From: Thraustochytrium sp. TN22
Lineage: Eukaryota; Sar; Bigyra; Thraustochytrida; Thraustochytriidae
Length of the DNA stretch: 64,000 nucleotides
NCBI GenBank assembly: GCA_013306675.1
Contig: JABLUY010000012.1
Coordinates: 186,001 to 250,000 of the forward strand
Reading direction: 5' to 3'
Part shown: in pieces, positions 1 to 64,000 of the stretch
Position numbering within the stretch: position 1 is the first letter of the stretch
Layout of the letters: each line of letters starts with the position of its first letter
Program-made: the position numbers and the translations under genes
The notes under the pieces: generated by a model
Seen by the model: the letters and a program-made list of their open reading frames with translations, nothing else
Told to the model about the DNA's origin: nothing
The model's database searches: none

Positions 1-264
1 CCGGGCTCATTCGGTCATCGGTGCAAGTTTGGAGCTCACTGCAGCTTTTAAAAGATATCCCAATCTCATCGCCCTAGACGGAGTTTAATCAGGATAGCCA
101 TATTATCCCTAGTAAATCGGCTCTCCTGCTTGCGCTCGACTGACCTGTTGCTATCATGATTCTAATCATTTTTGGAACTTTCAACTACTGGGTTTGTATG
201 GAGGCGTAAAGTGTTGGTCACTTCCGACTGGCCTGTGCGGATGCTGAGGCCAACTTGGGCTGCA
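1..264. other. Non-coding left edge and 3' side of the transposon
   Basis: No gene is recognisable here. The stretch is visibly more AT-rich than the rest of the window and lies 3' of the minus-strand transposase. It contains one arm (55-65) of a short inverted repeat whose partner is at 4179-4189. No RNA gene was recognised. Confidence 0.5.
55..65 (+). repeat. Left arm of an 11-bp inverted repeat flanking the transposon
   Basis: ATATCCCAATC reads here, and its exact reverse complement is at 4179-4189. The match does not extend outward, and no clear target duplication flanks it. It could be a short terminal or subterminal repeat, or a chance match. Confidence 0.35.
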
Positions 265-1257
265 TCAAGGGCACGATGGACTCGTGCTGAGGCTGCTGCG
301 AGAGGATGTTGAACTATGGCTTGATGGGGTGTCGGTGTAGCTGGCTTGGGCTACGTGGTCGTTCATGCTCTGCGCTGTAGGGGTACCGGACGAGGCACTG
401 GCGCTGCTCGAATCGACATGATCGAGGCAAATGGGCGAAGGTGTTCCGCTGACGTTTGTCTTGCGCTTCTTGAAGCCTTCGTGAGGCTCGACGCGCACGC
501 GCGTGTGCCACTTGGAAAAGCAGGTTGTGCGTTCATTCTTTCTCATGAACACGTGCAGAGGCACACCGCAGATGGTGCAACGACGGTGCGTTTGCTTGCC
601 GCAGATGACGCAGAGCCGCTTGGCGGGAATCCTCTTGTTGTTGGCGTTGAAGGATGCTTTTCCCGCTGCCTCTGAGTCATGTTGTAGTGCGGCATCGAGG
701 CGGATGTCGCGGGCTTGGCCGTGGTTGAAGAACTTCTGCAACTCGGGGGTTCGCTTGCGCTTACCGGCGGTCACGAGGTCCCTCGCCGCTTCCCTGGTGA
801 GCCCAGTGGGCTTGGGCATGCTTGGCTGCATGTTGAACTCCACCTGCGCCGTATCGAGCTGCCTGCTCCTGTAGACGTGACGGACCATGTCGACAGTGAG
901 GCGGAACGAGACAGTGCTGAGCGCTTCAGAGCGGTTCACCTTGTCGCGGAGGGCCTTTAGCCCGTCGCTGTCTTCGAGGTTGCTCTTCCTCGCAGCCTGT
1001 AAGTAGCGGTAGACCACGATGGCGTTGACAACGAGCTGCTTGTACGTGCGCAACGCGATGTTCTGGTCGCAGCTCAGATTCATGCACTGCGTGTTGGTGA
1101 TCTGCTCCACGTACTGTGTGCTTCCGTCGACGCCGCCCTTTGCGACGTTGTATAGCTCCTGCGGTAAGCACTTGATGACATGCACGGGCCGCATGGGCCC
1201 CTTCAGAGCGACAAGCTTGCGCAAGGCGCGCCACAGCCGGAAGAGCGAGCTCAGCAC
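265..1257 (-). pseudogene. piggyBac-type transposase, C-terminal part with the third aspartate and Cys/His-rich domain
   Basis: The block reads from a non-ATG position because it continues an interrupted gene. YNVAKGGVDGSTQY (about 1117-1155) matches the piggyBac GGVD-x-x-D/S-Q segment that carries the third catalytic aspartate. It is followed by a helix-rich stretch with YKQLVVNAIVVYRYLQ, corresponding to the family's membrane-like buried helix. The C-terminus carries CVICGKQTHRRC, CTICGVPLHVF and CFSKWH, the zinc-binding cysteine-rich domain piggyBac uses to bind its transposon ends. It ends in a Ser/Thr-rich tail. This block shows that the YqaJ domain is flanked by transposase on both sides, not merely adjacent to it. 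Confidence 0.65.
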
Positions 1258-1891
1258 CGCCCCCTCCTCCTCGCCGAAGATGGCAGGTGGCTTGGGCGGC
1301 GCACCCGCTGTCGATGCTCTGGTGCGCCCATGTCGTGAGCTTGTCCGCCCACGGTTTCAGAGCGCGCTCCATGGCGAGCCGGGCGTCCGGAGGCACTTCA
1401 ACGAGGCAGGCGTACAAACACGAACTCGTGCTGGCAGCAACGTAGAGCACGTGATCGATTTGGAGGACCACAGCTTGGTGCAAGACTTGCGCGCGGTGCT
1501 CGGCAGGTATGGCCTTCCACCAAGTCTCGTCCCCAACAATGGACGTGAAGTAGTTCTTGTTCATCTGATTGCTCAGGATACGTGCGTCTAACGCGACTCC
1601 AGGCGCGACGCGCGTCTTGATCTCGACGCTGCATAGTACTGACGATGCGTCGCACTCCGCGCCTGGAAGCCGGACGCGAGCGACTCCATCCGGCGAGACT
1701 GCGAGCCCCGGAACGGTCTTGTGCTGAATGAGGCCGACCTCGAACATGCACTCGCACCACGCCTGCTTACGTATGCTTGAGGCCACGGACGCCTCGTTCA
1801 TAGACCCGGTCCTCTTGTGCTTGTTCGATACGCACCGGGTGAAGTCCCAGGAGCGGGAGATGATACGAGCCATCTCCTCGTCCGACATCAT
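1250..1891 (-). pseudogene. YqaJ/lambda-exonuclease-type nuclease domain inside the transposase gene
   Basis: The block shows the hallmarks of the YqaJ branch of PD-(D/E)XK nucleases. There is an N-terminal asparagine-glutamate helix (MNEASVASSI), then GLIQHK...GLAVSPDG with the metal-binding Asp (about 1688-1690), then VEIK with the Glu-x-Lys pair (about 1612-1631). Downstream is QVLHQAVVLQ, resembling the conserved glutamine helix of the family. Such domains in phage and large DNA viruses are 5'-3' resection nucleases that work with strand-annealing proteins. Here the block is in the same frame as the transposase N-terminal part, separated by one stop and 18 codons. It is followed within 100 bp by the transposase C-terminal part. 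Positions are approximate at the 3' side because the frame changes between about 1257 and 1330. Confidence 0.7.
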
Positions 1892-1945
1892 CTCGTCCTC
1901 GTTGTCCGTGTGCGCCTTCCCTCTTCTGCGCAGCAGTTGACGGTC

Positions 1946-3730
1946 CTAAGTACATTGGAACGAGATCTTATCGCTAGCAGTTTCAGTGATGCAAAAGAAC
2001 CGCAGAACGAAACAGTCGGTGCAGCGCTGAGAGCACGTGAGCGGCTTGCACTTGTCCATGAGCTCTAGCGCGATGCTCTTACGTGTCCCGGTGTTATTCT
2101 TGCTGCCTGGCAGGAACAGCGGCTCCTCGCCGGAGATTGACCGTGGCACCAGCACCAGCGTGCTGCGCATGCGCTCCGCGTGGCCGGTTCCGCACTCCAC
2201 GAAGCGGATGAGGCGAGCTTCGCGCGACGTGGCAGACTGGAAGTCGACAAAGGCGAAGGCATGGATGTCCTTCTGGTTGGAGGCTCCGCCACGGCTGAGC
2301 TGCACTGTTGAGCGCATCGTGAAGATTTCGCGACCTTGGCGCCCTCCGTCTGGCACCACATTCGGCCGGGTCGCGGCCGACGCACCAGCATCAATCTCTT
2401 TCTGCTTGAGCTCACTCTCCCCCCGCATCGGGTGGTCGATCTTGCCTACCATGCAGAAACTGCAGTTGTTGGAGGCGAGGGTCTCCCAGAGCAGCTTCTT
2501 CGAGTAGCCACGATCGGCGGCCACTAGGCAGCCCATGTCCTTCCCGAGGCGGACCTCAACATCCTTCAGCAGCGCAACCACCGCGTGTTGCTGGCTCCAC
2601 TCTTCACGCCGCTGGTGGCGGATGGCGTACACGACGCGAAGGAGCGAGTCCGCGATGTTGTCGTTCTTGATGCCGTCCTTACCGGCCTTGCGGTTGCTGA
2701 TGCTCCTCACCTGCACATCTCCTGCGCGCGAGCCAACGAGCTCGTCGTCAATGACCAGCGTGGAATGTGGGCTCATGACCATGTTTCGAGTGGCCTTGAA
2801 GGCAGTGACTTCCATGTGCTCCCAGTACTTGACCATGTCAGACGTGTCCGTCCATGTCGTCGAGGTCGACACGCCCATGTTCGGATCGACCATCGTGATG
2901 CACCGCTGAATGCGGTTGAACATCTCGATGCCGAGGAGTTGAACGTTCGGGCCAATCACACGGCGGAGAGGTGTAATGGCCATCTCGAAGCACAACTCCT
3001 TTGAGAGATTGAGCACCTGCAAGAAGTTGTACATGGCGAGGAACAGCCAAAAGTCCTGCTCTGTAAGCGTGGCCTTGAAGAGCGTGAGCATCTTTCTATG
3101 AGCGTGCTTGAAGAGCTCGTGAACGAAGTCTTCAGCCAGGAGGTGGAAGACATCGAAGACACCTATCTCGTCGGGATCGCGGCCGAGGTTGCTCAGCGTT
3201 GTTTCCACGCGATCCTTCATGTACTTGACATGAGCCTTGGCACGCTGGTCGAAGAGCATTGACCTCGCATCTTCCTGCCACATGAGCTCATACTCGTCCG
3301 GGCAGGGGAGCAGCTCCCAGTCACCTGACACCTCCGCATCGGTGACCTTGACTGCCGCAGCCTTCGCGGAGGCCTTGCTGCGGCCTGGCTTCCTGGAGTC
3401 GGCCGCGTTGAAAAGCGGGCATGCCCTGGAGCTCGTACGTTTGTGGCTGGTCGATCCGCATTTGCACCGCGTCTCAGCCTTGCGACCCTTCGTTGCCTTT
3501 CGAGTCGCGCTTGAGCCGGGCAAGCCACGCTCGGTCGGTTCGTCGACCAACGCAAGTATGTCTTCGAAGTCTTGCTGCGCAGCGGCCTCAGCACGAGCAT
3601 CCTCGTCGCCAAGCTCCTCTCCTTCTTCGTCTTCGTCCCCTGTGTCCCGCTTGTCCAGGGGCACGAACTCGCTGTCGCTGTCGCTGTCGCTGTCGTCCTC
3701 CACGCGGTGGTTAGGCCTCGCCGATGCCAT
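1946..3730 (-). pseudogene. piggyBac-type transposase, N-terminal part with the first two catalytic aspartates
   Basis: The first plausible ATG is at 3730 (MASARP). The reading frame is open for another 160 bases upstream, but there the codons look non-coding. An acidic N-terminus (Asp/Ser run) is followed by a small Cys/His knuckle (CKCG...H...C) and then the RNase H-like transposase core. The first catalytic region reads IDDELVGSRA (about 2741-2758), followed by SNRKAGKDGIK. This matches the piggyBac pattern of a DE pair, an R-x-x-x-x-N-K stretch and GIK. The second catalytic region reads AADRGYSKK (about 2497-2523), matching the piggyBac D-N-x-x-T-S site position. The block ends at a stop at 1946. 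The frame then stays open on the far side into the YqaJ block. Catalytic assignments rest on family pattern, not on an alignment program. Confidence 0.7.
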
Positions 3731-4178
3731 GATGTCGCAGTGCGGGCCCGACTCCACGTCCAAGCGCTGCGGCAGGGTCGTACGAGCTGAGAGCAGGCAC
3801 AAGGCACCCGCCAGGGCCGCCTGCAGCCGCGCGCCGCAGCGCCTGCGGCTCCAGCGCGCTCCGCGACGAAGTCGCGCGCGAGCTCCCCCCAAAGCCGCTC
3901 TGGGCGAACTGCCGAGCTCATCTCATCCTAACCACCACGCCTTCGGCCAAAATGAATAGGGGGCAGGAGCCTTGGGTCGCTTCGAGTGGGCCTCTTCAAG
4001 CTCGGCCCCATCGCTGCGTTTTTGATCGAATGCGGAACTAACTTCGCCAGACTCTAGGCCACTTTTTTCGAGCAAATCGGGAGTAAAGTACCCTCTTAAT
4101 ACGCTTTAGTGCCCCCTGCGCCGGGCGTCGCCGAGGGACCCCCGCGTTGTAGGCGGATACGAGTAAGCATAGAGCTGT

Positions 4179-4189
4179 GATTGGGATAT
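4179..4189 (-). repeat. Right arm of an 11-bp inverted repeat flanking the transposon
   Basis: GATTGGGATAT reads here, the exact reverse complement of 55-65. It lies on the 5' side of the transposase gene and 71 bp from the stop of the neighbouring CRAL-TRIO gene. Confidence 0.35.
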
Positions 4190-4260
4190 TGGTCAGGGCC
4201 CGGCGAGGAGGTGAAAAGGTACAGGTGCCGGGGTTTGTGTACGAAAGGGTGCGGCGGTCG

Positions 4261-5556
4261 TCAGGCGTCGAGGACCTCACCGAGGATCGGGACGTCGACG
4301 CCGTGGACCGGGTAGGGCTCGAGGCGCGTACCGCCGTGACCTTCCATGAGGTCGTCTGGGTGCACGATGTCAGCCATGGTCTCGTTCTTGCGGACAAAGA
4401 CGATACGGCGCTTGAAGTCCTTGGAGAGGATGAAGCGGACCGCGTTCCAGGCGATGGTGGTCATGGCCGGGTAGTTGAGGAGGTAGATGTTGCGCACGAG
4501 CGTGGGGTAGCCGTTCTGCAGGACGTCAATGACAGTCTTGAGCACCTCCATGGAGGCGCGGTTGGCCTGTTCGCGATAGGAGAACTCGCCGCAGTCGAAG
4601 AGGATGATGTTCTCGTGGACGCCGGGCGGCAGCTCGCGGATGGTCTGCTCGAAAAAGAAGGCGCAAAGGTCGACGAAGGAACGCAAGCCGTCGCCAGCGA
4701 ACATCTTCGAGTCGAGCTTGCCGAGGTCGATGAAAATGACGGGCAGGCCGTCGCGCGTCTCGGCAGCGCGGCGCACGATCCCGGTCTGCAGAGCGGGCAG
4801 GACGTCGCGCGAGGACAGCGAGGCCGGGCGCACCTCGTCGCGCCAGGCGAGGTGCTTGGTGAGCGCGTCAGCCGCGCGGCGCACGTTGAAGTCCTTGGAG
4901 ATGAGGAAACGCATGTACGTGGCGTCGTTGAGGCGGAAGCAGCCCTGCTTCTCGTCGATCTCCGAACACGACATGCCGGCGAAGCGCTCGCGCATGGCCG
5001 CGAGCGCCAAAATTTGCTTGGGCGTCATCTCACCCACCACGTCCACCATAAAGGCGGCGTCGGCCTCGTTCATATCGTCCACCGCCGGCGCCGCCACGTT
5101 CCCCTCGTCCAGCGCCAGGCCTCCCGCCGCCCGCCGCCGCGACGAGAGCCGCCGCGACACGCGCGCTAGCCGGCTACTGCGCCTGCGCACCTGCTCGCGT
5201 TCCTCGTCCGAGGACTCGCCATCGCTGAAGCACGAGGGCTGCTCCAGGATGCTCTCCACGGGCGCCAGAAAGCCGCCGGCCTCCGCCTCGGTGTCCGGCT
5301 CGGCCTCGTCCAGGTCTTCCTCCTCCCTGCGCTCCTGCTGCTGCTGCCGCCGCGACCGCCTGCGGCTCGCCCTCCGGCTCCCGCTGCCGCTTCGCGCGCT
5401 CCGCGCGGCCGCCGTGGCCGCCGCTGCCTCCGCGTCTGCCTCCGCGTCTGCCTCTGCTCCGCGCAGCCTCAGCGACAGGCTCCACAGGTCCAGCGCCTCC
5501 ACGTCCACGCCGTACTGCCTCGCCACGGCCACGACCTGCTTCCACACGCCCTCCAT
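4261..5556 (-). CDS. CRAL-TRIO (Sec14-like) domain protein
   Basis: The protein is 431 aa. The chosen ATG at 5556 (MEGVWKQ) has a GGCGCC context. The frame is open further upstream, but only from a GTG. The N-terminal half is Arg/Glu/Ala-rich and probably disordered. The C-terminal half has the CRAL-TRIO N-terminal helices (RFLISKDFNVRRAADAL, then LAWRDE) and the lipid-binding fold, visible as GLPVIFIDLGKLD, IILFDCGEF, YPTLVRNIYLLNYP, WNAVRFILS and GHGG. These are the usual Sec14 landmarks. Sec14-type proteins carry or present phosphatidylinositol and other hydrophobic ligands at membranes. The ligand here cannot be told. The gene is followed after 71 bp by the transposon. Confidence 0.85.
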   Translation of the reverse strand: MEGVWKQVVAVARQYGVDVEALDLWSLSLRLRGAEADAEADAEAAAATAAARSARSGSGSRRASRRRSRRQQQQERREEEDLDEAEPDTEAEAGGFLAPVESILEQPSCFSDGESSDEEREQVRRRSSRLARVSRRLSSRRRAAGGLALDEGNVAAPAVDDMNEADAAFMVDVVGEMTPKQILALAAMRERFAGMSCSEIDEKQGCFRLNDATYMRFLISKDFNVRRAADALTKHLAWRDEVRPASLSSRDVLPALQTGIVRRAAETRDGLPVIFIDLGKLDSKMFAGDGLRSFVDLCAFFFEQTIRELPPGVHENIILFDCGEFSYREQANRASMEVLKTVIDVLQNGYPTLVRNIYLLNYPAMTTIAWNAVRFILSKDFKRRIVFVRKNETMADIVHPDDLMEGHGGTRLEPYPVHGVDVPILGEVLDA

Positions 5557-5734
5557 GGCGCCGTTCGCCGCTGCCTCTCGTTCGCTCCTTTCAGCTCCCT
5601 TTCCCTCTGCCTTCCGGTCGCCCCCGCGCTGCACCCGCGCGCCTTCCTCCCTCTCCAGGTCCTCCTCGGGCAGGTACGAGCTGGCGTACCGCGCCTCCTG
5701 CCGCGCCGGCTGCCCGCCTCGGCCCTCGGCGTCG

Positions 5735-5815
5735 CCTGGCCTCGCGCCTCGCGCCTCGCGCCTCGCGCCTCGCGCCTCGCGCCGCCGCCCTCGCCTCGCG
5801 CCTCGCGCCTTGCGC
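5735..5815. repeat. GCGCCTC-type simple repeat
   Basis: Tandem copies of roughly CGCGCCT run through this leader region. A similar but shorter run (about 8742-8780) lies immediately upstream of the next gene's ATG at 8741. Confidence 0.6.
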
Positions 5816-6072
5816 CCGCGCCCGCGCCCGCGCGCCGCGCCGTTGCCAGTTTGCTCGCGCGCGCCGCCGCCGCCGCCGCGCCAACCTGCACGCGCGGGAG
5901 GCGGTCGCGGCGCCGCTGCAGCGAGCTGAGCCAGGCTGCGCGCGCTGACCAGGCGGCGCGCGCTCGCTCGCGGCGCGCTCGCCCGCTCGCGGCGCCCGCC
6001 CGCCGCCGCCTGGCCGCGCCTCTCGCGAGCGCAGCGCCTCGGGCTCCGCGCGCTGCGCCGCCGCTGCGCGGC

Positions 6073-6108
6073 CTGGGCTGGGCTGGGCTGGGCTGGGCTG
6101 GGCTGGGC
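6073..6108. repeat. CTGGG pentanucleotide tandem repeat
   Basis: Seven perfect CTGGG units in a row. The G-runs could form quadruplex structure on the plus strand. No function is shown. Confidence 0.8.
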
Positions 6109-6464
6109 GCGGCGCGGCGCGGCACGTGCAGCAGCGCGGCGGGGTCACGGTGAGCGCTGCCGGGGAGGAGGAGAGGAGGTGCACCGCTGCGCTGCACCGT
6201 GTCGGCGGCGTCACGTGCGAGGCCGTGCGAGTCAAACTCGCGCGGCTCGGTGGAGTCGCTGGACGCTGGAGTCGCCGGACCCGGACCCGGACCCGGACTC
6301 GGACGTCGGGCAGCAGCAGAGAGGGGTCTGGGGCGCGGACTGGCAAGCTGGAGGCTCGTGCAGCGCAGCAGCACGGCCAAGCCTTGAGCACGGGCCCGCG
6401 TCGACGTGGCCGCCGTTGGTTCAAGTTGAGGCCTGGTTGCTGGTAGTTACTTTACGTTACGAAG

Positions 6465-8741
6465 TTAGTGGCGCTTGGAAGCGATGTGCAGCTGCTTGTA
6501 GGCCGAGCGCGGCGCCAGCGGCGAGGAGGTGGACGAGGAGGACGAGGAGGAGGACGAGGTGGAGGAGGTGGAGGTGGACGCCGTGATGATCCCGTCCATG
6601 GTGGTGCCGGCCGCGGCGGCCGACGTGGGGGCGGGCGGAGGCACGCCCGAGTCGAGCCGGAGCGGCACGGGCGACGCGTCCCAGCTGGTGCTGGCGGAGG
6701 ACGCGGCGGGCGCCGGCGTGGCGCGCTTGGCCGGGGCCGGCGAGGCGAGGCTCGCAAAGGGCCGTGGGCGCAACCTGCTGCCGGGCGCCACCGGCGGCGC
6801 CGCCGGGGTCACGGAGGAGGCGGCCATGGGCATGGCCAGGCGCGCGCGGCGCGGCCTGGACGCGTACGAGGGTGTCGAGGTGGCCACCCTGCGCGCCGCG
6901 GTCGCGGTCGCGGCTCCCGGCTGGCGCGCGAAATAGCCCTGTGCGGGCGTCGGCGCCGGCGCCGGCGCCGGCGCGGCGGGCGCTGGCGCCGGTCCCGGCG
7001 CTGGCGCCGGCGCCGGCGAGGGCGCGAAGACCGCCGGCGAGGGCGCGGCGCTCGCGGCCAGCGCGGGCCTCCCGGCATGGGCGGGCAGGAAGCCAGCCTC
7101 GTCGTCCTCGGCGGCGAGGGCCGCAGCCGCGGCCCTGGCGGCCGCGGCCGCCTCGGCGTGCGTCGGGAGGTCGCCCAAGGCCTGCATGGCCTCGGGTTCG
7201 AGGCCGTGCGGCGTCGCAGAGGAGGCCTGCGTGCGGACGAGAAGGGCGCGCACGCCGACGTGCTCCTCGTCGTCGTCGCTGCTGCCGGCGCGGCCGTTGC
7301 GTGCGAGGTCGGCGTCGTGCGCCTCCTTGGCGAGCGCCGATTGGTTGTGCGCGATGCGCAAGGCTACGAGGAAGTCATAGGCGAAGCGCGAGGCGGCGGG
7401 CGAGGCGGCCTTGGCGGCCTTGCGGTCGAGGAAGGCGCGCACGACGGCAAGCTCGTCGTGCCGAAAGGGCGTCTTGAGCAGCAGCTCAGAGAGCAGCGCG
7501 CGCGCCGCAGGCTCGTCCTCGGGAACGGCGTCAACGTAGATCTTGGACCAGAGGCGGTCGAGCACCTGCTCGAGCGCGCCGGGCAGCACGGGCGGCTGGC
7601 GCAGGAGCACGAGCAGCTGCAGCCACTGCTGGCGCCAGACGCCGGCCGGGTCATCCCACTCGATGTCGTCCATGAGCACCATCAGCACGACGACGCGCTT
7701 TGGGTGCTCGACGGGCCAGAGGCGCTCGCTGGCCGTCTTGAAGAAGCGCAGCGCCTCCTTGTCGATGCGGCGCTCGCGCAGCGCCTCGAGCACGAAGAAG
7801 CCGTCCGGGAGCGCGTCGACGGACTGCTGCGGCGCGAGGCGCGCCCACAGCTCGCGCAGGCGCAGCGGCGCCAGCATGGTGACCACCTGCTCGGCGGCCT
7901 GTTCGACCTCCTCGTTGGCCATGACGGTGTCGTCGTCCTCGTCGCCGCCAGCGCCGCCGGCGCTGGCGTTGCCGCCGACGCGCGAGGCCGTCTCGGTGCC
8001 GGGGATCTCGTGCAGGAGCGCTAGGCCGGCCGTGGCACGCGCGAGCGGCCGCGCGAGCTGCGCCACCGCGGCGAAGGCGGCCGCGCGATCCGCGAAGCGG
8101 TCGCCCATCTCCGCGAAGCTGTAGTGCTGCTCGGCCTGCTCGGCGCGCAGCACGCAAAACAGCACCGCGCTGCCGAGCAGGTCCGTGGCGGCCGGCGACT
8201 GCACGCGGCGCACGTCCTCGGCGCGCCGCAGGCTGCGTTCGTGGCCGCCCAGCGCGGCCGCGGCCAGCACCGAGAAGCTGCGGCAGCCGGCCAGCGCGCG
8301 CTCCGCGCTGGCCAGGTCCGCGTCCGGCGCCACGGCCGCCACGGCCTCTGCGAGCGCCAGCTGCCGCCGCAGCACGTCCAGCGGCGCCAGCACCTCCCGC
8401 CGCGTGCGCTCCACGCCGGCGAGCAGCACGCCCACGCGCTCCCCGTCGCGCCGCGGGTCCTGCTCCTCCTTGTCCAGCTCCTCGCGCTGCAGCAGCAGCA
8501 TGTCGGCGGCCACGCACCGCGCCACGCGCGCGCGCCACGCCAGCTCGCGCCACGCGCCGCCCTCGCGCCCGCTCACGCACCGCGCCGTCGCGCTGCGCAG
8601 CTCCTCCACCTCGTCGTCGAGCCACGCCAGCGCGCCGCGCTCCGCCCACGGCCCGTGCCGCGCATGCGGCGGCGCCGGCCCCACCTCTGCGCGCAGCAGC
8701 GCCTCCGCGCGCGCCCACGGGCCCTCCGTCGCCGCCGCCAT
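6465..8741 (-). CDS. Hypothetical 758-aa helical protein with disordered Pro/Ala/Ser tail
   Basis: ATG at 8741 (MAAATEGPW). The frame is open further upstream but has no better ATG. Residues 1 to about 500 look mostly alpha-helical, with recurrent Leu/Ala-rich amphipathic stretches, for example around LWPVEHPKRVVVLMVLMDD and WLQLLVLL. This is consistent with a helical-repeat scaffold. The remainder is low complexity: an Ala-rich helix, a long Pro-Ala alternation (plus-strand 6950-7020) and a serine run close to the C-terminus. No transmembrane span, signal peptide or catalytic motif was seen. Helical scaffold plus disordered tail resembles ELYS-like nuclear pore proteins, but that is only a loose likeness and no function is assigned. 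Confidence 0.7.
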   Translation of the reverse strand: MAAATEGPWARAEALLRAEVGPAPPHARHGPWAERGALAWLDDEVEELRSATARCVSGREGGAWRELAWRARVARCVAADMLLLQREELDKEEQDPRRDGERVGVLLAGVERTRREVLAPLDVLRRQLALAEAVAAVAPDADLASAERALAGCRSFSVLAAAALGGHERSLRRAEDVRRVQSPAATDLLGSAVLFCVLRAEQAEQHYSFAEMGDRFADRAAAFAAVAQLARPLARATAGLALLHEIPGTETASRVGGNASAGGAGGDEDDDTVMANEEVEQAAEQVVTMLAPLRLRELWARLAPQQSVDALPDGFFVLEALRERRIDKEALRFFKTASERLWPVEHPKRVVVLMVLMDDIEWDDPAGVWRQQWLQLLVLLRQPPVLPGALEQVLDRLWSKIYVDAVPEDEPAARALLSELLLKTPFRHDELAVVRAFLDRKAAKAASPAASRFAYDFLVALRIAHNQSALAKEAHDADLARNGRAGSSDDDEEHVGVRALLVRTQASSATPHGLEPEAMQALGDLPTHAEAAAAARAAAAALAAEDDEAGFLPAHAGRPALAASAAPSPAVFAPSPAPAPAPGPAPAPAAPAPAPAPTPAQGYFARQPGAATATAARRVATSTPSYASRPRRARLAMPMAASSVTPAAPPVAPGSRLRPRPFASLASPAPAKRATPAPAASSASTSWDASPVPLRLDSGVPPPAPTSAAAAGTTMDGIITASTSTSSTSSSSSSSSSTSSPLAPRSAYKQLHIASKRH

Positions 8742-9380
8742 CGCGCCTCGCGCCTCGCGCCGCGCGCCTCGCGCCGCGTCGTCTTTTGGCCTTTGCGGCG
8801 CGGCGGCGACCGAGCCCGCCTCGACGAGCGCGCGACCAACGACCAGACGAGCACTGCCGAGGCAACCGCGGCGACGCAAGGATAACTTCGTCGCTGCGCT
8901 GCACGGGCAGCGCTTCCATCTTCGACGAGCGACCAACAACCGGACGAGCCACAGGCGAGGCCAAGCGCGACCTCTGCAGGGGCAAGTTGAGGCAACGCAA
9001 GATGTCTCCGTCGGTGCACGGGCTGTGACGGGCAACACGGGCAGCTAGCTCTCTAACGCTCGCTCCAGCCAGCTAGCTAGAGCTAGCTAGCTAAACTTCG
9101 AGAGAAGAGCGATACTCTGCCCTTGGCCCTCCTTGACGTGACGTGACGTGAAGTGACGTGACGTGATTGCGAAGGTTGAAGGCTCTTGTCCACAAGTTGA
9201 CGTTGACGTCGCAGCCATCATGATCTCAACGATGCGTTTTTCTCGACGTCGTCACATACTAATCAAACACATACAAAGCAGAAAGAAGTCGCCACGCGGT
9301 CACTGTCGCCACGCGGTCACTGTCGCCACGCGCAGACTCAAAGTCGCCACGATCCATGCCGTGTCGCTCATGCAACCTCC
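8742..9380. other. Intergenic region upstream of the 758-aa gene
   Basis: It carries GCGCCTC-like simple sequence next to the ATG, then AGCTAGCT-type short palindromic repeats (about 9060-9090) and a cluster of TGACGT sites (9135-9210). After that come three copies of a CGCCACGCGGTCACTGT-like unit (about 9290-9335). No gene is seen. Confidence 0.5.
9135..9210. promoter_or_regulatory. Clustered TGACGT (bZIP/CRE-type) motifs
   Basis: Five TGACGT hexamers overlap at a 5-base period between 9135 and 9165, with one TGAAGT variant. Two more lie at 9198-9203 and 9204-9209, the last inside a GACGTC palindrome. TGACGT is the classical ATF/CREB-type bZIP half site. The cluster is about 400-470 bp upstream of the ATG at 8741. 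A regulatory role is inference; the array could be a simple repeat. Confidence 0.4.
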
Positions 9381-11171
9381 TCAGAGCGAGACGCGTAGAA
9401 AGACGCGAGGCTGGAGCGATGCGGCCGCTTCGGCCGCACGACGCCGACGACGGCGCACAAGACGCACGCCGAGGACGACGGCCACAGAAATCGTGGCGAG
9501 CACGGCGGCGGCCATGCCAACAAAGAGAAGGTAGTCGCTCAAGCCTTTGGAGGTGTCCTGCGAGGTCGATGCGGCGCTTGGAGAGAAGAGGAGGCCAACG
9601 CCGGCCAAAGAAGAGGTTGCCACCAGGTGTCCGTCAGGCAAGAAGGCCATCAGGCTACCGAACGCGTCCACGAGCTGCGTCTCCTGCGCGAGCGGGCTGT
9701 CGATCCGCGCGACCTGCGCCCAGCCGAGCGAGGCGTTGAAGAGACACACCGACGGATACGAGGAGGTCTGCAGGTTGGCGGGCGCCGAGACGGCAAGCAG
9801 GCTGCCGTCCGCGTTCAGCGCAATGCTGTGCCCGAAATCGAGCTCGAGGCGCAGCATCCCGGAGAAGGCGTCCTCAAAGATGGAGTGCTCATGCAACCAG
9901 GCAGTCCCGTTGCGGCGGTAAATATGCACAGCACCGGAGCGCGGGCCGTCCGAGACATCGGGGAGCTGATACACCAGGGCGCCCGAGGTGCCGTCGCGCC
10001 AACCCTGGACGCGGGGCAGGCCACGCGAGGCGACGACCAGGAGCGAGGAGTCGTGTGCGAGCGCGACGGCGGATCCAAAGAGGGCGCAGGCGTTCTGTAC
10101 GTCGAAGACGTCGCTTGCGCTGTCCAGGTAAACTGTACGAACGCAGCGCGTGTCGTCGGGCGGAGCGATGCGCGCCACTTCGGTCCACTTGGCGCCCGCC
10201 TCCGAGCGCTCGTATAAAATGACCTCGCCGTAGGCCTCGGCGAGCAAAGCGGGCTCTGGGTCCTCCGTGAGTGGGTCGCCGATGGCGAGGAGCGTGCTGT
10301 CGGCGCTAAGGGCGAGACTGGTACCGAAGATCCCGTCATCCGAAATACGGGCCACCTCCTGGGTCTGTGAAAAGCTCGTGAAGACGGCGCCCTCCGCCGC
10401 GGGCTGTTCCGCCGTGACGACGCGCGTCTCGTTCGCGGAGACTGAGCGACAGGCCAGCGCCATGGTTGCACCGCGAACCGTCATGGAGAGCGGGTCGGCG
10501 CAGGCCGTGTCCAGCACCTCATCGCGCAGCTCGCCGGCACGGGCTCGAAGCGGGTACGAGGTGGCTGCTGGGCCACCGCTGCCTGCACCGGCGAATTTGA
10601 GGGCGGCAGCGCGGCTCTCTTGTTCATCCTGACTGCTGGCGTCGTCATCGTCCGCAAGCAGCAGCACGTCGGCGTGCTGCACAAAGGCGCCGGAGGCTGC
10701 GTCGAGGCTGTACACCGCCATGCGGCGGCCATTCGAGCTCAGAAAAGCGTCGCTATCGATGGCATGCACGAAGACCGCCTCGAGCTCGGCTTCGTCCACC
10801 GGCGCGCGCGCCCAGGTTTCGAGGCCATCTTCAATATCGCCCGTCCAGCGCAGCGCGCGCGCTTCGCCCTGCACCGCGGCGACGACGAGCCCAGAGGTGG
10901 CGCTCAGCGCTGAGGGCGAGGTCCTCGTCGTCGCGTTGGCCTCGCTTCCCGCGGTCGCCGCCTCGTCCACCTGCGCGGCGACCCAGACGGCCTGCGTCAT
11001 GGCTTCGCGATTGCCAGCCGCGTGGCACGGCGCGCCGCGGCGCCACGCGGCGCCGCGCGATGCGAGCTCCTCCCGCCAATCTCGCTCTCTCTCACTCACT
11101 CCGCCTCCTCCACTGGCGGCTGCACCGCACGTGCCAAGCGTTAGACTGCCAATGATCACCCAAGATTGCAC
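9381..11171 (-). CDS. Secreted/single-pass membrane protein with FG-GAP-like beta-propeller repeats
   Basis: The frame is read from about residue 1 at 11171, which is a GTG. The first in-frame ATG is at 11000, and a stop lies just upstream near 11229. The segment between GTG and ATG includes a signal-peptide-like core (SWVIIGSLTLGTCGAA), so the true start may lie in an unseen upstream exon. The ectodomain carries at least three FG-GAP-type units: FGTSLALSADSTLLAIG (about 280-300), FGSAVALAHDSSLLVV (about 362-384) and FGHSIALNADGSLLAVSAP (about 444-462). Each is the F-G-x-S/A-x-A-L...G/S-x-L-L-x-V pattern of integrin-like propellers. A hydrophobic span (about 547-572) is followed by RRRRRR, fitting a type I membrane protein with a short basic tail. 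Ligand and role are unknown. Confidence 0.75.
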   Translation of the reverse strand: MQSWVIIGSLTLGTCGAAASGGGGVSERERDWREELASRGAAWRRGAPCHAAGNREAMTQAVWVAAQVDEAATAGSEANATTRTSPSALSATSGLVVAAVQGEARALRWTGDIEDGLETWARAPVDEAELEAVFVHAIDSDAFLSSNGRRMAVYSLDAASGAFVQHADVLLLADDDDASSQDEQESRAAALKFAGAGSGGPAATSYPLRARAGELRDEVLDTACADPLSMTVRGATMALACRSVSANETRVVTAEQPAAEGAVFTSFSQTQEVARISDDGIFGTSLALSADSTLLAIGDPLTEDPEPALLAEAYGEVILYERSEAGAKWTEVARIAPPDDTRCVRTVYLDSASDVFDVQNACALFGSAVALAHDSSLLVVASRGLPRVQGWRDGTSGALVYQLPDVSDGPRSGAVHIYRRNGTAWLHEHSIFEDAFSGMLRLELDFGHSIALNADGSLLAVSAPANLQTSSYPSVCLFNASLGWAQVARIDSPLAQETQLVDAFGSLMAFLPDGHLVATSSLAGVGLLFSPSAASTSQDTSKGLSDYLLFVGMAAAVLATISVAVVLGVRLVRRRRRRAAEAAASLQPRVFLRVSL

Positions 11172-11990
11172 GCACTTGTCCGCACAGTGATGGCGCCCTT
11201 TCCGGCTGCACGCGCGGCCCGGGCGGGCTCAGGGTGCCGCAGTGCCACGTCACGTAACGCGAAGCTGGCCGGGGCTGGCCGCTGCCGCAGGCGCGTAGCC
11301 GAGCAGCCCGAGCTGCCCTCTCCTGGCCTCTCGCTCGCGGTGCTGGCTTGCCCGTGGTGCTCGCATTCTCTCATTGGGCTGGCTGGCTGGCTGGCTGGCT
11401 TGCTCGCTCGAGGGGTGCCCGACTTGATGGAGCGCACGAAACAAGTGAGTGCGTGGTTGTTTCGGGTAATGAAAGGAGGCCCAGCCTGAGGCGGGCTTGA
11501 GGTTTTCGGTGAGAATCAACGCAGTGGGCACAGTGCGTTGGAGAGAATGAATGGCATGTGGCAAAGAGGTTTGCTTGGACGTGCGGGCAGAGCTACAACC
11601 GTGTGGCACCGAAGCCAACGGTGGCGCTCGGGTCTGTCGCGCAGCATGGGCGGGCCGCCATGGAAGGCGGTCCTCCCTATCTCTTTATTGCGCGCTCTTG
11701 GCTCTCTGTCTCTCTATCTATCTCCGCGCGCTCTCGGCTCTCTGTCGCCTTCTTGACAGGATTCAAGTTCGATAGAAACAATAAATTACCGGAGGATGAG
11801 ACAAAAAGGAGGAGGGGCTCGGACGTCGGGGCTCGGACGTCGGGGCTCGCGATGAAGAGCGAGGATGAGAAGCGAGCAGCATGGATGAGCTAAAGACAGA
11901 GGGAGTGAGAGACAGACGCGACGACCCGGAGGCTCCGCGCGCACACGCGCGCACACGAGCTCGCGTGCAGACCTATATGTCCACGTGGGT
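11172..11990. other. Intergenic region, no gene seen
   Basis: It lies between the FG-GAP gene and the bZIP stop. It holds a GGCT run (about 11380-11402), TCTCTATCTATC sequence near 11710 and a direct duplication of GGACGTCGGGGCTC (about 11820-11850). Only short, motif-free frames occur. Confidence 0.5.
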
Positions 11991-13313
11991 TCAAATCTCG
12001 TGCGGGTTGGTGATGGAGGAAAAGACACCGCGACGCATCATGGCCTTGCCGCGCGCCTCGAGGTGGTTGGCAAAGGCAAGAAGGCTCTTGGCAATGATGG
12101 GGCCAAGCGAGTCGTCGGCGCCGACGTAGTGGTCGACGGACTCGGAGATGGGGATGGAGAGGAAGGTGTTGACGAGGGTGCCCTCCTCCGGGAGCGGGGC
12201 CGGACGCACCATCTGGCCGAGCAAAAAGGAGCGGTCCGAGGTGGACTCCTCAAGGATTTCGCACGGGGCCGTGACGCTGCATCCGAGGAAGCCCTCGACG
12301 CGTCTCGTGTAGCGCGTGTCGGGGCCGTCGAAGCAGGGCTCAAACTGGATCTTGGCCTCGGTGTAGATGCGCGCATCGGTAGCGCCGCCCTTGTTGTTGT
12401 CGAAAGCGATGATCTTGATGCCGGAGCTCTGTGCGTCGGCGAACTGCGGCGTGATGTCGCGCACCTTCTCCTTCTTGGCCTGGATGTCGTGGTTGACCTG
12501 GTCGAGGAACTCGGGGTCGCTGAGCGAAGTCCAAATGACGCGAAACATCTCGGTGGCATTGAGGCGCACGAATTCGTCGCGCGCGTACATGTCAAAGCGG
12601 ACGTCGATGCGGCGCGCCGAGGCGCGGTCGCAGCCGAGCGGCAGCAGCTGGTAGCGGAAGTCTGCGACGTAGGGCGAGTTGGGAAAGAGGTGGAAGCGCT
12701 TGCCCTGGCGCCACGGGCTGTCCCAGCTGCCGTAGCCAAAACCGAGCACCTGAGCGATGGCGGCGTCCTGGCAGCCGCGCAGGTGCATGAGCGTCTCCTC
12801 GTCCGCGGCAAGCGTTTCGGCGCGCATGACGCCCTGTACGAGCGACTGCACCGAGGCGCGCATCTTGCGCACCTGCATGCGCAGCAGCTCGTTTTCGATG
12901 CGGAGGCGCGCATCCGTGGTGACACCCGTGCGGCGCAGCGCCTCGGCCTCGCTCTGGAGGTCGGCGATGCGACCCAGGTACAGACTGCGCTCCTCCTCCA
13001 TGACGTCGATGCGCTTCTGCAGCTCCTCCCGCTCCTGCTTGCGCCGCAGCCGGTGCCGCCTGCACGCGGCCGCGTTGTCGCCGCCCGTGGCGCGCCTGCG
13101 TCGCTTCGCCGAGTCCTCGCTCGGGTCCGTCGCCGTGCGCGCGGCCGCCGTCAGCATCAGCCCGCCGTCTACCTCCTTCAAGCCGCCATGCGGCGCCTCT
13201 GTCTCCGAGTAGTGCGGGCTCTCTGTGTTCGTCAGCGACATGTTGTCGTGCTCCGTCCACAGCGCGCCGCCGCCGCCCTCGCCCAGCGTCCACTCCACCG
13301 TCTGCAGGTCCAT
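11991..13313 (-). CDS. bZIP transcription factor with conserved C-terminal domain
   Basis: The protein is 440 aa, starting at ATG 13313 (MDLQTVEW). The basic region (about 70-93) reads KRRRRATGGDNAAACRRHR and has the bZIP Asn-x7-Arg signature (NAAACRRHR). A leucine-zipper-like coiled coil follows (about 97-150, with regularly spaced L/I/M). The C-terminal half (about 205-435) is a globular domain without basic or acidic bias. It has landmarks such as FGYGSWDSPW, FRYQLLPLG and FDMYARDEFVRLN. Many stramenopile bZIPs carry an extra C-terminal domain, but this one is not identified. It should act in the nucleus as a dimer on ACGT-core sites. TGACGT and GACGTC sites are clustered nearby (9.1 and 11.8 kb), so self- or neighbour regulation is possible but unproven. 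Confidence 0.85.
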   Translation of the reverse strand: MDLQTVEWTLGEGGGGALWTEHDNMSLTNTESPHYSETEAPHGGLKEVDGGLMLTAAARTATDPSEDSAKRRRRATGGDNAAACRRHRLRRKQEREELQKRIDVMEEERSLYLGRIADLQSEAEALRRTGVTTDARLRIENELLRMQVRKMRASVQSLVQGVMRAETLAADEETLMHLRGCQDAAIAQVLGFGYGSWDSPWRQGKRFHLFPNSPYVADFRYQLLPLGCDRASARRIDVRFDMYARDEFVRLNATEMFRVIWTSLSDPEFLDQVNHDIQAKKEKVRDITPQFADAQSSGIKIIAFDNNKGGATDARIYTEAKIQFEPCFDGPDTRYTRRVEGFLGCSVTAPCEILEESTSDRSFLLGQMVRPAPLPEEGTLVNTFLSIPISESVDHYVGADDSLGPIIAKSLLAFANHLEARGKAMMRRGVFSSITNPHEI

Positions 13314-13471
13314 GGGCGAGCGGCCGACTGGATGGAGAAGGAGAGACCGAGACACAGAAAACAGTCAGACAGACACAGAGCGCGGCCGCACGAGGCGCCT
13401 GCCGCCTGCGCTCCGCGCGCGCGCGGCGAGCTCGCCCGCGCTGCTCTCGCGCCCGCGCGCGGGCTTGGGTG

Positions 13472-13514
13472 GCTTGCTTGCTTGCTTGCTTGTTTGCTTG
13501 CTTGCCTGCTTGCC
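13472..13514. repeat. TTGC tetranucleotide repeat
   Basis: About ten near-perfect GCTT/TTGC units about 160 bp upstream of the bZIP ATG. A shorter run of the same unit occurs near 13920-13940. Confidence 0.75.
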
Positions 13515-16119
13515 CAGTAGCAGCTTGCCTAGTAGTAGCTATAGCTACAGGACGGTCCCGCTCTCTCACTCGCGCCAGCCCTCGTCGCGAGGGCCTGCGC
13601 GGCGGCGTGTGGGCCTGCGCTGCTGCGGCGGCGGCGGCGCGCGGCGCGGGCGCGGCGCGGCGCGGCGCGGCGCGGCGCGGCGGCCTGCCCCCCGCCTACG
13701 CGGCGCGCGCGGCGGCGGCGGCGGCGGCGGCGGCGGCTGGAGCGGGAGCGGGGCGCGCTGCCTGCGCTTTCGAAAACTGCCTCCGCTCGAGGCGCCGCTC
13801 GTCTCCGGACTTCCGTCCGCGCGGCGCGGAACTGGCGCGGCCGCCGCCCCGCTCGGCGCGCGCTGGCGGCCTCGCGCGCTGGCGGCGCTGGCCGGCGTCT
13901 GCTCGCTCGCTGGCGTCGCTCGCTTGCTTGCTTGCTTGCTGCGAGCCCGATTTCGAATTTGCTTTCTGCGTGGCGCAGTTCAAGTTTGAAAATTCGTGCC
14001 GCCGCGGCGCGCGCGCGCCTGCCCGGGCGCGGGAAGCTGCTGGGCGCGCAGCAGCGTAGCGGCGCGCAGGTGCGGTCGCAGACTCGCTGGCCTCCGCCTG
14101 CGTGCAGCCAGCTGAGCTCGCTGTCCTTCGATTCGGGTTTGCTCGCCCGTCACGGTCTGCCTGCAGTGCCAGTGCCTCGCCGGTGGCAGCGGGAGGTCGC
14201 GGTCAACCCCGCCGCCTCGCCGCGCCTGCCCGTGCTGCGGCGGCAGCCTGCCAGTGGCCCTCCCTGGCGCCGCGCCGCGCCGCGCCGCGCTCCGTCGCGA
14301 CTCGCGCGGCCTGGACGCCTCGCCCTGCGCCAGCCCGCCCGCCTCAGCGTGAGCCCGCCTCGGCCGAGCTCGGGCTGGCCGGCTACGAGCTGGAAGCGGC
14401 CGCGCACCGCTCCCAGGACTCGGACTCGGACGCGGCGCGGCACGAGAGGGAGGGGGGGAGGGAGGTCCAGACTCCAGACGCCTCCTGCCGGCGGCGGGCA
14501 GGAGGCAGACGCTCGCCGCCTCTGCTGTGATGCCAGTGATGGTGACTGACTGGTGGCCAGGAAGGAAACAGGAAACCCGCAGCCGAGCTGGCCGAGCTGG
14601 CCGAGCTGGTGCTGCTGCGCGCGCTGCGCGGAGAGCTGCGCGCGACGGACAGCAGGCGCCGGGCCTGGGTCCAAGGCGGATCGGCCTCCGGCCCGTCGCG
14701 GCGAGCGAGCGAGCAACCAGTGGCAGCTGCAGCTGCGCCCAAGTCCGGCGGGCCGGGGGCACGTCCCCGCCAAGTCAGCGGCCGCGCAGCACTCCGAAGA
14801 GTCGGATGACACCGATGACGGCGCTGTCCCGGGCCGAGTCACTGGCAGGAGAGAGGGTGAAGCCTGGCCGTGCTGCGTGTCGTGCGTGCCGAAGCCGGCC
14901 AGGCCCGCTGCTGCTGCTGGTGGCTTCGGAGTGGCCCGGCCGGAGTATGGCAACGGCGCGCCTCGGAGGCGCGCGTGGAAATCGACGTCACCGCCGCAGC
15001 GCCCGCCGACGACGAGCTACAGCACTGTGAAGCGGCCAGTTGGGACGTCTTGGCCTCATTGCGTGCCAGCCTGCCAGATCCAGCCTCTTCCCTTCACTCG
15101 CTCTCGCTTCAGGCTCAAGCCGCGTCGCGGTTGCGCGCGCAGCTTTGAGGAAGCCAAAGCCGGCCGAGCTCGGGGGGGCGCAGAAGTACGACTAAAATCG
15201 CCGCAGCTCGTGCCGCATGGCTTCCCGAAAGCGAGCAGGTCCCGGACTCGTCGAGCTCAAAGACCGCAACGAACTCCGGCGCGGTGGCGGATTCGTCCGC
15301 GCCTCGAGCCTGCCTGACCGTGACGCCACGGCGTGACTGCAGCCACCGCCAGTGGCAGCGGAGGCATGCTTTGCTCCGCGACGTCACGATCCGTCGCGGC
15401 GCCCGCTGCCCCTCTAACGATCGTATTGGTTTGTTGCCCTCTCTGCGGTCCAGCCTCGACGCGTGCCGCGTCCGGCGAGCCTGGATGTCGGGACACGGAC
15501 CGGTCAAGCGGCACGCCAAACACAGGTGGGAGGCCCGCAAGCCGAGCGGCGGGCTGCAGTGCTTGCAGCTCGGACAGCAGCTAGCTCGGGCCGCTTGCTG
15601 CAGCAGCTCGACGCGGACCAGAAGCAGCGGAGGCGAACCGCGGCGGAAACCTGCTGCTTCACGCGCCCGTCCGGCGCCGGGCCAACTTGAAGCAACGCGC
15701 CTCCAGGCTCGCTCCGTTGCGCAGAAACGAGAGTGGGCCACGCGGCGCCCCCACCGGCCAGGCCAGCTTGGACTGACCAGCCATGCTTAGTTGGAGCGCG
15801 TGGCGACGGTCCGCTCGCTGTGGCTAAGAGATTTCGCGAGCAAGCACACTCGCCGCGCCGCGGTGCTTCTAAAAAAAGGGTGAGACTTGAACGGCTTTAC
15901 GGTGGCTGACAGGCGACGCGGCGTCCGGCATCGAGGGCCTGGCCAGCGAGCGAGGGTTGCGAGCGCGCTGGCGCGCTCTGTGCGTGCTGGTTGGCGAGGT
16001 CGAATCGAGAAAGTTTGCACTTGTTGCCTTGGTCCGGCGGGCGTGAATTGGATTTTTAGTCCAGAGGGCTAGTAGCAAGAGCCAGCAGCCAGCTAGGCCC
16101 GGCAGAAGTCCACCTCGGG

Positions 16120-16356
16120 ACATTTGCTCGCAACCTTTCACTCCCCAAAAAGGCCGGCCAATTCACGAGTTCATCAAAAGAAGCATTTGCTCGCATCGAT
16201 CTGGTCTATTCACGAGTTCATCAGAAGCAGCAACATCAAATTTGCTCGCATCGATCTGACCTTTCACTCCAAAAAAGGCCGGCCACATCAAAAGAAGCAA
16301 CGTCAACATCGATCTGACTTCACAAGTTCATCATGAAAAAGAAGCAACGTCAAATG
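16120..16356. repeat. Imperfect 50-68 bp tandem repeats at the 3' end of the calpain-like gene
   Basis: Four diverged copies begin at about 16120, 16183, 16239 and 16307. Shared blocks are TTTGCTCGCATCGATCTG, TTTCACTCC...AAAAGGCCGGCCA, CACGAGTTCATCA and AAAAGAAGCAACGTCAA, gained or lost in different copies. The last copy ends 9 bp before the stop codon of the minus-strand gene at 16365. The array is far more AT-rich than the flanking genes. Confidence 0.75.
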
Positions 16357-16364
16357 TAACGTCC

Positions 16365-19300
16365 TTACAGCCCCTTGCGTTGATCTCTGAGCGAGGACTT
16401 GCCTCGAAAGCTAATGGTTGCATGTCCCTCGGCAAGGTCCGCGCCGTGGCGGCGCATGTGCTCGCGCATGGTGTCGATAAAGTCGTCGAGGGAGATGTTG
16501 TTGTCGGTGTGAGTGTCAAAGTAGGCCTTGAGCATGTCGAGGTCGCGCAGGGAGACCTTGAGACCAAAGTTGAGCAGGGCTTCGCCAAAGTGCTGAGCCT
16601 CCACCTTGGGCTCGGCGCCGCCGGCCGGTGCCAGCGCTAGCAGGAGGCTCTCCAGCGCAGCTAGGGCGAGGTCAGGCCGGTCGGGCCGGCGCTCGCGCAG
16701 CTGCCGCTCGAGGTCGTCGAGACAGCCGTCGAACTCGCGCCGGTACGCGGCGTACTGCGTCTTGAGCTGCGCCTGCAGCCAGTCCTCGCGGCTGGCGCGG
16801 CGCTCGCGCAGACGGTCCGGCGAGAGGCGAGGCCTCGCGTCGCGGCCACGCTGATCGGCCGCGGCGCGCGCAAACTGTGCCTGGGCGTCCGAGCTCGCGC
16901 GCTCGACGGAGCTCAGGAGCTCCTGCTTACTGGCGACCTCCATACGCACGCGCGCCTCAGCATCCTGCAATTTGGCGCGCGCGGCTCGCAGGTCCTCGTG
17001 CAGCCGCGCCTCGCGCGCGTCAGTGAGCTGGCGCAGCTTCTCGTTCTCCGCGCGGAGCTGCTCCAGCTCACGCACGCGTGCCTCCTGCTCCTGTTGCAGC
17101 CGCGCGCGCTCGCTGGCGTCCGCCACGTCCCCGTCTTTGCCCTTGCGCCGCCGCGGGTCCAGGGCCTGCGTCAGGTCCTCCGCTTCGCGTAGCTTGCGCT
17201 GCTGCTGCTCCAGCTCGCCGCGCGCCTGCCGCAGCCGAGCCTCGTTCGAATGCACGGCATGTTCCAGCTCCCCGCGCGCCTTCTCGCTCTCCGCCAGCTT
17301 CGTCTTGGTCTCCAGCACCTCCTCGCGCAGCCGCTGCGCCAGCAGGTTATAGTCCTTGGCGGTCTGAGCGCGCCTCTGCACGTATGTGGCGGCCTTGTCC
17401 GTGGCTGCATCGACCTCCGGCATGGGCATGTTCTCGTCGCCGCTCGCCGCCAGGAAGAGGTCCTCGGCGCTGCCGCCGCCGCTGCTGCTGCTGCTGCCGC
17501 CGGCACGGCCCAAGCCAAGGTCCTCCTTCTCCTCGGCCACCAGCGTGCCTGCGGAGCCCGCGTCATCGAAGCGAAAGGAGACGTGCACGCGCCCGGTCTC
17601 CTCGTTGTTCTCGTCGCGCAGCACCAGCCACCGCGAGGCGGCCTGGCCAGCGCGGTCCACCACTGCCGAGAGCGGGAATTGCGCGCGGCCCACCTCCGCG
17701 TCGCTCGACTTCGCGCCCCGACCGGTGCGGTCTCCGCCGCGCACGTTCAGCACCGAGACCTCCACGTGCGGCGTCAAGCAGCGCCCCAGCTTCAGGTGCG
17801 CCTCTACCTCGGCCCATGCGCGGTCCTCGTCAAGAGGAAACTCCTCGCCCAGAAACACCACCACATCCTTCCCCTCCCCAGCCTCCTCCGCGTCTTCTTT
17901 GCCCTTGCCGTCAACGGCCGCACGCCCGCTCTCGCCGCGCATAACCGGGTACCGCTCCAGCATCTGCAGCGTTGCCGGGGCGAGCTGCGCGACGCGCCGC
18001 GTCCCGGCGTGCGGCTCCGTTGCAGCCGGGGTCGGCTTGGCGCGACTGCGCTTCTTGGGCGAGCCCCACTCCTGCAGCCGCGCTCTGTTGCTCGTCAGCC
18101 GCGTCGGAGCCTCAAGCGCCCGCAGCTCGACCGTGTATTCGTCGTTGGACCGCGGGTCGTACGCGATGAGCCCATAGCGCGCCTTCAAGGTGGACCCGGA
18201 CCCCCCTGCGCACGCGGCCGGGGCCGCGTGGTGCACAAAGAGCACCACGTACCGGCCGTCCAGCTTGCACACGCGCGTGCACACCAGGTTGCGGCTCGCC
18301 GGCGGCGCGGGCGTGAACGCCAGCGAAAAGGTGGCCGTCGCGAAGTCCGGGTGCGCGCCGCCATCGCGAACCGTCGCCGTGACGAAGCGCGCGTTCCCTG
18401 GGCGAACCACCAAACGAACTGCCGCGTCACAGCGCTCGTCCAGAAGCGCCGCAAAGTCGGCCCACGCCATCTCCTCACGAAAGTCTCCGTGCGTCTGTTC
18501 CAGCACCACGCGCAGCACCGACGTCATGCGCGCCAGAGCAGCCGCCACGCGGCCGCCCTGATGCGCGCGCAAAGCGTCCAGGACGGCGCGTCGGCACGCC
18601 GGCCCGTCCACCCGGTCTACACGCAGGTGCAGCGCCGTGTCTGAGACCTGCGTAAAGAAGGGCGCCTCGCGCAGGCTGTCCAAAAGCCGCTTCACCACGG
18701 CCACCTTGTGTTCGCTCTCGCGGAGCCCCAGCTGGAGCGCCACCGCGTCGCTCGCCTGCGCCGCCTGCGCGGCCTGGCCCTTGCAGATGACCAGCCGCGA
18801 CACGAGGTCCTGCAGAAAGTGTCGCTGCTCGCCCACGGGCACCCACACCCTGCGCGGCACCAGGTGCGCCAGCTCCTCGGCCACCGTCACGTTGCGTGCA
18901 TCCAGAGACCGCCCGGTACGCGGGTTGCGCGCGCGCACGTGCAGCCGCGGGCCGCGGCGCCGCTCCTCGACCCGACGCCCCTTTCTGCGCGCCACCTCAA
19001 CGTCCACCAGCGCCCCGCCAGGGCCTCGCACAAGCCTGATGCTTTGGGGCAGGCCCAGCCGCGCGTCGCGCCGCTTGGCAGCCTCCTCCGACGCGCTCCC
19101 CACCCCGGGGCGCACGTGGGTCTGCTCGACCTCTTCTTCGCCCTCCACAAAGACATCCACGAGATACAGCGAAGGGCCCTCCTGGAGTGCGCGCTGCTCG
19201 CGCAGCGCATGCCGCAGCTTCATCTCCACCGCGTGCACGCTGTCCGGCGCTAGCATGCGCGCCAGCGAGACGCGATCCACCACGTTGCACTTGCAGCGAA

Positions 19301-22300
19301 TCAGCGCGTCGTCCACTAGCATGCGCATCTCCTCGGCCAGCGTCAGGCGCACGACAGGCGCGGCACCTGGCTCGGCCTCCTCGGCCAAGTCTTCCGCAAA
19401 CTGCGCCATCTGCGCGTCGATCGCCTCCTCCAGGGTCTCGCCGGGCGCCGCGCCGCTTGCAGCAGCAGCAGTGCCCTGCTCGTCGCGCATCCTCTCCACC
19501 AGCGTGCGCGCGTGGGCCCGCAGTATGGACCGCGCGAAGAGCCCAGACTTGAGCTGTTCCGCCTCCGCTTCCGAGACCGAGGTCACCGTCGCCACGAGCC
19601 GCGGCAGGCGCTCCAGCACCTCGTCCAGGTCCAGGACGGCGGCAGTCACCCTGCGCGCTGCGCGCCGCGGCCACACGCCTTCCTCGACGGCCAGGAGCAC
19701 CTCGCGAAGCACCCTGCGCGCCCGCTCCGGGGGCATCACGACAGGCGCTTCGCCCAACGACACGCCGCCGCCGTGGTGGCGCTCCAAGAACCGCGAGAAC
19801 GCCTCCGACGTCCTGAACAGGTGCGCAACGCGGTACGCTCGCATCGCCACGAGCGCCGGTGCCGCCGCGAAGCGCTCGCGCTGGCTCGCCAGAGGACACG
19901 TCTTGGTCACCTCCTGCAACTGCGACGCAAAGTGCCGCAGCTTGTACCAGTCCAGACCCACAGACCACGTCTTACGCCGCACCGCTTCCTCGTTCGCGCC
20001 GGAGCTGCACAGCGCCGAGAGGATGTCCTCCAGCAGCACCACCTCATCGGAACCCGCGGCCTCTGCGCCGCCGCGATCCTCCACAAATGCCACAAACTCC
20101 TCCGGGTCCACGCACCCGTCTCCGTTCGTGTCCAGGTGAACCAGGAGGGTCTCCAGATCTTCGTCGCTCAGCGCCAAGCCCAGCCCGCGCAGGGCCTGTT
20201 CGAACTCCAGGAGGTCGATGCGCCCATCCTTGTTGCGGTCAAACTTGGCGAACCACGCCGCCAGATTCGCGGATCGCGACAGCTGCTCCTTGCGAACCCT
20301 GCCCTCGCCCAGAATGGAAACCACAGACGAGAAGATGGGCGATGGGCCGCCGCCCTCCTTTCCATGCGCGGTAGCCAGGTCCGCAGCTTGCGACGAGGCC
20401 CAAAACCCGGCCTCGACGACAGCCTCCCGCCCGTACAGCACCGCGTCCATGACCGCAGGGAAAATGTCGTCGAGCCAGATCTCCTCCGCAAAGACCGGCC
20501 CATTGCGCTTCGCATCTGGGTCGACTGAGTGCGGGGCCGCACCAGCGCCGCCACTCGGCGCCGCGCTCACGCCAGGCACCTCCGATTCCTTCATCTCCGC
20601 GACCCTTTCCGTGCCGCTCTGGGGAAGCAGTGCCGCGCGCTCCTCGGGGCTCAGCTCGCTCACCAGTCTGCGCTCCGTGCTGTACTCGCGGCTCACGGCC
20701 CGGCGCTCCGCGCGGGAGACTGCCTTGAGCCTCCACAGCGCCACGTTGCGCTGCACGTCCATGGCTCGCGCCTCGTGCGAGGTATGCAGGGTCTCTGCGA
20801 GGTCCAGAGACGCACGAAGCAACGAAGGCGCCTCCCTCTTCATTTCCGCAACGCCCACCTCCGAGGAGAACAGGCTCGTCTCCCTTTTCACATCAGAAGC
20901 CCGCTCCTCCTTCTTTGCAAACGTCCGCTGCATCAGTCGCTCCACGTGCCCGCGCCGGTCGGCCACGTAGTGGCGCGTCCCAGCGCCAGCAGCGTCGCCG
21001 CGCTCCTCCAAAACGTTCGGCAGAGCGTCCTTTTCCAGGTGCATCTTCGCAGCCCAGTCGGCGAAGAGGGACGCCCAGAACCCGGCGTCCTCGAGCACGT
21101 GGGCATCGGCCCAATACAACGGCTGCTCCATGAGCGCAAATTCCAGCTTGGAAACCACATCGTAGGCGAGCGGGACGCAGAGCACATCGTATTCGTCGAC
21201 CGGGACGCCCTCGCCCTTTAGAACAACCACATCCGCAGGCACCGGCACACGCCACGCCGTGAGCACCACGAGGCGATCGCTCATTCGAGCTACCCCGCTC
21301 CGGGAAACCACGCTCATGCCGGTGCGGACCGGCGCGCCGTCGTAGTGCATATGCGGCTCGCCCCGCTCATCATGCTCGAGCGCATCGCGGCTCCGAGCGA
21401 GGACAAGGTCTTGCGCTTCGTGTACGGTTAGCGTGAGCAGGCCCGGCGCCGTCGGGGGCGGCCGGAACATGAGATCATCCTCGGCGCGATCCGGCCGCGC
21501 CTGGAGGAGCGTCTGCTTGAGCACGTCCTGCTCGAAGACATGCCGGATCTGTTCGCAGCCCACCGTGGCGCCCGGGAACGCGAGCGCCTCGAACGCCGCA
21601 TCCGGGACCTCGCTGACATTGAAACCCAGCTTGAGCATGCGCTGCTTGAAGTCTACGCGCGTGAGCTGCTTGAAGCCCTGGAACTCGGCGGCGATGCGCC
21701 ACGAAAGAATGCCACGCTCTGCAGCCACACGCGCTAACCTGTCTTTGAAGTCCTCCGCGACTGTGGCCATGCGGTGCGCCTCCTCCTCGTCGCTGTCTTC
21801 TACGGCTGCCATCGGCAGTGCCTCATCGCCACCCCCGCCGTGCTCCAGGCCAAGCTTCGCCTCGCTGGTCCAAGCACTGGTCGACTCGGTCTCGCCCCCC
21901 TCGAGCGCCGTGCCTGGATGCAGAGTAACCCTCTTGTCCGCGTAGATGGAAAGGACAAAGTCCGCCAGCACATCGCGGTCGAAGGTGTGCGGGACGATCA
22001 CGTAGGTGCCCTTGCTAAGGAAGACCTCCTTGTCGCAGGAAGACGCGAAGGTGTACGTGGGCTGATTCTCACGCGGCGTGCTCCCGAAATGGGCTCGTGC
22101 GGCCTCGGTCTCTCTGCGCGCCGCTCCGCGCGCTCCGGGTCGGCGCGGCAAAAGGAGAATGCGAAGAGCACCGGTGAGGACCCGTCGGTGGACTCGCGTC
22201 CCGCAAGCGCGAGCTGCGCAAAGACTCGCGTCTGGGGCTCTGCCACGTGCAGACGGAAGCGTGGGTTGGCGTGCCACGTCTCACGCTCTGGCCCGCCACC

Positions 22301-23674
22301 GGCGCTGCGCTCGGTCCAGGCGCCGCGCGTAACGAAGGCGCTGACCCACTGCGCGCCGACGATCTCGTGCGCAGGCGCCTGCTCTAGCTGCACGCGCAGT
22401 TGCACGGTCACGATCGCCGAGGTGAAGACCGCAGCAAAGTCTGCCCAGCTCATGAGGAAGCAGGAATCGCGTTCCAGCTGATCGAGCGAGAAAACCGCCT
22501 CCACCTCGGCGCGGTAGTTGGCCAGCTCTGCGCTGCCTCGGCACCACGGACCGCTCCACGCGCCGACGCCCCATGCGTCCCGCACCAGGACGAGCTTGGT
22601 GCCGCGCACCACCTTGGCAGCCACCACGCCGTAGGCGTGCCGCTTTTCGAGGCCTCTCAAGGTGCCTCTTTGCGCGACCACGCCGCGCCCAGCCCGGCCC
22701 GTTGCAGGCGCGGCTCCCGACGCCGTGTTGCCGCTGGCTGTTGCCTCAGGAACCTGCTGCAGAGCCGCGGCGCACTCCTGGGCGTCCTCCGGCTGCACGA
22801 TGCAGCCTACAGCACAGCTGTAGTCGAGCGCAGCACGCAGCGTGCGCCATGCACCGTCGAGGTCCTTGGTGGGCGCATCGACGTCTAGCGCTGCGAGCAT
22901 CACGCGCTGTGTGCCCCAGCCGGTCAGGTCGCGCAGGCCGGCATCCAGCGCGCCGCCGGCGAGCCGATCATAGCTGCCATGTAACTTCGCGTACGCCTTC
23001 TCCAGCAGCGGCAGCCAGAGCTCGCCAGGGTCCCGCGTGCGCGCAAAGCACGCCTGCCCCCGTTCGCCCGCAAACATGGGCAGGCGGTCGTCCACCACGA
23101 CATAGGTCCAGACGCCGTCCTTGAAGAAGCGGCACACGAAGATGCCGTAGTCCTTGAAGTCATCACCGCGCCAGAAGGCGGCCTCCACCAGGCCGGCGCG
23201 GCCCGCCGCCACCGCCACCGCGTTCAAAAACCAGCCGTCACCCAAATTGCCTTGCACGAGCTCGGCATCGCCGGCGGGCCGTCGGAAGAGCGCCGCGTCC
23301 CTGCAGAAGGTGTTCTCCGCCTCGGCGCTCGCCCGCTCGCCCGCATAGCTGGGCCGCCTCCACACGACCTTGTCCGGCTTGGGCTGGCCCGGCGCGTCCC
23401 TGCGTCCCTCGCACAGCAGCGCGCGCGCACCCAGCGGATCCGCGCGGCTCGGCCCAAAGTCCGGGTCCGTCCATCGCGCCTGCGCATCGTCGCTGCGCTG
23501 CAGCTCCTTGACGGCGTCCTCCACGAAGTCCTTGACGCGCTCCTCCACGCGCCTGCGCGCCTCTTCCGCGCGCGTCCCACTTTCAAATTTGAACGCGCCT
23601 TCCTCCTCGTCGCTGCGGAACACGGACCGCGCCGACGCGAGCGCCGGCGCGCCCGTCCTCGCGCCGCTCCGCAT
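16365..23674 (-). CDS. Giant calpain-like protein with EF-hands, C2 and coiled coil; protease site lost
   Basis: The start is ATG 23674 (MRSGART). Coding runs in one frame to about 22075 and continues in another to 16365, with an overlap at 22277-21998. This suggests a frameshift or an unseen intron in one gene of about 2,430 aa. Residues 100-400 match the calpain core (GNLGDGWFLN, HGSYDRLAGG, DLTGWG, KRHAYGVV, VLVRDAWG). The catalytic Cys is Gly (147) and the catalytic Asn is Asp (365); only His345 remains. A calpain C2-like (domain III) ending follows: NQPTYTFASS, GTYVIVPHTFDRD, FVLSIYADK. In the long second part there is an EF-hand pair at about 677-726 (DRNKDGRIDLLEF, DTNGDGCVDPEEF). A C2-like segment (GRAQFPLSAVVD...SRWLVLRD) precedes a long coiled coil (about 1625-1810). 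A degenerate EF pair (DTHTDNNISLDDF) closes the protein. It is probably a calcium-regulated scaffold and not a protease. Confidence 0.75.
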
Positions 23675-24265
23675 CGCGCCGCCGCGCCCTCGCCCTCGCC
23701 CGCGCCCGCGGTCTTGCGAGCTGCGACTCCGCTCTGCTGGGCCTGCGCCGCAGTTCTCTTGCGTCCGTATGCCCGCACCGGACCTGGGCGCGCACCTGGG
23801 TGTCAGCCAGTGTTCAACTCGGGTCCGGTGGGGTGGCTAACGCCGCTCAACGGTCGGCTTGCTCGTCCCCGTGCACTGCTTCAAGGACATGGTGGCGATG
23901 CCTAGCGTCCTCGGCTTCTCGTCCGGCCGGCAAGGATCAACATTGACGTCGACTCCGCACGTTGCTGGCGCCGGACTTGTCAGAGAGATCGTTGCGCTTC
24001 GAGACGTTCTGTAAGTTCGGATTCTAACCTAACTTGGACCAGCTGTTCTCGGGGGCTCTGGTCGTGCTTGCCCATCATACATGTCAAGTCAATTGACAGC
24101 GACAGCTTTGAGCTTGAGGAGAAGTATGAAGTGGTGCGGAGGCCAGAGGCCAGCCGGGTGGGAGAACAAGTTATAGAGAGAAATGGAACATCGATTGAAG
24201 CGTTTGCCAGCGCGTGCCCCTGGTTGGCGGCATGCATTCCTTCCGCGCTTCTGACTGTGAGTTGA
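23675..24265. other. Intergenic region between calpain-like and phosphatase genes
   Basis: It contains the upstream region of the calpain-like gene and the 3' flank of the phosphatase gene. No motif-bearing frame, RNA gene or repeat was seen. Confidence 0.5.
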
Positions 24266-25123
<858 letters not shown>

Positions 25124-25361
25124 CTACCGAAGAGCGCGGCGGCGGCGGCGGCGGCAGCCTCCGGACTGCCCCCGCCTCCACACCGCCCGTCCACCCCGCT
25201 CCCGCGTCGCACGCCGTGCACGCCGCCGCGTGCGCCGCCGTGATCAAGGACTGTGGCTGTGCTGATCGCGCAGCAGCGCATGATGAACCAAACAAAGTTC
25301 ACAAACAAGATTTTTCCTCCTCCTCCTGATCCTGATCCTCCTCCTCCTCATCATCATCGAG

Positions 25362-28300
25362 TCAGAGCTCAGCGCTATCGCTGCCTCCCGTCTCATGGTC
25401 GCCCAGACCGCGGGTCGGGAGGTCGTCGTCCTCGTCGTCGTTCTCGTCCTGTTGACCGCCAAGACTGGCGTTGGCGGCCGCCAGGAGCTCAACAAAGTCC
25501 TCGTACATGGTGGCGAGCAGCTCGACGTCCTCCTGGGGCAGCACCGGCTCGTCGCCTTCCGTGCCCATGCCGGGTGCCTGCTGCGACTCCGCAGAGACGA
25601 CTTCGGGCGTCTCGGCGGCAATCTCCGGGCTGGTCGGGAGCGCCGCCGGGGAGACGCGCGCCGTGAGGGACTGCACCGTACCGGCTAGCCACGGCACGAG
25701 AACCGCCTCTTCGCGCTCCGCAGGGTCCTCTGGCAGGGGGAAAAACGGCACGGGCTGCTCGAGAAAGAGCGCCAGCACGAGGCGCGCGAACTCGCAAAGG
25801 TACTGCAGGTCCGAGGCGTGCGCCATGGCAATCTCCGTGAGCGGGTTGCGCAAGGCGCGCTCGGCCGCCGCAGGGTTCTTCTCGGCCGCGAGCAGGCGCT
25901 CGAGAATGGCAAAGAAGAGCGGGAGCGCCGCGGACGCAGCGCCGCCAATGTGCCGCAGCACAGCGTCGTAGACCACCGCCGAGGTGTCCGGGGCGCGCCG
26001 GCACACGTGCGCGTAGATGGTTCCAATGGTCTCGGCGGGCGTGGCGCGCGGACTTAGCGGCGCGCCGTGGCACTGCGCGAAGCGGTGCAGGTAGAGCAGC
26101 GTCTGCTCGAGCACGTCGGGGGACTGTAGCAAGGCCCAGCCGGGTGCGTCGTTTATCGCCTCGCCGCCCTCGCACAGCTCACAGACCAGCCCAAAGACAG
26201 GCGCCCAGTCTGCTTCAAGGCTGCCGCAGACCGCCTGCGCGTGCTCCGCGCTGGGTTCCGGCCCGAGCTCGGCGTATTCTGCCCAAACACCGCGCAGGAG
26301 CGAGGCACGGCCCATGAAGATGTCGAGTGCGTGCGCCACGATGGCTTGGTCAACCAAAAAGGCGCGCGCTTCCACGAAGTGGCGCGCCGCGGCGCGCAGC
26401 ACCGTCCACCACGGCCCGTGGACCGTGGTACGCGCGCGGACGAGCCCAGAGCGCAAAGGTCCGCACACGAGCTGCTCTAGCAAAGGCGCGAGCCCCGGCC
26501 AGGTGTCTTCGCCCGCGCCCGCGTCGGTCCCGCCAGCCGCCTCCGCGAGGAGGAGGCCGAGAAACGCGCCTGCACCCTCGCGCACGGCCGCCGAAACTTG
26601 CTGCAGCAGGAGATCCTGCAGCAGGTTCTGTGTGGCGCTCGCCTCCGTCATGGCCTCCAGGCACCCGCGTGCCGCCACCACATTGCCCACCAGCAGCCGC
26701 TGCATGCCCACAAAGAGGTCCTGCAGATGCTCGCGCCCGTTGACGGAGCGCGCCAGCGTGTTCACCGCGTAGAGCGAGCCGTCCACGACGAACGACGGGT
26801 CCGGCATCGGGCGCCGCTCCGCCAGCGCCACCAGCTTGAAGAGCAGCGCCACGCCGGGGTCCATGACGCGCTGCACGGCGCGCATGACGCGGTTCTCGCG
26901 CAAGAAGGCGTCGGCGAGCCCGGGCGGCATGGCCTCGAGCTTGGCTTCCTGGGGCACGGCGGCGCCGCGCGTCACATAGGCAGCCACCTCGGGCCCCACG
27001 AAGTCGGCCTCGTCCTGTACGCGCGTCTGCCGCTCGTAAACGAGCATGTAGGCATTGCTCACGCTGGGGATCTCGGCGCCGTAACTAGAGCTGCGCGAAC
27101 CACCGCCAAAGGTGGACTCCTCCAGCGTGTTCAGGTCGAAGGGCCGCACGATCTGGTCGTTGAACTCAAACCAGCGGCCTTCTTCGGCGCCAAAGCGCGA
27201 CCGGATATACGAGTAGTAATGCCCGCTGTTCAGCGAGGCGCCCGAGTGCACCACAACGCCGGCGAGCGCATACTGATAGTAAGCTTTGCCGCGCTCGCCG
27301 TAGCGCGCCTCGTCGTTGGCGTCGCCCGCCCACTCGAGGCCCTCCTTGGTGTACGGGAAGAAGTCGATCTCCACCGGGAACTCGAAGCGGCTGTTAATCT
27401 TCTCCGTCATGAAGGTGGCCCAGTTCAGCCGGAACCGCTTCAGATGTACGAAGACCACGTCCGAGAGGTCCGCGATGCACTGTCGCTTGAGCGTGCGCAG
27501 CTTGGCGTTGTCGCGCTCCTCCCAGCTGTAATCGTTAATCACCTCGCCGGCCACGAACTTGCGCAGGCTGTCATGCAGGGACGTCACGCCGTCGCCGAGC
27601 TCCTGCGTCAGGCAGTACTCGCGAACCGACGGATTCTCCCGCTGCAGCGCCTCCTGCACGCTGCCATCGACGCAGATGAGCTGGTTCGCGATGCTCACGC
27701 CGATTGCCTCAGAGATGAGCTTGCGCGAGCCCGCCTGCTGCAGCATCTCGTCAACGCGGTCGCACAGCGAGTTGAAGAACTCATGCGCGTCCTGCTGCTC
27801 GAACAGGTTCACCGGTTGGCCCTGCTCATCCTTGAAGGCCTGGCACCAGCCGCGCGGGTTATACGCCTGCTTCACGCTCAGGTCCAGCGCGCCCATCATG
27901 CGCTGCAACTCGCTCAGCACCTCGCGCTGTGCCTCCGTCACACGTGCGCCGTCATCCCCGCCCGGCTGCGGCAGCCTCGCGCGCAAGATGCCATAGCGCA
28001 GCCGCGGGATGTTGAAGAACTGCTGCACTAGGCTGTTCATGTAGCAGATGAACCCGAGGTTCACCAGACCCACAAAGCCGCACGGCGCTCGCCGGTCCGA
28101 GCCGACCTCGACGGACCAGCACGCCGCCGACTGCACCGCCTCCTCGGACACCACAGCTGTCTCTGCGCTCGACGAGCCGCCCCCCGGCAAATGCGGGCCG
28201 TGCATAGGCGCGCCCTTCTTCAGCATCTGGTACGCGTACAGATCGCCCAGGCCAATGGCCGTAGTGGCGCGCACGCGCGGGCCCACTACCGCGGGCCAGA

Positions 28301-31300
28301 GCTCAGGGTGTACCAGGACGGCCTCCGCCACCGCCCGAAAAGCGCCCTGCCGGACCGCCTTGCTCGCCAGCGCCGGCCCGTCCTCCGCTGCGCCGCCGCC
28401 TGCGTCCTCAAGCTGCGGCAGGCAGCTGTCCAGGAGAAGCTCAACCACCTCGCGCGCCTCCTGCATGCTGGCCTGCCCCATGCCAAGCTCCAGCAGCTGG
28501 AAGTAGCCCTGCAAGAGCCGGTCGTCCTCGCGGCGGCTGGACGACGCGAGGGCCAGCTGCACGCTCTCGAAGAGAGGCACGAGAAAGTCGTCATCTTCCG
28601 CGCGGGGGGCGGCGGCCTCCGCGGCGGCCTCCGCGGCGGACGCGCCGCGCAGGGCCAGCAGCTGTCGGAAGAGCTCAAAGTACTGCTCGCAGGCCGCAGC
28701 TGGCTCGGCCGGCGGCGTTACGCGCGGCAGCGCGCGCAGTGCGCGCGCCGCAAAGCGCGCTTCCTGCACGGCCAGCTGCTCCACAGCGTTACGGAAGGCA
28801 AACCGCGTCAGCGTCGCGATGGGCCCTGACCCGCAGGCGACGCCGCCCTGCAAAAAGGCCAGGAGGTCCTCGTCCGCGGTCGTGTCGGCCGCCGTGAGCG
28901 CCCACGTGCCGACGCCAAACGCGCAGAGCGTGAGTAATGACGCCTTGGCCTGCGGCAAGAGCGCCGACTCGGCGCCGCTCCCACCACGGGTGGACGGCGA
29001 GAACGGCTTGAGCACGAAGCTGCGCAGCGCAGCGGCGGCGGCCCGCGCGGCCGCCTCCGCCTCCGCGGGCCCCACCGCAGACCCGAAGAGCTTTACCGCG
29101 TACAGGAGCGCGCGAACCTCTGGCGTATCATCCGGGGGCGCGCCCGTCTCGGTGCGCGCCGCGGCGCGCCCAAAGGGAAAGGCCGTCTCCACGTCGACCA
29201 ACGCCACACCGGAAAGGTCCATCTCGCGCTGGAGGCGCGTCACGGCCGTCATGCGGGGGAGAACGCCGAAGAGAACCTGGCGCCGCGCCGCCGTGGTTGC
29301 TGCCGAAGCCGCCTCGCGCGTCTCCTCGGCCTCCACGCGCGCCGCCGTGACGAAGAAGGCGAGACGCACGAGCTTGGCGATGAGCGAAAGGAGCTGGGCC
29401 GCACGAAACCCAAAGACGGGCAACGACTCAAGCTCGGACGGCCCGCGCGTTGTCACCTCGACCAGGCGGTCCATGACCAGGCGCAAGCCGCCCATTTCCA
29501 CAAAGCGTGAGGCGACTGCGGCAGTCTCCTTGTCCTCGGGCGCGAAGAACGCCTCCACGAGCTCCACCACGTAGAGCAACTTGAAGAGCGAGCCGGCCTC
29601 GAGGCGCAGCTCCTCCAGCAGCCGATCTGCGCGCTTGAAGCCCGTGTTCGATGGCAACGCCTGCAAAAGACGCCAGACGTCTGCGGCGAGCGCGTTGGCC
29701 GTCTCGCGGTCTGCGTCGACCGCCTCGGGCCCACTCGCGAGCGCGCAGGCGTCCAGCAGCCGAAAGAGAAGCTCCGAGTAATCCTGATTGCTCGCCAGAA
29801 TGACGCACGGCAGCGCCTGCAGCTTCTGCCGGGCGAGCGAGGCGCCGGGCGCGTGGACCCCGGCGGCCAGCGCCGGGTCAGGTCGCGTGACCTCGGGCAG
29901 GTCGTCCTCCGTGGCCGCCGCCCGCTCTCCCGTCACGGAGCTGCGCAGGGCCGCGTCCGATGCGAGGAGTGCAGGCGGCTTCTCACAGGCTAAGATCGTC
30001 ACGCCCGGCGACACGCCATGTACATCCCGCACGAGCTGCGCGCCAACATCGAGGCGCACCTCCTTGCCACCCACGAAGATGCGGAGCCGCTCGCCCGACT
30101 CGAGCTCAACGCAATTGGCCACCTGCTCGCGCAGCTTCCATACCGGGTCTTTGGTCGAAACGATGATGGTCGACTTGTTGCCGTGGCCTGGCGTGCCGCG
30201 GAAGTTGTTGCTCACCGTCACCTCGAAACTCTGGCCAACGGTGAAGGCCGCGTGCGGCGCAACCAGCGCCCACGCCTCGCCGCCCAAAATGTCGCAGAGG
30301 ATCGACGTGGGCCGCTCCGTGAAAGCCAGCAGAGGGCGCACGAGCCCGAGGCAGCGAATCGCGGCCCTCGCGCCGCCCGCAAAGGACCCGGAGGAGGCCT
30401 CATCCGTGGCGGCCCGCAACCGGTCCATGCAGCGGCCCACAAAGGCGGCGCGGAAGCCGATCGTCTCCTCCGGTGCCAGCGCCGCGCCGAGATGCAGCCG
30501 GCACAGCATCGCAGCGGCGCGGGCCGCCGTCTCCTCGGTCTGTGCGTCCAGCGCAAGAAACCAAAGCGCGTCCTCGCCCCGCAGTTGATCCGGCTCCAGC
30601 ACCACGACGGCGTCCAGGTCCGCGGCCACCTCGGGCGCCTGCGGCGACGGCATAAACCGGAGCCCCCGGCGTCCGACCGCGCCGTGGCCCTCCGCGTCGG
30701 CGCTCGCCGCGGTGGTCGGAGCTGCCCAGTGCAGGTGGCCCTGCGTACGGTTGAGCTGCAAAATGAAAATCTGCAGGCACGTAAAGGCCGCCTCTGGCCA
30801 AGTTGTCGCCGCCGCTGTCGGCGCCCCGGCCTCGCCCTGCGCCTCCATCTCCATCGCACGCCAGAGGTCCAGGTTTCCAATGTAGCGCGAAAAGGCCGAC
30901 TCGAGGGTCGCCGGGGAGAGGCCCACAAGCTCGACTCCCGGGACGGCAGCAGACGACCCACTCCCGCGATTCGCGGCGGAGATGGCCAGGAAGCGGAAGC
31001 AGGCCTTGCGCGTCTCCGCGGTGGCGCGCGGGCTGCCAACGAGGGCGTCCCAGAGAAGGTCTACCTGCGCCTCGCTGAGGCCGTGCGTCGACTCGCTCAG
31101 TAGCACGAGCACAAAGTCCAGCAGACCTACCAGCACGTCGAGCGCATCAGGCGCGCCCGAGGCGCCCGAGCCGGGATCATCAGAGCCGGCCGCCACCGCC
31201 GCTGGGGGCGGAAGCGCGCAGCCCTGAAAGCAGAGATCAATGAGCCCATGCCGATCCATGACCCAGTCCACCACGTCCTCACGCGACTCGCGCCCGGTCA

Positions 31301-34300
31301 GGTGCCCGGACGAGGCGGGCGTCGACGTGCTTATCTCCGCGGCACGGAGGTCGTCGTTGCGCGGGTAGCTGTACAGCACCATGTGCAGGACCGCGAGCGC
31401 CGGCAGGACGGAGCGCAGGGCGTCTGCGTGGTGAGCGGCATCGGCGTTCACGTCGCGACCCAGAAGCGCGTCGCGCAGGCTATCGATGGCGTGCTCCAGA
31501 AGGACCTCGCGGACGGTGCGCCCAAGCTCATCGAGCCCGCAGCCGGACACCGCGGCTTGCGCAGCGTTGACCATACTGAAAACCAAGGCGGCCTGTTGCT
31601 GCGCAAGCGGCGGGCGCTGATGCTGAGGTGCGCTGGCCGTGGACGGAGAGGTTCCCGTTGTGGGCGTTGCTGTGGATTTCGTTGCTGGTGCTGCTGGTGC
31701 TGCTGTGGTTGATGCATCCTTGCCAACAGCGCGCATGCGATCCAGGCTGGCGTGGTAGTTGACTACCGCGCGCAACTCGGTCTCTGCAGCCTCGGAGAGG
31801 CTCGCGTGCGAGAGGGCGAGCTTGAGGAGGAGGTCAAGCGCGCGGATACTAGGCGCTCGGCCGGCGCCGGCCCCCGGCGTTTGGGAGCACTTGCAAACCT
31901 CGCGGAGCACCTGCAGCGCGCTCGGCAAGAGGTCCGGCTCTGGCACCTCGCCAAAGAGGTCCAGGACCTGATTGGTCTGCTCGAGCGACATGGTGGGCAC
32001 AGTCTCCGCGATCATGCGCAAGATCCCATCCGCCAGCTCGCGGTCCGAACCGCGCGTCTCGTCGATGCCGCCCCACAAGTGGACGAGCATCCCGGACGGA
32101 ATCTTGTGCGAGGCGCTGAGAAAGACGAGTAGCTTGGTGGCCCGCTTGGCCATCTCGCTGTGCGCCAAAGGCCCGCGCACGGCGAGCTCGACGACACGCG
32201 CCTCGACAATCCATGCGCACAGCGAAGCTCGCGTCAGCGTCCACGCGACGGGCACCCGCGCGTACTCAAAGTCTCTGCCGGCGTCGGCGCCGTCGGCCCT
32301 GGAACCGGCCGCGGCAGCATCAGCGCTGGAGGTGCGGTGCAGCCGCTTAGCGGGGCGCGGTGGCGTAAAGAAGTTGTCGTTGTTGCCGAGCGCGCCCTTG
32401 TTGCCCTTGGGCGTTGACGGCAACGAGGGGCCCTCGGCCGGCGCGGCAAAGCGCACCTCGGGACCGCCGCCGCCGCCGACGCCGCCGCCGATGGCCGAGG
32501 TCGAGGCCACCGAGGAGAGCATGTCGACAGCGGAGTCGTCCATTGAGAAGCGAGACCGCAGGACCGAGGAGATGAGCTCGCGTGCGCGCTCCTTGTTGTC
32601 GTCCATGGCACCCGCGGCGCCGTCAGCACCGCCCTGCGATGACATGAGCGGGGCCGCCGCGTGCTGGCGGTACTGTAGGCCAGCGTGGTAGACCTCTGCG
32701 TTCATGACGTTGTCCACGAGGCTCGCGACCAGGTCGATGCCGTCGAGACGCTGCATGATGGCCGGGCACTCGAGGCGCTTCCGCGCCAGCTCAAGCGCGA
32801 GGTCCTCCACGAAGGCGGCCGCCTCGCGGCGACCCATGCAGCGGTACCCAACTCGCGCCGCGCGGTCCATGAGGTCAGCGACGGCCGGCTTCGTAAGCTG
32901 GCGCACCTGCGCCATGTCCATGGCCTGGACGCTCGCCATAACCAAGTGGAGCAAGGCCGGTAAGGAGTCGCGAGCGTGGCGGCGTGCGAGCGCCGGTCCA
33001 ACGTGCGCCAGGACAGCGAGTGCTTGGCGGAGCGGGGCCACCTTGCCGGCGAAGCCACGCGCGCATGCAAGAACCGCGTCGATGCCATCGTTCTGGACGA
33101 AGCTGAGCACGCTGGCGACGAAGAAGCTGGACATGTTGGTGTTGCGCGAGAAGCGCATGACGGCGTCGTCATCGTCGGCATCGAGCGAGTCGTAGACCAC
33201 GCTCTCCACGTAGAGTGTATCGACCGCTTTGGATGCGTAGAGCCCGCGGCGGCCGAAGGACTTGGCGTTGAGCGGCGCGATGGCCTCGAGGTCGCCGCGG
33301 ATCACGCAGGCGTCGCAGCTAGGCGGGTGGCCCACGAAGGTGAGGGTGAGGCGGTCGGTCTCGGGGCCCTTGGTGGCTTCTTCCTTGTTGCCACCACCGT
33401 TGGCGTTGGCGTCTGCGTCGTTTGCGACAGCATCTCGGGACTCCACCGACAGGACGATGGCCTGGTACCAGAGCTCGTCCGAGGCGAGGCGCGCGTCGCA
33501 CATGTCGCCCGGGCCAAGTGCCAGGCGCCAGGCGCGCTCCTCGTCCGGCGCCGTGTCCCAGCCAGGCGGCGGGCTGGCCTGCGACGGGTCCTCCGTGTCG
33601 GCGTCGTTGCTGGCAGGCGTCTCCTCATCCTTGACCTCGAGGTCCGCGTCGACCGGATCTGAAGCGGGGTCCGTCGTCTCGGACGAGGCCTCCTTGGCAG
33701 CGGCGGCCTCGGCGGCCGGGCGCGCCTCGGGCCGCGGGTCGTCGTTGAAGGCGCGAAAGATGGACGGATCCTTGGGGAACCACTTGACCTCGAGGACGCA
33801 GGGGTCATCGCCAAGGTCGAGGATTTCGACCTCGACCTCGGTGTTGGTGGGGGAAACCCGGACGACGCGGCAGGGCATCCACCGGGAGAGGAAGTCCGAG
33901 TACACAAAGCCGACATCGCCTTCGTTGAAGGACTCGAGCCAGTCGTCAATCTCGGCGAGCGCGGCGTCGTCCAGTGTCTCGTTGTTGTTGCCGCCCTGCT
34001 GCGCCGGCGCGGCGGCGGCGAGCTGGCGGTCCTGCAGCGCCTTGCGCCACGCTCGGGCCTCTTCGAGTCCATAGGTGGCGAAGAAGTGGTTTTGCGGCCG
34101 CAGCAGCTCCGCGAGAGTGCCCAGCTGTGCCTCTGCCACGGCCGCGTCGGTCTGCACCTTGAGTCGGTCCACGAGTGCGCGCACGAGCGACTGCAAAAAG
34201 CTGTCCACGGTGAAGAGCTGCTCCTCGCGGTAGAATCTCTTCAGCACGGCAGCCGCCATCTGCGGCACGGCCGTTATGTAGAAGAAGGTCTCATGCTCCG

Positions 34301-34727
34301 CAGAGCCCTTGCCGGCGTTGATCCAATCGACCCAGGTCTCGAAGTTCTTGAGCGTCGTGTCGAGCGGGCTCTCGGGCTTGCTCACGGCGCGCGCGAACAG
34401 ACTGCAGTTCTCGGTAAACTTTTTCAGCGTCGGCACATCCTGCGCTTGCTGTTGGTGTTGCTGTTGGTGTTGCTGCTGTTGCTGCTGCTGTTGGTGTTGC
34501 TGTTGCTGCTGCTCATGCTCATGCTGTTGCTGCTGCTGTTGCTGTTGCTGCTGCTCATGCTGCTGCAGCACGTCACCAAAGGCGGGATCCTCCTTGGCCG
34601 GAGCCTCCGCGCGGTCCCCACCGGGCTCCGCCACGTCGCCCGCCCTCGTGACCTTGTTAGCGGCCGCGTCCGCGGCCGCTGCGGTGTCTGTCTTGTGCAT
34701 CATCCCACCGTTCTCGTCGCCCGCCAT
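25362..34727 (-). CDS. Giant ubiquitin C-terminal hydrolase, USP9X/USP24/USP34 class
   Basis: A 3121-aa single exon with ATG at 34727. A polyQ/His tract lies at about 52-96. At about 256-315 a Tudor-like segment reads FNEGDVGFVYSDFLSRWMPC. Long helical repeats follow, with a ubiquitin-like segment at about 1500-1577 (KSTIIVSTKD...LRIFVGGKEV). The peptidase C19 domain spans about 2215-2570. Its Cys box is GLVNLGFICYMNSLVQQFF (Cys near 2225) and its His box is HSGASLNSGHYYSYIRSR (His near 2501), so both catalytic boxes are intact. The C-terminal helical region ends in an acidic tail. Size and domain order match the large USPs (about 2,500-3,500 aa), which deubiquitinate signalling and trafficking substrates. 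The one-to-one orthologue is not resolved. It shares a divergent promoter with ATG16. Confidence 0.88.
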   Translation of the reverse strand: MAGDENGGMMHKTDTAAAADAAANKVTRAGDVAEPGGDRAEAPAKEDPAFGDVLQQHEQQQQQQQQQQHEHEQQQQQHQQQQQQQQHQQQHQQQAQDVPTLKKFTENCSLFARAVSKPESPLDTTLKNFETWVDWINAGKGSAEHETFFYITAVPQMAAAVLKRFYREEQLFTVDSFLQSLVRALVDRLKVQTDAAVAEAQLGTLAELLRPQNHFFATYGLEEARAWRKALQDRQLAAAAPAQQGGNNNETLDDAALAEIDDWLESFNEGDVGFVYSDFLSRWMPCRVVRVSPTNTEVEVEILDLGDDPCVLEVKWFPKDPSIFRAFNDDPRPEARPAAEAAAAKEASSETTDPASDPVDADLEVKDEETPASNDADTEDPSQASPPPGWDTAPDEERAWRLALGPGDMCDARLASDELWYQAIVLSVESRDAVANDADANANGGGNKEEATKGPETDRLTLTFVGHPPSCDACVIRGDLEAIAPLNAKSFGRRGLYASKAVDTLYVESVVYDSLDADDDDAVMRFSRNTNMSSFFVASVLSFVQNDGIDAVLACARGFAGKVAPLRQALAVLAHVGPALARRHARDSLPALLHLVMASVQAMDMAQVRQLTKPAVADLMDRAARVGYRCMGRREAAAFVEDLALELARKRLECPAIMQRLDGIDLVASLVDNVMNAEVYHAGLQYRQHAAAPLMSSQGGADGAAGAMDDNKERARELISSVLRSRFSMDDSAVDMLSSVASTSAIGGGVGGGGGPEVRFAAPAEGPSLPSTPKGNKGALGNNDNFFTPPRPAKRLHRTSSADAAAAGSRADGADAGRDFEYARVPVAWTLTRASLCAWIVEARVVELAVRGPLAHSEMAKRATKLLVFLSASHKIPSGMLVHLWGGIDETRGSDRELADGILRMIAETVPTMSLEQTNQVLDLFGEVPEPDLLPSALQVLREVCKCSQTPGAGAGRAPSIRALDLLLKLALSHASLSEAAETELRAVVNYHASLDRMRAVGKDASTTAAPAAPATKSTATPTTGTSPSTASAPQHQRPPLAQQQAALVFSMVNAAQAAVSGCGLDELGRTVREVLLEHAIDSLRDALLGRDVNADAAHHADALRSVLPALAVLHMVLYSYPRNDDLRAAEISTSTPASSGHLTGRESREDVVDWVMDRHGLIDLCFQGCALPPPAAVAAGSDDPGSGASGAPDALDVLVGLLDFVLVLLSESTHGLSEAQVDLLWDALVGSPRATAETRKACFRFLAISAANRGSGSSAAVPGVELVGLSPATLESAFSRYIGNLDLWRAMEMEAQGEAGAPTAAATTWPEAAFTCLQIFILQLNRTQGHLHWAAPTTAASADAEGHGAVGRRGLRFMPSPQAPEVAADLDAVVVLEPDQLRGEDALWFLALDAQTEETAARAAAMLCRLHLGAALAPEETIGFRAAFVGRCMDRLRAATDEASSGSFAGGARAAIRCLGLVRPLLAFTERPTSILCDILGGEAWALVAPHAAFTVGQSFEVTVSNNFRGTPGHGNKSTIIVSTKDPVWKLREQVANCVELESGERLRIFVGGKEVRLDVGAQLVRDVHGVSPGVTILACEKPPALLASDAALRSSVTGERAAATEDDLPEVTRPDPALAAGVHAPGASLARQKLQALPCVILASNQDYSELLFRLLDACALASGPEAVDADRETANALAADVWRLLQALPSNTGFKRADRLLEELRLEAGSLFKLLYVVELVEAFFAPEDKETAAVASRFVEMGGLRLVMDRLVEVTTRGPSELESLPVFGFRAAQLLSLIAKLVRLAFFVTAARVEAEETREAASAATTAARRQVLFGVLPRMTAVTRLQREMDLSGVALVDVETAFPFGRAAARTETGAPPDDTPEVRALLYAVKLFGSAVGPAEAEAAARAAAAALRSFVLKPFSPSTRGGSGAESALLPQAKASLLTLCAFGVGTWALTAADTTADEDLLAFLQGGVACGSGPIATLTRFAFRNAVEQLAVQEARFAARALRALPRVTPPAEPAAACEQYFELFRQLLALRGASAAEAAAEAAAPRAEDDDFLVPLFESVQLALASSSRREDDRLLQGYFQLLELGMGQASMQEAREVVELLLDSCLPQLEDAGGGAAEDGPALASKAVRQGAFRAVAEAVLVHPELWPAVVGPRVRATTAIGLGDLYAYQMLKKGAPMHGPHLPGGGSSSAETAVVSEEAVQSAACWSVEVGSDRRAPCGFVGLVNLGFICYMNSLVQQFFNIPRLRYGILRARLPQPGGDDGARVTEAQREVLSELQRMMGALDLSVKQAYNPRGWCQAFKDEQGQPVNLFEQQDAHEFFNSLCDRVDEMLQQAGSRKLISEAIGVSIANQLICVDGSVQEALQRENPSVREYCLTQELGDGVTSLHDSLRKFVAGEVINDYSWEERDNAKLRTLKRQCIADLSDVVFVHLKRFRLNWATFMTEKINSRFEFPVEIDFFPYTKEGLEWAGDANDEARYGERGKAYYQYALAGVVVHSGASLNSGHYYSYIRSRFGAEEGRWFEFNDQIVRPFDLNTLEESTFGGGSRSSSYGAEIPSVSNAYMLVYERQTRVQDEADFVGPEVAAYVTRGAAVPQEAKLEAMPPGLADAFLRENRVMRAVQRVMDPGVALLFKLVALAERRPMPDPSFVVDGSLYAVNTLARSVNGREHLQDLFVGMQRLLVGNVVAARGCLEAMTEASATQNLLQDLLLQQVSAAVREGAGAFLGLLLAEAAGGTDAGAGEDTWPGLAPLLEQLVCGPLRSGLVRARTTVHGPWWTVLRAAARHFVEARAFLVDQAIVAHALDIFMGRASLLRGVWAEYAELGPEPSAEHAQAVCGSLEADWAPVFGLVCELCEGGEAINDAPGWALLQSPDVLEQTLLYLHRFAQCHGAPLSPRATPAETIGTIYAHVCRRAPDTSAVVYDAVLRHIGGAASAALPLFFAILERLLAAEKNPAAAERALRNPLTEIAMAHASDLQYLCEFARLVLALFLEQPVPFFPLPEDPAEREEAVLVPWLAGTVQSLTARVSPAALPTSPEIAAETPEVVSAESQQAPGMGTEGDEPVLPQEDVELLATMYEDFVELLAAANASLGGQQDENDDEDDDLPTRGLGDHETGGSDSAEL
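34440..34566. repeat. PolyQ-encoding CAG/CAA tract in the deubiquitinase gene
   Basis: On the minus strand this encodes alternating glutamine runs with scattered His and Glu. CAG and CAA codons are mixed, which tends to slow expansion compared with a pure CAG tract. Confidence 0.8.
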
Positions 34728-35284
34728 GGCGCCCGGGCCGGCCGCCTAGCGCCGCGCCGGCCGCGCGCGGTTGCGCGCGCGCCCCCTCGCCCTCGTCCTC
34801 CGCCCGCGCGTGCGGTCCCTGCGCTCCCGGGCGTCGGATCTGCGCCGCCGCGACAGCTTGGACGCGGCGCCCAACTTGCGCCGCGCGATGCCGCGCAGCG
34901 TTGACGGCGATGGCCGGGTCCCGGAAGCCGCGGCCGGAACGCGCCGCGCCGCGCCGCGCCGCGTCGCGCCGCGCCGCGCGCGAGCCCGCTGCGCCGCGCG
35001 CCGAGCCGGCGCCCGCGCTCCGCGCCTGGCCCCGCTCCGCGCCGCGCCGCCCGCGCCGCGCCGCGCTGCGCCGCGCTGCGCCGCGCCGCGCGCCGCGCCG
35101 CGCCGCGTTTGAATTTTGAAATCCCATTCTGACGAGACTCTCCTCGTCTCGTCTCCTCGCGCCTTCTCTCCGCATCCACGCCGCCAGAGCGCGCCAGAGC
35201 GCGCGCCGCGGCGGCGGAGGACCGCGCGGGCGGGCGCGCCCGGCGCCAGACGGCCAGCGGCGCGGGCCGCGCGCGCGCGGCGGC
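34728..35284. promoter_or_regulatory. Divergent promoter region between the deubiquitinase and ATG16
   Basis: 557 bp separate the two divergent ATGs. The sequence is extremely CpG-rich, with long CGCGCCG-type runs (about 34940-35105). There is one short AT-richer dip near 35108-35125. No TATA box was recognised. Shared promoter use is inferred from orientation only. Confidence 0.45.
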
Positions 35285-37251
35285 ATGGGCGCGGCGGCGG
35301 ACCTGGAGCGCGAGCTGCTGCGGCTGCTGGCCGAGCGCGACGCGCGCCAGACGGCCGGCTTCGAGGAGCTCGCGCTCGTCTTCGCCGGCCAGCAGGAGCA
35401 GGTGGGTTCCAGCGCGGGCGCGGGCGCGGGCGCGGGCGCGGACGGCGGCGGACGGGGAGGAGAGGGAGGGGGGCGGGAAGACTCGCTGGCGGGCTGGCTG
35501 ACGGACTCGCTTGCGGACACGCACGTGCACAGCTCGACCGGCTGAGCGCGAGGGAGAACGGCCGGAGGGACGGGCCGCACCAGCCGCAACCGCAGCACCA
35601 GCACGAGCTCGAGCAAGATCAAGGGCAGGCGCCGTCGACCGTGCACGAGGAGCAGGAGAAGGAGCAGCAGCAGCAGAAGCAGCAGCAGCAACAACAAGAA
35701 CGACAGCAGCAGGAAGGCCAGGCGGGCGCCAAAGAGGAGGCGCAGCAGCAGCAGCAGCAGCAGCAGAAGCAGCCGCACGGCTCACAGCAGCATGTCGCAC
35801 CGAACGCAGGAGACTCGACCCTGGAATTGCGACGCGAGCTGCTGCGCGTCCGGACGGCGTGCGATGTGGCGCGCGCGAGCCTGACCGAGGCGCGTGAACG
35901 GCTGCGCGTGGAGCGCGGCCAACGGTCGCGCGTGGAGAAAGACCTTGAGGAGACGCGCGCCCTGCTGCAGGCCACGCAGGCCGAGCTGCGCGCCCTTCGC
36001 GAGCAGCATAAACGCACGGAAGAAAAGTACCTCGAGGTCTCGTCGCGCAATCACGACCTGGAGACGCGCATCGTAGAGGAGAAGCTCAAGGTGGCGGAGA
36101 CTCTCAACGCCATGAACGAGATGATCCAGGACCGCCAACAACATCCGGCGGGGGCTGCGGGCGCGACCGGCAAGACCGTGCTCACCGGGGCCGATGTGCA
36201 GGCGAGCGCGCAGGCACAGGAGGCCGAGGGGGCGGAGGCGCCAGCCGCTGAGGCGACGACGCAGTCGGTCCAGGCGTGGACCAGCAACGTTGGCGTGCAG
36301 CTGCCATCGGAGTGGCGCATCGTGTCAGAGACTTCGGGCGTGAGTGTGGTCTCGCTCGCGTACAACGACGAGGGCACGGCGCTGGTAGCTGGCGGCAGCG
36401 ACGGCGTCTTGCGCGTTTGGTCGCCGCACTTTTACACGGAGCTCGCGCGCGCCGAGTCTGTACGGCAGCCCATCTTGAGCGTCGACATGAAGGGGCGCTT
36501 CGTGCTGGGTACCTGCGACCGGTCCTGCTACCTTTGGAAGGTGGACGCCTCGGCCTCTTCCGCCTCGCAGCCCGTCATTCATCACCGGCTTTCGGGCGGC
36601 CACACCGGCTCGGTGGTGGCAGGCAAGCTCACGCCGGACTGCCGCTACGCGGCCACGGGTGGTCGCAAGATCAAGCTCTGGGACGTGGCGTCCGGTAACG
36701 TGGTGCGCACGATCGACTGTATGTCCAAGTGCCTCGCGCTGGATGTGAACGAGGCCGGCACGCTGTTGGCCTCCGGCCACGCGGACAAGGGCGTGCGCCT
36801 GTGGGACCTGCGGACCGGCCAGCGCGCCGGCTTTGTGCCGGCCCTGCACACCAACCCACTCACCTCCGTGAGCTTCTCCAAGCTCGGTAATGTGCTGGTC
36901 ACGGCCGCCATGGACAACCGGCTGGCGGTCGTGGACCTCTCCAAGTTGGGAGTGGACGACGACGCCAAGCCGCGCTATTTGGGGGACCGCGACTTCCGCG
37001 CAAACCAGTGGTGGTGCCGGGCTTGTGTCAGCCCTGGACTCTACAAGTCCGGGTCCATGCTTGCGGCGGCCGGGTCCAAGGCCGGCAGCCTCTTCATCTG
37101 GGACGTGGATGCCGGGACGAGAATCTACGCCGAGCAGGCGCACGCGCAGCCCATAACGTGCGTTGCCTGGAGCCCCACCGGCTCGCAGCTCGCCTCCGTC
37201 GACGCGGGCGGTGCCATCATCTGCTGGAATGCTACCTCCCGGGCCGGCTAG
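35285..37251 (+). CDS. ATG16: Autophagy protein ATG16 (ATG5-binding helix, coiled coil, WD40), two exons
   Basis: Exon 1 is 35285-35401 and exon 2 is 35533-37251, giving 611 aa. Exon 1 encodes the ATG16 N-terminus: LERELLRLLAERDARQ then FEELAL, matching the ATG5-binding helix and FEE motif of ATG16L1. Exon 2 begins LDRLSAREN in frame. It continues with a Gln/Glu-rich stretch and a coiled coil (about 150-240; LELRRELLRVRTACDVAR through NHDLETRIVEEK). A C-terminal WD40 propeller (about 291-608) has repeats ending LRVWS, IKLWDV, VRLWDL, LFIWDV and IICWN. With ATG5-ATG12, ATG16 directs ATG8 lipidation on phagophores. A single-exon model would put about 139 spurious Arg/Ala-rich codons at the N-terminus. 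The WD40 region makes it ATG16L-type and unlike short fungal Atg16. Confidence 0.88.
35402..35532 (+). other. 131-bp intron in ATG16
   Basis: It begins GTGGGT and ends CACAG, is phase 0, and separates the FEEL helix exon from the coiled-coil exon. It contains GCGGGC repeats. The intron stays open in the exon 2 frame, so open-frame length alone would miss it. Confidence 0.75.
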
Positions 37252-37339
37252 GAGGAGAAGACTCGGATTCGGAAGGGTAGTAAGCGCTCTGTGGAGAACG
37301 GAACAGAGGAAGGCAGTTCCGATGAACGAGAGAGAGAGC

Positions 37340-37525
37340 TTGTTTTCGCCTCGAGGGCCGGCCCGTGTCGGCCCTCCCGTTCTGCTCGGCCAGCACCTGC
37401 TGGAACTCTCGCACGAGCTTGTCCTCGTACTGTGTGCGCTCGTCGTGGTTGGCCAGCGCCAGCTCCTGCTTCTCCTTGGCAGTCGGAACCTGGTCATTCT
37501 TGCGCAGACGGAGGCCCGGACATCA
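37340..37525 (-). pseudogene. Truncated duplicate of the NKAP 3' end
   Basis: This stretch repeats, in the same orientation, the 3' coding end of the NKAP gene that starts about 130 bp away. The frame is still open over about 55 codons. LRLRKNDQVPTAKEKQELA corresponds to [19 protein letters not shown], and EDKLVREFQQVLAEQ to [15 protein letters not shown]. It has no start codon or upstream domain, and the natural stop region is lost. It lies in the convergent space 3' of ATG16. It is best read as a partial tandem duplication of some age. Confidence 0.75.
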
Positions 37526-37646
37526 TGATCACATGGCCAAATACACAACGCGTAGTAAATGGCGATCTCTTCAAATCCACCAACAGAGAAAATTTGCTTT
37601 TGAGCTGAGAAAAAGGGGCAGAACATAATTCGACAAACAAGAGAGA

Positions 37647-40776
<3,130 letters not shown>

Positions 40777-40950
40777 GCCTCGCGCCGCCTGGCGGCCGTG
40801 GTCTCGCGCTTTGGCTTTAGGCTCCGACGCCGGCTTGGCTTGGCCTCGGCGGTGCCGGGCCGAGGTCCACCTTGACCAACCGGCGCTGCGTGCGGCGGCC
40901 GCAGTGGCGCGGCCGCGGCTGCCGCGGCGGCGTTGCCAACGTTGTTGCAT

Positions 40951-41494
40951 CGCTTCGAGGGCGCGCGCGGCGGGCAAGAGACTGCCAGCGTCAGCGCAGC
41001 ATCATGAGCAGCGCGGCGTCAGCGCAGCATCATGAGCAGCGCGGCGTCAGTGCAGCGTCGGCATGTGGTCGCTACGCGGCGCGCGCCCACCCCAATTCTT
41101 CAGTCTCTCGAAAGTCTCTCTCAACCTTCGATGCGAGATGGCTCGCACACGGAGCTCGCAAGCCGCTCAAGCCGCTCGCTGCCTTTCACGTTCTCAGGTT
41201 TAGATCGTGACCGCCGCCGATGATTTCGATCGACTTGGAGCTGCCTTGTTGGCTGTGAACGGCTCGCGGCGCGTTAGAAAAGAGTGTGCACTGTCCGCGG
41301 TTCGAAGTTCGAGGTTCGCCTTTTTTTAGCATCATCATCGGCATCATCGGGTCCGGAGGCTCGAACGAAGCTAGAGTCGAGGCGCTGCGCGCGGCGCTGC
41401 GCGCAACGTCGCGGCACGGCGCTGTGCGCTGCGCGCGCGCGGCGCTCGGCGCTCGGCACGGCCTGGCGCTGTTTTGGTGGGGCACGCCGCCGCC
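40951..41494. other. Intergenic region upstream of the EF-hand/WD40 gene
   Basis: It contains a 28-bp tandem repeat (40988-41056) and no gene. It separates two divergent genes, so both promoters should lie here. A GCCGCCGCCATGG context marks the plus-strand start. Confidence 0.5.
40988..41056. repeat. 28-bp tandem repeat, about 2.4 copies
   Basis: The unit begins TCAGCGCAGCATCATGAGCA. Copies start near 40991, 41019 and 41047, and the third is partial and diverged. Confidence 0.8.
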
Positions 41495-44400
41495 ATGGAG
41501 GAGCTGGCGAACCTGCCGGCGGAGGAGCTGGAGAACCTGCGGCAGCGGTTCTTGGCCAACGGGGATGAGGGTCTGAACCTGGAGCAGTTCGTGAAGGTGA
41601 TCCTGGAGTTCCTCAAGCGAAACAACGACCGGAGCGACGAGGGCGACGAGCGCGATGACCACGAGCTGGTCTCCTCCATGTGCGAGACGTTCGAGGAGAT
41701 CGATCGCAACGGCAATGGCAACGTGGAGTGGGCGGAGCTGACCTCGTTCTGGGTGGACAAAGGGTTCGTGGCGACGCGGCGCTTCGTGGAGCCCCTGCGC
41801 TTCCGATACCAGGAGGACATGCAGTTCCGGGACAGGTACAGTCGCGGATCACGCATCAATCGACTCAAGTTTCTCCCGTCCCTGGGGAAGATTGCAAGCT
41901 TCGAGAAGGAGAGCCTTAAGCTCAAGATCTTCGACGCGCAGCTGCGGCCTTGCGGCGAGGCGGACGTGGGTGAGGCGCTTCGAAGGCTCCGCGACGGTGG
42001 TCGACGCAAGGACGAGCTGCGCGACTGCGTGGTGGTGCCACGACGCAACATCCTGGTCATCCTCTCGTCAGACCTGAGCCTCACATTCTGGGACGCAGCG
42101 TCGCTGCGATTTAACCAGTACGCCTTCAGCAAGACGCCTCAGACGTGCATGGCATACTCCAATGCGACCAACAAGGTGTACACCGCAGGAAGCAGCAGCC
42201 GCATCCAGGTATGGGCACCGGAAAAGGGTATTCGGGTCGACAGCATTCAGACACGGCATCGAGAGCCCATCTCAGACATGCTCATCGTGGGCAAAGCCGT
42301 GGTGACGTGTTCCCTGGACCGCACAATCCAGATCCACGAGGTGCCCTCGGGGCGGCACCGGGCCACGCTGCGCGGCCACAAGCTGAGCGTAAAGCAGATG
42401 GTGTACTCGGAGCGGCAGGCGATCCTCCTGACGGCGGGCATGGAGCCCGACGTGCTGGGGTGGGACCTCGTGCTGCACAAACAAGTGGTGCGCCTCACCG
42501 GCCACCGCGCCACCATCATTGGTGTGCAGCTTCTGGTGGGCAAGGCGCCCGGCAAGCTGGACCGTGCCATCACTGTAGACGCCATGGGCAACTTCCGCAT
42601 CTGGGACTTCCAGCGCTCGCACACCGGGCTCGCGGTCTGTCTGCAGGTGTTCCAGCGCAAGATCCGCAATTTCCACGGCAAGTCCAAGGACCGTGGCTCG
42701 CGCGAGGGGCAAAAGCCGCTGCTGTCGGGCCAGCAGCGGTGGACGCTGGACGACTTCCAGCCGAGCGCATTTTGTGTGACGGAACCCTCTTGCGACGTGA
42801 TCGCCGCAACGTCCAAAATGTGCCGCTTCACCTCAGGCGGGCACAAGAACATGGACAATCTGCCCAATGGCGCGTTGTACAACTCGGTCTCGCTCTCGTT
42901 TATCACCATCACGGGCAACGACGTGCAGATTTGGGACGGCCGCACGGGCCACGTGGCTGAGGACATGTTCAACATCGACCCGTCAGAGCTCACCACCCTG
43001 CTTCTGGACGACCGCGAACGCAAGTTCATCGTCGGCACGGCCTCGGGCCAGGTCAGCGTCCACAGCTACATGAACGGCGTCAAGATGAAGGCTACAGAAT
43101 TCGCGCACGCCGCCGACGTGACCGGCGTGGCGTACGTGGGACGCGAGAAGATCCTCATCAGCGTGGCGCGCGACAGGGCCATTCTCGTGCACGACGAGTG
43201 GCCCGAGGACGAGTGCGCGCCCTTCTTGCGCAGCACGTCCTCGGCGCACGAGGCCGATATAACCTGCGTGGCATACTCGGAGCCCTTCTCGCTCATCGCG
43301 ACCGGGTCGGCCGATTCCACGGTGGCGCTCTGGAACTTTGAGTTTCTCAAGATTGAGACACTTCTGCATGGTCACTCCGCCGACATCGTCGCACTCTCCT
43401 TCGTGGGCAGCTACCCTATTCTCGTCTCCGGCGACGCGGCCGGGGTCGTGCTCATCTCGCTCATCCACCCATCCTCCGCCAAAGGTCGCTGTCTGCACCG
43501 CTTCGAGAACTGGAACGACATCGAGGCCTTTGGCAGCGGCTACTTTTACGACGGCTCCGAGGCGTCCAAGCGCCAGCGCATCGCCGTCACCGCGCTCGCC
43601 GTGCACCAAGAGAGCGCTACGGGCCGCTGGCTCCTCGTGCTGGGCGACGAGCTCGGTGTCGTCAAGTCGCTCGATCTCTCCGCCTTTCTACGCGCCCATG
43701 GCCTGCAGGAGCGACCAGAGAGCACCTTTCCGCACCGCCGCACGGGCTACAACGCGCGCCGCCGACTGCGTCGCGACTTCGGCTTTGCGCTCGACCACCA
43801 GGGCCACCAGCAGCGAGAGCTGGCACGCGCCGAGGTCGCCGCAGCATCCTCGGCTAGCGATCTTCTGCCGCAGCTCGCCGCCTTCAAGGCGCATTCGGGG
43901 GGGATCAACTCGATCCACATTGTAGATGCACCGCTCTGCGTGCTCACATCCTCGCTCGACCGTTCCGTCAAGCTGCACGCTTTGCAGGAGCAAACGCAGG
44001 AGCCGGAGACCAACGATGGCACCGGCTCGCAGCAGGACGGCCTCATGGGCATGCTCAACATGAGCGATGAGGATAAAGAGGCCATTATCAACGGTGAGAA
44101 GCCCTCGCCGCCATGGCTCTTCGACGTGGAGCCCTCCGTGCGCCGCCTTGAGACCTGCCGCAACGAGCAGGCCGCTGTCGTGTTGGAGCAGCTCGAGGCT
44201 TCTCGCGCCGCCGACCTGGCCAGAGCGCTTGCCGCGGATGCGCAAGGCCAGCGGCAGAAGCGCTTTGCGCTCGCCCGGGCGCGTCTCTCCGTCATCCAGT
44301 CCAAGGACCGTGCCCTGCAGACGATGGCGAGTCGGGCCGGCTCGCCTGAACCCAGCGGTCGCCCTTCGGTAATGGGCTCGGTGACGAGCCCCGCGACGGG

Positions 44401-46507
44401 GCCCTCTGGCGTGGTCTCGCCGGCCACCTCGGTCCTAGCGCCGCCCATGCTCGCTGTGGATTCCTTAGGCGGCTCCTCTGCCCACCTGAGCGACATCGAG
44501 GTGCCTTCAGACCCCATGGTGCTCAAGATTGAGCACGAGGATCCGGCCGTCGTGGAGCGTCGCGAGATCAAGGCACGCATGTTTGAGCAGCTCACCGCTA
44601 AGGAAGGCCAGGCGTCCTCCGGTGTTCGCGCCACGCCCAGCTCGTACGCCCATTTCGCACAGGAGCAACGACGGAACAAGTTGCAGGGCAAGTCGCCCAA
44701 GAAGGCTGACATTGAGCCCTCCTGGTTTTTGCGCGACGAGCTTGGCTTCGGCTCCAACGCGCGCCTTCGTGACCGCAAGCGCAAGAAATTGCTGTCGCTC
44801 ACTCAGTTCAAGCGCAAGTTCGCGGCCAAGGGCCTGCTCGAGGAGGCCATGCTGCAGCAGCAGTTGCACGCGCAGGCCTCCTGGGTGGGTGAGGAGGATC
44901 TAGGCGAGGATGACTTCACAACAGCAATGCGCAGGCCTAGCACGGCACCGGCGCCGACCAATGGTCCCACGCCCGGCGTCGCGGATCTCTGGGCCCAGTG
45001 CAACGGGGCCTACATGCGCACGATTGACAGCATGCTAGCCGGGACGGCGCCCTCTCCGCGCCACCTCGAGCCCATGCAGCAGCCGAAGCGGCCGTCCACG
45101 ACCGAGGGCGGTCTCCTCGGCCGCTCCGACGGCGGAGCGGAGACGCCTGTCTCGCCCTCGCCTTCTCTGCCCGCGCCCTCGCTCGCGACGCTCGAGCCTC
45201 CCGCCTCGGACGCCTCGCACGCCTCGCACGCCTCGCACGCCTCGCGCGCCTCGCGCGCCTCGAGCGTCTCGCACGGTCCGCACGCCTTGAACGGCCTGGA
45301 CGCCTCCTTGGGCTCGTTCAACATGAAGCGCCGCCCCAGCACGGCCGGAAACAACGTGCACCTGGACAAGAACTGGAGGCGCCGCAGCACGGCCGTCATG
45401 CAGCGCTTCGAGATTGCCACCGGCACCTCAGACAAGCCGCTCAGCTCGCGCCCGCCGCTCTCGGCTGCCTCGCCCAAGTCGACCGGCGGTGGCCCGGGCT
45501 GGTCCTCCTTCAAACTTCCGCGCCAACGATCCGCCACCTCGGAGTCACTCGATCCCGCCGCCTTGGCCGCATCCTCCTCGCCCTGGTCGTCCTTTCCGCC
45601 CAAGAGGTTTTCGAGCGCCGTGGACCAGACCGCCGACACGCAGTCCAACGCGGCCTCACCGAAGAAGACGCGCCGCCGCAGGTCACTCGTGGAGCGCCAA
45701 AATGACTTCGCCGCGCCGGGCTCAAGCCCTGAGCAGCGTCTGCGCAGGGCATCCTCAAGCATGCGCATGGACTCGCGGCGCACGACGACCTGCGCACCAG
45801 GTGTCACGCCCAGCGTGCGCTTCGGCCCATACCACGAAACACACGTGCGCGGCTTTGTGGAGATGTTCAAGGAGCTCGACCCGGACCACAGCGGGTCCAT
45901 CGACATGCAAGAGTTCTACACCAACCCCGACCTGCGCAAGTCGCCCATCGCCGCGTCTCTGGGCAGTATCTTCGAGACCATGGACGAGAACGCGGATGCC
46001 TGCATTAATCTAGAAGAGTTCCTCGCCTGCTTCTTGCCCATGGCGCAGGCTTCGGACATTACCGACATGGTGCGCCACTTTGAGCGCCTCGGCAAGGTAA
46101 ACAGCCCGAGCGAGAAGAAGGTCGCGCGCGCTGCTGAGCTCTCCGAGGATGCCTTGCGCGAGATCGATGACCTCTTCGACGCGCTGGATGAGAACCGGGA
46201 TGGCTGCCTGCAGATTGACGAGCTGCAACACGTCCTACGCGAGAACAACCTTATCGAGGACGACGAGCTTCGGACCATCGCAGACAAGTACTCGTCCCTT
46301 GGCAATGGCTCCCTGTCAAAGTTCGACTTCATCGAGCTGTGCCGCGAGTACTTCTCCTACAACTCAGACAAGCTCATCCGCGAGATCCTCTCATTCAACC
46401 AGGCCAACAAGAAGAAGGATGGCCTGCGCCAGCGCCTTTCCGTCCTGGAGGCGCAAATCGAGGGCTCCGCACAGCTGCCTAATGAAGACGACCGCCGCCC
46501 GGCTTGA
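41495..46507 (+). CDS. EF-hand/WD40 repeat protein, WDR49/WDR64-like
   Basis: The protein is 1670 aa, with ATG at 41495 in a strong context. EF-hand region at the N-terminus: ANGDEGLNLEQFVKVILEF and EIDRNGNGNVEWAELTSFW. Then a long double WD40 array follows (to about residue 820), for example SNATNKVYTAGSSSRIQVW, LISVARDRAILVH, LIATGSADSTVALWNFEF and CVLTSSLDRSVKLHAL. The middle (about 850-1440) is disordered and Ser/Pro-rich, with short His-Ala-Ser repeats. The C-terminus has three more EF-hands: DPDHSGSIDMQEF, DENADACINLEEF and DENRDGCLQIDEL. EF-hands before a WD40 array are typical of the WDR49/WDR64/EFCAB8 family, which is linked to cilia and testis in animals. The extra C-terminal EF-hands are unusual. 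It is probably a calcium-responsive axonemal scaffold, by inference. It is convergent with FAM221, 90 bp apart. Confidence 0.8.
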   Translation: MEELANLPAEELENLRQRFLANGDEGLNLEQFVKVILEFLKRNNDRSDEGDERDDHELVSSMCETFEEIDRNGNGNVEWAELTSFWVDKGFVATRRFVEPLRFRYQEDMQFRDRYSRGSRINRLKFLPSLGKIASFEKESLKLKIFDAQLRPCGEADVGEALRRLRDGGRRKDELRDCVVVPRRNILVILSSDLSLTFWDAASLRFNQYAFSKTPQTCMAYSNATNKVYTAGSSSRIQVWAPEKGIRVDSIQTRHREPISDMLIVGKAVVTCSLDRTIQIHEVPSGRHRATLRGHKLSVKQMVYSERQAILLTAGMEPDVLGWDLVLHKQVVRLTGHRATIIGVQLLVGKAPGKLDRAITVDAMGNFRIWDFQRSHTGLAVCLQVFQRKIRNFHGKSKDRGSREGQKPLLSGQQRWTLDDFQPSAFCVTEPSCDVIAATSKMCRFTSGGHKNMDNLPNGALYNSVSLSFITITGNDVQIWDGRTGHVAEDMFNIDPSELTTLLLDDRERKFIVGTASGQVSVHSYMNGVKMKATEFAHAADVTGVAYVGREKILISVARDRAILVHDEWPEDECAPFLRSTSSAHEADITCVAYSEPFSLIATGSADSTVALWNFEFLKIETLLHGHSADIVALSFVGSYPILVSGDAAGVVLISLIHPSSAKGRCLHRFENWNDIEAFGSGYFYDGSEASKRQRIAVTALAVHQESATGRWLLVLGDELGVVKSLDLSAFLRAHGLQERPESTFPHRRTGYNARRRLRRDFGFALDHQGHQQRELARAEVAAASSASDLLPQLAAFKAHSGGINSIHIVDAPLCVLTSSLDRSVKLHALQEQTQEPETNDGTGSQQDGLMGMLNMSDEDKEAIINGEKPSPPWLFDVEPSVRRLETCRNEQAAVVLEQLEASRAADLARALAADAQGQRQKRFALARARLSVIQSKDRALQTMASRAGSPEPSGRPSVMGSVTSPATGPSGVVSPATSVLAPPMLAVDSLGGSSAHLSDIEVPSDPMVLKIEHEDPAVVERREIKARMFEQLTAKEGQASSGVRATPSSYAHFAQEQRRNKLQGKSPKKADIEPSWFLRDELGFGSNARLRDRKRKKLLSLTQFKRKFAAKGLLEEAMLQQQLHAQASWVGEEDLGEDDFTTAMRRPSTAPAPTNGPTPGVADLWAQCNGAYMRTIDSMLAGTAPSPRHLEPMQQPKRPSTTEGGLLGRSDGGAETPVSPSPSLPAPSLATLEPPASDASHASHASHASRASRASSVSHGPHALNGLDASLGSFNMKRRPSTAGNNVHLDKNWRRRSTAVMQRFEIATGTSDKPLSSRPPLSAASPKSTGGGPGWSSFKLPRQRSATSESLDPAALAASSSPWSSFPPKRFSSAVDQTADTQSNAASPKKTRRRRSLVERQNDFAAPGSSPEQRLRRASSSMRMDSRRTTTCAPGVTPSVRFGPYHETHVRGFVEMFKELDPDHSGSIDMQEFYTNPDLRKSPIAASLGSIFETMDENADACINLEEFLACFLPMAQASDITDMVRHFERLGKVNSPSEKKVARAAELSEDALREIDDLFDALDENRDGCLQIDELQHVLRENNLIEDDELRTIADKYSSLGNGSLSKFDFIELCREYFSYNSDKLIREILSFNQANKKKDGLRQRLSVLEAQIEGSAQLPNEDDRRPA

Positions 46508-46597
46508 AAAATCGAATGACCATTTTTCATTACCTCTCCGGCCCGCGGGGCCTGCCCATGGCGGGCCCACCAGCTTAGCTTCTATTTAGGCTAGAAA

Positions 46598-47356
46598 TCA
46601 CCGACCGCCAAGCATGAGCGGTTCTGCGAGGAGATCCGTGCGCTTGACGTCGTCTCCCCCCACGGCGAGCTCACGCACCATCTCTTCAAGCGTCTTGACC
46701 CGCCTCATCTCGATGCGTTGTGTATGTGCGGACCAAGGATGGTTGCAGTTGCACACCCACGGGCTGAAGAACTTGCTGCACTGACATGAGGCACGCTTGC
46801 AGCTATGTGTCCGCGGGTCGTGATCCACGTGCTTGTGCTTGCAGCTGCAGCGCAGAATCCAAGCGCCCTCAGCGACCACGAAGAAGAAGTTTGGACACGT
46901 GCAGGTGCCGCTGCAGCATTGGAAGCGGGTGCGGGCCCCCATCCCGGTCGCCTGGTGGTCCTTGAGCCGATGCCCGCAAAGGCAGCGGCTCTGCTCCCGT
47001 ACGGGCACGCACTCGCGCTCGCACCCGCCGCAGGACCACACGACGGTTGGTTTCATCTTGGGCTCGCCTCGATGGTGCTCTCCCGCTGGTGCTCGCGGCC
47101 TGCGCACCATCGCGGTCGGCTTGCGAATTTGCGGTTTGCAAGCGAGCTCGCTCTTGTCAGTGTCGCTTGTATGCCGTTTGTTCTCGTCCGCAATGCGAGA
47201 GCTCTCCGCATCGGCAAAGACGCGCGTGGCGCCCAGCTTGACGCCTGCAGCAGCACGACTTGGCGCGCCGTCCGTTGGGGTCTTGCGTTGGCGCTGTCGC
47301 GCCTTGAGTAGCTTGAGCTTCGCCTGCGCTGTGCCGAGCTCTTGTTGGTTTTCCAT
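46598..47356 (-). CDS. FAM221 family Cys/His-rich protein
   Basis: The protein is 252 aa with ATG at 47356 (MENQQELG). After a basic, disordered N-terminus, the second half is dense in Cys/His. It includes CGGCERECV, CLCGHRLKDHQ, FQCCSGTCTCPNFFFV, LRCSCKHKHVDHD, CQCSKFFSPWVCNCNHPWSAH. The CxCxHxxxxH rhythm and the C-terminal CNCNHPWSAH followed by a helix match FAM221A/B. The biochemical role of this family is unknown. Animal members are expressed in ciliated or sperm cells. Metal binding is expected from the residues. Confidence 0.8.
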   Translation of the reverse strand: MENQQELGTAQAKLKLLKARQRQRKTPTDGAPSRAAAGVKLGATRVFADAESSRIADENKRHTSDTDKSELACKPQIRKPTAMVRRPRAPAGEHHRGEPKMKPTVVWSCGGCERECVPVREQSRCLCGHRLKDHQATGMGARTRFQCCSGTCTCPNFFFVVAEGAWILRCSCKHKHVDHDPRTHSCKRASCQCSKFFSPWVCNCNHPWSAHTQRIEMRRVKTLEEMVRELAVGGDDVKRTDLLAEPLMLGGR

Positions 47357-47990
47357 GGGCTAAGCTGAGTTGAGCTGAGTCGCGATGAGCCGGGCTAAGT
47401 TTTGCGACGCTGCGCTGCGCTGCGCTGAGCTGCGCTGCGCTGCGCTGCGCTGCGCTGCGCTGCGCTGCGCTGCGCTGCGCTGCGCTGAGCTGAGCTGAGC
47501 TGACGGACGGACTGCCAGCGCAAGCAGCTGGAGCTCCCACGCAGGCTGCGCACGCGCTACGTCTCGCCCTCACGCAGATTGTTCACGCTCTGGGTCCCTT
47601 TCTCACGCAGGCTGCGCGCGCTCTGGGTCTCACTCACTCCCAGTCAGACGGCCACAGACAAGCTGGAGAACAGCCGACCCTGGAGTTGCTATATCCCGGT
47701 CCATGTGCGCGCGAAACGGGCAAGTCTCCAGGACCGAGCCTTTCGTCGCTTTTCGTCGCCTTTCGTCGCCTTTCGAAGCCTTTCGAAGCCTTTCGAAGCC
47801 GGCGTCCCGAGTCTCCACGGCGCGAGACCGCTAGCTAGCGGGTTGGCGTATAGCAGCAGTAGCCATAGCAGCAGCAGCCGAGGCGGCGGTGGCGGCGGCG
47901 GCGGCGGTGGTGGCGGCGGCGGCGGCAGTGGCGTCGGCGGCAGCAGCGGCAGCAGTGCTTTGCAGAGTCGTTCCTGGTCGCGGGGCCGCC
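47357..47990. promoter_or_regulatory. Divergent region between FAM221 and the WDR54-like gene, repeat-filled
   Basis: 634 bp carry a GCTGC/GCTGA pentamer array (47408-47503), 10-bp CCTTTCGTCG/CCTTTCGAAG units (about 47748-47805) and a GGC run (about 47880-47940). Both promoters should lie here. No other gene was seen. Confidence 0.45.
47408..47503. repeat. GCTGC pentanucleotide array
   Basis: About nineteen 5-base units, mostly GCTGC with GCTGA variants at intervals and at the right end. It lies 50-150 bp upstream of the FAM221 ATG. Confidence 0.85.
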
Positions 47991-49028
47991 ATGGTGTCGG
48001 CGCCGCTCAAGCCGGCGACGGAGACGCGGGTAGGTGGCCTTCTAGTCCTGCTTCGCGCGCAGGTGCTCAGTGACTGACAGGGTTCGACCTTGCGGCAGGA
48101 GCTCACGCTGGGCGGGTCACCCTCGTACAGGTTCAACAACCTGTCCATGAACGCGGACGGCCTCGTGGCGTACGTGGACAGGTCGCACATTCGCATCGAG
48201 AATGCTGAAAAGGGGACCGGCAAGCTGGTCCCAGTGGCCTCCGCCAAGATCGTGCAGCAGCTTCGCTTCGTGGTGATTGACAGCGTCGAGTACTTGGCGG
48301 TCGCCTCGGATATTGGTCTCCATCTCTTCGACGGCGCTGCACACCAGGTGCTCGCGTACTTGCCGCTGGAGAGCATTCGCGAGCAGGGCGGTACCATCAG
48401 GGACCCGGAGCGAACCGAGTACTGCTGCGGGCTTGCCGGAATTCCAGACCAGCCCATGGCGCTTGTGGGCACCTCTGGTGGTGCTCTGGCGCTCGTGCAC
48501 TTCGACGCGCGCAAGCAGAAGCTGAGCCTGGAGCAGGTGGAGTGTCAGCACCGGCGACCGCTCACCTCCATCGCCAGCTCGCTCACTTACGTGGCTTCTG
48601 CGGACGATGGCGGCCACTTGGCTGTGTGGAGCGGCACGGATCTGAACCTGCGGTGCGGGTTCCCCGGCATTGGCGTCCCGTGCTCGGGTGTGGCCGTGCG
48701 CGCCGACACGGTTGTTGCCGCCTTCGTGAGCGGAATCGTGCGCGTGTACAGCGTCTCGCGGGGCGGCCTTGAGATGGAGATTGACGCGCATTGCCGCGCG
48801 CTCAACTCCCTGGCGATGCACCCGACCTGCGATGCCTTCGCGACCTGCGGCGAGGACGGCTTCGTCAACGTCTGGCAGCTGCCTCACCGGCGCGCCAACG
48901 ACCTCGCGCTCGTGTCTTCGGACCACTTCAAGGACAAGATTCTCGTCGGCGTGGCCTTCAGTGCCGAGGCCTCTAGCAAGATGGCGACTGTCGCCTATGA
49001 CGCCGGCGTTCTGATGATGCGAAGCTAA
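47991..49028 (+). CDS. WD40 repeat protein, WDR54-like, two exons
   Basis: Exon 1 is 47991-48029 (MVSAPLKPATETR). It is followed by a GTAGGT donor. The acceptor is either at 48098 (exon 2 from 48099, ELTLGG) or at 48080 (adds GSTLRQ); both are phase 0. The first choice gives 322 aa. The body is one WD40-type propeller without strong WD dipeptides. Landmarks are YLAVASDIGLHLFDG, YVASADDGGHLAVWSG, VPCSGVAVRADTVVAAFVSG and ALNSLAMHPTCDAFATCGEDG then FVNVWQL. Size and the C-terminal AxAxxGEDGFVxVW then DxF...G pattern resemble WDR54. The assignment is tentative and no enzymatic role is expected. Confidence 0.65.
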
Positions 49029-49227
49029 GTAAGCTATTGAGCGAGCTCTTTGCAGCAGTGAGGGCTCCGAGTCAGCTGCCCTGACTCGTTTGGCCCGCAA
49101 CGGACGTCACAGCCGCAAATATCCGGCTCCATCGTGGCGGTGCATGGCGCGCGACAACGCTTGGCTCCGAGATGTCACGTATATCCAGGAGACGCCGTGC
49201 TCTGGCAAGGTGCGAAGGAATTGCAGA

Positions 49228-49239
49228 GGGGGGGGGGGG
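49228..49239. repeat. Poly-G run of 12
   Basis: An uninterrupted G12 tract in the convergent 3' space between the WDR54-like gene and the next minus-strand gene. Confidence 0.8.
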
Positions 49240-49267
49240 AGAGTGAGTTACAGCAGAAGACTACTTA

Positions 49268-50290
49268 CTACCTTGCTGGAGCCGTCCGGATGAGCAGATT
49301 GCGGTCCGTGGACGCGCCACCGTCAGAGCGTAGCGATGCGTGGGAGAGACCTGTGCGCGGCGCGAGCTTGGGTCTGAACTCGGAGAGATGCATGGGTCCT
49401 TGGCGCGAGGCCTGCTCCGTGGCCGGCCCAAGCACCCATGACTGCGGCACCCTTCGGGTGGTCGGCCTGCGCTGGTGATGCGCGTCCTGAGCGCGCTGCG
49501 TGGCGGCGAAGAGCTGCTTGTCGCGCTCCCAGTCGCGGCCTGCCGCGGACTGCACGCGCCGCGGGCGATCGTGCTCCACACGCAAATCGCGCAGCCCGCG
49601 TAAGATCTTCGGGCCGCTCAAGCAAACTTGAGACGTGACGCGCGCCATCTCGCGCAGGTCGTCGCGCTCTGCAGAGGCCCGGCTCGTGCGCACGAGCGAC
49701 ATCAGTTCTAGCTCCTGCAAGTCCGCGGCGCGTTCGCCAGTCGTGTAGAGGTTCTGCTGCTGCTCGCGCGCTCGCTGGTGGCTCCGCGCGACTGCCGGCA
49801 CGGCGTCAGGGTCGTGCAAGGCTGTCGCGGAGCGCGTGTGGCGCGTCCACGCAAAGTGTGGGTCGCTCTCGGCCTTTTCAGTCATGCTCGAGAGCAGCCC
49901 TTCGTAGTACGCTTCCACGGCGTCGGGCGCGGGCAGCAGGAGGCTTTGCTGCCGCGCGCCGCGCCTGGTCTGCGACTCTCGCCATTGCTGCTCGCGCCTG
50001 GCCTTGGCCTGCTGCGCGTGCCTCCCGTTCACCCTCGGCTTGGCGCTGGCCGGCACCGCCCGCTTCGCCTTCCTCAGTCTCTCCACGGCGCGCCTGCGCT
50101 CCTCCGACAGCTCCGGCGCCGTCCTCGCCCTGCGCACACTTGCCTCTGCTGCCGCGCCCGGCCGCCACATGGCCTCCAGCCCGCGCCTCGCCTTCCCGTC
50201 CACCTCCCCGTCCTGCAGCTCCTCCTCCTCCTCTTCCTCCTCCTCTTCCGCGAGCCGGCGTGCACGCGCTCCGCAGCCGCCCAATGGCAT
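49268..50290 (-). CDS. Hypothetical 340-aa charged helical protein
   Basis: ATG at 50290 (MPLGGCGAR). A polyglutamate run near residues 15-24 is followed by Arg/Gln/Ala-rich helices (ERRRAVERLRKAKRA, QQAKARREQQWRESQTRR). The centre and C-terminal part contain SDPHFAWTRHTRSATALHDPD, ERAADLQELELMSLVR and basic segments. No membrane span, signal or catalytic motif was found. Its composition resembles coiled-coil or axonemal accessory proteins, which is only a hint. The neighbouring plus-strand gene starts 286 bp away, so the two share a divergent promoter region. Confidence 0.65.
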   Translation of the reverse strand: MPLGGCGARARRLAEEEEEEEEEELQDGEVDGKARRGLEAMWRPGAAAEASVRRARTAPELSEERRRAVERLRKAKRAVPASAKPRVNGRHAQQAKARREQQWRESQTRRGARQQSLLLPAPDAVEAYYEGLLSSMTEKAESDPHFAWTRHTRSATALHDPDAVPAVARSHQRAREQQQNLYTTGERAADLQELELMSLVRTSRASAERDDLREMARVTSQVCLSGPKILRGLRDLRVEHDRPRRVQSAAGRDWERDKQLFAATQRAQDAHHQRRPTTRRVPQSWVLGPATEQASRQGPMHLSEFRPKLAPRTGLSHASLRSDGGASTDRNLLIRTAPAR

Positions 50291-50575
50291 GAACTTACTG
50301 TTAGCCTCGCTGTCAGCCTGCTTGCTCCCCGCCGTGGCCGCTCTTCCCTCTCCTTAGACTCCTCCTCCTCGTTGATTCATTCCGCAGCCTCGCTCCGCAG
50401 TCCAGTGCAGCGTGCATTGTGCTGGGGCGCGCGCGTAACGGGACGGAGCGTCGCTCGCGCGCGAGCGCGCGCTGCCGCGTCCCGGCCTCTGCCGCAAACT
50501 CGCCTCGCGCCGGAGCGGCGGCGCGCGCGCGGCGGCGGCGCGGGCGCGCGGGCGCGGGCGCAGGCGCGCGGGCGC

Positions 50576-51319
50576 ATGGCGGAGGCCGCGGACGAGGCCG
50601 CCTCGCGCGCCGCCTGGCGCGCGCTGGCGCTGGCGGCGGAGGCGCGGCGGGCGGCGGCGGCGGGCGCCGGGCCGGCGCGGACGACGGCGGCGGCGGACGG
50701 CGGCGGCGCCGAGGAGGACGCGCAGGAGCGGGAGCGCGGGCGGGAGGGCAGGGAGGAGGAGGAGAAGAAGAAGAAGGAGAAGAAGCGCAAGTCGGTGTCG
50801 TTCAAGGAGGAGCCGGACGTGTTCAGGCCGACGGTGCAGGAGGGGCCCGAGGAGCACCTGTGCAGGGTGCTGGGCTTCGCGGGCGAGGAGCAGCTGCGGA
50901 TCAAGAGCAGCGAGCTGGCGCCCATGCACGCGTTTCTGGAGCGCAGCGCGCGCGCCATGGGGTTCATGCGCATCTTTCTGGAGGGCGCCAAGTTCACGGA
51001 GGAGGACGCGCACCGATGGCGACGCTTCGGCGAGGAGGACAGCGTCACGGCAGAGGACGTCAACCAAAGCCTGCCGCGCACATTGGACGGCTTCAGCTTT
51101 GCGCCGGCGCATCTGCGCCGGCTATCGGAGGTCTGGGTCGCGCTGCCTGCGCATGACTTTCAGGAGGATGGGACGAGTTGCATGTGTTCCACCTGCCTGG
51201 AGGTGCAAACCTCGTGGTGCAGCCGCTGCGAGGCCTGCCCGACGTGCGCCGCCGGCAACACTGACGCGGCGATCTGCGACCTGGCCATTGGAGATGGCGT
51301 CCGCCCCGGTGAGCAGTGA
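50576..51319 (+). CDS. Hypothetical 247-aa protein with PP1-docking-like motif and Cys-rich tail
   Basis: ATG at 50576 (MAEAADEAA). The same frame is open far upstream only because it runs antisense to the neighbouring gene. An Ala-rich helix is followed by a Glu/Lys coiled stretch. KRKSVSFKEEPDVF follows, containing K-S-V-S-F, a match to the RVxF motif that docks proteins on protein phosphatase 1. A conserved-looking middle (HLCRVLGFAGEEQLRIKSSE, AMGFMRIFLEGAKF) precedes a Cys cluster, CMCSTCLEVQTSWCSRC then CPTC, which probably binds zinc. Its family is not recognised. The PP1 link is a short-motif inference and could be chance. Confidence 0.65.
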   Translation: MAEAADEAASRAAWRALALAAEARRAAAAGAGPARTTAAADGGGAEEDAQERERGREGREEEEKKKKEKKRKSVSFKEEPDVFRPTVQEGPEEHLCRVLGFAGEEQLRIKSSELAPMHAFLERSARAMGFMRIFLEGAKFTEEDAHRWRRFGEEDSVTAEDVNQSLPRTLDGFSFAPAHLRRLSEVWVALPAHDFQEDGTSCMCSTCLEVQTSWCSRCEACPTCAAGNTDAAICDLAIGDGVRPGEQ

Positions 51320-52676
51320 GCAAGCTCCGAGTTGGCGGTGATTTTATTGACAAGAGTGCGCCCGCGCGCATCTGTGCTCTGGGCGCTTGCCAGGGATCCT
51401 TGCGTCTTTTGTGCGCCTACTTTTGACTGATAGAGATAGGAAAAAAGCGAAAGCGAGAGCGCGAGATCGAGGGCAGAAAAGCAGCAAGAACAAGCAAAAA
51501 AACTCGATGAGCCGAGGTGCGTGACTGCGCGCACTGCAGCATGGCCGACCCATGGCGATGCTTATCGCGGCGCTCGAGCATGCCAAAATTACGACGAGCC
51601 GAGGCGCGTGACTGCACTGCAGGCTATCCAGGTCGAGCAATGTCGTCGACCCATGGCGATGCTTGTCGCGGCGCTCGAGCAAGCCAAAAATACGACGAGC
51701 CGAGGCGCGTGACTGCACTGCAGGCTTTCCGGGTCGAGCAATGTCGTCGACGGTCCACCCATGGCGATGCTTGTCGACCCATGGCGATGCTTGTCGCGAC
51801 GCTAGTAGCTAGCGACTCGACTCATCCCCGGGACAGGCCGCTTGCCTCATCACCTTGCGGCCGTCACTCTGACCGTCGCCTCCAGGCTTGCTTTTCTTAT
51901 TTGCTTCCTTGGGTCACCGTCGAGCCATCGCACATCTCTGGCCCCGGCATTGAGCCTCCCCACGATGGCTGGACAAATGCCACCAGCCTGGGCCTCTCTG
52001 AGGAGCCTGAGAACGAGCAGCGCTAGCTAGCCAGCTACCAAATAGCAGGCACGGGCCAGGTCCCAGTGCTCTGGCTTGCTCTTGCTTGCGTTGCACGAAA
52101 GCTGCAGCTCTTAAACGGAGCGAGTTTCGCCAGATTCAACGCCCGCGGCCAGCAGGCACCTGCCATCGCCGCGAATCACGCCAATTGCGCAGGCCGGCCG
52201 GCCTGGGGCGCATGGTGCTGGTACCCGTACCACCGCAAAACGGCCAAGTCCGCAATTCGCGCTCTCCGTGGGCAGATTTGGGGAACCAACCAAGACCAGC
52301 GACCGGGCGCGAGCGTGCGCGAGCGGCACAAACATAGAGTGAGAGGGACAAGTTGGCCCGAAAGAACGCGGCGCACTGGAGTGTAGGTGTAGAGTCAGCG
52401 AGGCAAGTGCGAAATGCGAGGCAAAGCCGAGCCACATGTTGCTGGTCGCAAATTGTCCGACTCTGCCACGCTCACAGTCTGAGAGGAGAGAGGAGAGGGG
52501 GAGGGAGAGAGAAAAGCCTGGGTCAGCACAGCTTATGGTGGCTGCGCTCGTAACAAGAAGGCAAGCCCTGCTAGCAGGAAGCTGCATGGCGGGACGAGCA
52601 TCTCCAGCCATCGCCAGCCGTACCGAACCCGCATGAGACGGCATGGTGAGGCGAGCAAGCAAAGGAGAAACGCAGC
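51320..52676. other. 1.35-kb intergenic region with tandem repeats
   Basis: A tandem array occupies 51505-51805. The rest shows no gene, RNA or motif-bearing frame. Purine-rich AGAGGAGAG sequence lies near 52480-52510. Confidence 0.5.
51505..51805. repeat. About 100-bp tandem repeat
   Basis: Copies of CATGGCGATGCTTGTCGCGG begin at 51551, 51652, 51760 and 51780, giving periods of 101, 108 and 20 bp. Each full unit also carries ACGACGAGCCGAGGCGCGTG and GGTCGAGCAATGTCGTCGAC. A partial unit precedes the first and the last is truncated. Confidence 0.85.
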
Positions 52677-54197
52677 ATGAGTGCCGAGACGGACCCTGTT
52701 TGTATCAAGGCGTGGGAGCATGGCGCCAGCACCATTGCCCCCGAGTACGTAGAGCCCACACGCGTTCTCTCCCTTGTGCTGCTCGTCGCGCTTAGCGCCT
52801 ACTACGTCATCACCTGCGTTTGGTGGCTCCTGTGCCGTCATCAGCTGATGATCCGCAAAAGGTCGACTCTGTTTATGCTGCTCGGAGCCACAGGCAGCGC
52901 TTGGGTGACCTTCGCGCTGCTCTTTCGCATCTACATCGGCCCTGGCAACTACTGGTGCAACGCGCACGTGTGGCGCTTCCTCGGGCTCCCGGCCATCACA
53001 GGGCCGATCATCACGCGCACCGTGCTCTTCTACTCGCACACGCGCTTCAATCAGCTCATCGTGGACATGGACGAGGCAGACTGTTCCGCAGTGGAGTCAT
53101 TCCGCAGCCTATCCTCAACCAACGCCTTTCGACTCATTCTCGACAAAGTCCTCTCGCGCCTCTTGCCGTGCCGCACCTCGGTCGCGGAAGAGAAAAGTAG
53201 CCAGGGCAAGCGCGAGGACAAAGTCCTGCTCCTCTACTTTTTTACCACTAACGCGTACGGCGTGCTTGTCTGGCTGTGTACGCTGCTCATCGCATTTGCG
53301 TACATTGCTTTCCTCTACGTTGAGCCGCACTCGGCACTGGGCAGCCACGACTGCAAAGGGTGCGGCCCAAGCCCGCTCGAGACCGTCTACCTGGCCGCGG
53401 TCCTGCTCGGCATGACCGGCTTTGGCTGCTATCTACTGTGGCACATTCGTCACGAGGAGGACCCGCTGGGGATCGTGGCGGAGCTCCGCTCCGCGCTCCT
53501 GCTCTTCGTCCCCTTCGTCTTTGTCAGCATCCTCACGGCGGTCGATCCAGGCGACCTCGCGTTTGATGGAATCTTCAACTGGAGCATCCTCATGCCGCCC
53601 GTCCTGGCAGCCATGCACTATGTGCAGTGTCCGCACCAGCTCGTCAAGCAGTACCGTCGCCGCATCGCGCTTGTCAACCCGGTCGCGGCACGTCCTCGCA
53701 AGGCAGACGCCGCGGGCTCGGAGAGTGGCGAGCTCGAGCCTCCCAGCACGCTGGAAGAAGTTCTGGCCGTGCCTTCTGGCCGCCATACCTTCGTGCGCTT
53801 CCTCGCCAAGGAGTGGTCGATTGAGAACATGTACTTTCACGATGCGGTGGGTCGGTTTCGGGCCTGTCCGGCGGAGGCCAGGCCCGACATGGCGCACAAA
53901 ATTTACCAGACCTTCGTCGTGGATGGTGCCCTCTTTCAGGTCAATCTCTCCTCTGCCGTGCGCAGTAACATCGACAACCGTATCGCGACCATCAACGCGA
54001 GCAACGCGGACGACATCTTCGACGCTGCCGCGCAGCAAACCTTTTATCTCATGAAGACAGACTCCTTTGAGCGCTTCCTCAAAAGCCCCGTATATGGCAC
54101 CTGGATCACCACGTGCAGCGTTCGCTTTCGCGCCGCGCCAAGTGCTCCAGCCGCGGCGCAGAGCCCTCCAGCAAGTGGCCTGCTCAGCACCGCTTGA
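52677..54197 (+). CDS. Seven-transmembrane receptor-like protein with C-terminal RGS domain
   Basis: The protein is 506 aa with ATG at 52677. Seven hydrophobic spans are visible at about 28-52, 64-85, 105-125, 186-212, 235-255, 268-288 and 297-317. Examples are VLSLVLLVALSAYYVI, YGVLVWLCTLLIAFAYIAFL and LLLFVPFVFVSIL. A cytosolic linker leads to an RGS domain (about 352-475): TFVRFLAKEWSIENMYFH, then IYQTFVVDGALFQVNLSS and FDAAAQQTFYLMKTDSFERF. The 7TM-RGS layout is known from plant AtRGS1 and from protist GPCR-RGS proteins. There the RGS domain speeds GTP hydrolysis by a G-alpha subunit at the membrane. The ligand is unknown, and no signal peptide or large ectodomain is present. Confidence 0.88.
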   Translation: MSAETDPVCIKAWEHGASTIAPEYVEPTRVLSLVLLVALSAYYVITCVWWLLCRHQLMIRKRSTLFMLLGATGSAWVTFALLFRIYIGPGNYWCNAHVWRFLGLPAITGPIITRTVLFYSHTRFNQLIVDMDEADCSAVESFRSLSSTNAFRLILDKVLSRLLPCRTSVAEEKSSQGKREDKVLLLYFFTTNAYGVLVWLCTLLIAFAYIAFLYVEPHSALGSHDCKGCGPSPLETVYLAAVLLGMTGFGCYLLWHIRHEEDPLGIVAELRSALLLFVPFVFVSILTAVDPGDLAFDGIFNWSILMPPVLAAMHYVQCPHQLVKQYRRRIALVNPVAARPRKADAAGSESGELEPPSTLEEVLAVPSGRHTFVRFLAKEWSIENMYFHDAVGRFRACPAEARPDMAHKIYQTFVVDGALFQVNLSSAVRSNIDNRIATINASNADDIFDAAAQQTFYLMKTDSFERFLKSPVYGTWITTCSVRFRAAPSAPAAAQSPPASGLLSTA

Positions 54198-55045
54198 CCA
54201 TAGATGCAGGCAATCTAGTTTAGTAAGCTGGAACCACCTTGTATGTAAGCACTTCGCATGGATTGCATCGGAAGCCTCGTCGCCGCGGAACGATGACGCG
54301 CCCATTTGCCCACCCTGCACTCTTCGCTTCACAAGACAGGTGCCAGGCGACGCTTCGCATCGCACTGCAGCGCATAGCGCAATGCAGAGTAGGGCATCTC
54401 ATTGCATCGCATCGCAGTCGTCAAGCGGATTAAAAACGAGGAGAAGACGGCGACGGCGATGCAGCGCCACCTAACCCGCAAGACAAGCCACGCTGCATCT
54501 TCTCAGGGCCTTTCTCCACACCGCGCGTCATCACCCGTCGCGAGGCTGCGACGGGAAACTCACGGGCAAACGGCCCATTGCATGAACACCCCTCTGCCTC
54601 CACAGCGTGCTGCGGCCTGCTTCTTGTCCCTGCGCCGCGCGGCTCGCAAGTACGTTTCCACGCCGAGGCACCGCAAGCTCCACGCGCGCGCTCTGAACCG
54701 CAGCCAAGAAAAAACTGCACGCTGTCGCAGTGACGCGCGTCACCGGGGCTCGCAAATCTGCTCCGCAAGGCTGCTCGCCGCGGACGAGTCACCACGCCCG
54801 CGCCCGCGTCGCGCCAGCCAATCGGTGTTGTCCGGCCGGGCGCGTCCCAGTCCCAGTCCCAGCATTCGTCCCAGCCAGCATTCGTCCCAGCCAGCCGTCG
54901 TAACGTAACTCGGCAGAATCAAGCCTGAGTCGAGTCGAGTCGAGTCGCCGCGCCTGAGTCACGTCGCGTCAAGTTGGGTCGAGGCGAGGCGAGTCGATCG
55001 GAGGCCTGCCTGGGCGAGGCAGTTCCGCCCCGCCGCGCGGGCGAC
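54198..55045. other. Intergenic region upstream of the MAP kinase kinase
   Basis: No gene is seen. It contains GTCCCA/ATTCGTCCCAGCC repeats (about 54845-54900) and GAGTC pentamer repeats (about 54925-54950) before the start codon at 55046. Confidence 0.5.
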
Positions 55046-55339
55046 ATGGCGTCCACGGCGCGCTGGCGTGCGGCAGCGGCCCGCGCGGCCGTGGAGCGGC
55101 CCGCCGCAGGGCTCGTGGCCGACGCCGAGTTCGTCGAGCCTGCGGCGGGTGCAGGCGCAGCGGCGCCCAAGGGGTTCGTGCAACGCACCGGCGACGAGGA
55201 CGAGGACGAGGACGAGCGCGTGGAGCGCGACGAAGGCATCCAGAATGAAGCGCGAGAGGATGGAGCGAGAGCGCGCGTTAAGCTGCACGTAGAGATTGCA
55301 GAGCAACAGCAACCGGCGCCCACGCAGCAGCATCAGCAT

Positions 55340-55387
<48 letters not shown>

Positions 55388-58237
55388 CCGCAACAACAGC
55401 AACAGCAACAGCAACAGCAGCAGCAGCAACAGCAATCCACGAGCGCGGGCATGACCGCGCGACGGCCCGGACCTCCGCGGCAGCTGACGGACTCGCCTTC
55501 CAAGAGCCGCTTTCTCACGCAGAGCGGCACGCCCGTGCGCGCGGTGGTAGACTCGGGCAGGACCGGGGCGAGGCCGCTAAGTTCAAGACGCACGAGGCCG
55601 CTGAGCAGTCACAGGCCAAGTCATCTGGACGGCGTCGCAAGCATGTTGCCCTGGAACAACCCAAAGCTGGTCAAGAAACGCATTCCAATCGTGTCCGAAG
55701 CGCCGTTTATGTTTCGTCGCCAAAAGGTCAGCGTACGGGACCTTGCAAAGGCGCACCAGCGACAGCGCCGCGATCCGGCGCGGCGGAGGCACGAGGGCGA
55801 GCAGCACGTAGAGACGCGACTTCGCGACGAGGCGCCGTCCGCCTCGCCTATGACGGCCTCCCGCACCCCGGACACGGCCAAGTCGCACGAGGTGGTGTCT
55901 TCGCGCATCAAGTCGGCCAAGTTCAGGCCGCCAGGGCTTGACCTCAGCAATCTAGGCTCGGAGACGCAAGGACCGCCGCACGAGGATCACGTCGACGGCA
56001 AGCCCGGGGCGCTCGAGACGAGATCACACAGCGAGGAGGAGATCAAGCACAAGGACGAGGAGATGGATGCTTCTGCCCGCGAGGAGCAACAGGAGGGAGA
56101 GGTCCACGCGAAGCCGCTGGAACCTCCGAGCGGTGTGCGCAGCGGCAAGAAAGTGACGGCGGCGGGATCGCAGGAGGACAGCTTGGGCGAGGTCTCCTTC
56201 ACCATCTCGCAGTCTGGAAGCGTGAATGTGCTCGGGTTCGAGATCCAAGAGTCCGGTATTACACGTGCGCCAAGCGGCGTTCTGCCCGCGTGCAGCACGC
56301 GAGACGGCCTCATTCGGCTCTCTGTCCTCGGCCGCGGTGCTAGCGGCGTGGTGTACGAGATGTTGCACGAGCCGTCCCTTAGTCTGGTCGCTGTCAAGAG
56401 TATCCCTTGCTTTGAGCAGCGCAAGCGGCAGCAGATGATCAAGGAGCTCAAGGCATTGTACGCGAACTTGGTGCCCATTCGCAGTACACCGCGCCCCGTC
56501 TCCGCGGGCGCGTTGCCGCGCGAAGGCCGCACGCCTGCGGCCGTTAGCACGCCTGCGTCTGGCAGCATGCCGCAAGCCGCCCTCGTGCCGGCAGCTTCGA
56601 CGACACCCACCGCGACGCTTGCGTTCTCGCCGCGCCCTAGCGCAGCTACCGTAGCTGGTGCAGCGAATAATACTGCTGCACATGCTGCTGCGGGTCACGG
56701 CGGCGTCGCAGGGAGTGGCGGGGAGCCCGTGGGCAGCAGCTCCCGAACGCCGACGATGACGCCGACCCCGACGCCGACTCTGGCGACCACCGGACCCGCC
56801 GCCACGCCATCCGCAATGACGGCGCGTGCCGACCGTGACATGAGCACGGAGGCGGCCCCCGCGTGCCCCTACATTGTCACGTTCCACGACGCCTTTGTGA
56901 ATTCTGCAGAGGGGAGTGTGAACATCATCATGGAGTACATGGACGGAGGCAGCCTGCAGGACGTGGTGGACGCGGGAGGCTGTGACAGCGAGGATGTGCT
57001 GTCCATCGTGGCGGAAAGCGTGGCGCGCGGGCTCCTCTTCCTGCACAACCGCAAGCAAATCCACCGCGACATCAAGCCGAGCAACCTGCTTTTGAACGGC
57101 AAGGGCGAGGTAAAGATCAGCGACTTTGGCATCGTGCGCGACGTCACGGACGACCAGGCGAACGCGAACACCTTCGTGGGGACGATGGTGTACATGTCGC
57201 CGGAGCGCATTAGCGGGTCGCCGTACTCGTTCTCAAGCGACGTGTGGTCCTTCGGCCTTGCGCTCATGACTTGTGCGCTGGGCGCCTTTCCGTTCCGCGA
57301 GGGCGGCTCCTACTGGGACATGCTGAACAGCATCAACCACGACCCAATTCCACAGCTCCCGGCGGACCAGTTTTCGCCCGCCTTCATCGACTTTGTCAAT
57401 CAGTGCCTGCGCAAGGATCCGGCGCAGCGGCCCTCGGCGGCGGAGTTGCTCCGCCACCCGTTCGTCAGGCAGCGGCAGGCGGGCAGCGGGTCCGGCACAG
57501 CGGTTAGCAGCAGCAACAGCACCCATAACAACAGCAACCAAACGTCGAGCCCGCTGACGAGCCGTCCAGGGGCAGCGCCGCAGCCACGGCCGTCGCCTGC
57601 CTCCGCGTCATCGACCACGCTGCCGCCAGTCACACCAAGCATGTCGCCGCGACCGGAGTCGGCGCGGACCCCGAGTGGCGCGGACGCCCAGGCCGGGGGC
57701 GCTGCAGCCGAGGCACTGGCCGAGAGCAAGGAGAAGCTCGAGGAGATCTGCGTCAAGCTGGTGGACTATCAGCTGAGCAAGATTTTGGACGCCGCGCAAC
57801 GGCGGCAGCAACCCGCTACCGAAACGGCGCATGCGCAGGTGCAGGCGCTGAATCAAGAGGAGGACGGCACCGAGGCCATTGCGGTGGGATCTGGCGTCAA
57901 TGCCGCGCGGCGTCGGCGCAAGACCGGGCAACGGCGCCGCGGCGAGTCCACCATGGACCTCGCCAGCATGGGGCGGTGCTCGTGCAACGCGAAGGGCAGC
58001 AAGTGCTCATTCTGCATGACCACGACACTAGGCCCCGACCCTACGCCCAGCGTGCTGAGTCCCGAGGCGCCCGCGGCCGCCGTGCCCTTTAACCTGCGCA
58101 AGTACCGCAAGGAGGAGTGCGCGCGCATCGCCGACCAGGTGGGCCTGGACGCAGCCACCGTGCGCGCGCGCCTCAACACGCACATCTCGCGAGCCAACGA
58201 GTTCCTGCGCCGCTCGCGTCTGTACGCTACTAGCTAG
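55046..58237 (+). CDS. MAP kinase kinase (MAP2K/STE7 type) with polyQ and large kinase insert
   Basis: The protein is 1063 aa with ATG at 55046 (MASTARW). A long N-terminal region (1 to about 420) includes two glutamine runs (about 93-131). Kinase landmarks: LGRGASGVVYE (about 427), VAVKSIP (about 448), YIVTFHDAF, IIMEYMDGGSL, HRDIKPSNLL (about 671), DFGIVRD (about 692), NTFVGTMVYMSPERI and DVWSFGLALM. MEYMDGGSL and FVGTxxYMSPER are typical MAP2K signatures, and the Thr before FVGT fits an activation-loop phosphosite. A Ser/Thr/Pro/Ala-rich insert of about 130 residues (about 475-605) splits the N-lobe after helix C. The C-terminus has CSCNAKGSKCSFC and a basic helical end (FNLRKYRKEECARIADQVG). 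All catalytic residues are present. Confidence 0.88.
55340..55384 (+). repeat. Uninterrupted (CAG)15 polyQ tract
   Basis: Fifteen pure CAG codons in frame in the MAP kinase kinase, followed after His-Pro by a second glutamine run of mixed CAA/CAG. Confidence 0.9.
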
Positions 58238-58596
58238 CTAGCTAATAAGCCAACCGGAAGTCTTCAAGATCGCTGGTCAACGAAGAGAGCCTCCCCAGCT
58301 TGAGCCGGACTTGGCGAATCTGGCATCGGCGTCGACTCGAACTCGACAATCAGCCCAGGGCGGCCTGAGGACCGCTGTCAGCAAACGCGCCCGCCCAGGC
58401 CAAGAACGGCCTATAGAGCACTGCACTTACAGTTAGTTCGACTGGTTGCGACCCGCCCTGGTTCGAAGAAAGGTTCGGATTTTCGCACACCTGGGTCCGC
58501 GCGCGCGCGCGCAAGCACGAGCGTCGTCAAAGCGCTCGTTTTGCCTCGTTTTGCCATTGGCAGAGCTCCTTTTCAGGCGCTCGCTCGCGCGCCAGC
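58238..58596. other. Intergenic region, nothing recognised
   Basis: It separates two plus-strand genes. A short CTAGCTAG repeat sits right at the kinase stop and a (CG)n run lies near 58500. No gene is seen. Confidence 0.5.
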
Positions 58597-59171
58597 ATGG
58601 AGGGCGTGCGGTGGCGCAGCGCGACGACGTCGGCGAGCGGCGAGGCGCGCGCCGCCGAGGCCGGGCATCGCGGCGCCGCGGGCGAGGCCTCGCAGGCGAG
58701 GCGCGCGGCCTGGCGAGAGCAGCGCGAGGCGCGCGAGCGGCGGCTGGCGTGCCGGCTGTGCGCGGGCGGGCTGCGCGTGGGCGAGCGGCGCTGCGAGCAC
58801 GAGGAGGGCTGCGCGGAGGAGAAGGGCGGGCTCCGCGCCAAGTTCGTGCGAGCGGCGCTGGAGCGGCGCGAGGAGAAGCTGGGCGAGGCCGGCGCGCGGG
58901 CGCGGCGCAACGCAGCGAGGCGGCGCTGCTGCCTGGAGCAGCAGCGCATGCGTGAGGAGGACGCGGCGAGCAGGGACGCGGCCGCGTACGTCGAGTACGC
59001 TGCAGAACGACGAGCGCGCTTCGAGGCGGCGCGAGCGGCGCTCCAGGCGCGCATAGAGGACGGCTACCTGCCGTGCGCGACGTACGGGCGCCGCCAGTAT
59101 TTCGCGCGCACCGGGCTGGCGCACAAGGCGGCGCGCCTACCGCTGACCAAGAAGAACGAGAGGATCAGGCA

Positions 59172-59202
<31 letters not shown>

Positions 59203-59226
59203 CAAGGAGAAAGCAAATTGTCATAA
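58597..59226 (+). CDS. Hypothetical 209-aa helical protein with Cys/His cluster and polyQ end
   Basis: ATG at 58597 (MEGVRWRS). CRLCAGGLRVGERRCEHEEGC suggests one small zinc site near residues 52-72. It is followed by a long Arg/Glu/Ala-rich helix (about 75-155) and an ordered-looking YLPCATYGRRQYFART. A glutamine run (about 191-203, CAG and CAA mixed) lies close to the C-terminus. No family is recognised. Confidence 0.6.
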
Positions 59227-59371
59227 ATGTGCGGTACCAGAGCCTCTTTCTCGGCGTCCGTTCCTTTCAGTGGGTCGAGTCGGCTGGTCGTTGTCCATCT
59301 GGTCTTGACATGGAGCGGACGGGTCACCTGGCAGGCGTTCATCTCGTCTTGACATCGAGCGGACGTCACGG

Positions 59372-60433
59372 TCAGGCAGCGGCGTGCTTGTTGAACATGG
59401 AGATGCCAAGACCGACCATGACGAGTGCGACGAGGTGACCCACACCAATGGGCGCGCTGTACACGGTGACGTCGAGGAAGAGCGTGAGCGCCGGCTGCAC
59501 GCAGGCGGCCAGCGCCACGACGGAGCTGGGCACGTTGGCGTTCGCATAGGCGAGGCAGAGCGTGTTGATGAGCGTGAGCGCCAGCGCGTTGTAAAGCAGC
59601 GCGAAGACAAAGGGAGGCGAGTCCTGCGCATACTCGATGAGGCCCGCGATGCTGCCAAAGACGCCGTCGCCGATGAAGGCGAGATGAAAGACGCAGCAGC
59701 AAAAGCCGCCAAAGGAGATCCAGCAGGCGAAGGGGAAGAGCGGATAGGAAGCCGCCACTGGCTTCTGCATGATGATGCTGCTGCCGAGCGAGGTCGCCTC
59801 GAGCACAAGCGCCACGATGGCGACCGAGAACATCTTGTCGTCCTCGGAGGCAACCTGGATGGGGGCACCGTCGGAGGCCACCTCCACGTCGCCGCCCGAG
59901 GCCAGGATGAGCAGCGCGGCACCGCCGCAGGCGAGCCCAAGCGCGAGCGCCACGCCGAAACGGTCCTTGGATAGACGCGGCAGCGCCTCGGCGCCGACCA
60001 GAATCGCCAGCACGTACACCACGAGCGGGATGAAGGGCCCGTCGAAGATGGACGCAATGGTGGGCGGCACGAACTGCAGACCGTACAGGTAGAAGATGGG
60101 GCTACCATACTGCGCCAGCGCGCCGGCCGCGAAGATGCGCACGCGGTCCTGCGGGCGCGGGATGAGGCTGCGCGGGCCATGCTGCCAGGCGCTAATCAAG
60201 GCCAGCGCCGCGATCGCGATGAACTGCCTCGCCGTCAGAAAGACGGACACCGGCACGGAGTCGTCCGCCTTGAGCGCCTTGGAGCCGATGGCCGCCCAGA
60301 ACGCCATGAGGGACTGGTACAGCGCCAGCGCGGCGTACGCGAGCATCACGCTCTTGCGTTGCGCCGTGGCCGCCTTGCCCACGAGCGGCACGGCGCCCAG
60401 CTCCAACTGCTCCGGCTGATCCATGCTCCCCAT
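59372..60433 (-). CDS. DMT-superfamily (EamA-like) multi-pass transporter
   Basis: The protein is 353 aa with ATG at 60433 (MGSMDQPEQ). The frame is open further upstream without a convincing start. About ten hydrophobic helices form two five-helix halves, for example AYAALALYQSLMAFWAAIGS, FIAIAALALISAW, PLVVYVLAILVGAEALP, FGVALALGLACGGAALLIL, FVFALLYNALALTLINTLCL and LVALVMVGLGISMF. Proline-containing YGLQFVPPTIASIFDGPFIP and ANVPSSVVALAACVQPALT correspond to the repeated helix 3-4 / 8-9 motifs of EamA carriers. DMT carriers move metabolites or nucleotide sugars. The substrate here cannot be told. Lys/Arg at the N-terminal side suggests a cytosolic N-terminus. Confidence 0.8.
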   Translation of the reverse strand: MGSMDQPEQLELGAVPLVGKAATAQRKSVMLAYAALALYQSLMAFWAAIGSKALKADDSVPVSVFLTARQFIAIAALALISAWQHGPRSLIPRPQDRVRIFAAGALAQYGSPIFYLYGLQFVPPTIASIFDGPFIPLVVYVLAILVGAEALPRLSKDRFGVALALGLACGGAALLILASGGDVEVASDGAPIQVASEDDKMFSVAIVALVLEATSLGSSIIMQKPVAASYPLFPFACWISFGGFCCCVFHLAFIGDGVFGSIAGLIEYAQDSPPFVFALLYNALALTLINTLCLAYANANVPSSVVALAACVQPALTLFLDVTVYSAPIGVGHLVALVMVGLGISMFNKHAAA

Positions 60434-60966
60434 CTCGGCGAGGGGCTCTCCGGCACGGCGCGGCGCGGCGCGACGCGTTACGGGTTGATCGAACGGCGAT
60501 CGAGCAGACCCGACTCGACCCGGCTTCGCGCGCGCCCCGCCGCGCGCTCGCCGCCGCCGCGTGTTGGTTCTGCTGTGCCTTGCATGATGTGCATCGATGA
60601 TGTAGTCGATTGGCCTGCGGGACCCCGCGACGCACGCCAACGGTCCCTGCGAAGTCAGTCAGTCGCACGTTCACATCACTCTGACCCAAAGCAGAGGCAA
60701 GGCAGCGCGGCCACGCTGCCCGTGCAAGCATCCAAGAAGCGGGCTCGGCCTGACGGTGATCTCGGTGAGTCAGATGAGTCAGCCTGAGGGAGGGAGTCCG
60801 TGGCACGGACGCAAGCAAGGAATCACGGCGCGGACATTGTAGATCGATCTGCGCTCCAGGTCGCGCGACCGCGGCGACAGTCATGGATCACGCCTTGGAG
60901 GCGAGCGTGATGACGACGCGACGACATAATGACGGCGAAAGAGCAAAATTGCAGCAACAACGCTGA
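60434..60966. other. Intergenic region upstream of the DMT transporter
   Basis: No gene, RNA or repeat is seen. It contains the promoter side of the transporter and the 3' flank of the neighbouring receptor-like gene. Confidence 0.5.
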
Positions 60967-63900
60967 TCAGTCGAGCTTGCGGGCGGAGTCTCCTAGCCAA
61001 GCCGGGACGCGAATGTGGCGAGAAAGGGGGGTGGCGGTGACGAGGACGAGCAGCGCCTCGAGCACGAGGACGAGCGTTACGAGCGCCCGAACGCCTTGGT
61101 CGGTGAGCGCGCCGGCCTCGCGCGCAAGGCCGACCCAGCCGAGGGAGGAGAGCAGCGCGAGCGAGAGGATGGCGAGCGCGTTGTTGGTGTTGTCCTCGTA
61201 AGGACGAAGAAGGTCGGTGCAGTACATGAAGATCATGCTGCTCACCGTGAAGAACACGATGCCGCCGCCGCTGGAGGCCTGGAAGGCCAACAAGAAGAGG
61301 GAGGACAGCGTGAAGCGGCGCGCCAGGTCGAAGCTTGCGAACCATGCGTGATCCGGACGGAAGGGCTCGCGCAAAAAGCGCGTTCCCTCAAGAAGCGCGC
61401 TCCTGTAGGTTGAAAGCGCCTCGTTGGTGCTCCGCGACCTGCCCAAGTGCGCCCCGAGCATGAAGACCACCGCTGTGCCAGTCGGGTACACGAGGAACAT
61501 GACGCCAGCGTAGAGCCTGGCTGCGCGGGCCTCGAGCGAGTCATAGTCAACAGCGTAGTCTGCACGCAGCGCGCGATAGGGGGCCGAGTCGTCGGCGAAG
61601 CGTGGCATTTCCTGAAAGAGAAAGGTCTCCGTGAGGGTATTGGCGATGCCGATGAACGCAAAGAGCAAAAGCTGCAATGAGAACCAGCATGCGAAACTCG
61701 AAGCCACCAGCGTCGGTCTGGGGCGCACGCGAAGGGCCGCAGCCAGCGCAAGCACCACGCACATGAGAGCGATGGTCACCATGGGCAGAATGGTGATGAG
61801 AAAGAGCTCCTCAACGTGGCCCGGGCTCCAGACACAGCCCACCTGGACCGCAAAGGCGAAGAGGACGACGTTGGCCTCGGCGAGCGCGTAGATGGACATG
61901 GCGCGCGAGCTAGGCAGCAATTTGGTCGTGATGATGAAGAGCGCTGCGAGCTGCACGAACGCTGTCACAATACGGACCTTCTCGCCATAGTGATGCCACG
62001 CGCGTTTGAGCTGAGCCTTGTAGCTCTTCCTCTTCTTTGCCTGCGCACCGCCGTGCGCATTGCCGTGTGCTGGGTTGGGAGTGCTATCCGTCGGGACCGT
62101 CTCTACCTCCGCAGACGCCGACTCCCCCGAGCCAAGCGTCCCAGCCCCGTCCCATGCCGATGGGGTCCAGGTCTCTTCGCGCTGCGCGGGCGGCGGCACA
62201 GGGATCGCCTCTGCCTCCTCCGTCTCCAAACTTGTGGTCGCTCTCAGGGTTGGCATGGATGCCTTTGCCGGCTCAGGCGTAGTTTGCGCGTCCTGGACGG
62301 CCATGCCTGGTTTCGCTTGGCTGTTCTCTTCAAGATCGTCGGCGCGCACCGCAAGCTCCGGCGTCTTGACGAGCTTCTTGAGGACCAGCAAGGAGGGAGC
62401 GACGAGCACGAGGACCACCACCACCACCAAGAAGACGAGAAGAATGTAGTCGCGACGCTCGCGAGAGCTCGTGCACTTCCCGCAGCTTGCGCCCTGGAGG
62501 CTGGTGCCGTCCTCGCACTCAACGCAAAGAACGCCATGGCGATGCGGCTCGCAGTACTGCGCCGCGAGCGGAACATCGGCATTGTGAGCGCCGCCGCGGC
62601 AGTGATCCGGCTCGCATTCGAGAAAGTCGTTGCTTCGGTTGGAGATGCGCCAGTAGCCCACGCGCAAAGGCACGTTGGCCAGCGTGAGCCCTGACGTGCT
62701 GCAGTCGAGCTCCATGGCACATACCACTGTGGACCCATTCACCTCGAGCATGCCAGGCCGCGCGACACAGTCGTCAACGGTTGTGGCACCTGCGGCCAGC
62801 GTGTCGGGAAAGTCATTCGGGCACTCGTTACAGATGCTCTCGTCCTCCGGGTGGGTAAAGTAGCCTCGCGCGCAGCCGCAGGCGCCTGCGACGGCTTCGC
62901 GATCAGCCGGGCAAGCACACTCAGCAGGCGTGGTGGCCCCCAGGCTGGGCGTGAGGGCGCCGGACGGCTCGCAGGGCGTGCAGGCCGTGGCATTGTCGGC
63001 CTGCGCGCTGTACGTGCCGAGCGGACACAGGGTACAGCGGCCCGCAGCCTCGTCCACAAACGTTCCGGCAGGGCAGTAGCAGACGAAGTCGCCTTCAGGA
63101 CGAGCTTGTGGAGCGCGGTGCAGGACAAAGCCCTCGTCGCAGATGCAGTCTTCGATGCTTGGGGCAAGGGGGTAGACAGGACGCGTGTCCAGGTGCGTTC
63201 TGGAAAAGGTGGGGCAGGCCTGGTCACAGTCAACGCCATAGACATCGTCCCTCAGACAGCGCTCGCAGGCAACGCCGGCATGCAGGTTCACATTGTCACA
63301 GGAGCAGGTTCCGACGAGAGCCCAGTCAATATTTTCGTCTGCCACCAGGTACCGCAAGCCGAGGCCGAGCATGAGACGCTCGTAATTGCCCAGAGCACTT
63401 GTTCGAGCTGCGGAAGGCTGGATGCACGTGCCGCGGTCGGAGCACGACGAGAGGCAGTCGCTCGCCGTGTTCAGCGCGAGTGTGTACCCGCTTGTGACCG
63501 CGACGAATGCCTCGGACATGCCAAAGGCGTCAAGGTCACCGTCGCCGTCCACGTCAAAGAGAGCGTGGGTCGCTGAGAGGCCGGTCTCGAACGTGTAGTC
63601 GCGCACCGCAACGAGGGGAGACCGGCCCGGGGCGCAGTCGTCGACGCGGAGCAGAAGAGCCATGCCCCCCTTGAGTTTGTCCCACACGACGAAGTCCTTG
63701 CAGCCGTTTCGGTCCGCGTCTACGAGCGCGAGCCCGGCCCTCTCCGAGAATGCTTCGAGGCTGCTTGCAAAGGCGGTGAGCGGAGAGATCAGCTCTACCT
63801 CGGTGAACACAGGCTGCGCGGTGTCGCCCGTGTTGCGAGCCCAAAGAACGCCGTTGCGATCCAGCACGAGCAGATCGAGTAGGCCATCCGCATCGAGGTC

Positions 63901-64000
63901 CTCAAACACGAAGTCGACAGGGCCCGTGAAGGGAAGATGCGAAAACATGGCATCAGGGTCGTCGCCTGGCGCGTCCCCGAAGACTGGGGCCAACCCGTTC
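60967..64000 (-). CDS. Large receptor-like membrane protein with FG-GAP/VCBS and GCC2/GCC3 Cys-rich repeats, 5'-partial
   Basis: The reading frame is open to the right edge of the window with no ATG at its visible start, so the N-terminus is missing. At least 1008 residues are present. The ectodomain begins with FG-GAP/VCBS calcium-loop repeats (DLDADGLLDLLVLDRNG, DVDGDGDLDAFG). EGF-like and GCC2/GCC3 cysteine repeats follow (CYCPAGTFVDEAAGRC, CPLGTYSAQADNATACTPC). Then comes RVGYWRISNRSNDFLECEPDHC, a block typical of large stramenopile and ciliate Cys-rich receptors. The first membrane span is at about 514-535 (DYILLVFLVVVVVLVLVAP). A Ser/Thr-rich cytosolic loop follows, then about eight more spans to the C-terminus. 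The arrangement suggests a surface sensor or adhesion protein. Ligand and signalling partner are unknown. Confidence 0.8.
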   Translation of the reverse strand, partial: NGLAPVFGDAPGDDPDAMFSHLPFTGPVDFVFEDLDADGLLDLLVLDRNGVLWARNTGDTAQPVFTEVELISPLTAFASSLEAFSERAGLALVDADRNGCKDFVVWDKLKGGMALLLRVDDCAPGRSPLVAVRDYTFETGLSATHALFDVDGDGDLDAFGMSEAFVAVTSGYTLALNTASDCLSSCSDRGTCIQPSAARTSALGNYERLMLGLGLRYLVADENIDWALVGTCSCDNVNLHAGVACERCLRDDVYGVDCDQACPTFSRTHLDTRPVYPLAPSIEDCICDEGFVLHRAPQARPEGDFVCYCPAGTFVDEAAGRCTLCPLGTYSAQADNATACTPCEPSGALTPSLGATTPAECACPADREAVAGACGCARGYFTHPEDESICNECPNDFPDTLAAGATTVDDCVARPGMLEVNGSTVVCAMELDCSTSGLTLANVPLRVGYWRISNRSNDFLECEPDHCRGGAHNADVPLAAQYCEPHRHGVLCVECEDGTSLQGASCGKCTSSRERRDYILLVFLVVVVVLVLVAPSLLVLKKLVKTPELAVRADDLEENSQAKPGMAVQDAQTTPEPAKASMPTLRATTSLETEEAEAIPVPPPAQREETWTPSAWDGAGTLGSGESASAEVETVPTDSTPNPAHGNAHGGAQAKKRKSYKAQLKRAWHHYGEKVRIVTAFVQLAALFIITTKLLPSSRAMSIYALAEANVVLFAFAVQVGCVWSPGHVEELFLITILPMVTIALMCVVLALAAALRVRPRPTLVASSFACWFSLQLLLFAFIGIANTLTETFLFQEMPRFADDSAPYRALRADYAVDYDSLEARAARLYAGVMFLVYPTGTAVVFMLGAHLGRSRSTNEALSTYRSALLEGTRFLREPFRPDHAWFASFDLARRFTLSSLFLLAFQASSGGGIVFFTVSSMIFMYCTDLLRPYEDNTNNALAILSLALLSSLGWVGLAREAGALTDQGVRALVTLVLVLEALLVLVTATPLSRHIRVPAWLGDSARKLD

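Follow-up and report, generated by a model that had tools for sequence, protein, structure and literature searches.

The stretch of 64,000 nucleotides of Thraustochytrium sp. TN22 analysed here, called the window below, holds near its start the pieces of a piggyBac-like transposase together with a YqaJ-type nuclease, and it raises the question of whether these belong to one protein and, if so, what a second nuclease would do in a transposase. As for the first part, the architecture of a piggyBac-like transposase with the nuclease set between the second and third catalytic aspartates (D2 and D3) can be affirmed almost without reservation; for the best explanation as a whole, which adds processing of DNA ends, the chances are about even.

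Organization of the element

The blocks are read on the minus strand in the order DDE regions 1 and 2, YqaJ/RecE-type nuclease, DDE region 3 (KGGVD) and Cys/His end-binding domain; an earlier note on this DNA had named these blocks in this order, and all were found at the motifs that it gave. The extent of 265 to 3730 that it assigned lies within the element, but the true span is larger: the minus-strand element measures 4127 bp and takes up 55 to 4189 of the window once both 4-bp duplications are counted, with the following ends.

55 to 58, no strand: target duplication ATAT, 4 bp, right end of the element
59 to 65, minus strand: right terminal inverted repeat, GATTGGG in element orientation
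4179 to 4185, minus strand: left terminal inverted repeat, CCCAATC
4186 to 4189, no strand: target duplication ATAT, 4 bp, left end of the element

Identical 4-bp flanks occur in 14 of the 18 complete insertions, a count that leaves out three left ends that had no right partner; the duplication is mostly ATAT, with CTAT and TTAT besides, and TTAA, the target of piggyBac, was found in none of the 18 flank pairs. The three full copies outside the window differ from one another at 1 to 6 of 4135 positions, and lineage A, to which they belong, spread recently, as its sequences show. The genome carrying the piggyBac-like family is GC-rich.

Reading frames, copies and lineages

In the window copy, DDE regions 1 and 2 and the nuclease have a common frame, broken by a single TAG, and D3 and the end-binding domain lie in a different frame from the nuclease.

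1949 to 3730, minus strand: open frame of 594 codons from ATG, with the N-terminal knuckle, a helical region and DDE regions 1 and 2, running into the nuclease
1946 to 1948, minus strand: in-frame TAG, amid a patch of transversions
1303 to 1309, minus strand: site at which the frame of the nuclease changes to that of D3
265 to 1356, minus strand: open frame of 363 codons with DDE region 3 and the Cys/His-rich domain

The copy had been described as broken, and both the stop and the frame change are present; the stop, however, is probably a base-call or sequencing artefact, because it lies within patches of near-pure transversions, and the sequence around the frame change is identical in all 14 copies compared, four of them full and ten deleted. 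The TAG occurs in none of the three other full copies, and the length of 363 codons recurs in 115 of 128 genome matches (a hand count, 128 minus the 13 rows in which the frame differs). For the frame change of lineage A, a short intron was considered and rejected, since the residues on either side match lineage B. In the lineage A copies read, the whole protein is not in one frame, which was counted against the best explanation.

Three near-identical copies have DDE regions 1 and 2 and the nuclease in one frame of 998 codons, and in lineages B, C and D the domain order, read directly, occupies a single frame (1213, 1248 and 1227 codons, respectively). Lineage E, also read directly, has a single frame of at least 1040 codons with a degenerate region 3; in lineage F (C322), known from the genome search tables and not from reading the frame itself, the DDE start, the nuclease and the C-terminal part match in one frame of 1227 codons. 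Given the 998-codon frames and the divergent single-frame lineages, the domain order cannot be put down to chance in a single broken copy; the contention that the blocks are more than neighbours is thereby borne out, and the further copies with the same order that the earlier note called for exist in lineages A to E and, from the tables, in F.

Two observations that would have told against the fusion, relatives without the YqaJ block and clean boundaries of an inserted element, were not seen. The nuclease is carried by all five lineages read across the region (A to E), and the two relatives with internal deletions that are without it, C48 and one lineage B copy on C111, are also without D1 and D2. 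Around the nuclease, searched in A and B, there are only short imperfect repeat pairs and, in B, an inverted pair of 12 nt that matches exactly, and both the place and the sequence of these pairs differ between A and B. Of the three blocks, the nuclease shows the highest conservation each time another lineage is compared with A (four comparisons), and, one weak node aside, the nuclease and the flanking blocks rank the lineages alike by relatedness (B, C, then D and E). The view that the nuclease would be an old, inherited part of the transposase protein is supported.

Identity of the nuclease

1322 to 2068, minus strand: YqaJ/RecE-type nuclease block
1793 to 1795, minus strand: motif I Glu (GSMNE)
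1688 to 1690, minus strand: catalytic Asp (SPDG, in GLAVSPDG)
1616 to 1624, minus strand: E-x-K (VEIK), E at 1622 to 1624 and K at 1616 to 1618
1487 to 1489, minus strand: Gln of the Q helix (HRAQVLHQ)

Regarding its residues, the Glu, the Asp, the E-x-K and the Gln are all kept in lineages A and B; C, D and E lack an intact E-x-K, so that nuclease activity is not needed for keeping their frames open. PHROG 434 (RecE-like exonuclease) matched three of the five members at E ≤ 1 (B 2.3e-6, A 6.9e-5, D 0.29) and PHROG 149 (exonuclease) also three of five (A 0.0017, B 0.048, C 0.062); the window's own block matched PHROG at E 4.4e-4, that of lineage E had no PHROG match, and the three non-nuclease blocks gave no nuclease match in this search. 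Profile-profile comparison with 18 YqaJ sequences returned a probability of 94.7 (E 5.6e-8) for the nuclease and probabilities of 0.2 and 0.1 for two control blocks, both negative, and the best PDB match is the exonuclease 3syy (E 0.0096).

Pfam alone does not settle the nuclease as YqaJ. At E ≤ 1 both YqaJ and DDE_Tnp_1_7 were absent from the window pieces, and among the trimmed blocks of five lineages YqaJ matched one member, lineage A (best E 0.0054, 17.4 bits), with the curated cut-off of 22 bits reached by none; the earlier note's proposal to identify the blocks by these two profiles thus failed, neither attaining its curated cut-off. SgrT had a better E than YqaJ (0.0006, 20 bits against a cut-off of 27, four of five members), but this match of a profile of 46 positions covers some 33 residues at the Q-helix region, is below the cut-off in each scan and was rejected as chance. 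NCBIfam gave no match. Taken from the profiles, an identity of the YqaJ/lambda-exonuclease/RecE kind is supported for this putative nuclease.

Affinity of the DDE part

2747 to 2749, minus strand: first catalytic Asp codon, D1 (VIDDEL; IDDELVGSRA)
2513 to 2515, minus strand: second catalytic Asp codon, D2 (AADRGY; AADRGYSKK)
1126 to 1128, minus strand: third catalytic Asp codon, D3 (KGGVD; AKGGVDGSTQ)
505 to 612, minus strand: Cys/His-rich end-binding domain (CVICGKQTHRRCTICGVPLH...CFSKWH)
3413 to 3466, minus strand: N-terminal Cys/His knuckle (CKCGSTSHKRTSSRACPL)

Alignment to piggyBac with hhalign is in register at D1 and D2 (E 3.8e-4) and at D3 (E 0.014), with weak scores, and extends into the helical region that precedes D1; against a profile of two piggyBac sequences, the profile-profile probability is 36 for the DDE block and 3 for the D3 block. 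The D1-D2 spacing is 78 in A and B, the same as between D268 and D346 of piggyBac (PMC7351741). A DDD triad with piggyBac-type motifs and spacing is present, with weak scores. Together with the profile matches of the nuclease, the DDE alignment upholds the claim that a piggyBac-like transposase has a nuclease related to lambda exonuclease between its second and third catalytic aspartates.

D2 and D3 are 458 residues apart in B, against 101 in piggyBac. Of the two ways in which the nuclease had been supposed to use the insertion slot, occupying or extending it, the latter, rather than replacement, seems to hold, since the approximately 149 residues from D2 to the nuclease leave room for the 62-residue insertion domain of piggyBac.

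In Pfam, DDE_Tnp_1 matched two of five members (best E 0.00042, A 0.011), slightly better than DDE_Tnp_1_7, which matched one of five trimmed blocks (E 0.002, below its curated cut-off). The DDE-block profile found no piggyBac in the PDB; as for the C-terminal block, its Cys/His pattern is conserved, and its best PDB profile match is the cysteine-rich domain of piggyBat, at a weak E of 0.044. Three DDE_Tnp_1_7 matches elsewhere in the genome were rejected as family members, being other proteins; the best aligns with profile positions 2 to 349 of 349 within 375 codons, nearly end to end, and is therefore without a nuclease insertion.

Possible role of the nuclease

The DDE centre would cut the transposon ends and join them at ATAT, in the manner of piggyBac at TTAA, and the nuclease, being part of the same complex, would act on the 5' strands of exposed DNA ends; some such 5'-end processing is an even call. 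Its most likely job would be resection of the donor break, after which homologous repair from a sister copy would replace the lost element and raise the copy number, a particular role that we put forward tentatively. More broadly, a single eukaryotic polypeptide may combine two distinct metal-dependent nuclease centres, the RNase H-like one moving the DNA and the YqaJ-type one, set in its fold, processing 5' strands by second-strand cut or resection, so that excision is coupled to the channelling of the donor break into copy-restoring repair, and the host may have retained several of its descendants, altered in their catalytic residues, as long genes; this is possible rather than probable.

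A structural or DNA-binding domain, with the nuclease fold shaping target or flank DNA in the manner of other insertion domains and catalysis incidental or lost, is rather improbable. Such a role would suit the long open frames that C, D and E keep despite their altered E-x-K, and the insertion domain of piggyBac touches target DNA (PMC7351741); against it, the catalytic residues are retained in B and in the recently spread A, and conservation is highest in the nuclease in each of the four comparisons with A.

It is unlikely that the DDE part comes from another, or a new, superfamily. The slightly better DDE_Tnp_1 match, the ATAT target in place of TTAA and the weak profile scores would favour this, but KGGVD at D3, the shared D1-D2 spacing, the in-register alignment including the helical region, the putative C-terminal cysteine-rich domain and the palindromic 4-bp duplication all point to piggyBac. 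The ends of the element start with CCC, as do those of piggyBac.

TnsA, the endonuclease of Tn7, has a PD-(D/E)XK fold. By a single-chain parallel to TnsA plus TnsB, the nuclease might cut the second (5') strand of the transposon ends, leaving the DDE centre with the 3' strand only, which is distinctly unlikely: TnsA does work next to TnsB, a DDE protein, and cuts the 5' ends of the transposon (PMC9527255), and both active centres seem to be complete in A and B, but the nearest kin of the nuclease are exonucleases (YqaJ, RecE), not site-specific endonucleases, and the palindromic ATAT fits a piggyBac-like hairpin chemistry in which no second nuclease is needed (PMC6900584).

Mere adjacency, in which a piggyBac relic would have received an independent YqaJ gene or element as an insertion, is exceedingly improbable and, like chance order, rejected in view of the single-frame lineages: the two frames and stop of the window taken alone, the separate YqaJ frame of ISL2EU elements (PMC4482050) and the short repeat pairs near the nuclease borders would allow it, but the nuclease has the same place amid conserved transposase sequence in A, in four single-frame lineages and in one from the tables, the repeat pairs are not shared by A and B, and the nuclease follows the relatedness of its flanks, the weak node excepted.

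Comparison with known systems

Beyond the source genome, no relatives were found when the nuclease alignment and the DDE block of lineage B were compared with IMG/VR, when the lineage-B protein was compared with GTDB contigs, or in plasmids, and phages gave a single weak exonuclease match (E 0.1); these collections hold few eukaryotes and say little about distribution. Titles and beginnings of abstracts on piggyBac with YqaJ mention no such fusion, and those on piggyBac with the PD-(D/E)XK name gave none, in a form of the term that may miss its usual spelling.

Like piggyBac and piggyBat (DDE_Tnp_1_7; PDB 6x67, 9c0f), the protein has the DDD order and motifs, the D1-D2 spacing, the helical region before D1, a putative C-terminal cysteine-rich domain and a palindromic AT-only 4-bp target duplication; unlike them, it has an extra nuclease of about 250 residues between D2 and D3, an N-terminal Cys/His knuckle (in A, B and C) and ATAT instead of TTAA, and it stays below the Pfam cut-off. 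It would seem that the insertion slot of RNase H-like transposases has room for an entire second nuclease.

With YqaJ, lambda exonuclease and RecE (Pfam YqaJ; PHROG 434 and 149; 3syy), the nuclease of A and B shares W..LR...T, Glu, SPDG, E-x-K and Q helix in order; theirs are free-standing, whereas this one is inside a transposase and below the Pfam cut-off. One protein could both move DNA and trim its ends with a kind of nuclease that viruses use for recombination and, if it steers repair of the donor break, a cut-and-paste element would have a direct route to a higher copy number.

ISL2EU (PHIS superfamily) is likewise a DNA transposon pairing a DDE transposase with a YqaJ-domain protein, the role of which is stated to be unknown; its YqaJ is a separate frame, its duplication is AT and its transposase, of the Harbinger group, has THAP and HTH domains, whereas here the nuclease is within the transposase frame and the duplication is the 4-bp ATAT (PMC4482050). 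Fusion ties a nuclease of the YqaJ kind to the transposition complex, and its role becomes testable with one polypeptide.

Finally, Tn7 offers a possible parallel as a two-nuclease transposase. Its TnsA is not known to belong to the YqaJ family. TnsA and TnsB are two bacterial proteins, TnsA not being inside the DDE fold; the likeness is that a second nuclease acts beside a DDE transposase (PMC9527255).

Domain order of the transposase

The window harbours one element of lineage A, whose predicted transposase has a nuclease block between the second and third catalytic Asp (D2 and D3) of its DDE regions:

55-4189, minus strand: complete transposon with inverted ends (CCCAATC), flanked by 4-bp ATAT duplications that enclose 4127 bp
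1322-2068, minus strand: YqaJ/RecE-type nuclease block

The domain order described in the earlier note, a piggyBac transposase with a YqaJ-type nuclease between Asp two and three, recurs elsewhere in the genome. In three full-length copies (contigs C109, C81 and C394; sequence read directly for two), a single 998-codon frame takes in the N-terminal region, the nuclease and, between them, DDE regions 1 and 2. The C-terminal block, namely region 3 (KGGVD) and the Cys/His-rich domain, lies in a second, overlapping 363-codon frame. In each of the divergent lineages B to E, read directly, the DDE region, nuclease, region-3 part and cysteine-rich domain share one frame.

Single frames of the divergent lineages
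Lineage B, contig C239: 1213 codons
Lineage C, contig C232 (locus L032, 4780-8523): 1248 codons
Lineage D, contig C151: 1227 codons
Lineage E, contig C111: 1040 codons in the stretch read, 1064 in the genome table

A clear N-terminal Cys/His knuckle was not seen in lineages D and E. As for lineage F (contig C322), known from match tables alone, the DDE start, nuclease and C-terminal part match within one 1227-codon frame, the matched stretch lacking the D3 residue.

Identity to lineage A in B, C, D and E is 51, 37, 32 and 26% for the nuclease block, 42, 33, 24 and 19% for the DDE block, and 42, 31, 21 and 24% for the C-terminal block, the nuclease being the best conserved in every comparison. 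In five-taxon trees, D groups with E for every one of the three blocks; two of the trees place A and B together or leave them unresolved, and the remaining one pairs A with C (support 0.76). Thus, judging from domain order, conservation and trees, the nuclease behaves as a long-standing, inherited component of the protein. It is missing, along with D1 and D2, in two internally deleted relatives, on C48 (L033) and, in a lineage B derivative, on C111 (L053, ~1925-3463); the latter suggests that lineage B was also mobile in the past. On contig C11 (~134502-136814), the family's nuclease and C-terminal parts match inside one 3580-codon frame, and a DDE part was not seen among the matches.

Identity of the nuclease

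The assignment to the YqaJ kind is upheld by PHROG matches, profile-profile comparison and motifs, and falls short in Pfam, where the best member reached 17.4 bits against the YqaJ cut-off of 22; SgrT, a short Pfam family, scored 20 bits on the block against its own cut-off of 27. Three of five members matched the RecE-like exonuclease phrog_434 at E<=1 (B 2.3e-6, A 6.9e-5, D 0.29) and three of five the exonuclease phrog_149 (A 0.0017, B 0.048, C 0.062); the window's own block gave 4.4e-4 against PHROGs, and that of lineage E had no PHROG match. Among the controls, the window DDE block and the DDE and C-terminal blocks of B had no nuclease match. Against 18 YqaJ sequences (one protein of the same genome and 17 viral contigs, picked from 80 returned), the profile-profile alignment, which extends over the block's first half as far as SPDG, had probability 94.7 and E 5.6e-8, versus probabilities of 0.2 for the DDE block and 0.1 for the C-terminal block. 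The best PDB match was the exonuclease 3syy (E 0.0096). Lineages A and B have W..LR...T, Glu, SPDG, E-x-K and the Q helix, in that order. A separate frame on contig C78 (L050) scores 82.5 bits for a clear YqaJ domain and is the genome's only Pfam YqaJ match at the search threshold used.

Affinity to piggyBac and place of the nuclease

Two alignments were obtained against a piggyBac/piggyBat profile built from two sequences: one of the DDE block, spanning the helical region, D1 and D2 (probability 36, E 3.8e-4), the other of the C-terminal block, located at KGGVD (probability 3, E 0.014). Both score weakly and are in the correct register. D1 and D2 are 78 residues apart in A and B, as in piggyBac (D268, D346; PMC7351741). 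The best PDB match of the C-terminal block was the piggyBat cysteine-rich domain (E 0.044), and a PDB search with the DDE-block profile had no piggyBac entry among its matches. Since a TTAA target site was not found in the lineage A family and the Pfam DDE_Tnp_1_7 cut-off was not reached, the transposase is filed as piggyBac-like and not as a proven member. Three other piggyBac-related frames (L038, L039 and L040 on C398, C16 and C76), each long and open, exceed that cut-off and are possibly host-kept genes.

The piggyBac insertion domain occupies residues 372-433, between D346 and D447 (PMC7351741). In lineage B, D2 and D3 are 458 residues apart, with ~144 before the nuclease and 66 behind, so the nuclease seems to extend this slot and not to replace its content, which narrows the former wording "occupies or extends". 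Repeats near the nuclease are short and for the most part imperfect, and their positions differ between A and B.

Copies, their spread and their state

The genome search covered 37.9 Mb in 453 contigs, with the window on contig C33. The three full-length copies besides the window's differ mutually at 1 to 6 of 4135 positions. The C-terminal part matches 128 times, 115 of them in a 363-codon frame (a hand count, minus 13 rows with other frame lengths); because the high-identity DDE part is present at four places only (7/7 candidates scored), ~111 of these 115 copies are shorter. The 14 readable complete short copies measure 2337 bp between flanking tetranucleotides, and ten aligned ones lack one common internal stretch (knuckle, D1, D2, nuclease start). 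The family has therefore spread recently, given its near-identical full copies and many shorter ones. Among 21 left ends in the loci read, 18 had a right end; the flanking tetranucleotides are identical in 14 of these (mostly ATAT, with CTAT and TTAT once each) and differ in four. At L029 (2059-8534) and L030 (2885-9360), a full-length element and a deleted one form a head-to-tail tandem with one ATAT in common, as would arise if one element inserted at the duplication of another; coordinates of C-terminal matches suggest further tandem and inverted pairs.

Regarding the claim that the window copy is broken, it differs from the L028 copy at 30 positions, 29 of them transversions, in four patches (1224-2012, minus strand); three of these fall inside the nuclease block and the fourth follows it. 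The chance of at least 29 in 30, all changes being equally likely, is 8e-5; natural divergence between A and the C48 relative comprises 117 transitions and 111 transversions. The pattern looks like assembly base-call error, and the TAG at 1946-1948, which arises from one such difference, is thus a probable artefact. The frame change at ~1303-1309 is not private to this copy: the surrounding 41 bases are identical in 14/14 copies checked (4 full, 10 deleted), and it may be recoded or mark elements mobilised from outside.

D1, D2, D3 and the nuclease residues are all kept in A and B. In lineage C, D1 and D3 are intact, D2 is replaced by Gly and E-x-K is absent. Lineage D retains all three Asp, but its E-x-K lacks the Glu; in E, D2, E-x-K and D3, the Asp of region 3, have all been lost. 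The long open frames of C, D and E, each occurring once at the search sensitivity used, may be genes retained by the host, that of C at L032 being a candidate.

Proposed role and comparison with known systems

Starting at double-strand ends, YqaJ, RecE and lambda exonuclease degrade the 5' strands. What the sequence establishes here is two nuclease-like centres per chain, inverted ends, 4-bp duplications and recent spread; on this footing, the DDE reaction would expose DNA ends and the built-in nuclease would act on their 5' strands, its likeliest substrate being the donor break. Two main rivals stand beside this proposed role: the nuclease might cut the second strand in the manner of TnsA (PMC9527255), or its domain might be purely structural.

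No piggyBac-YqaJ fusion was found in literature naming both, as covered by titles and abstract starts outside subscription journals and TE libraries. In ISL2EU transposons, a YqaJ-domain protein, its role given as unknown, occupies a separate frame (PMC4482050). Finally, piggyBac excises via hairpins and targets the palindromic TTAA (PMC6900584, PMC7351741), and ATAT is likewise self-complementary.
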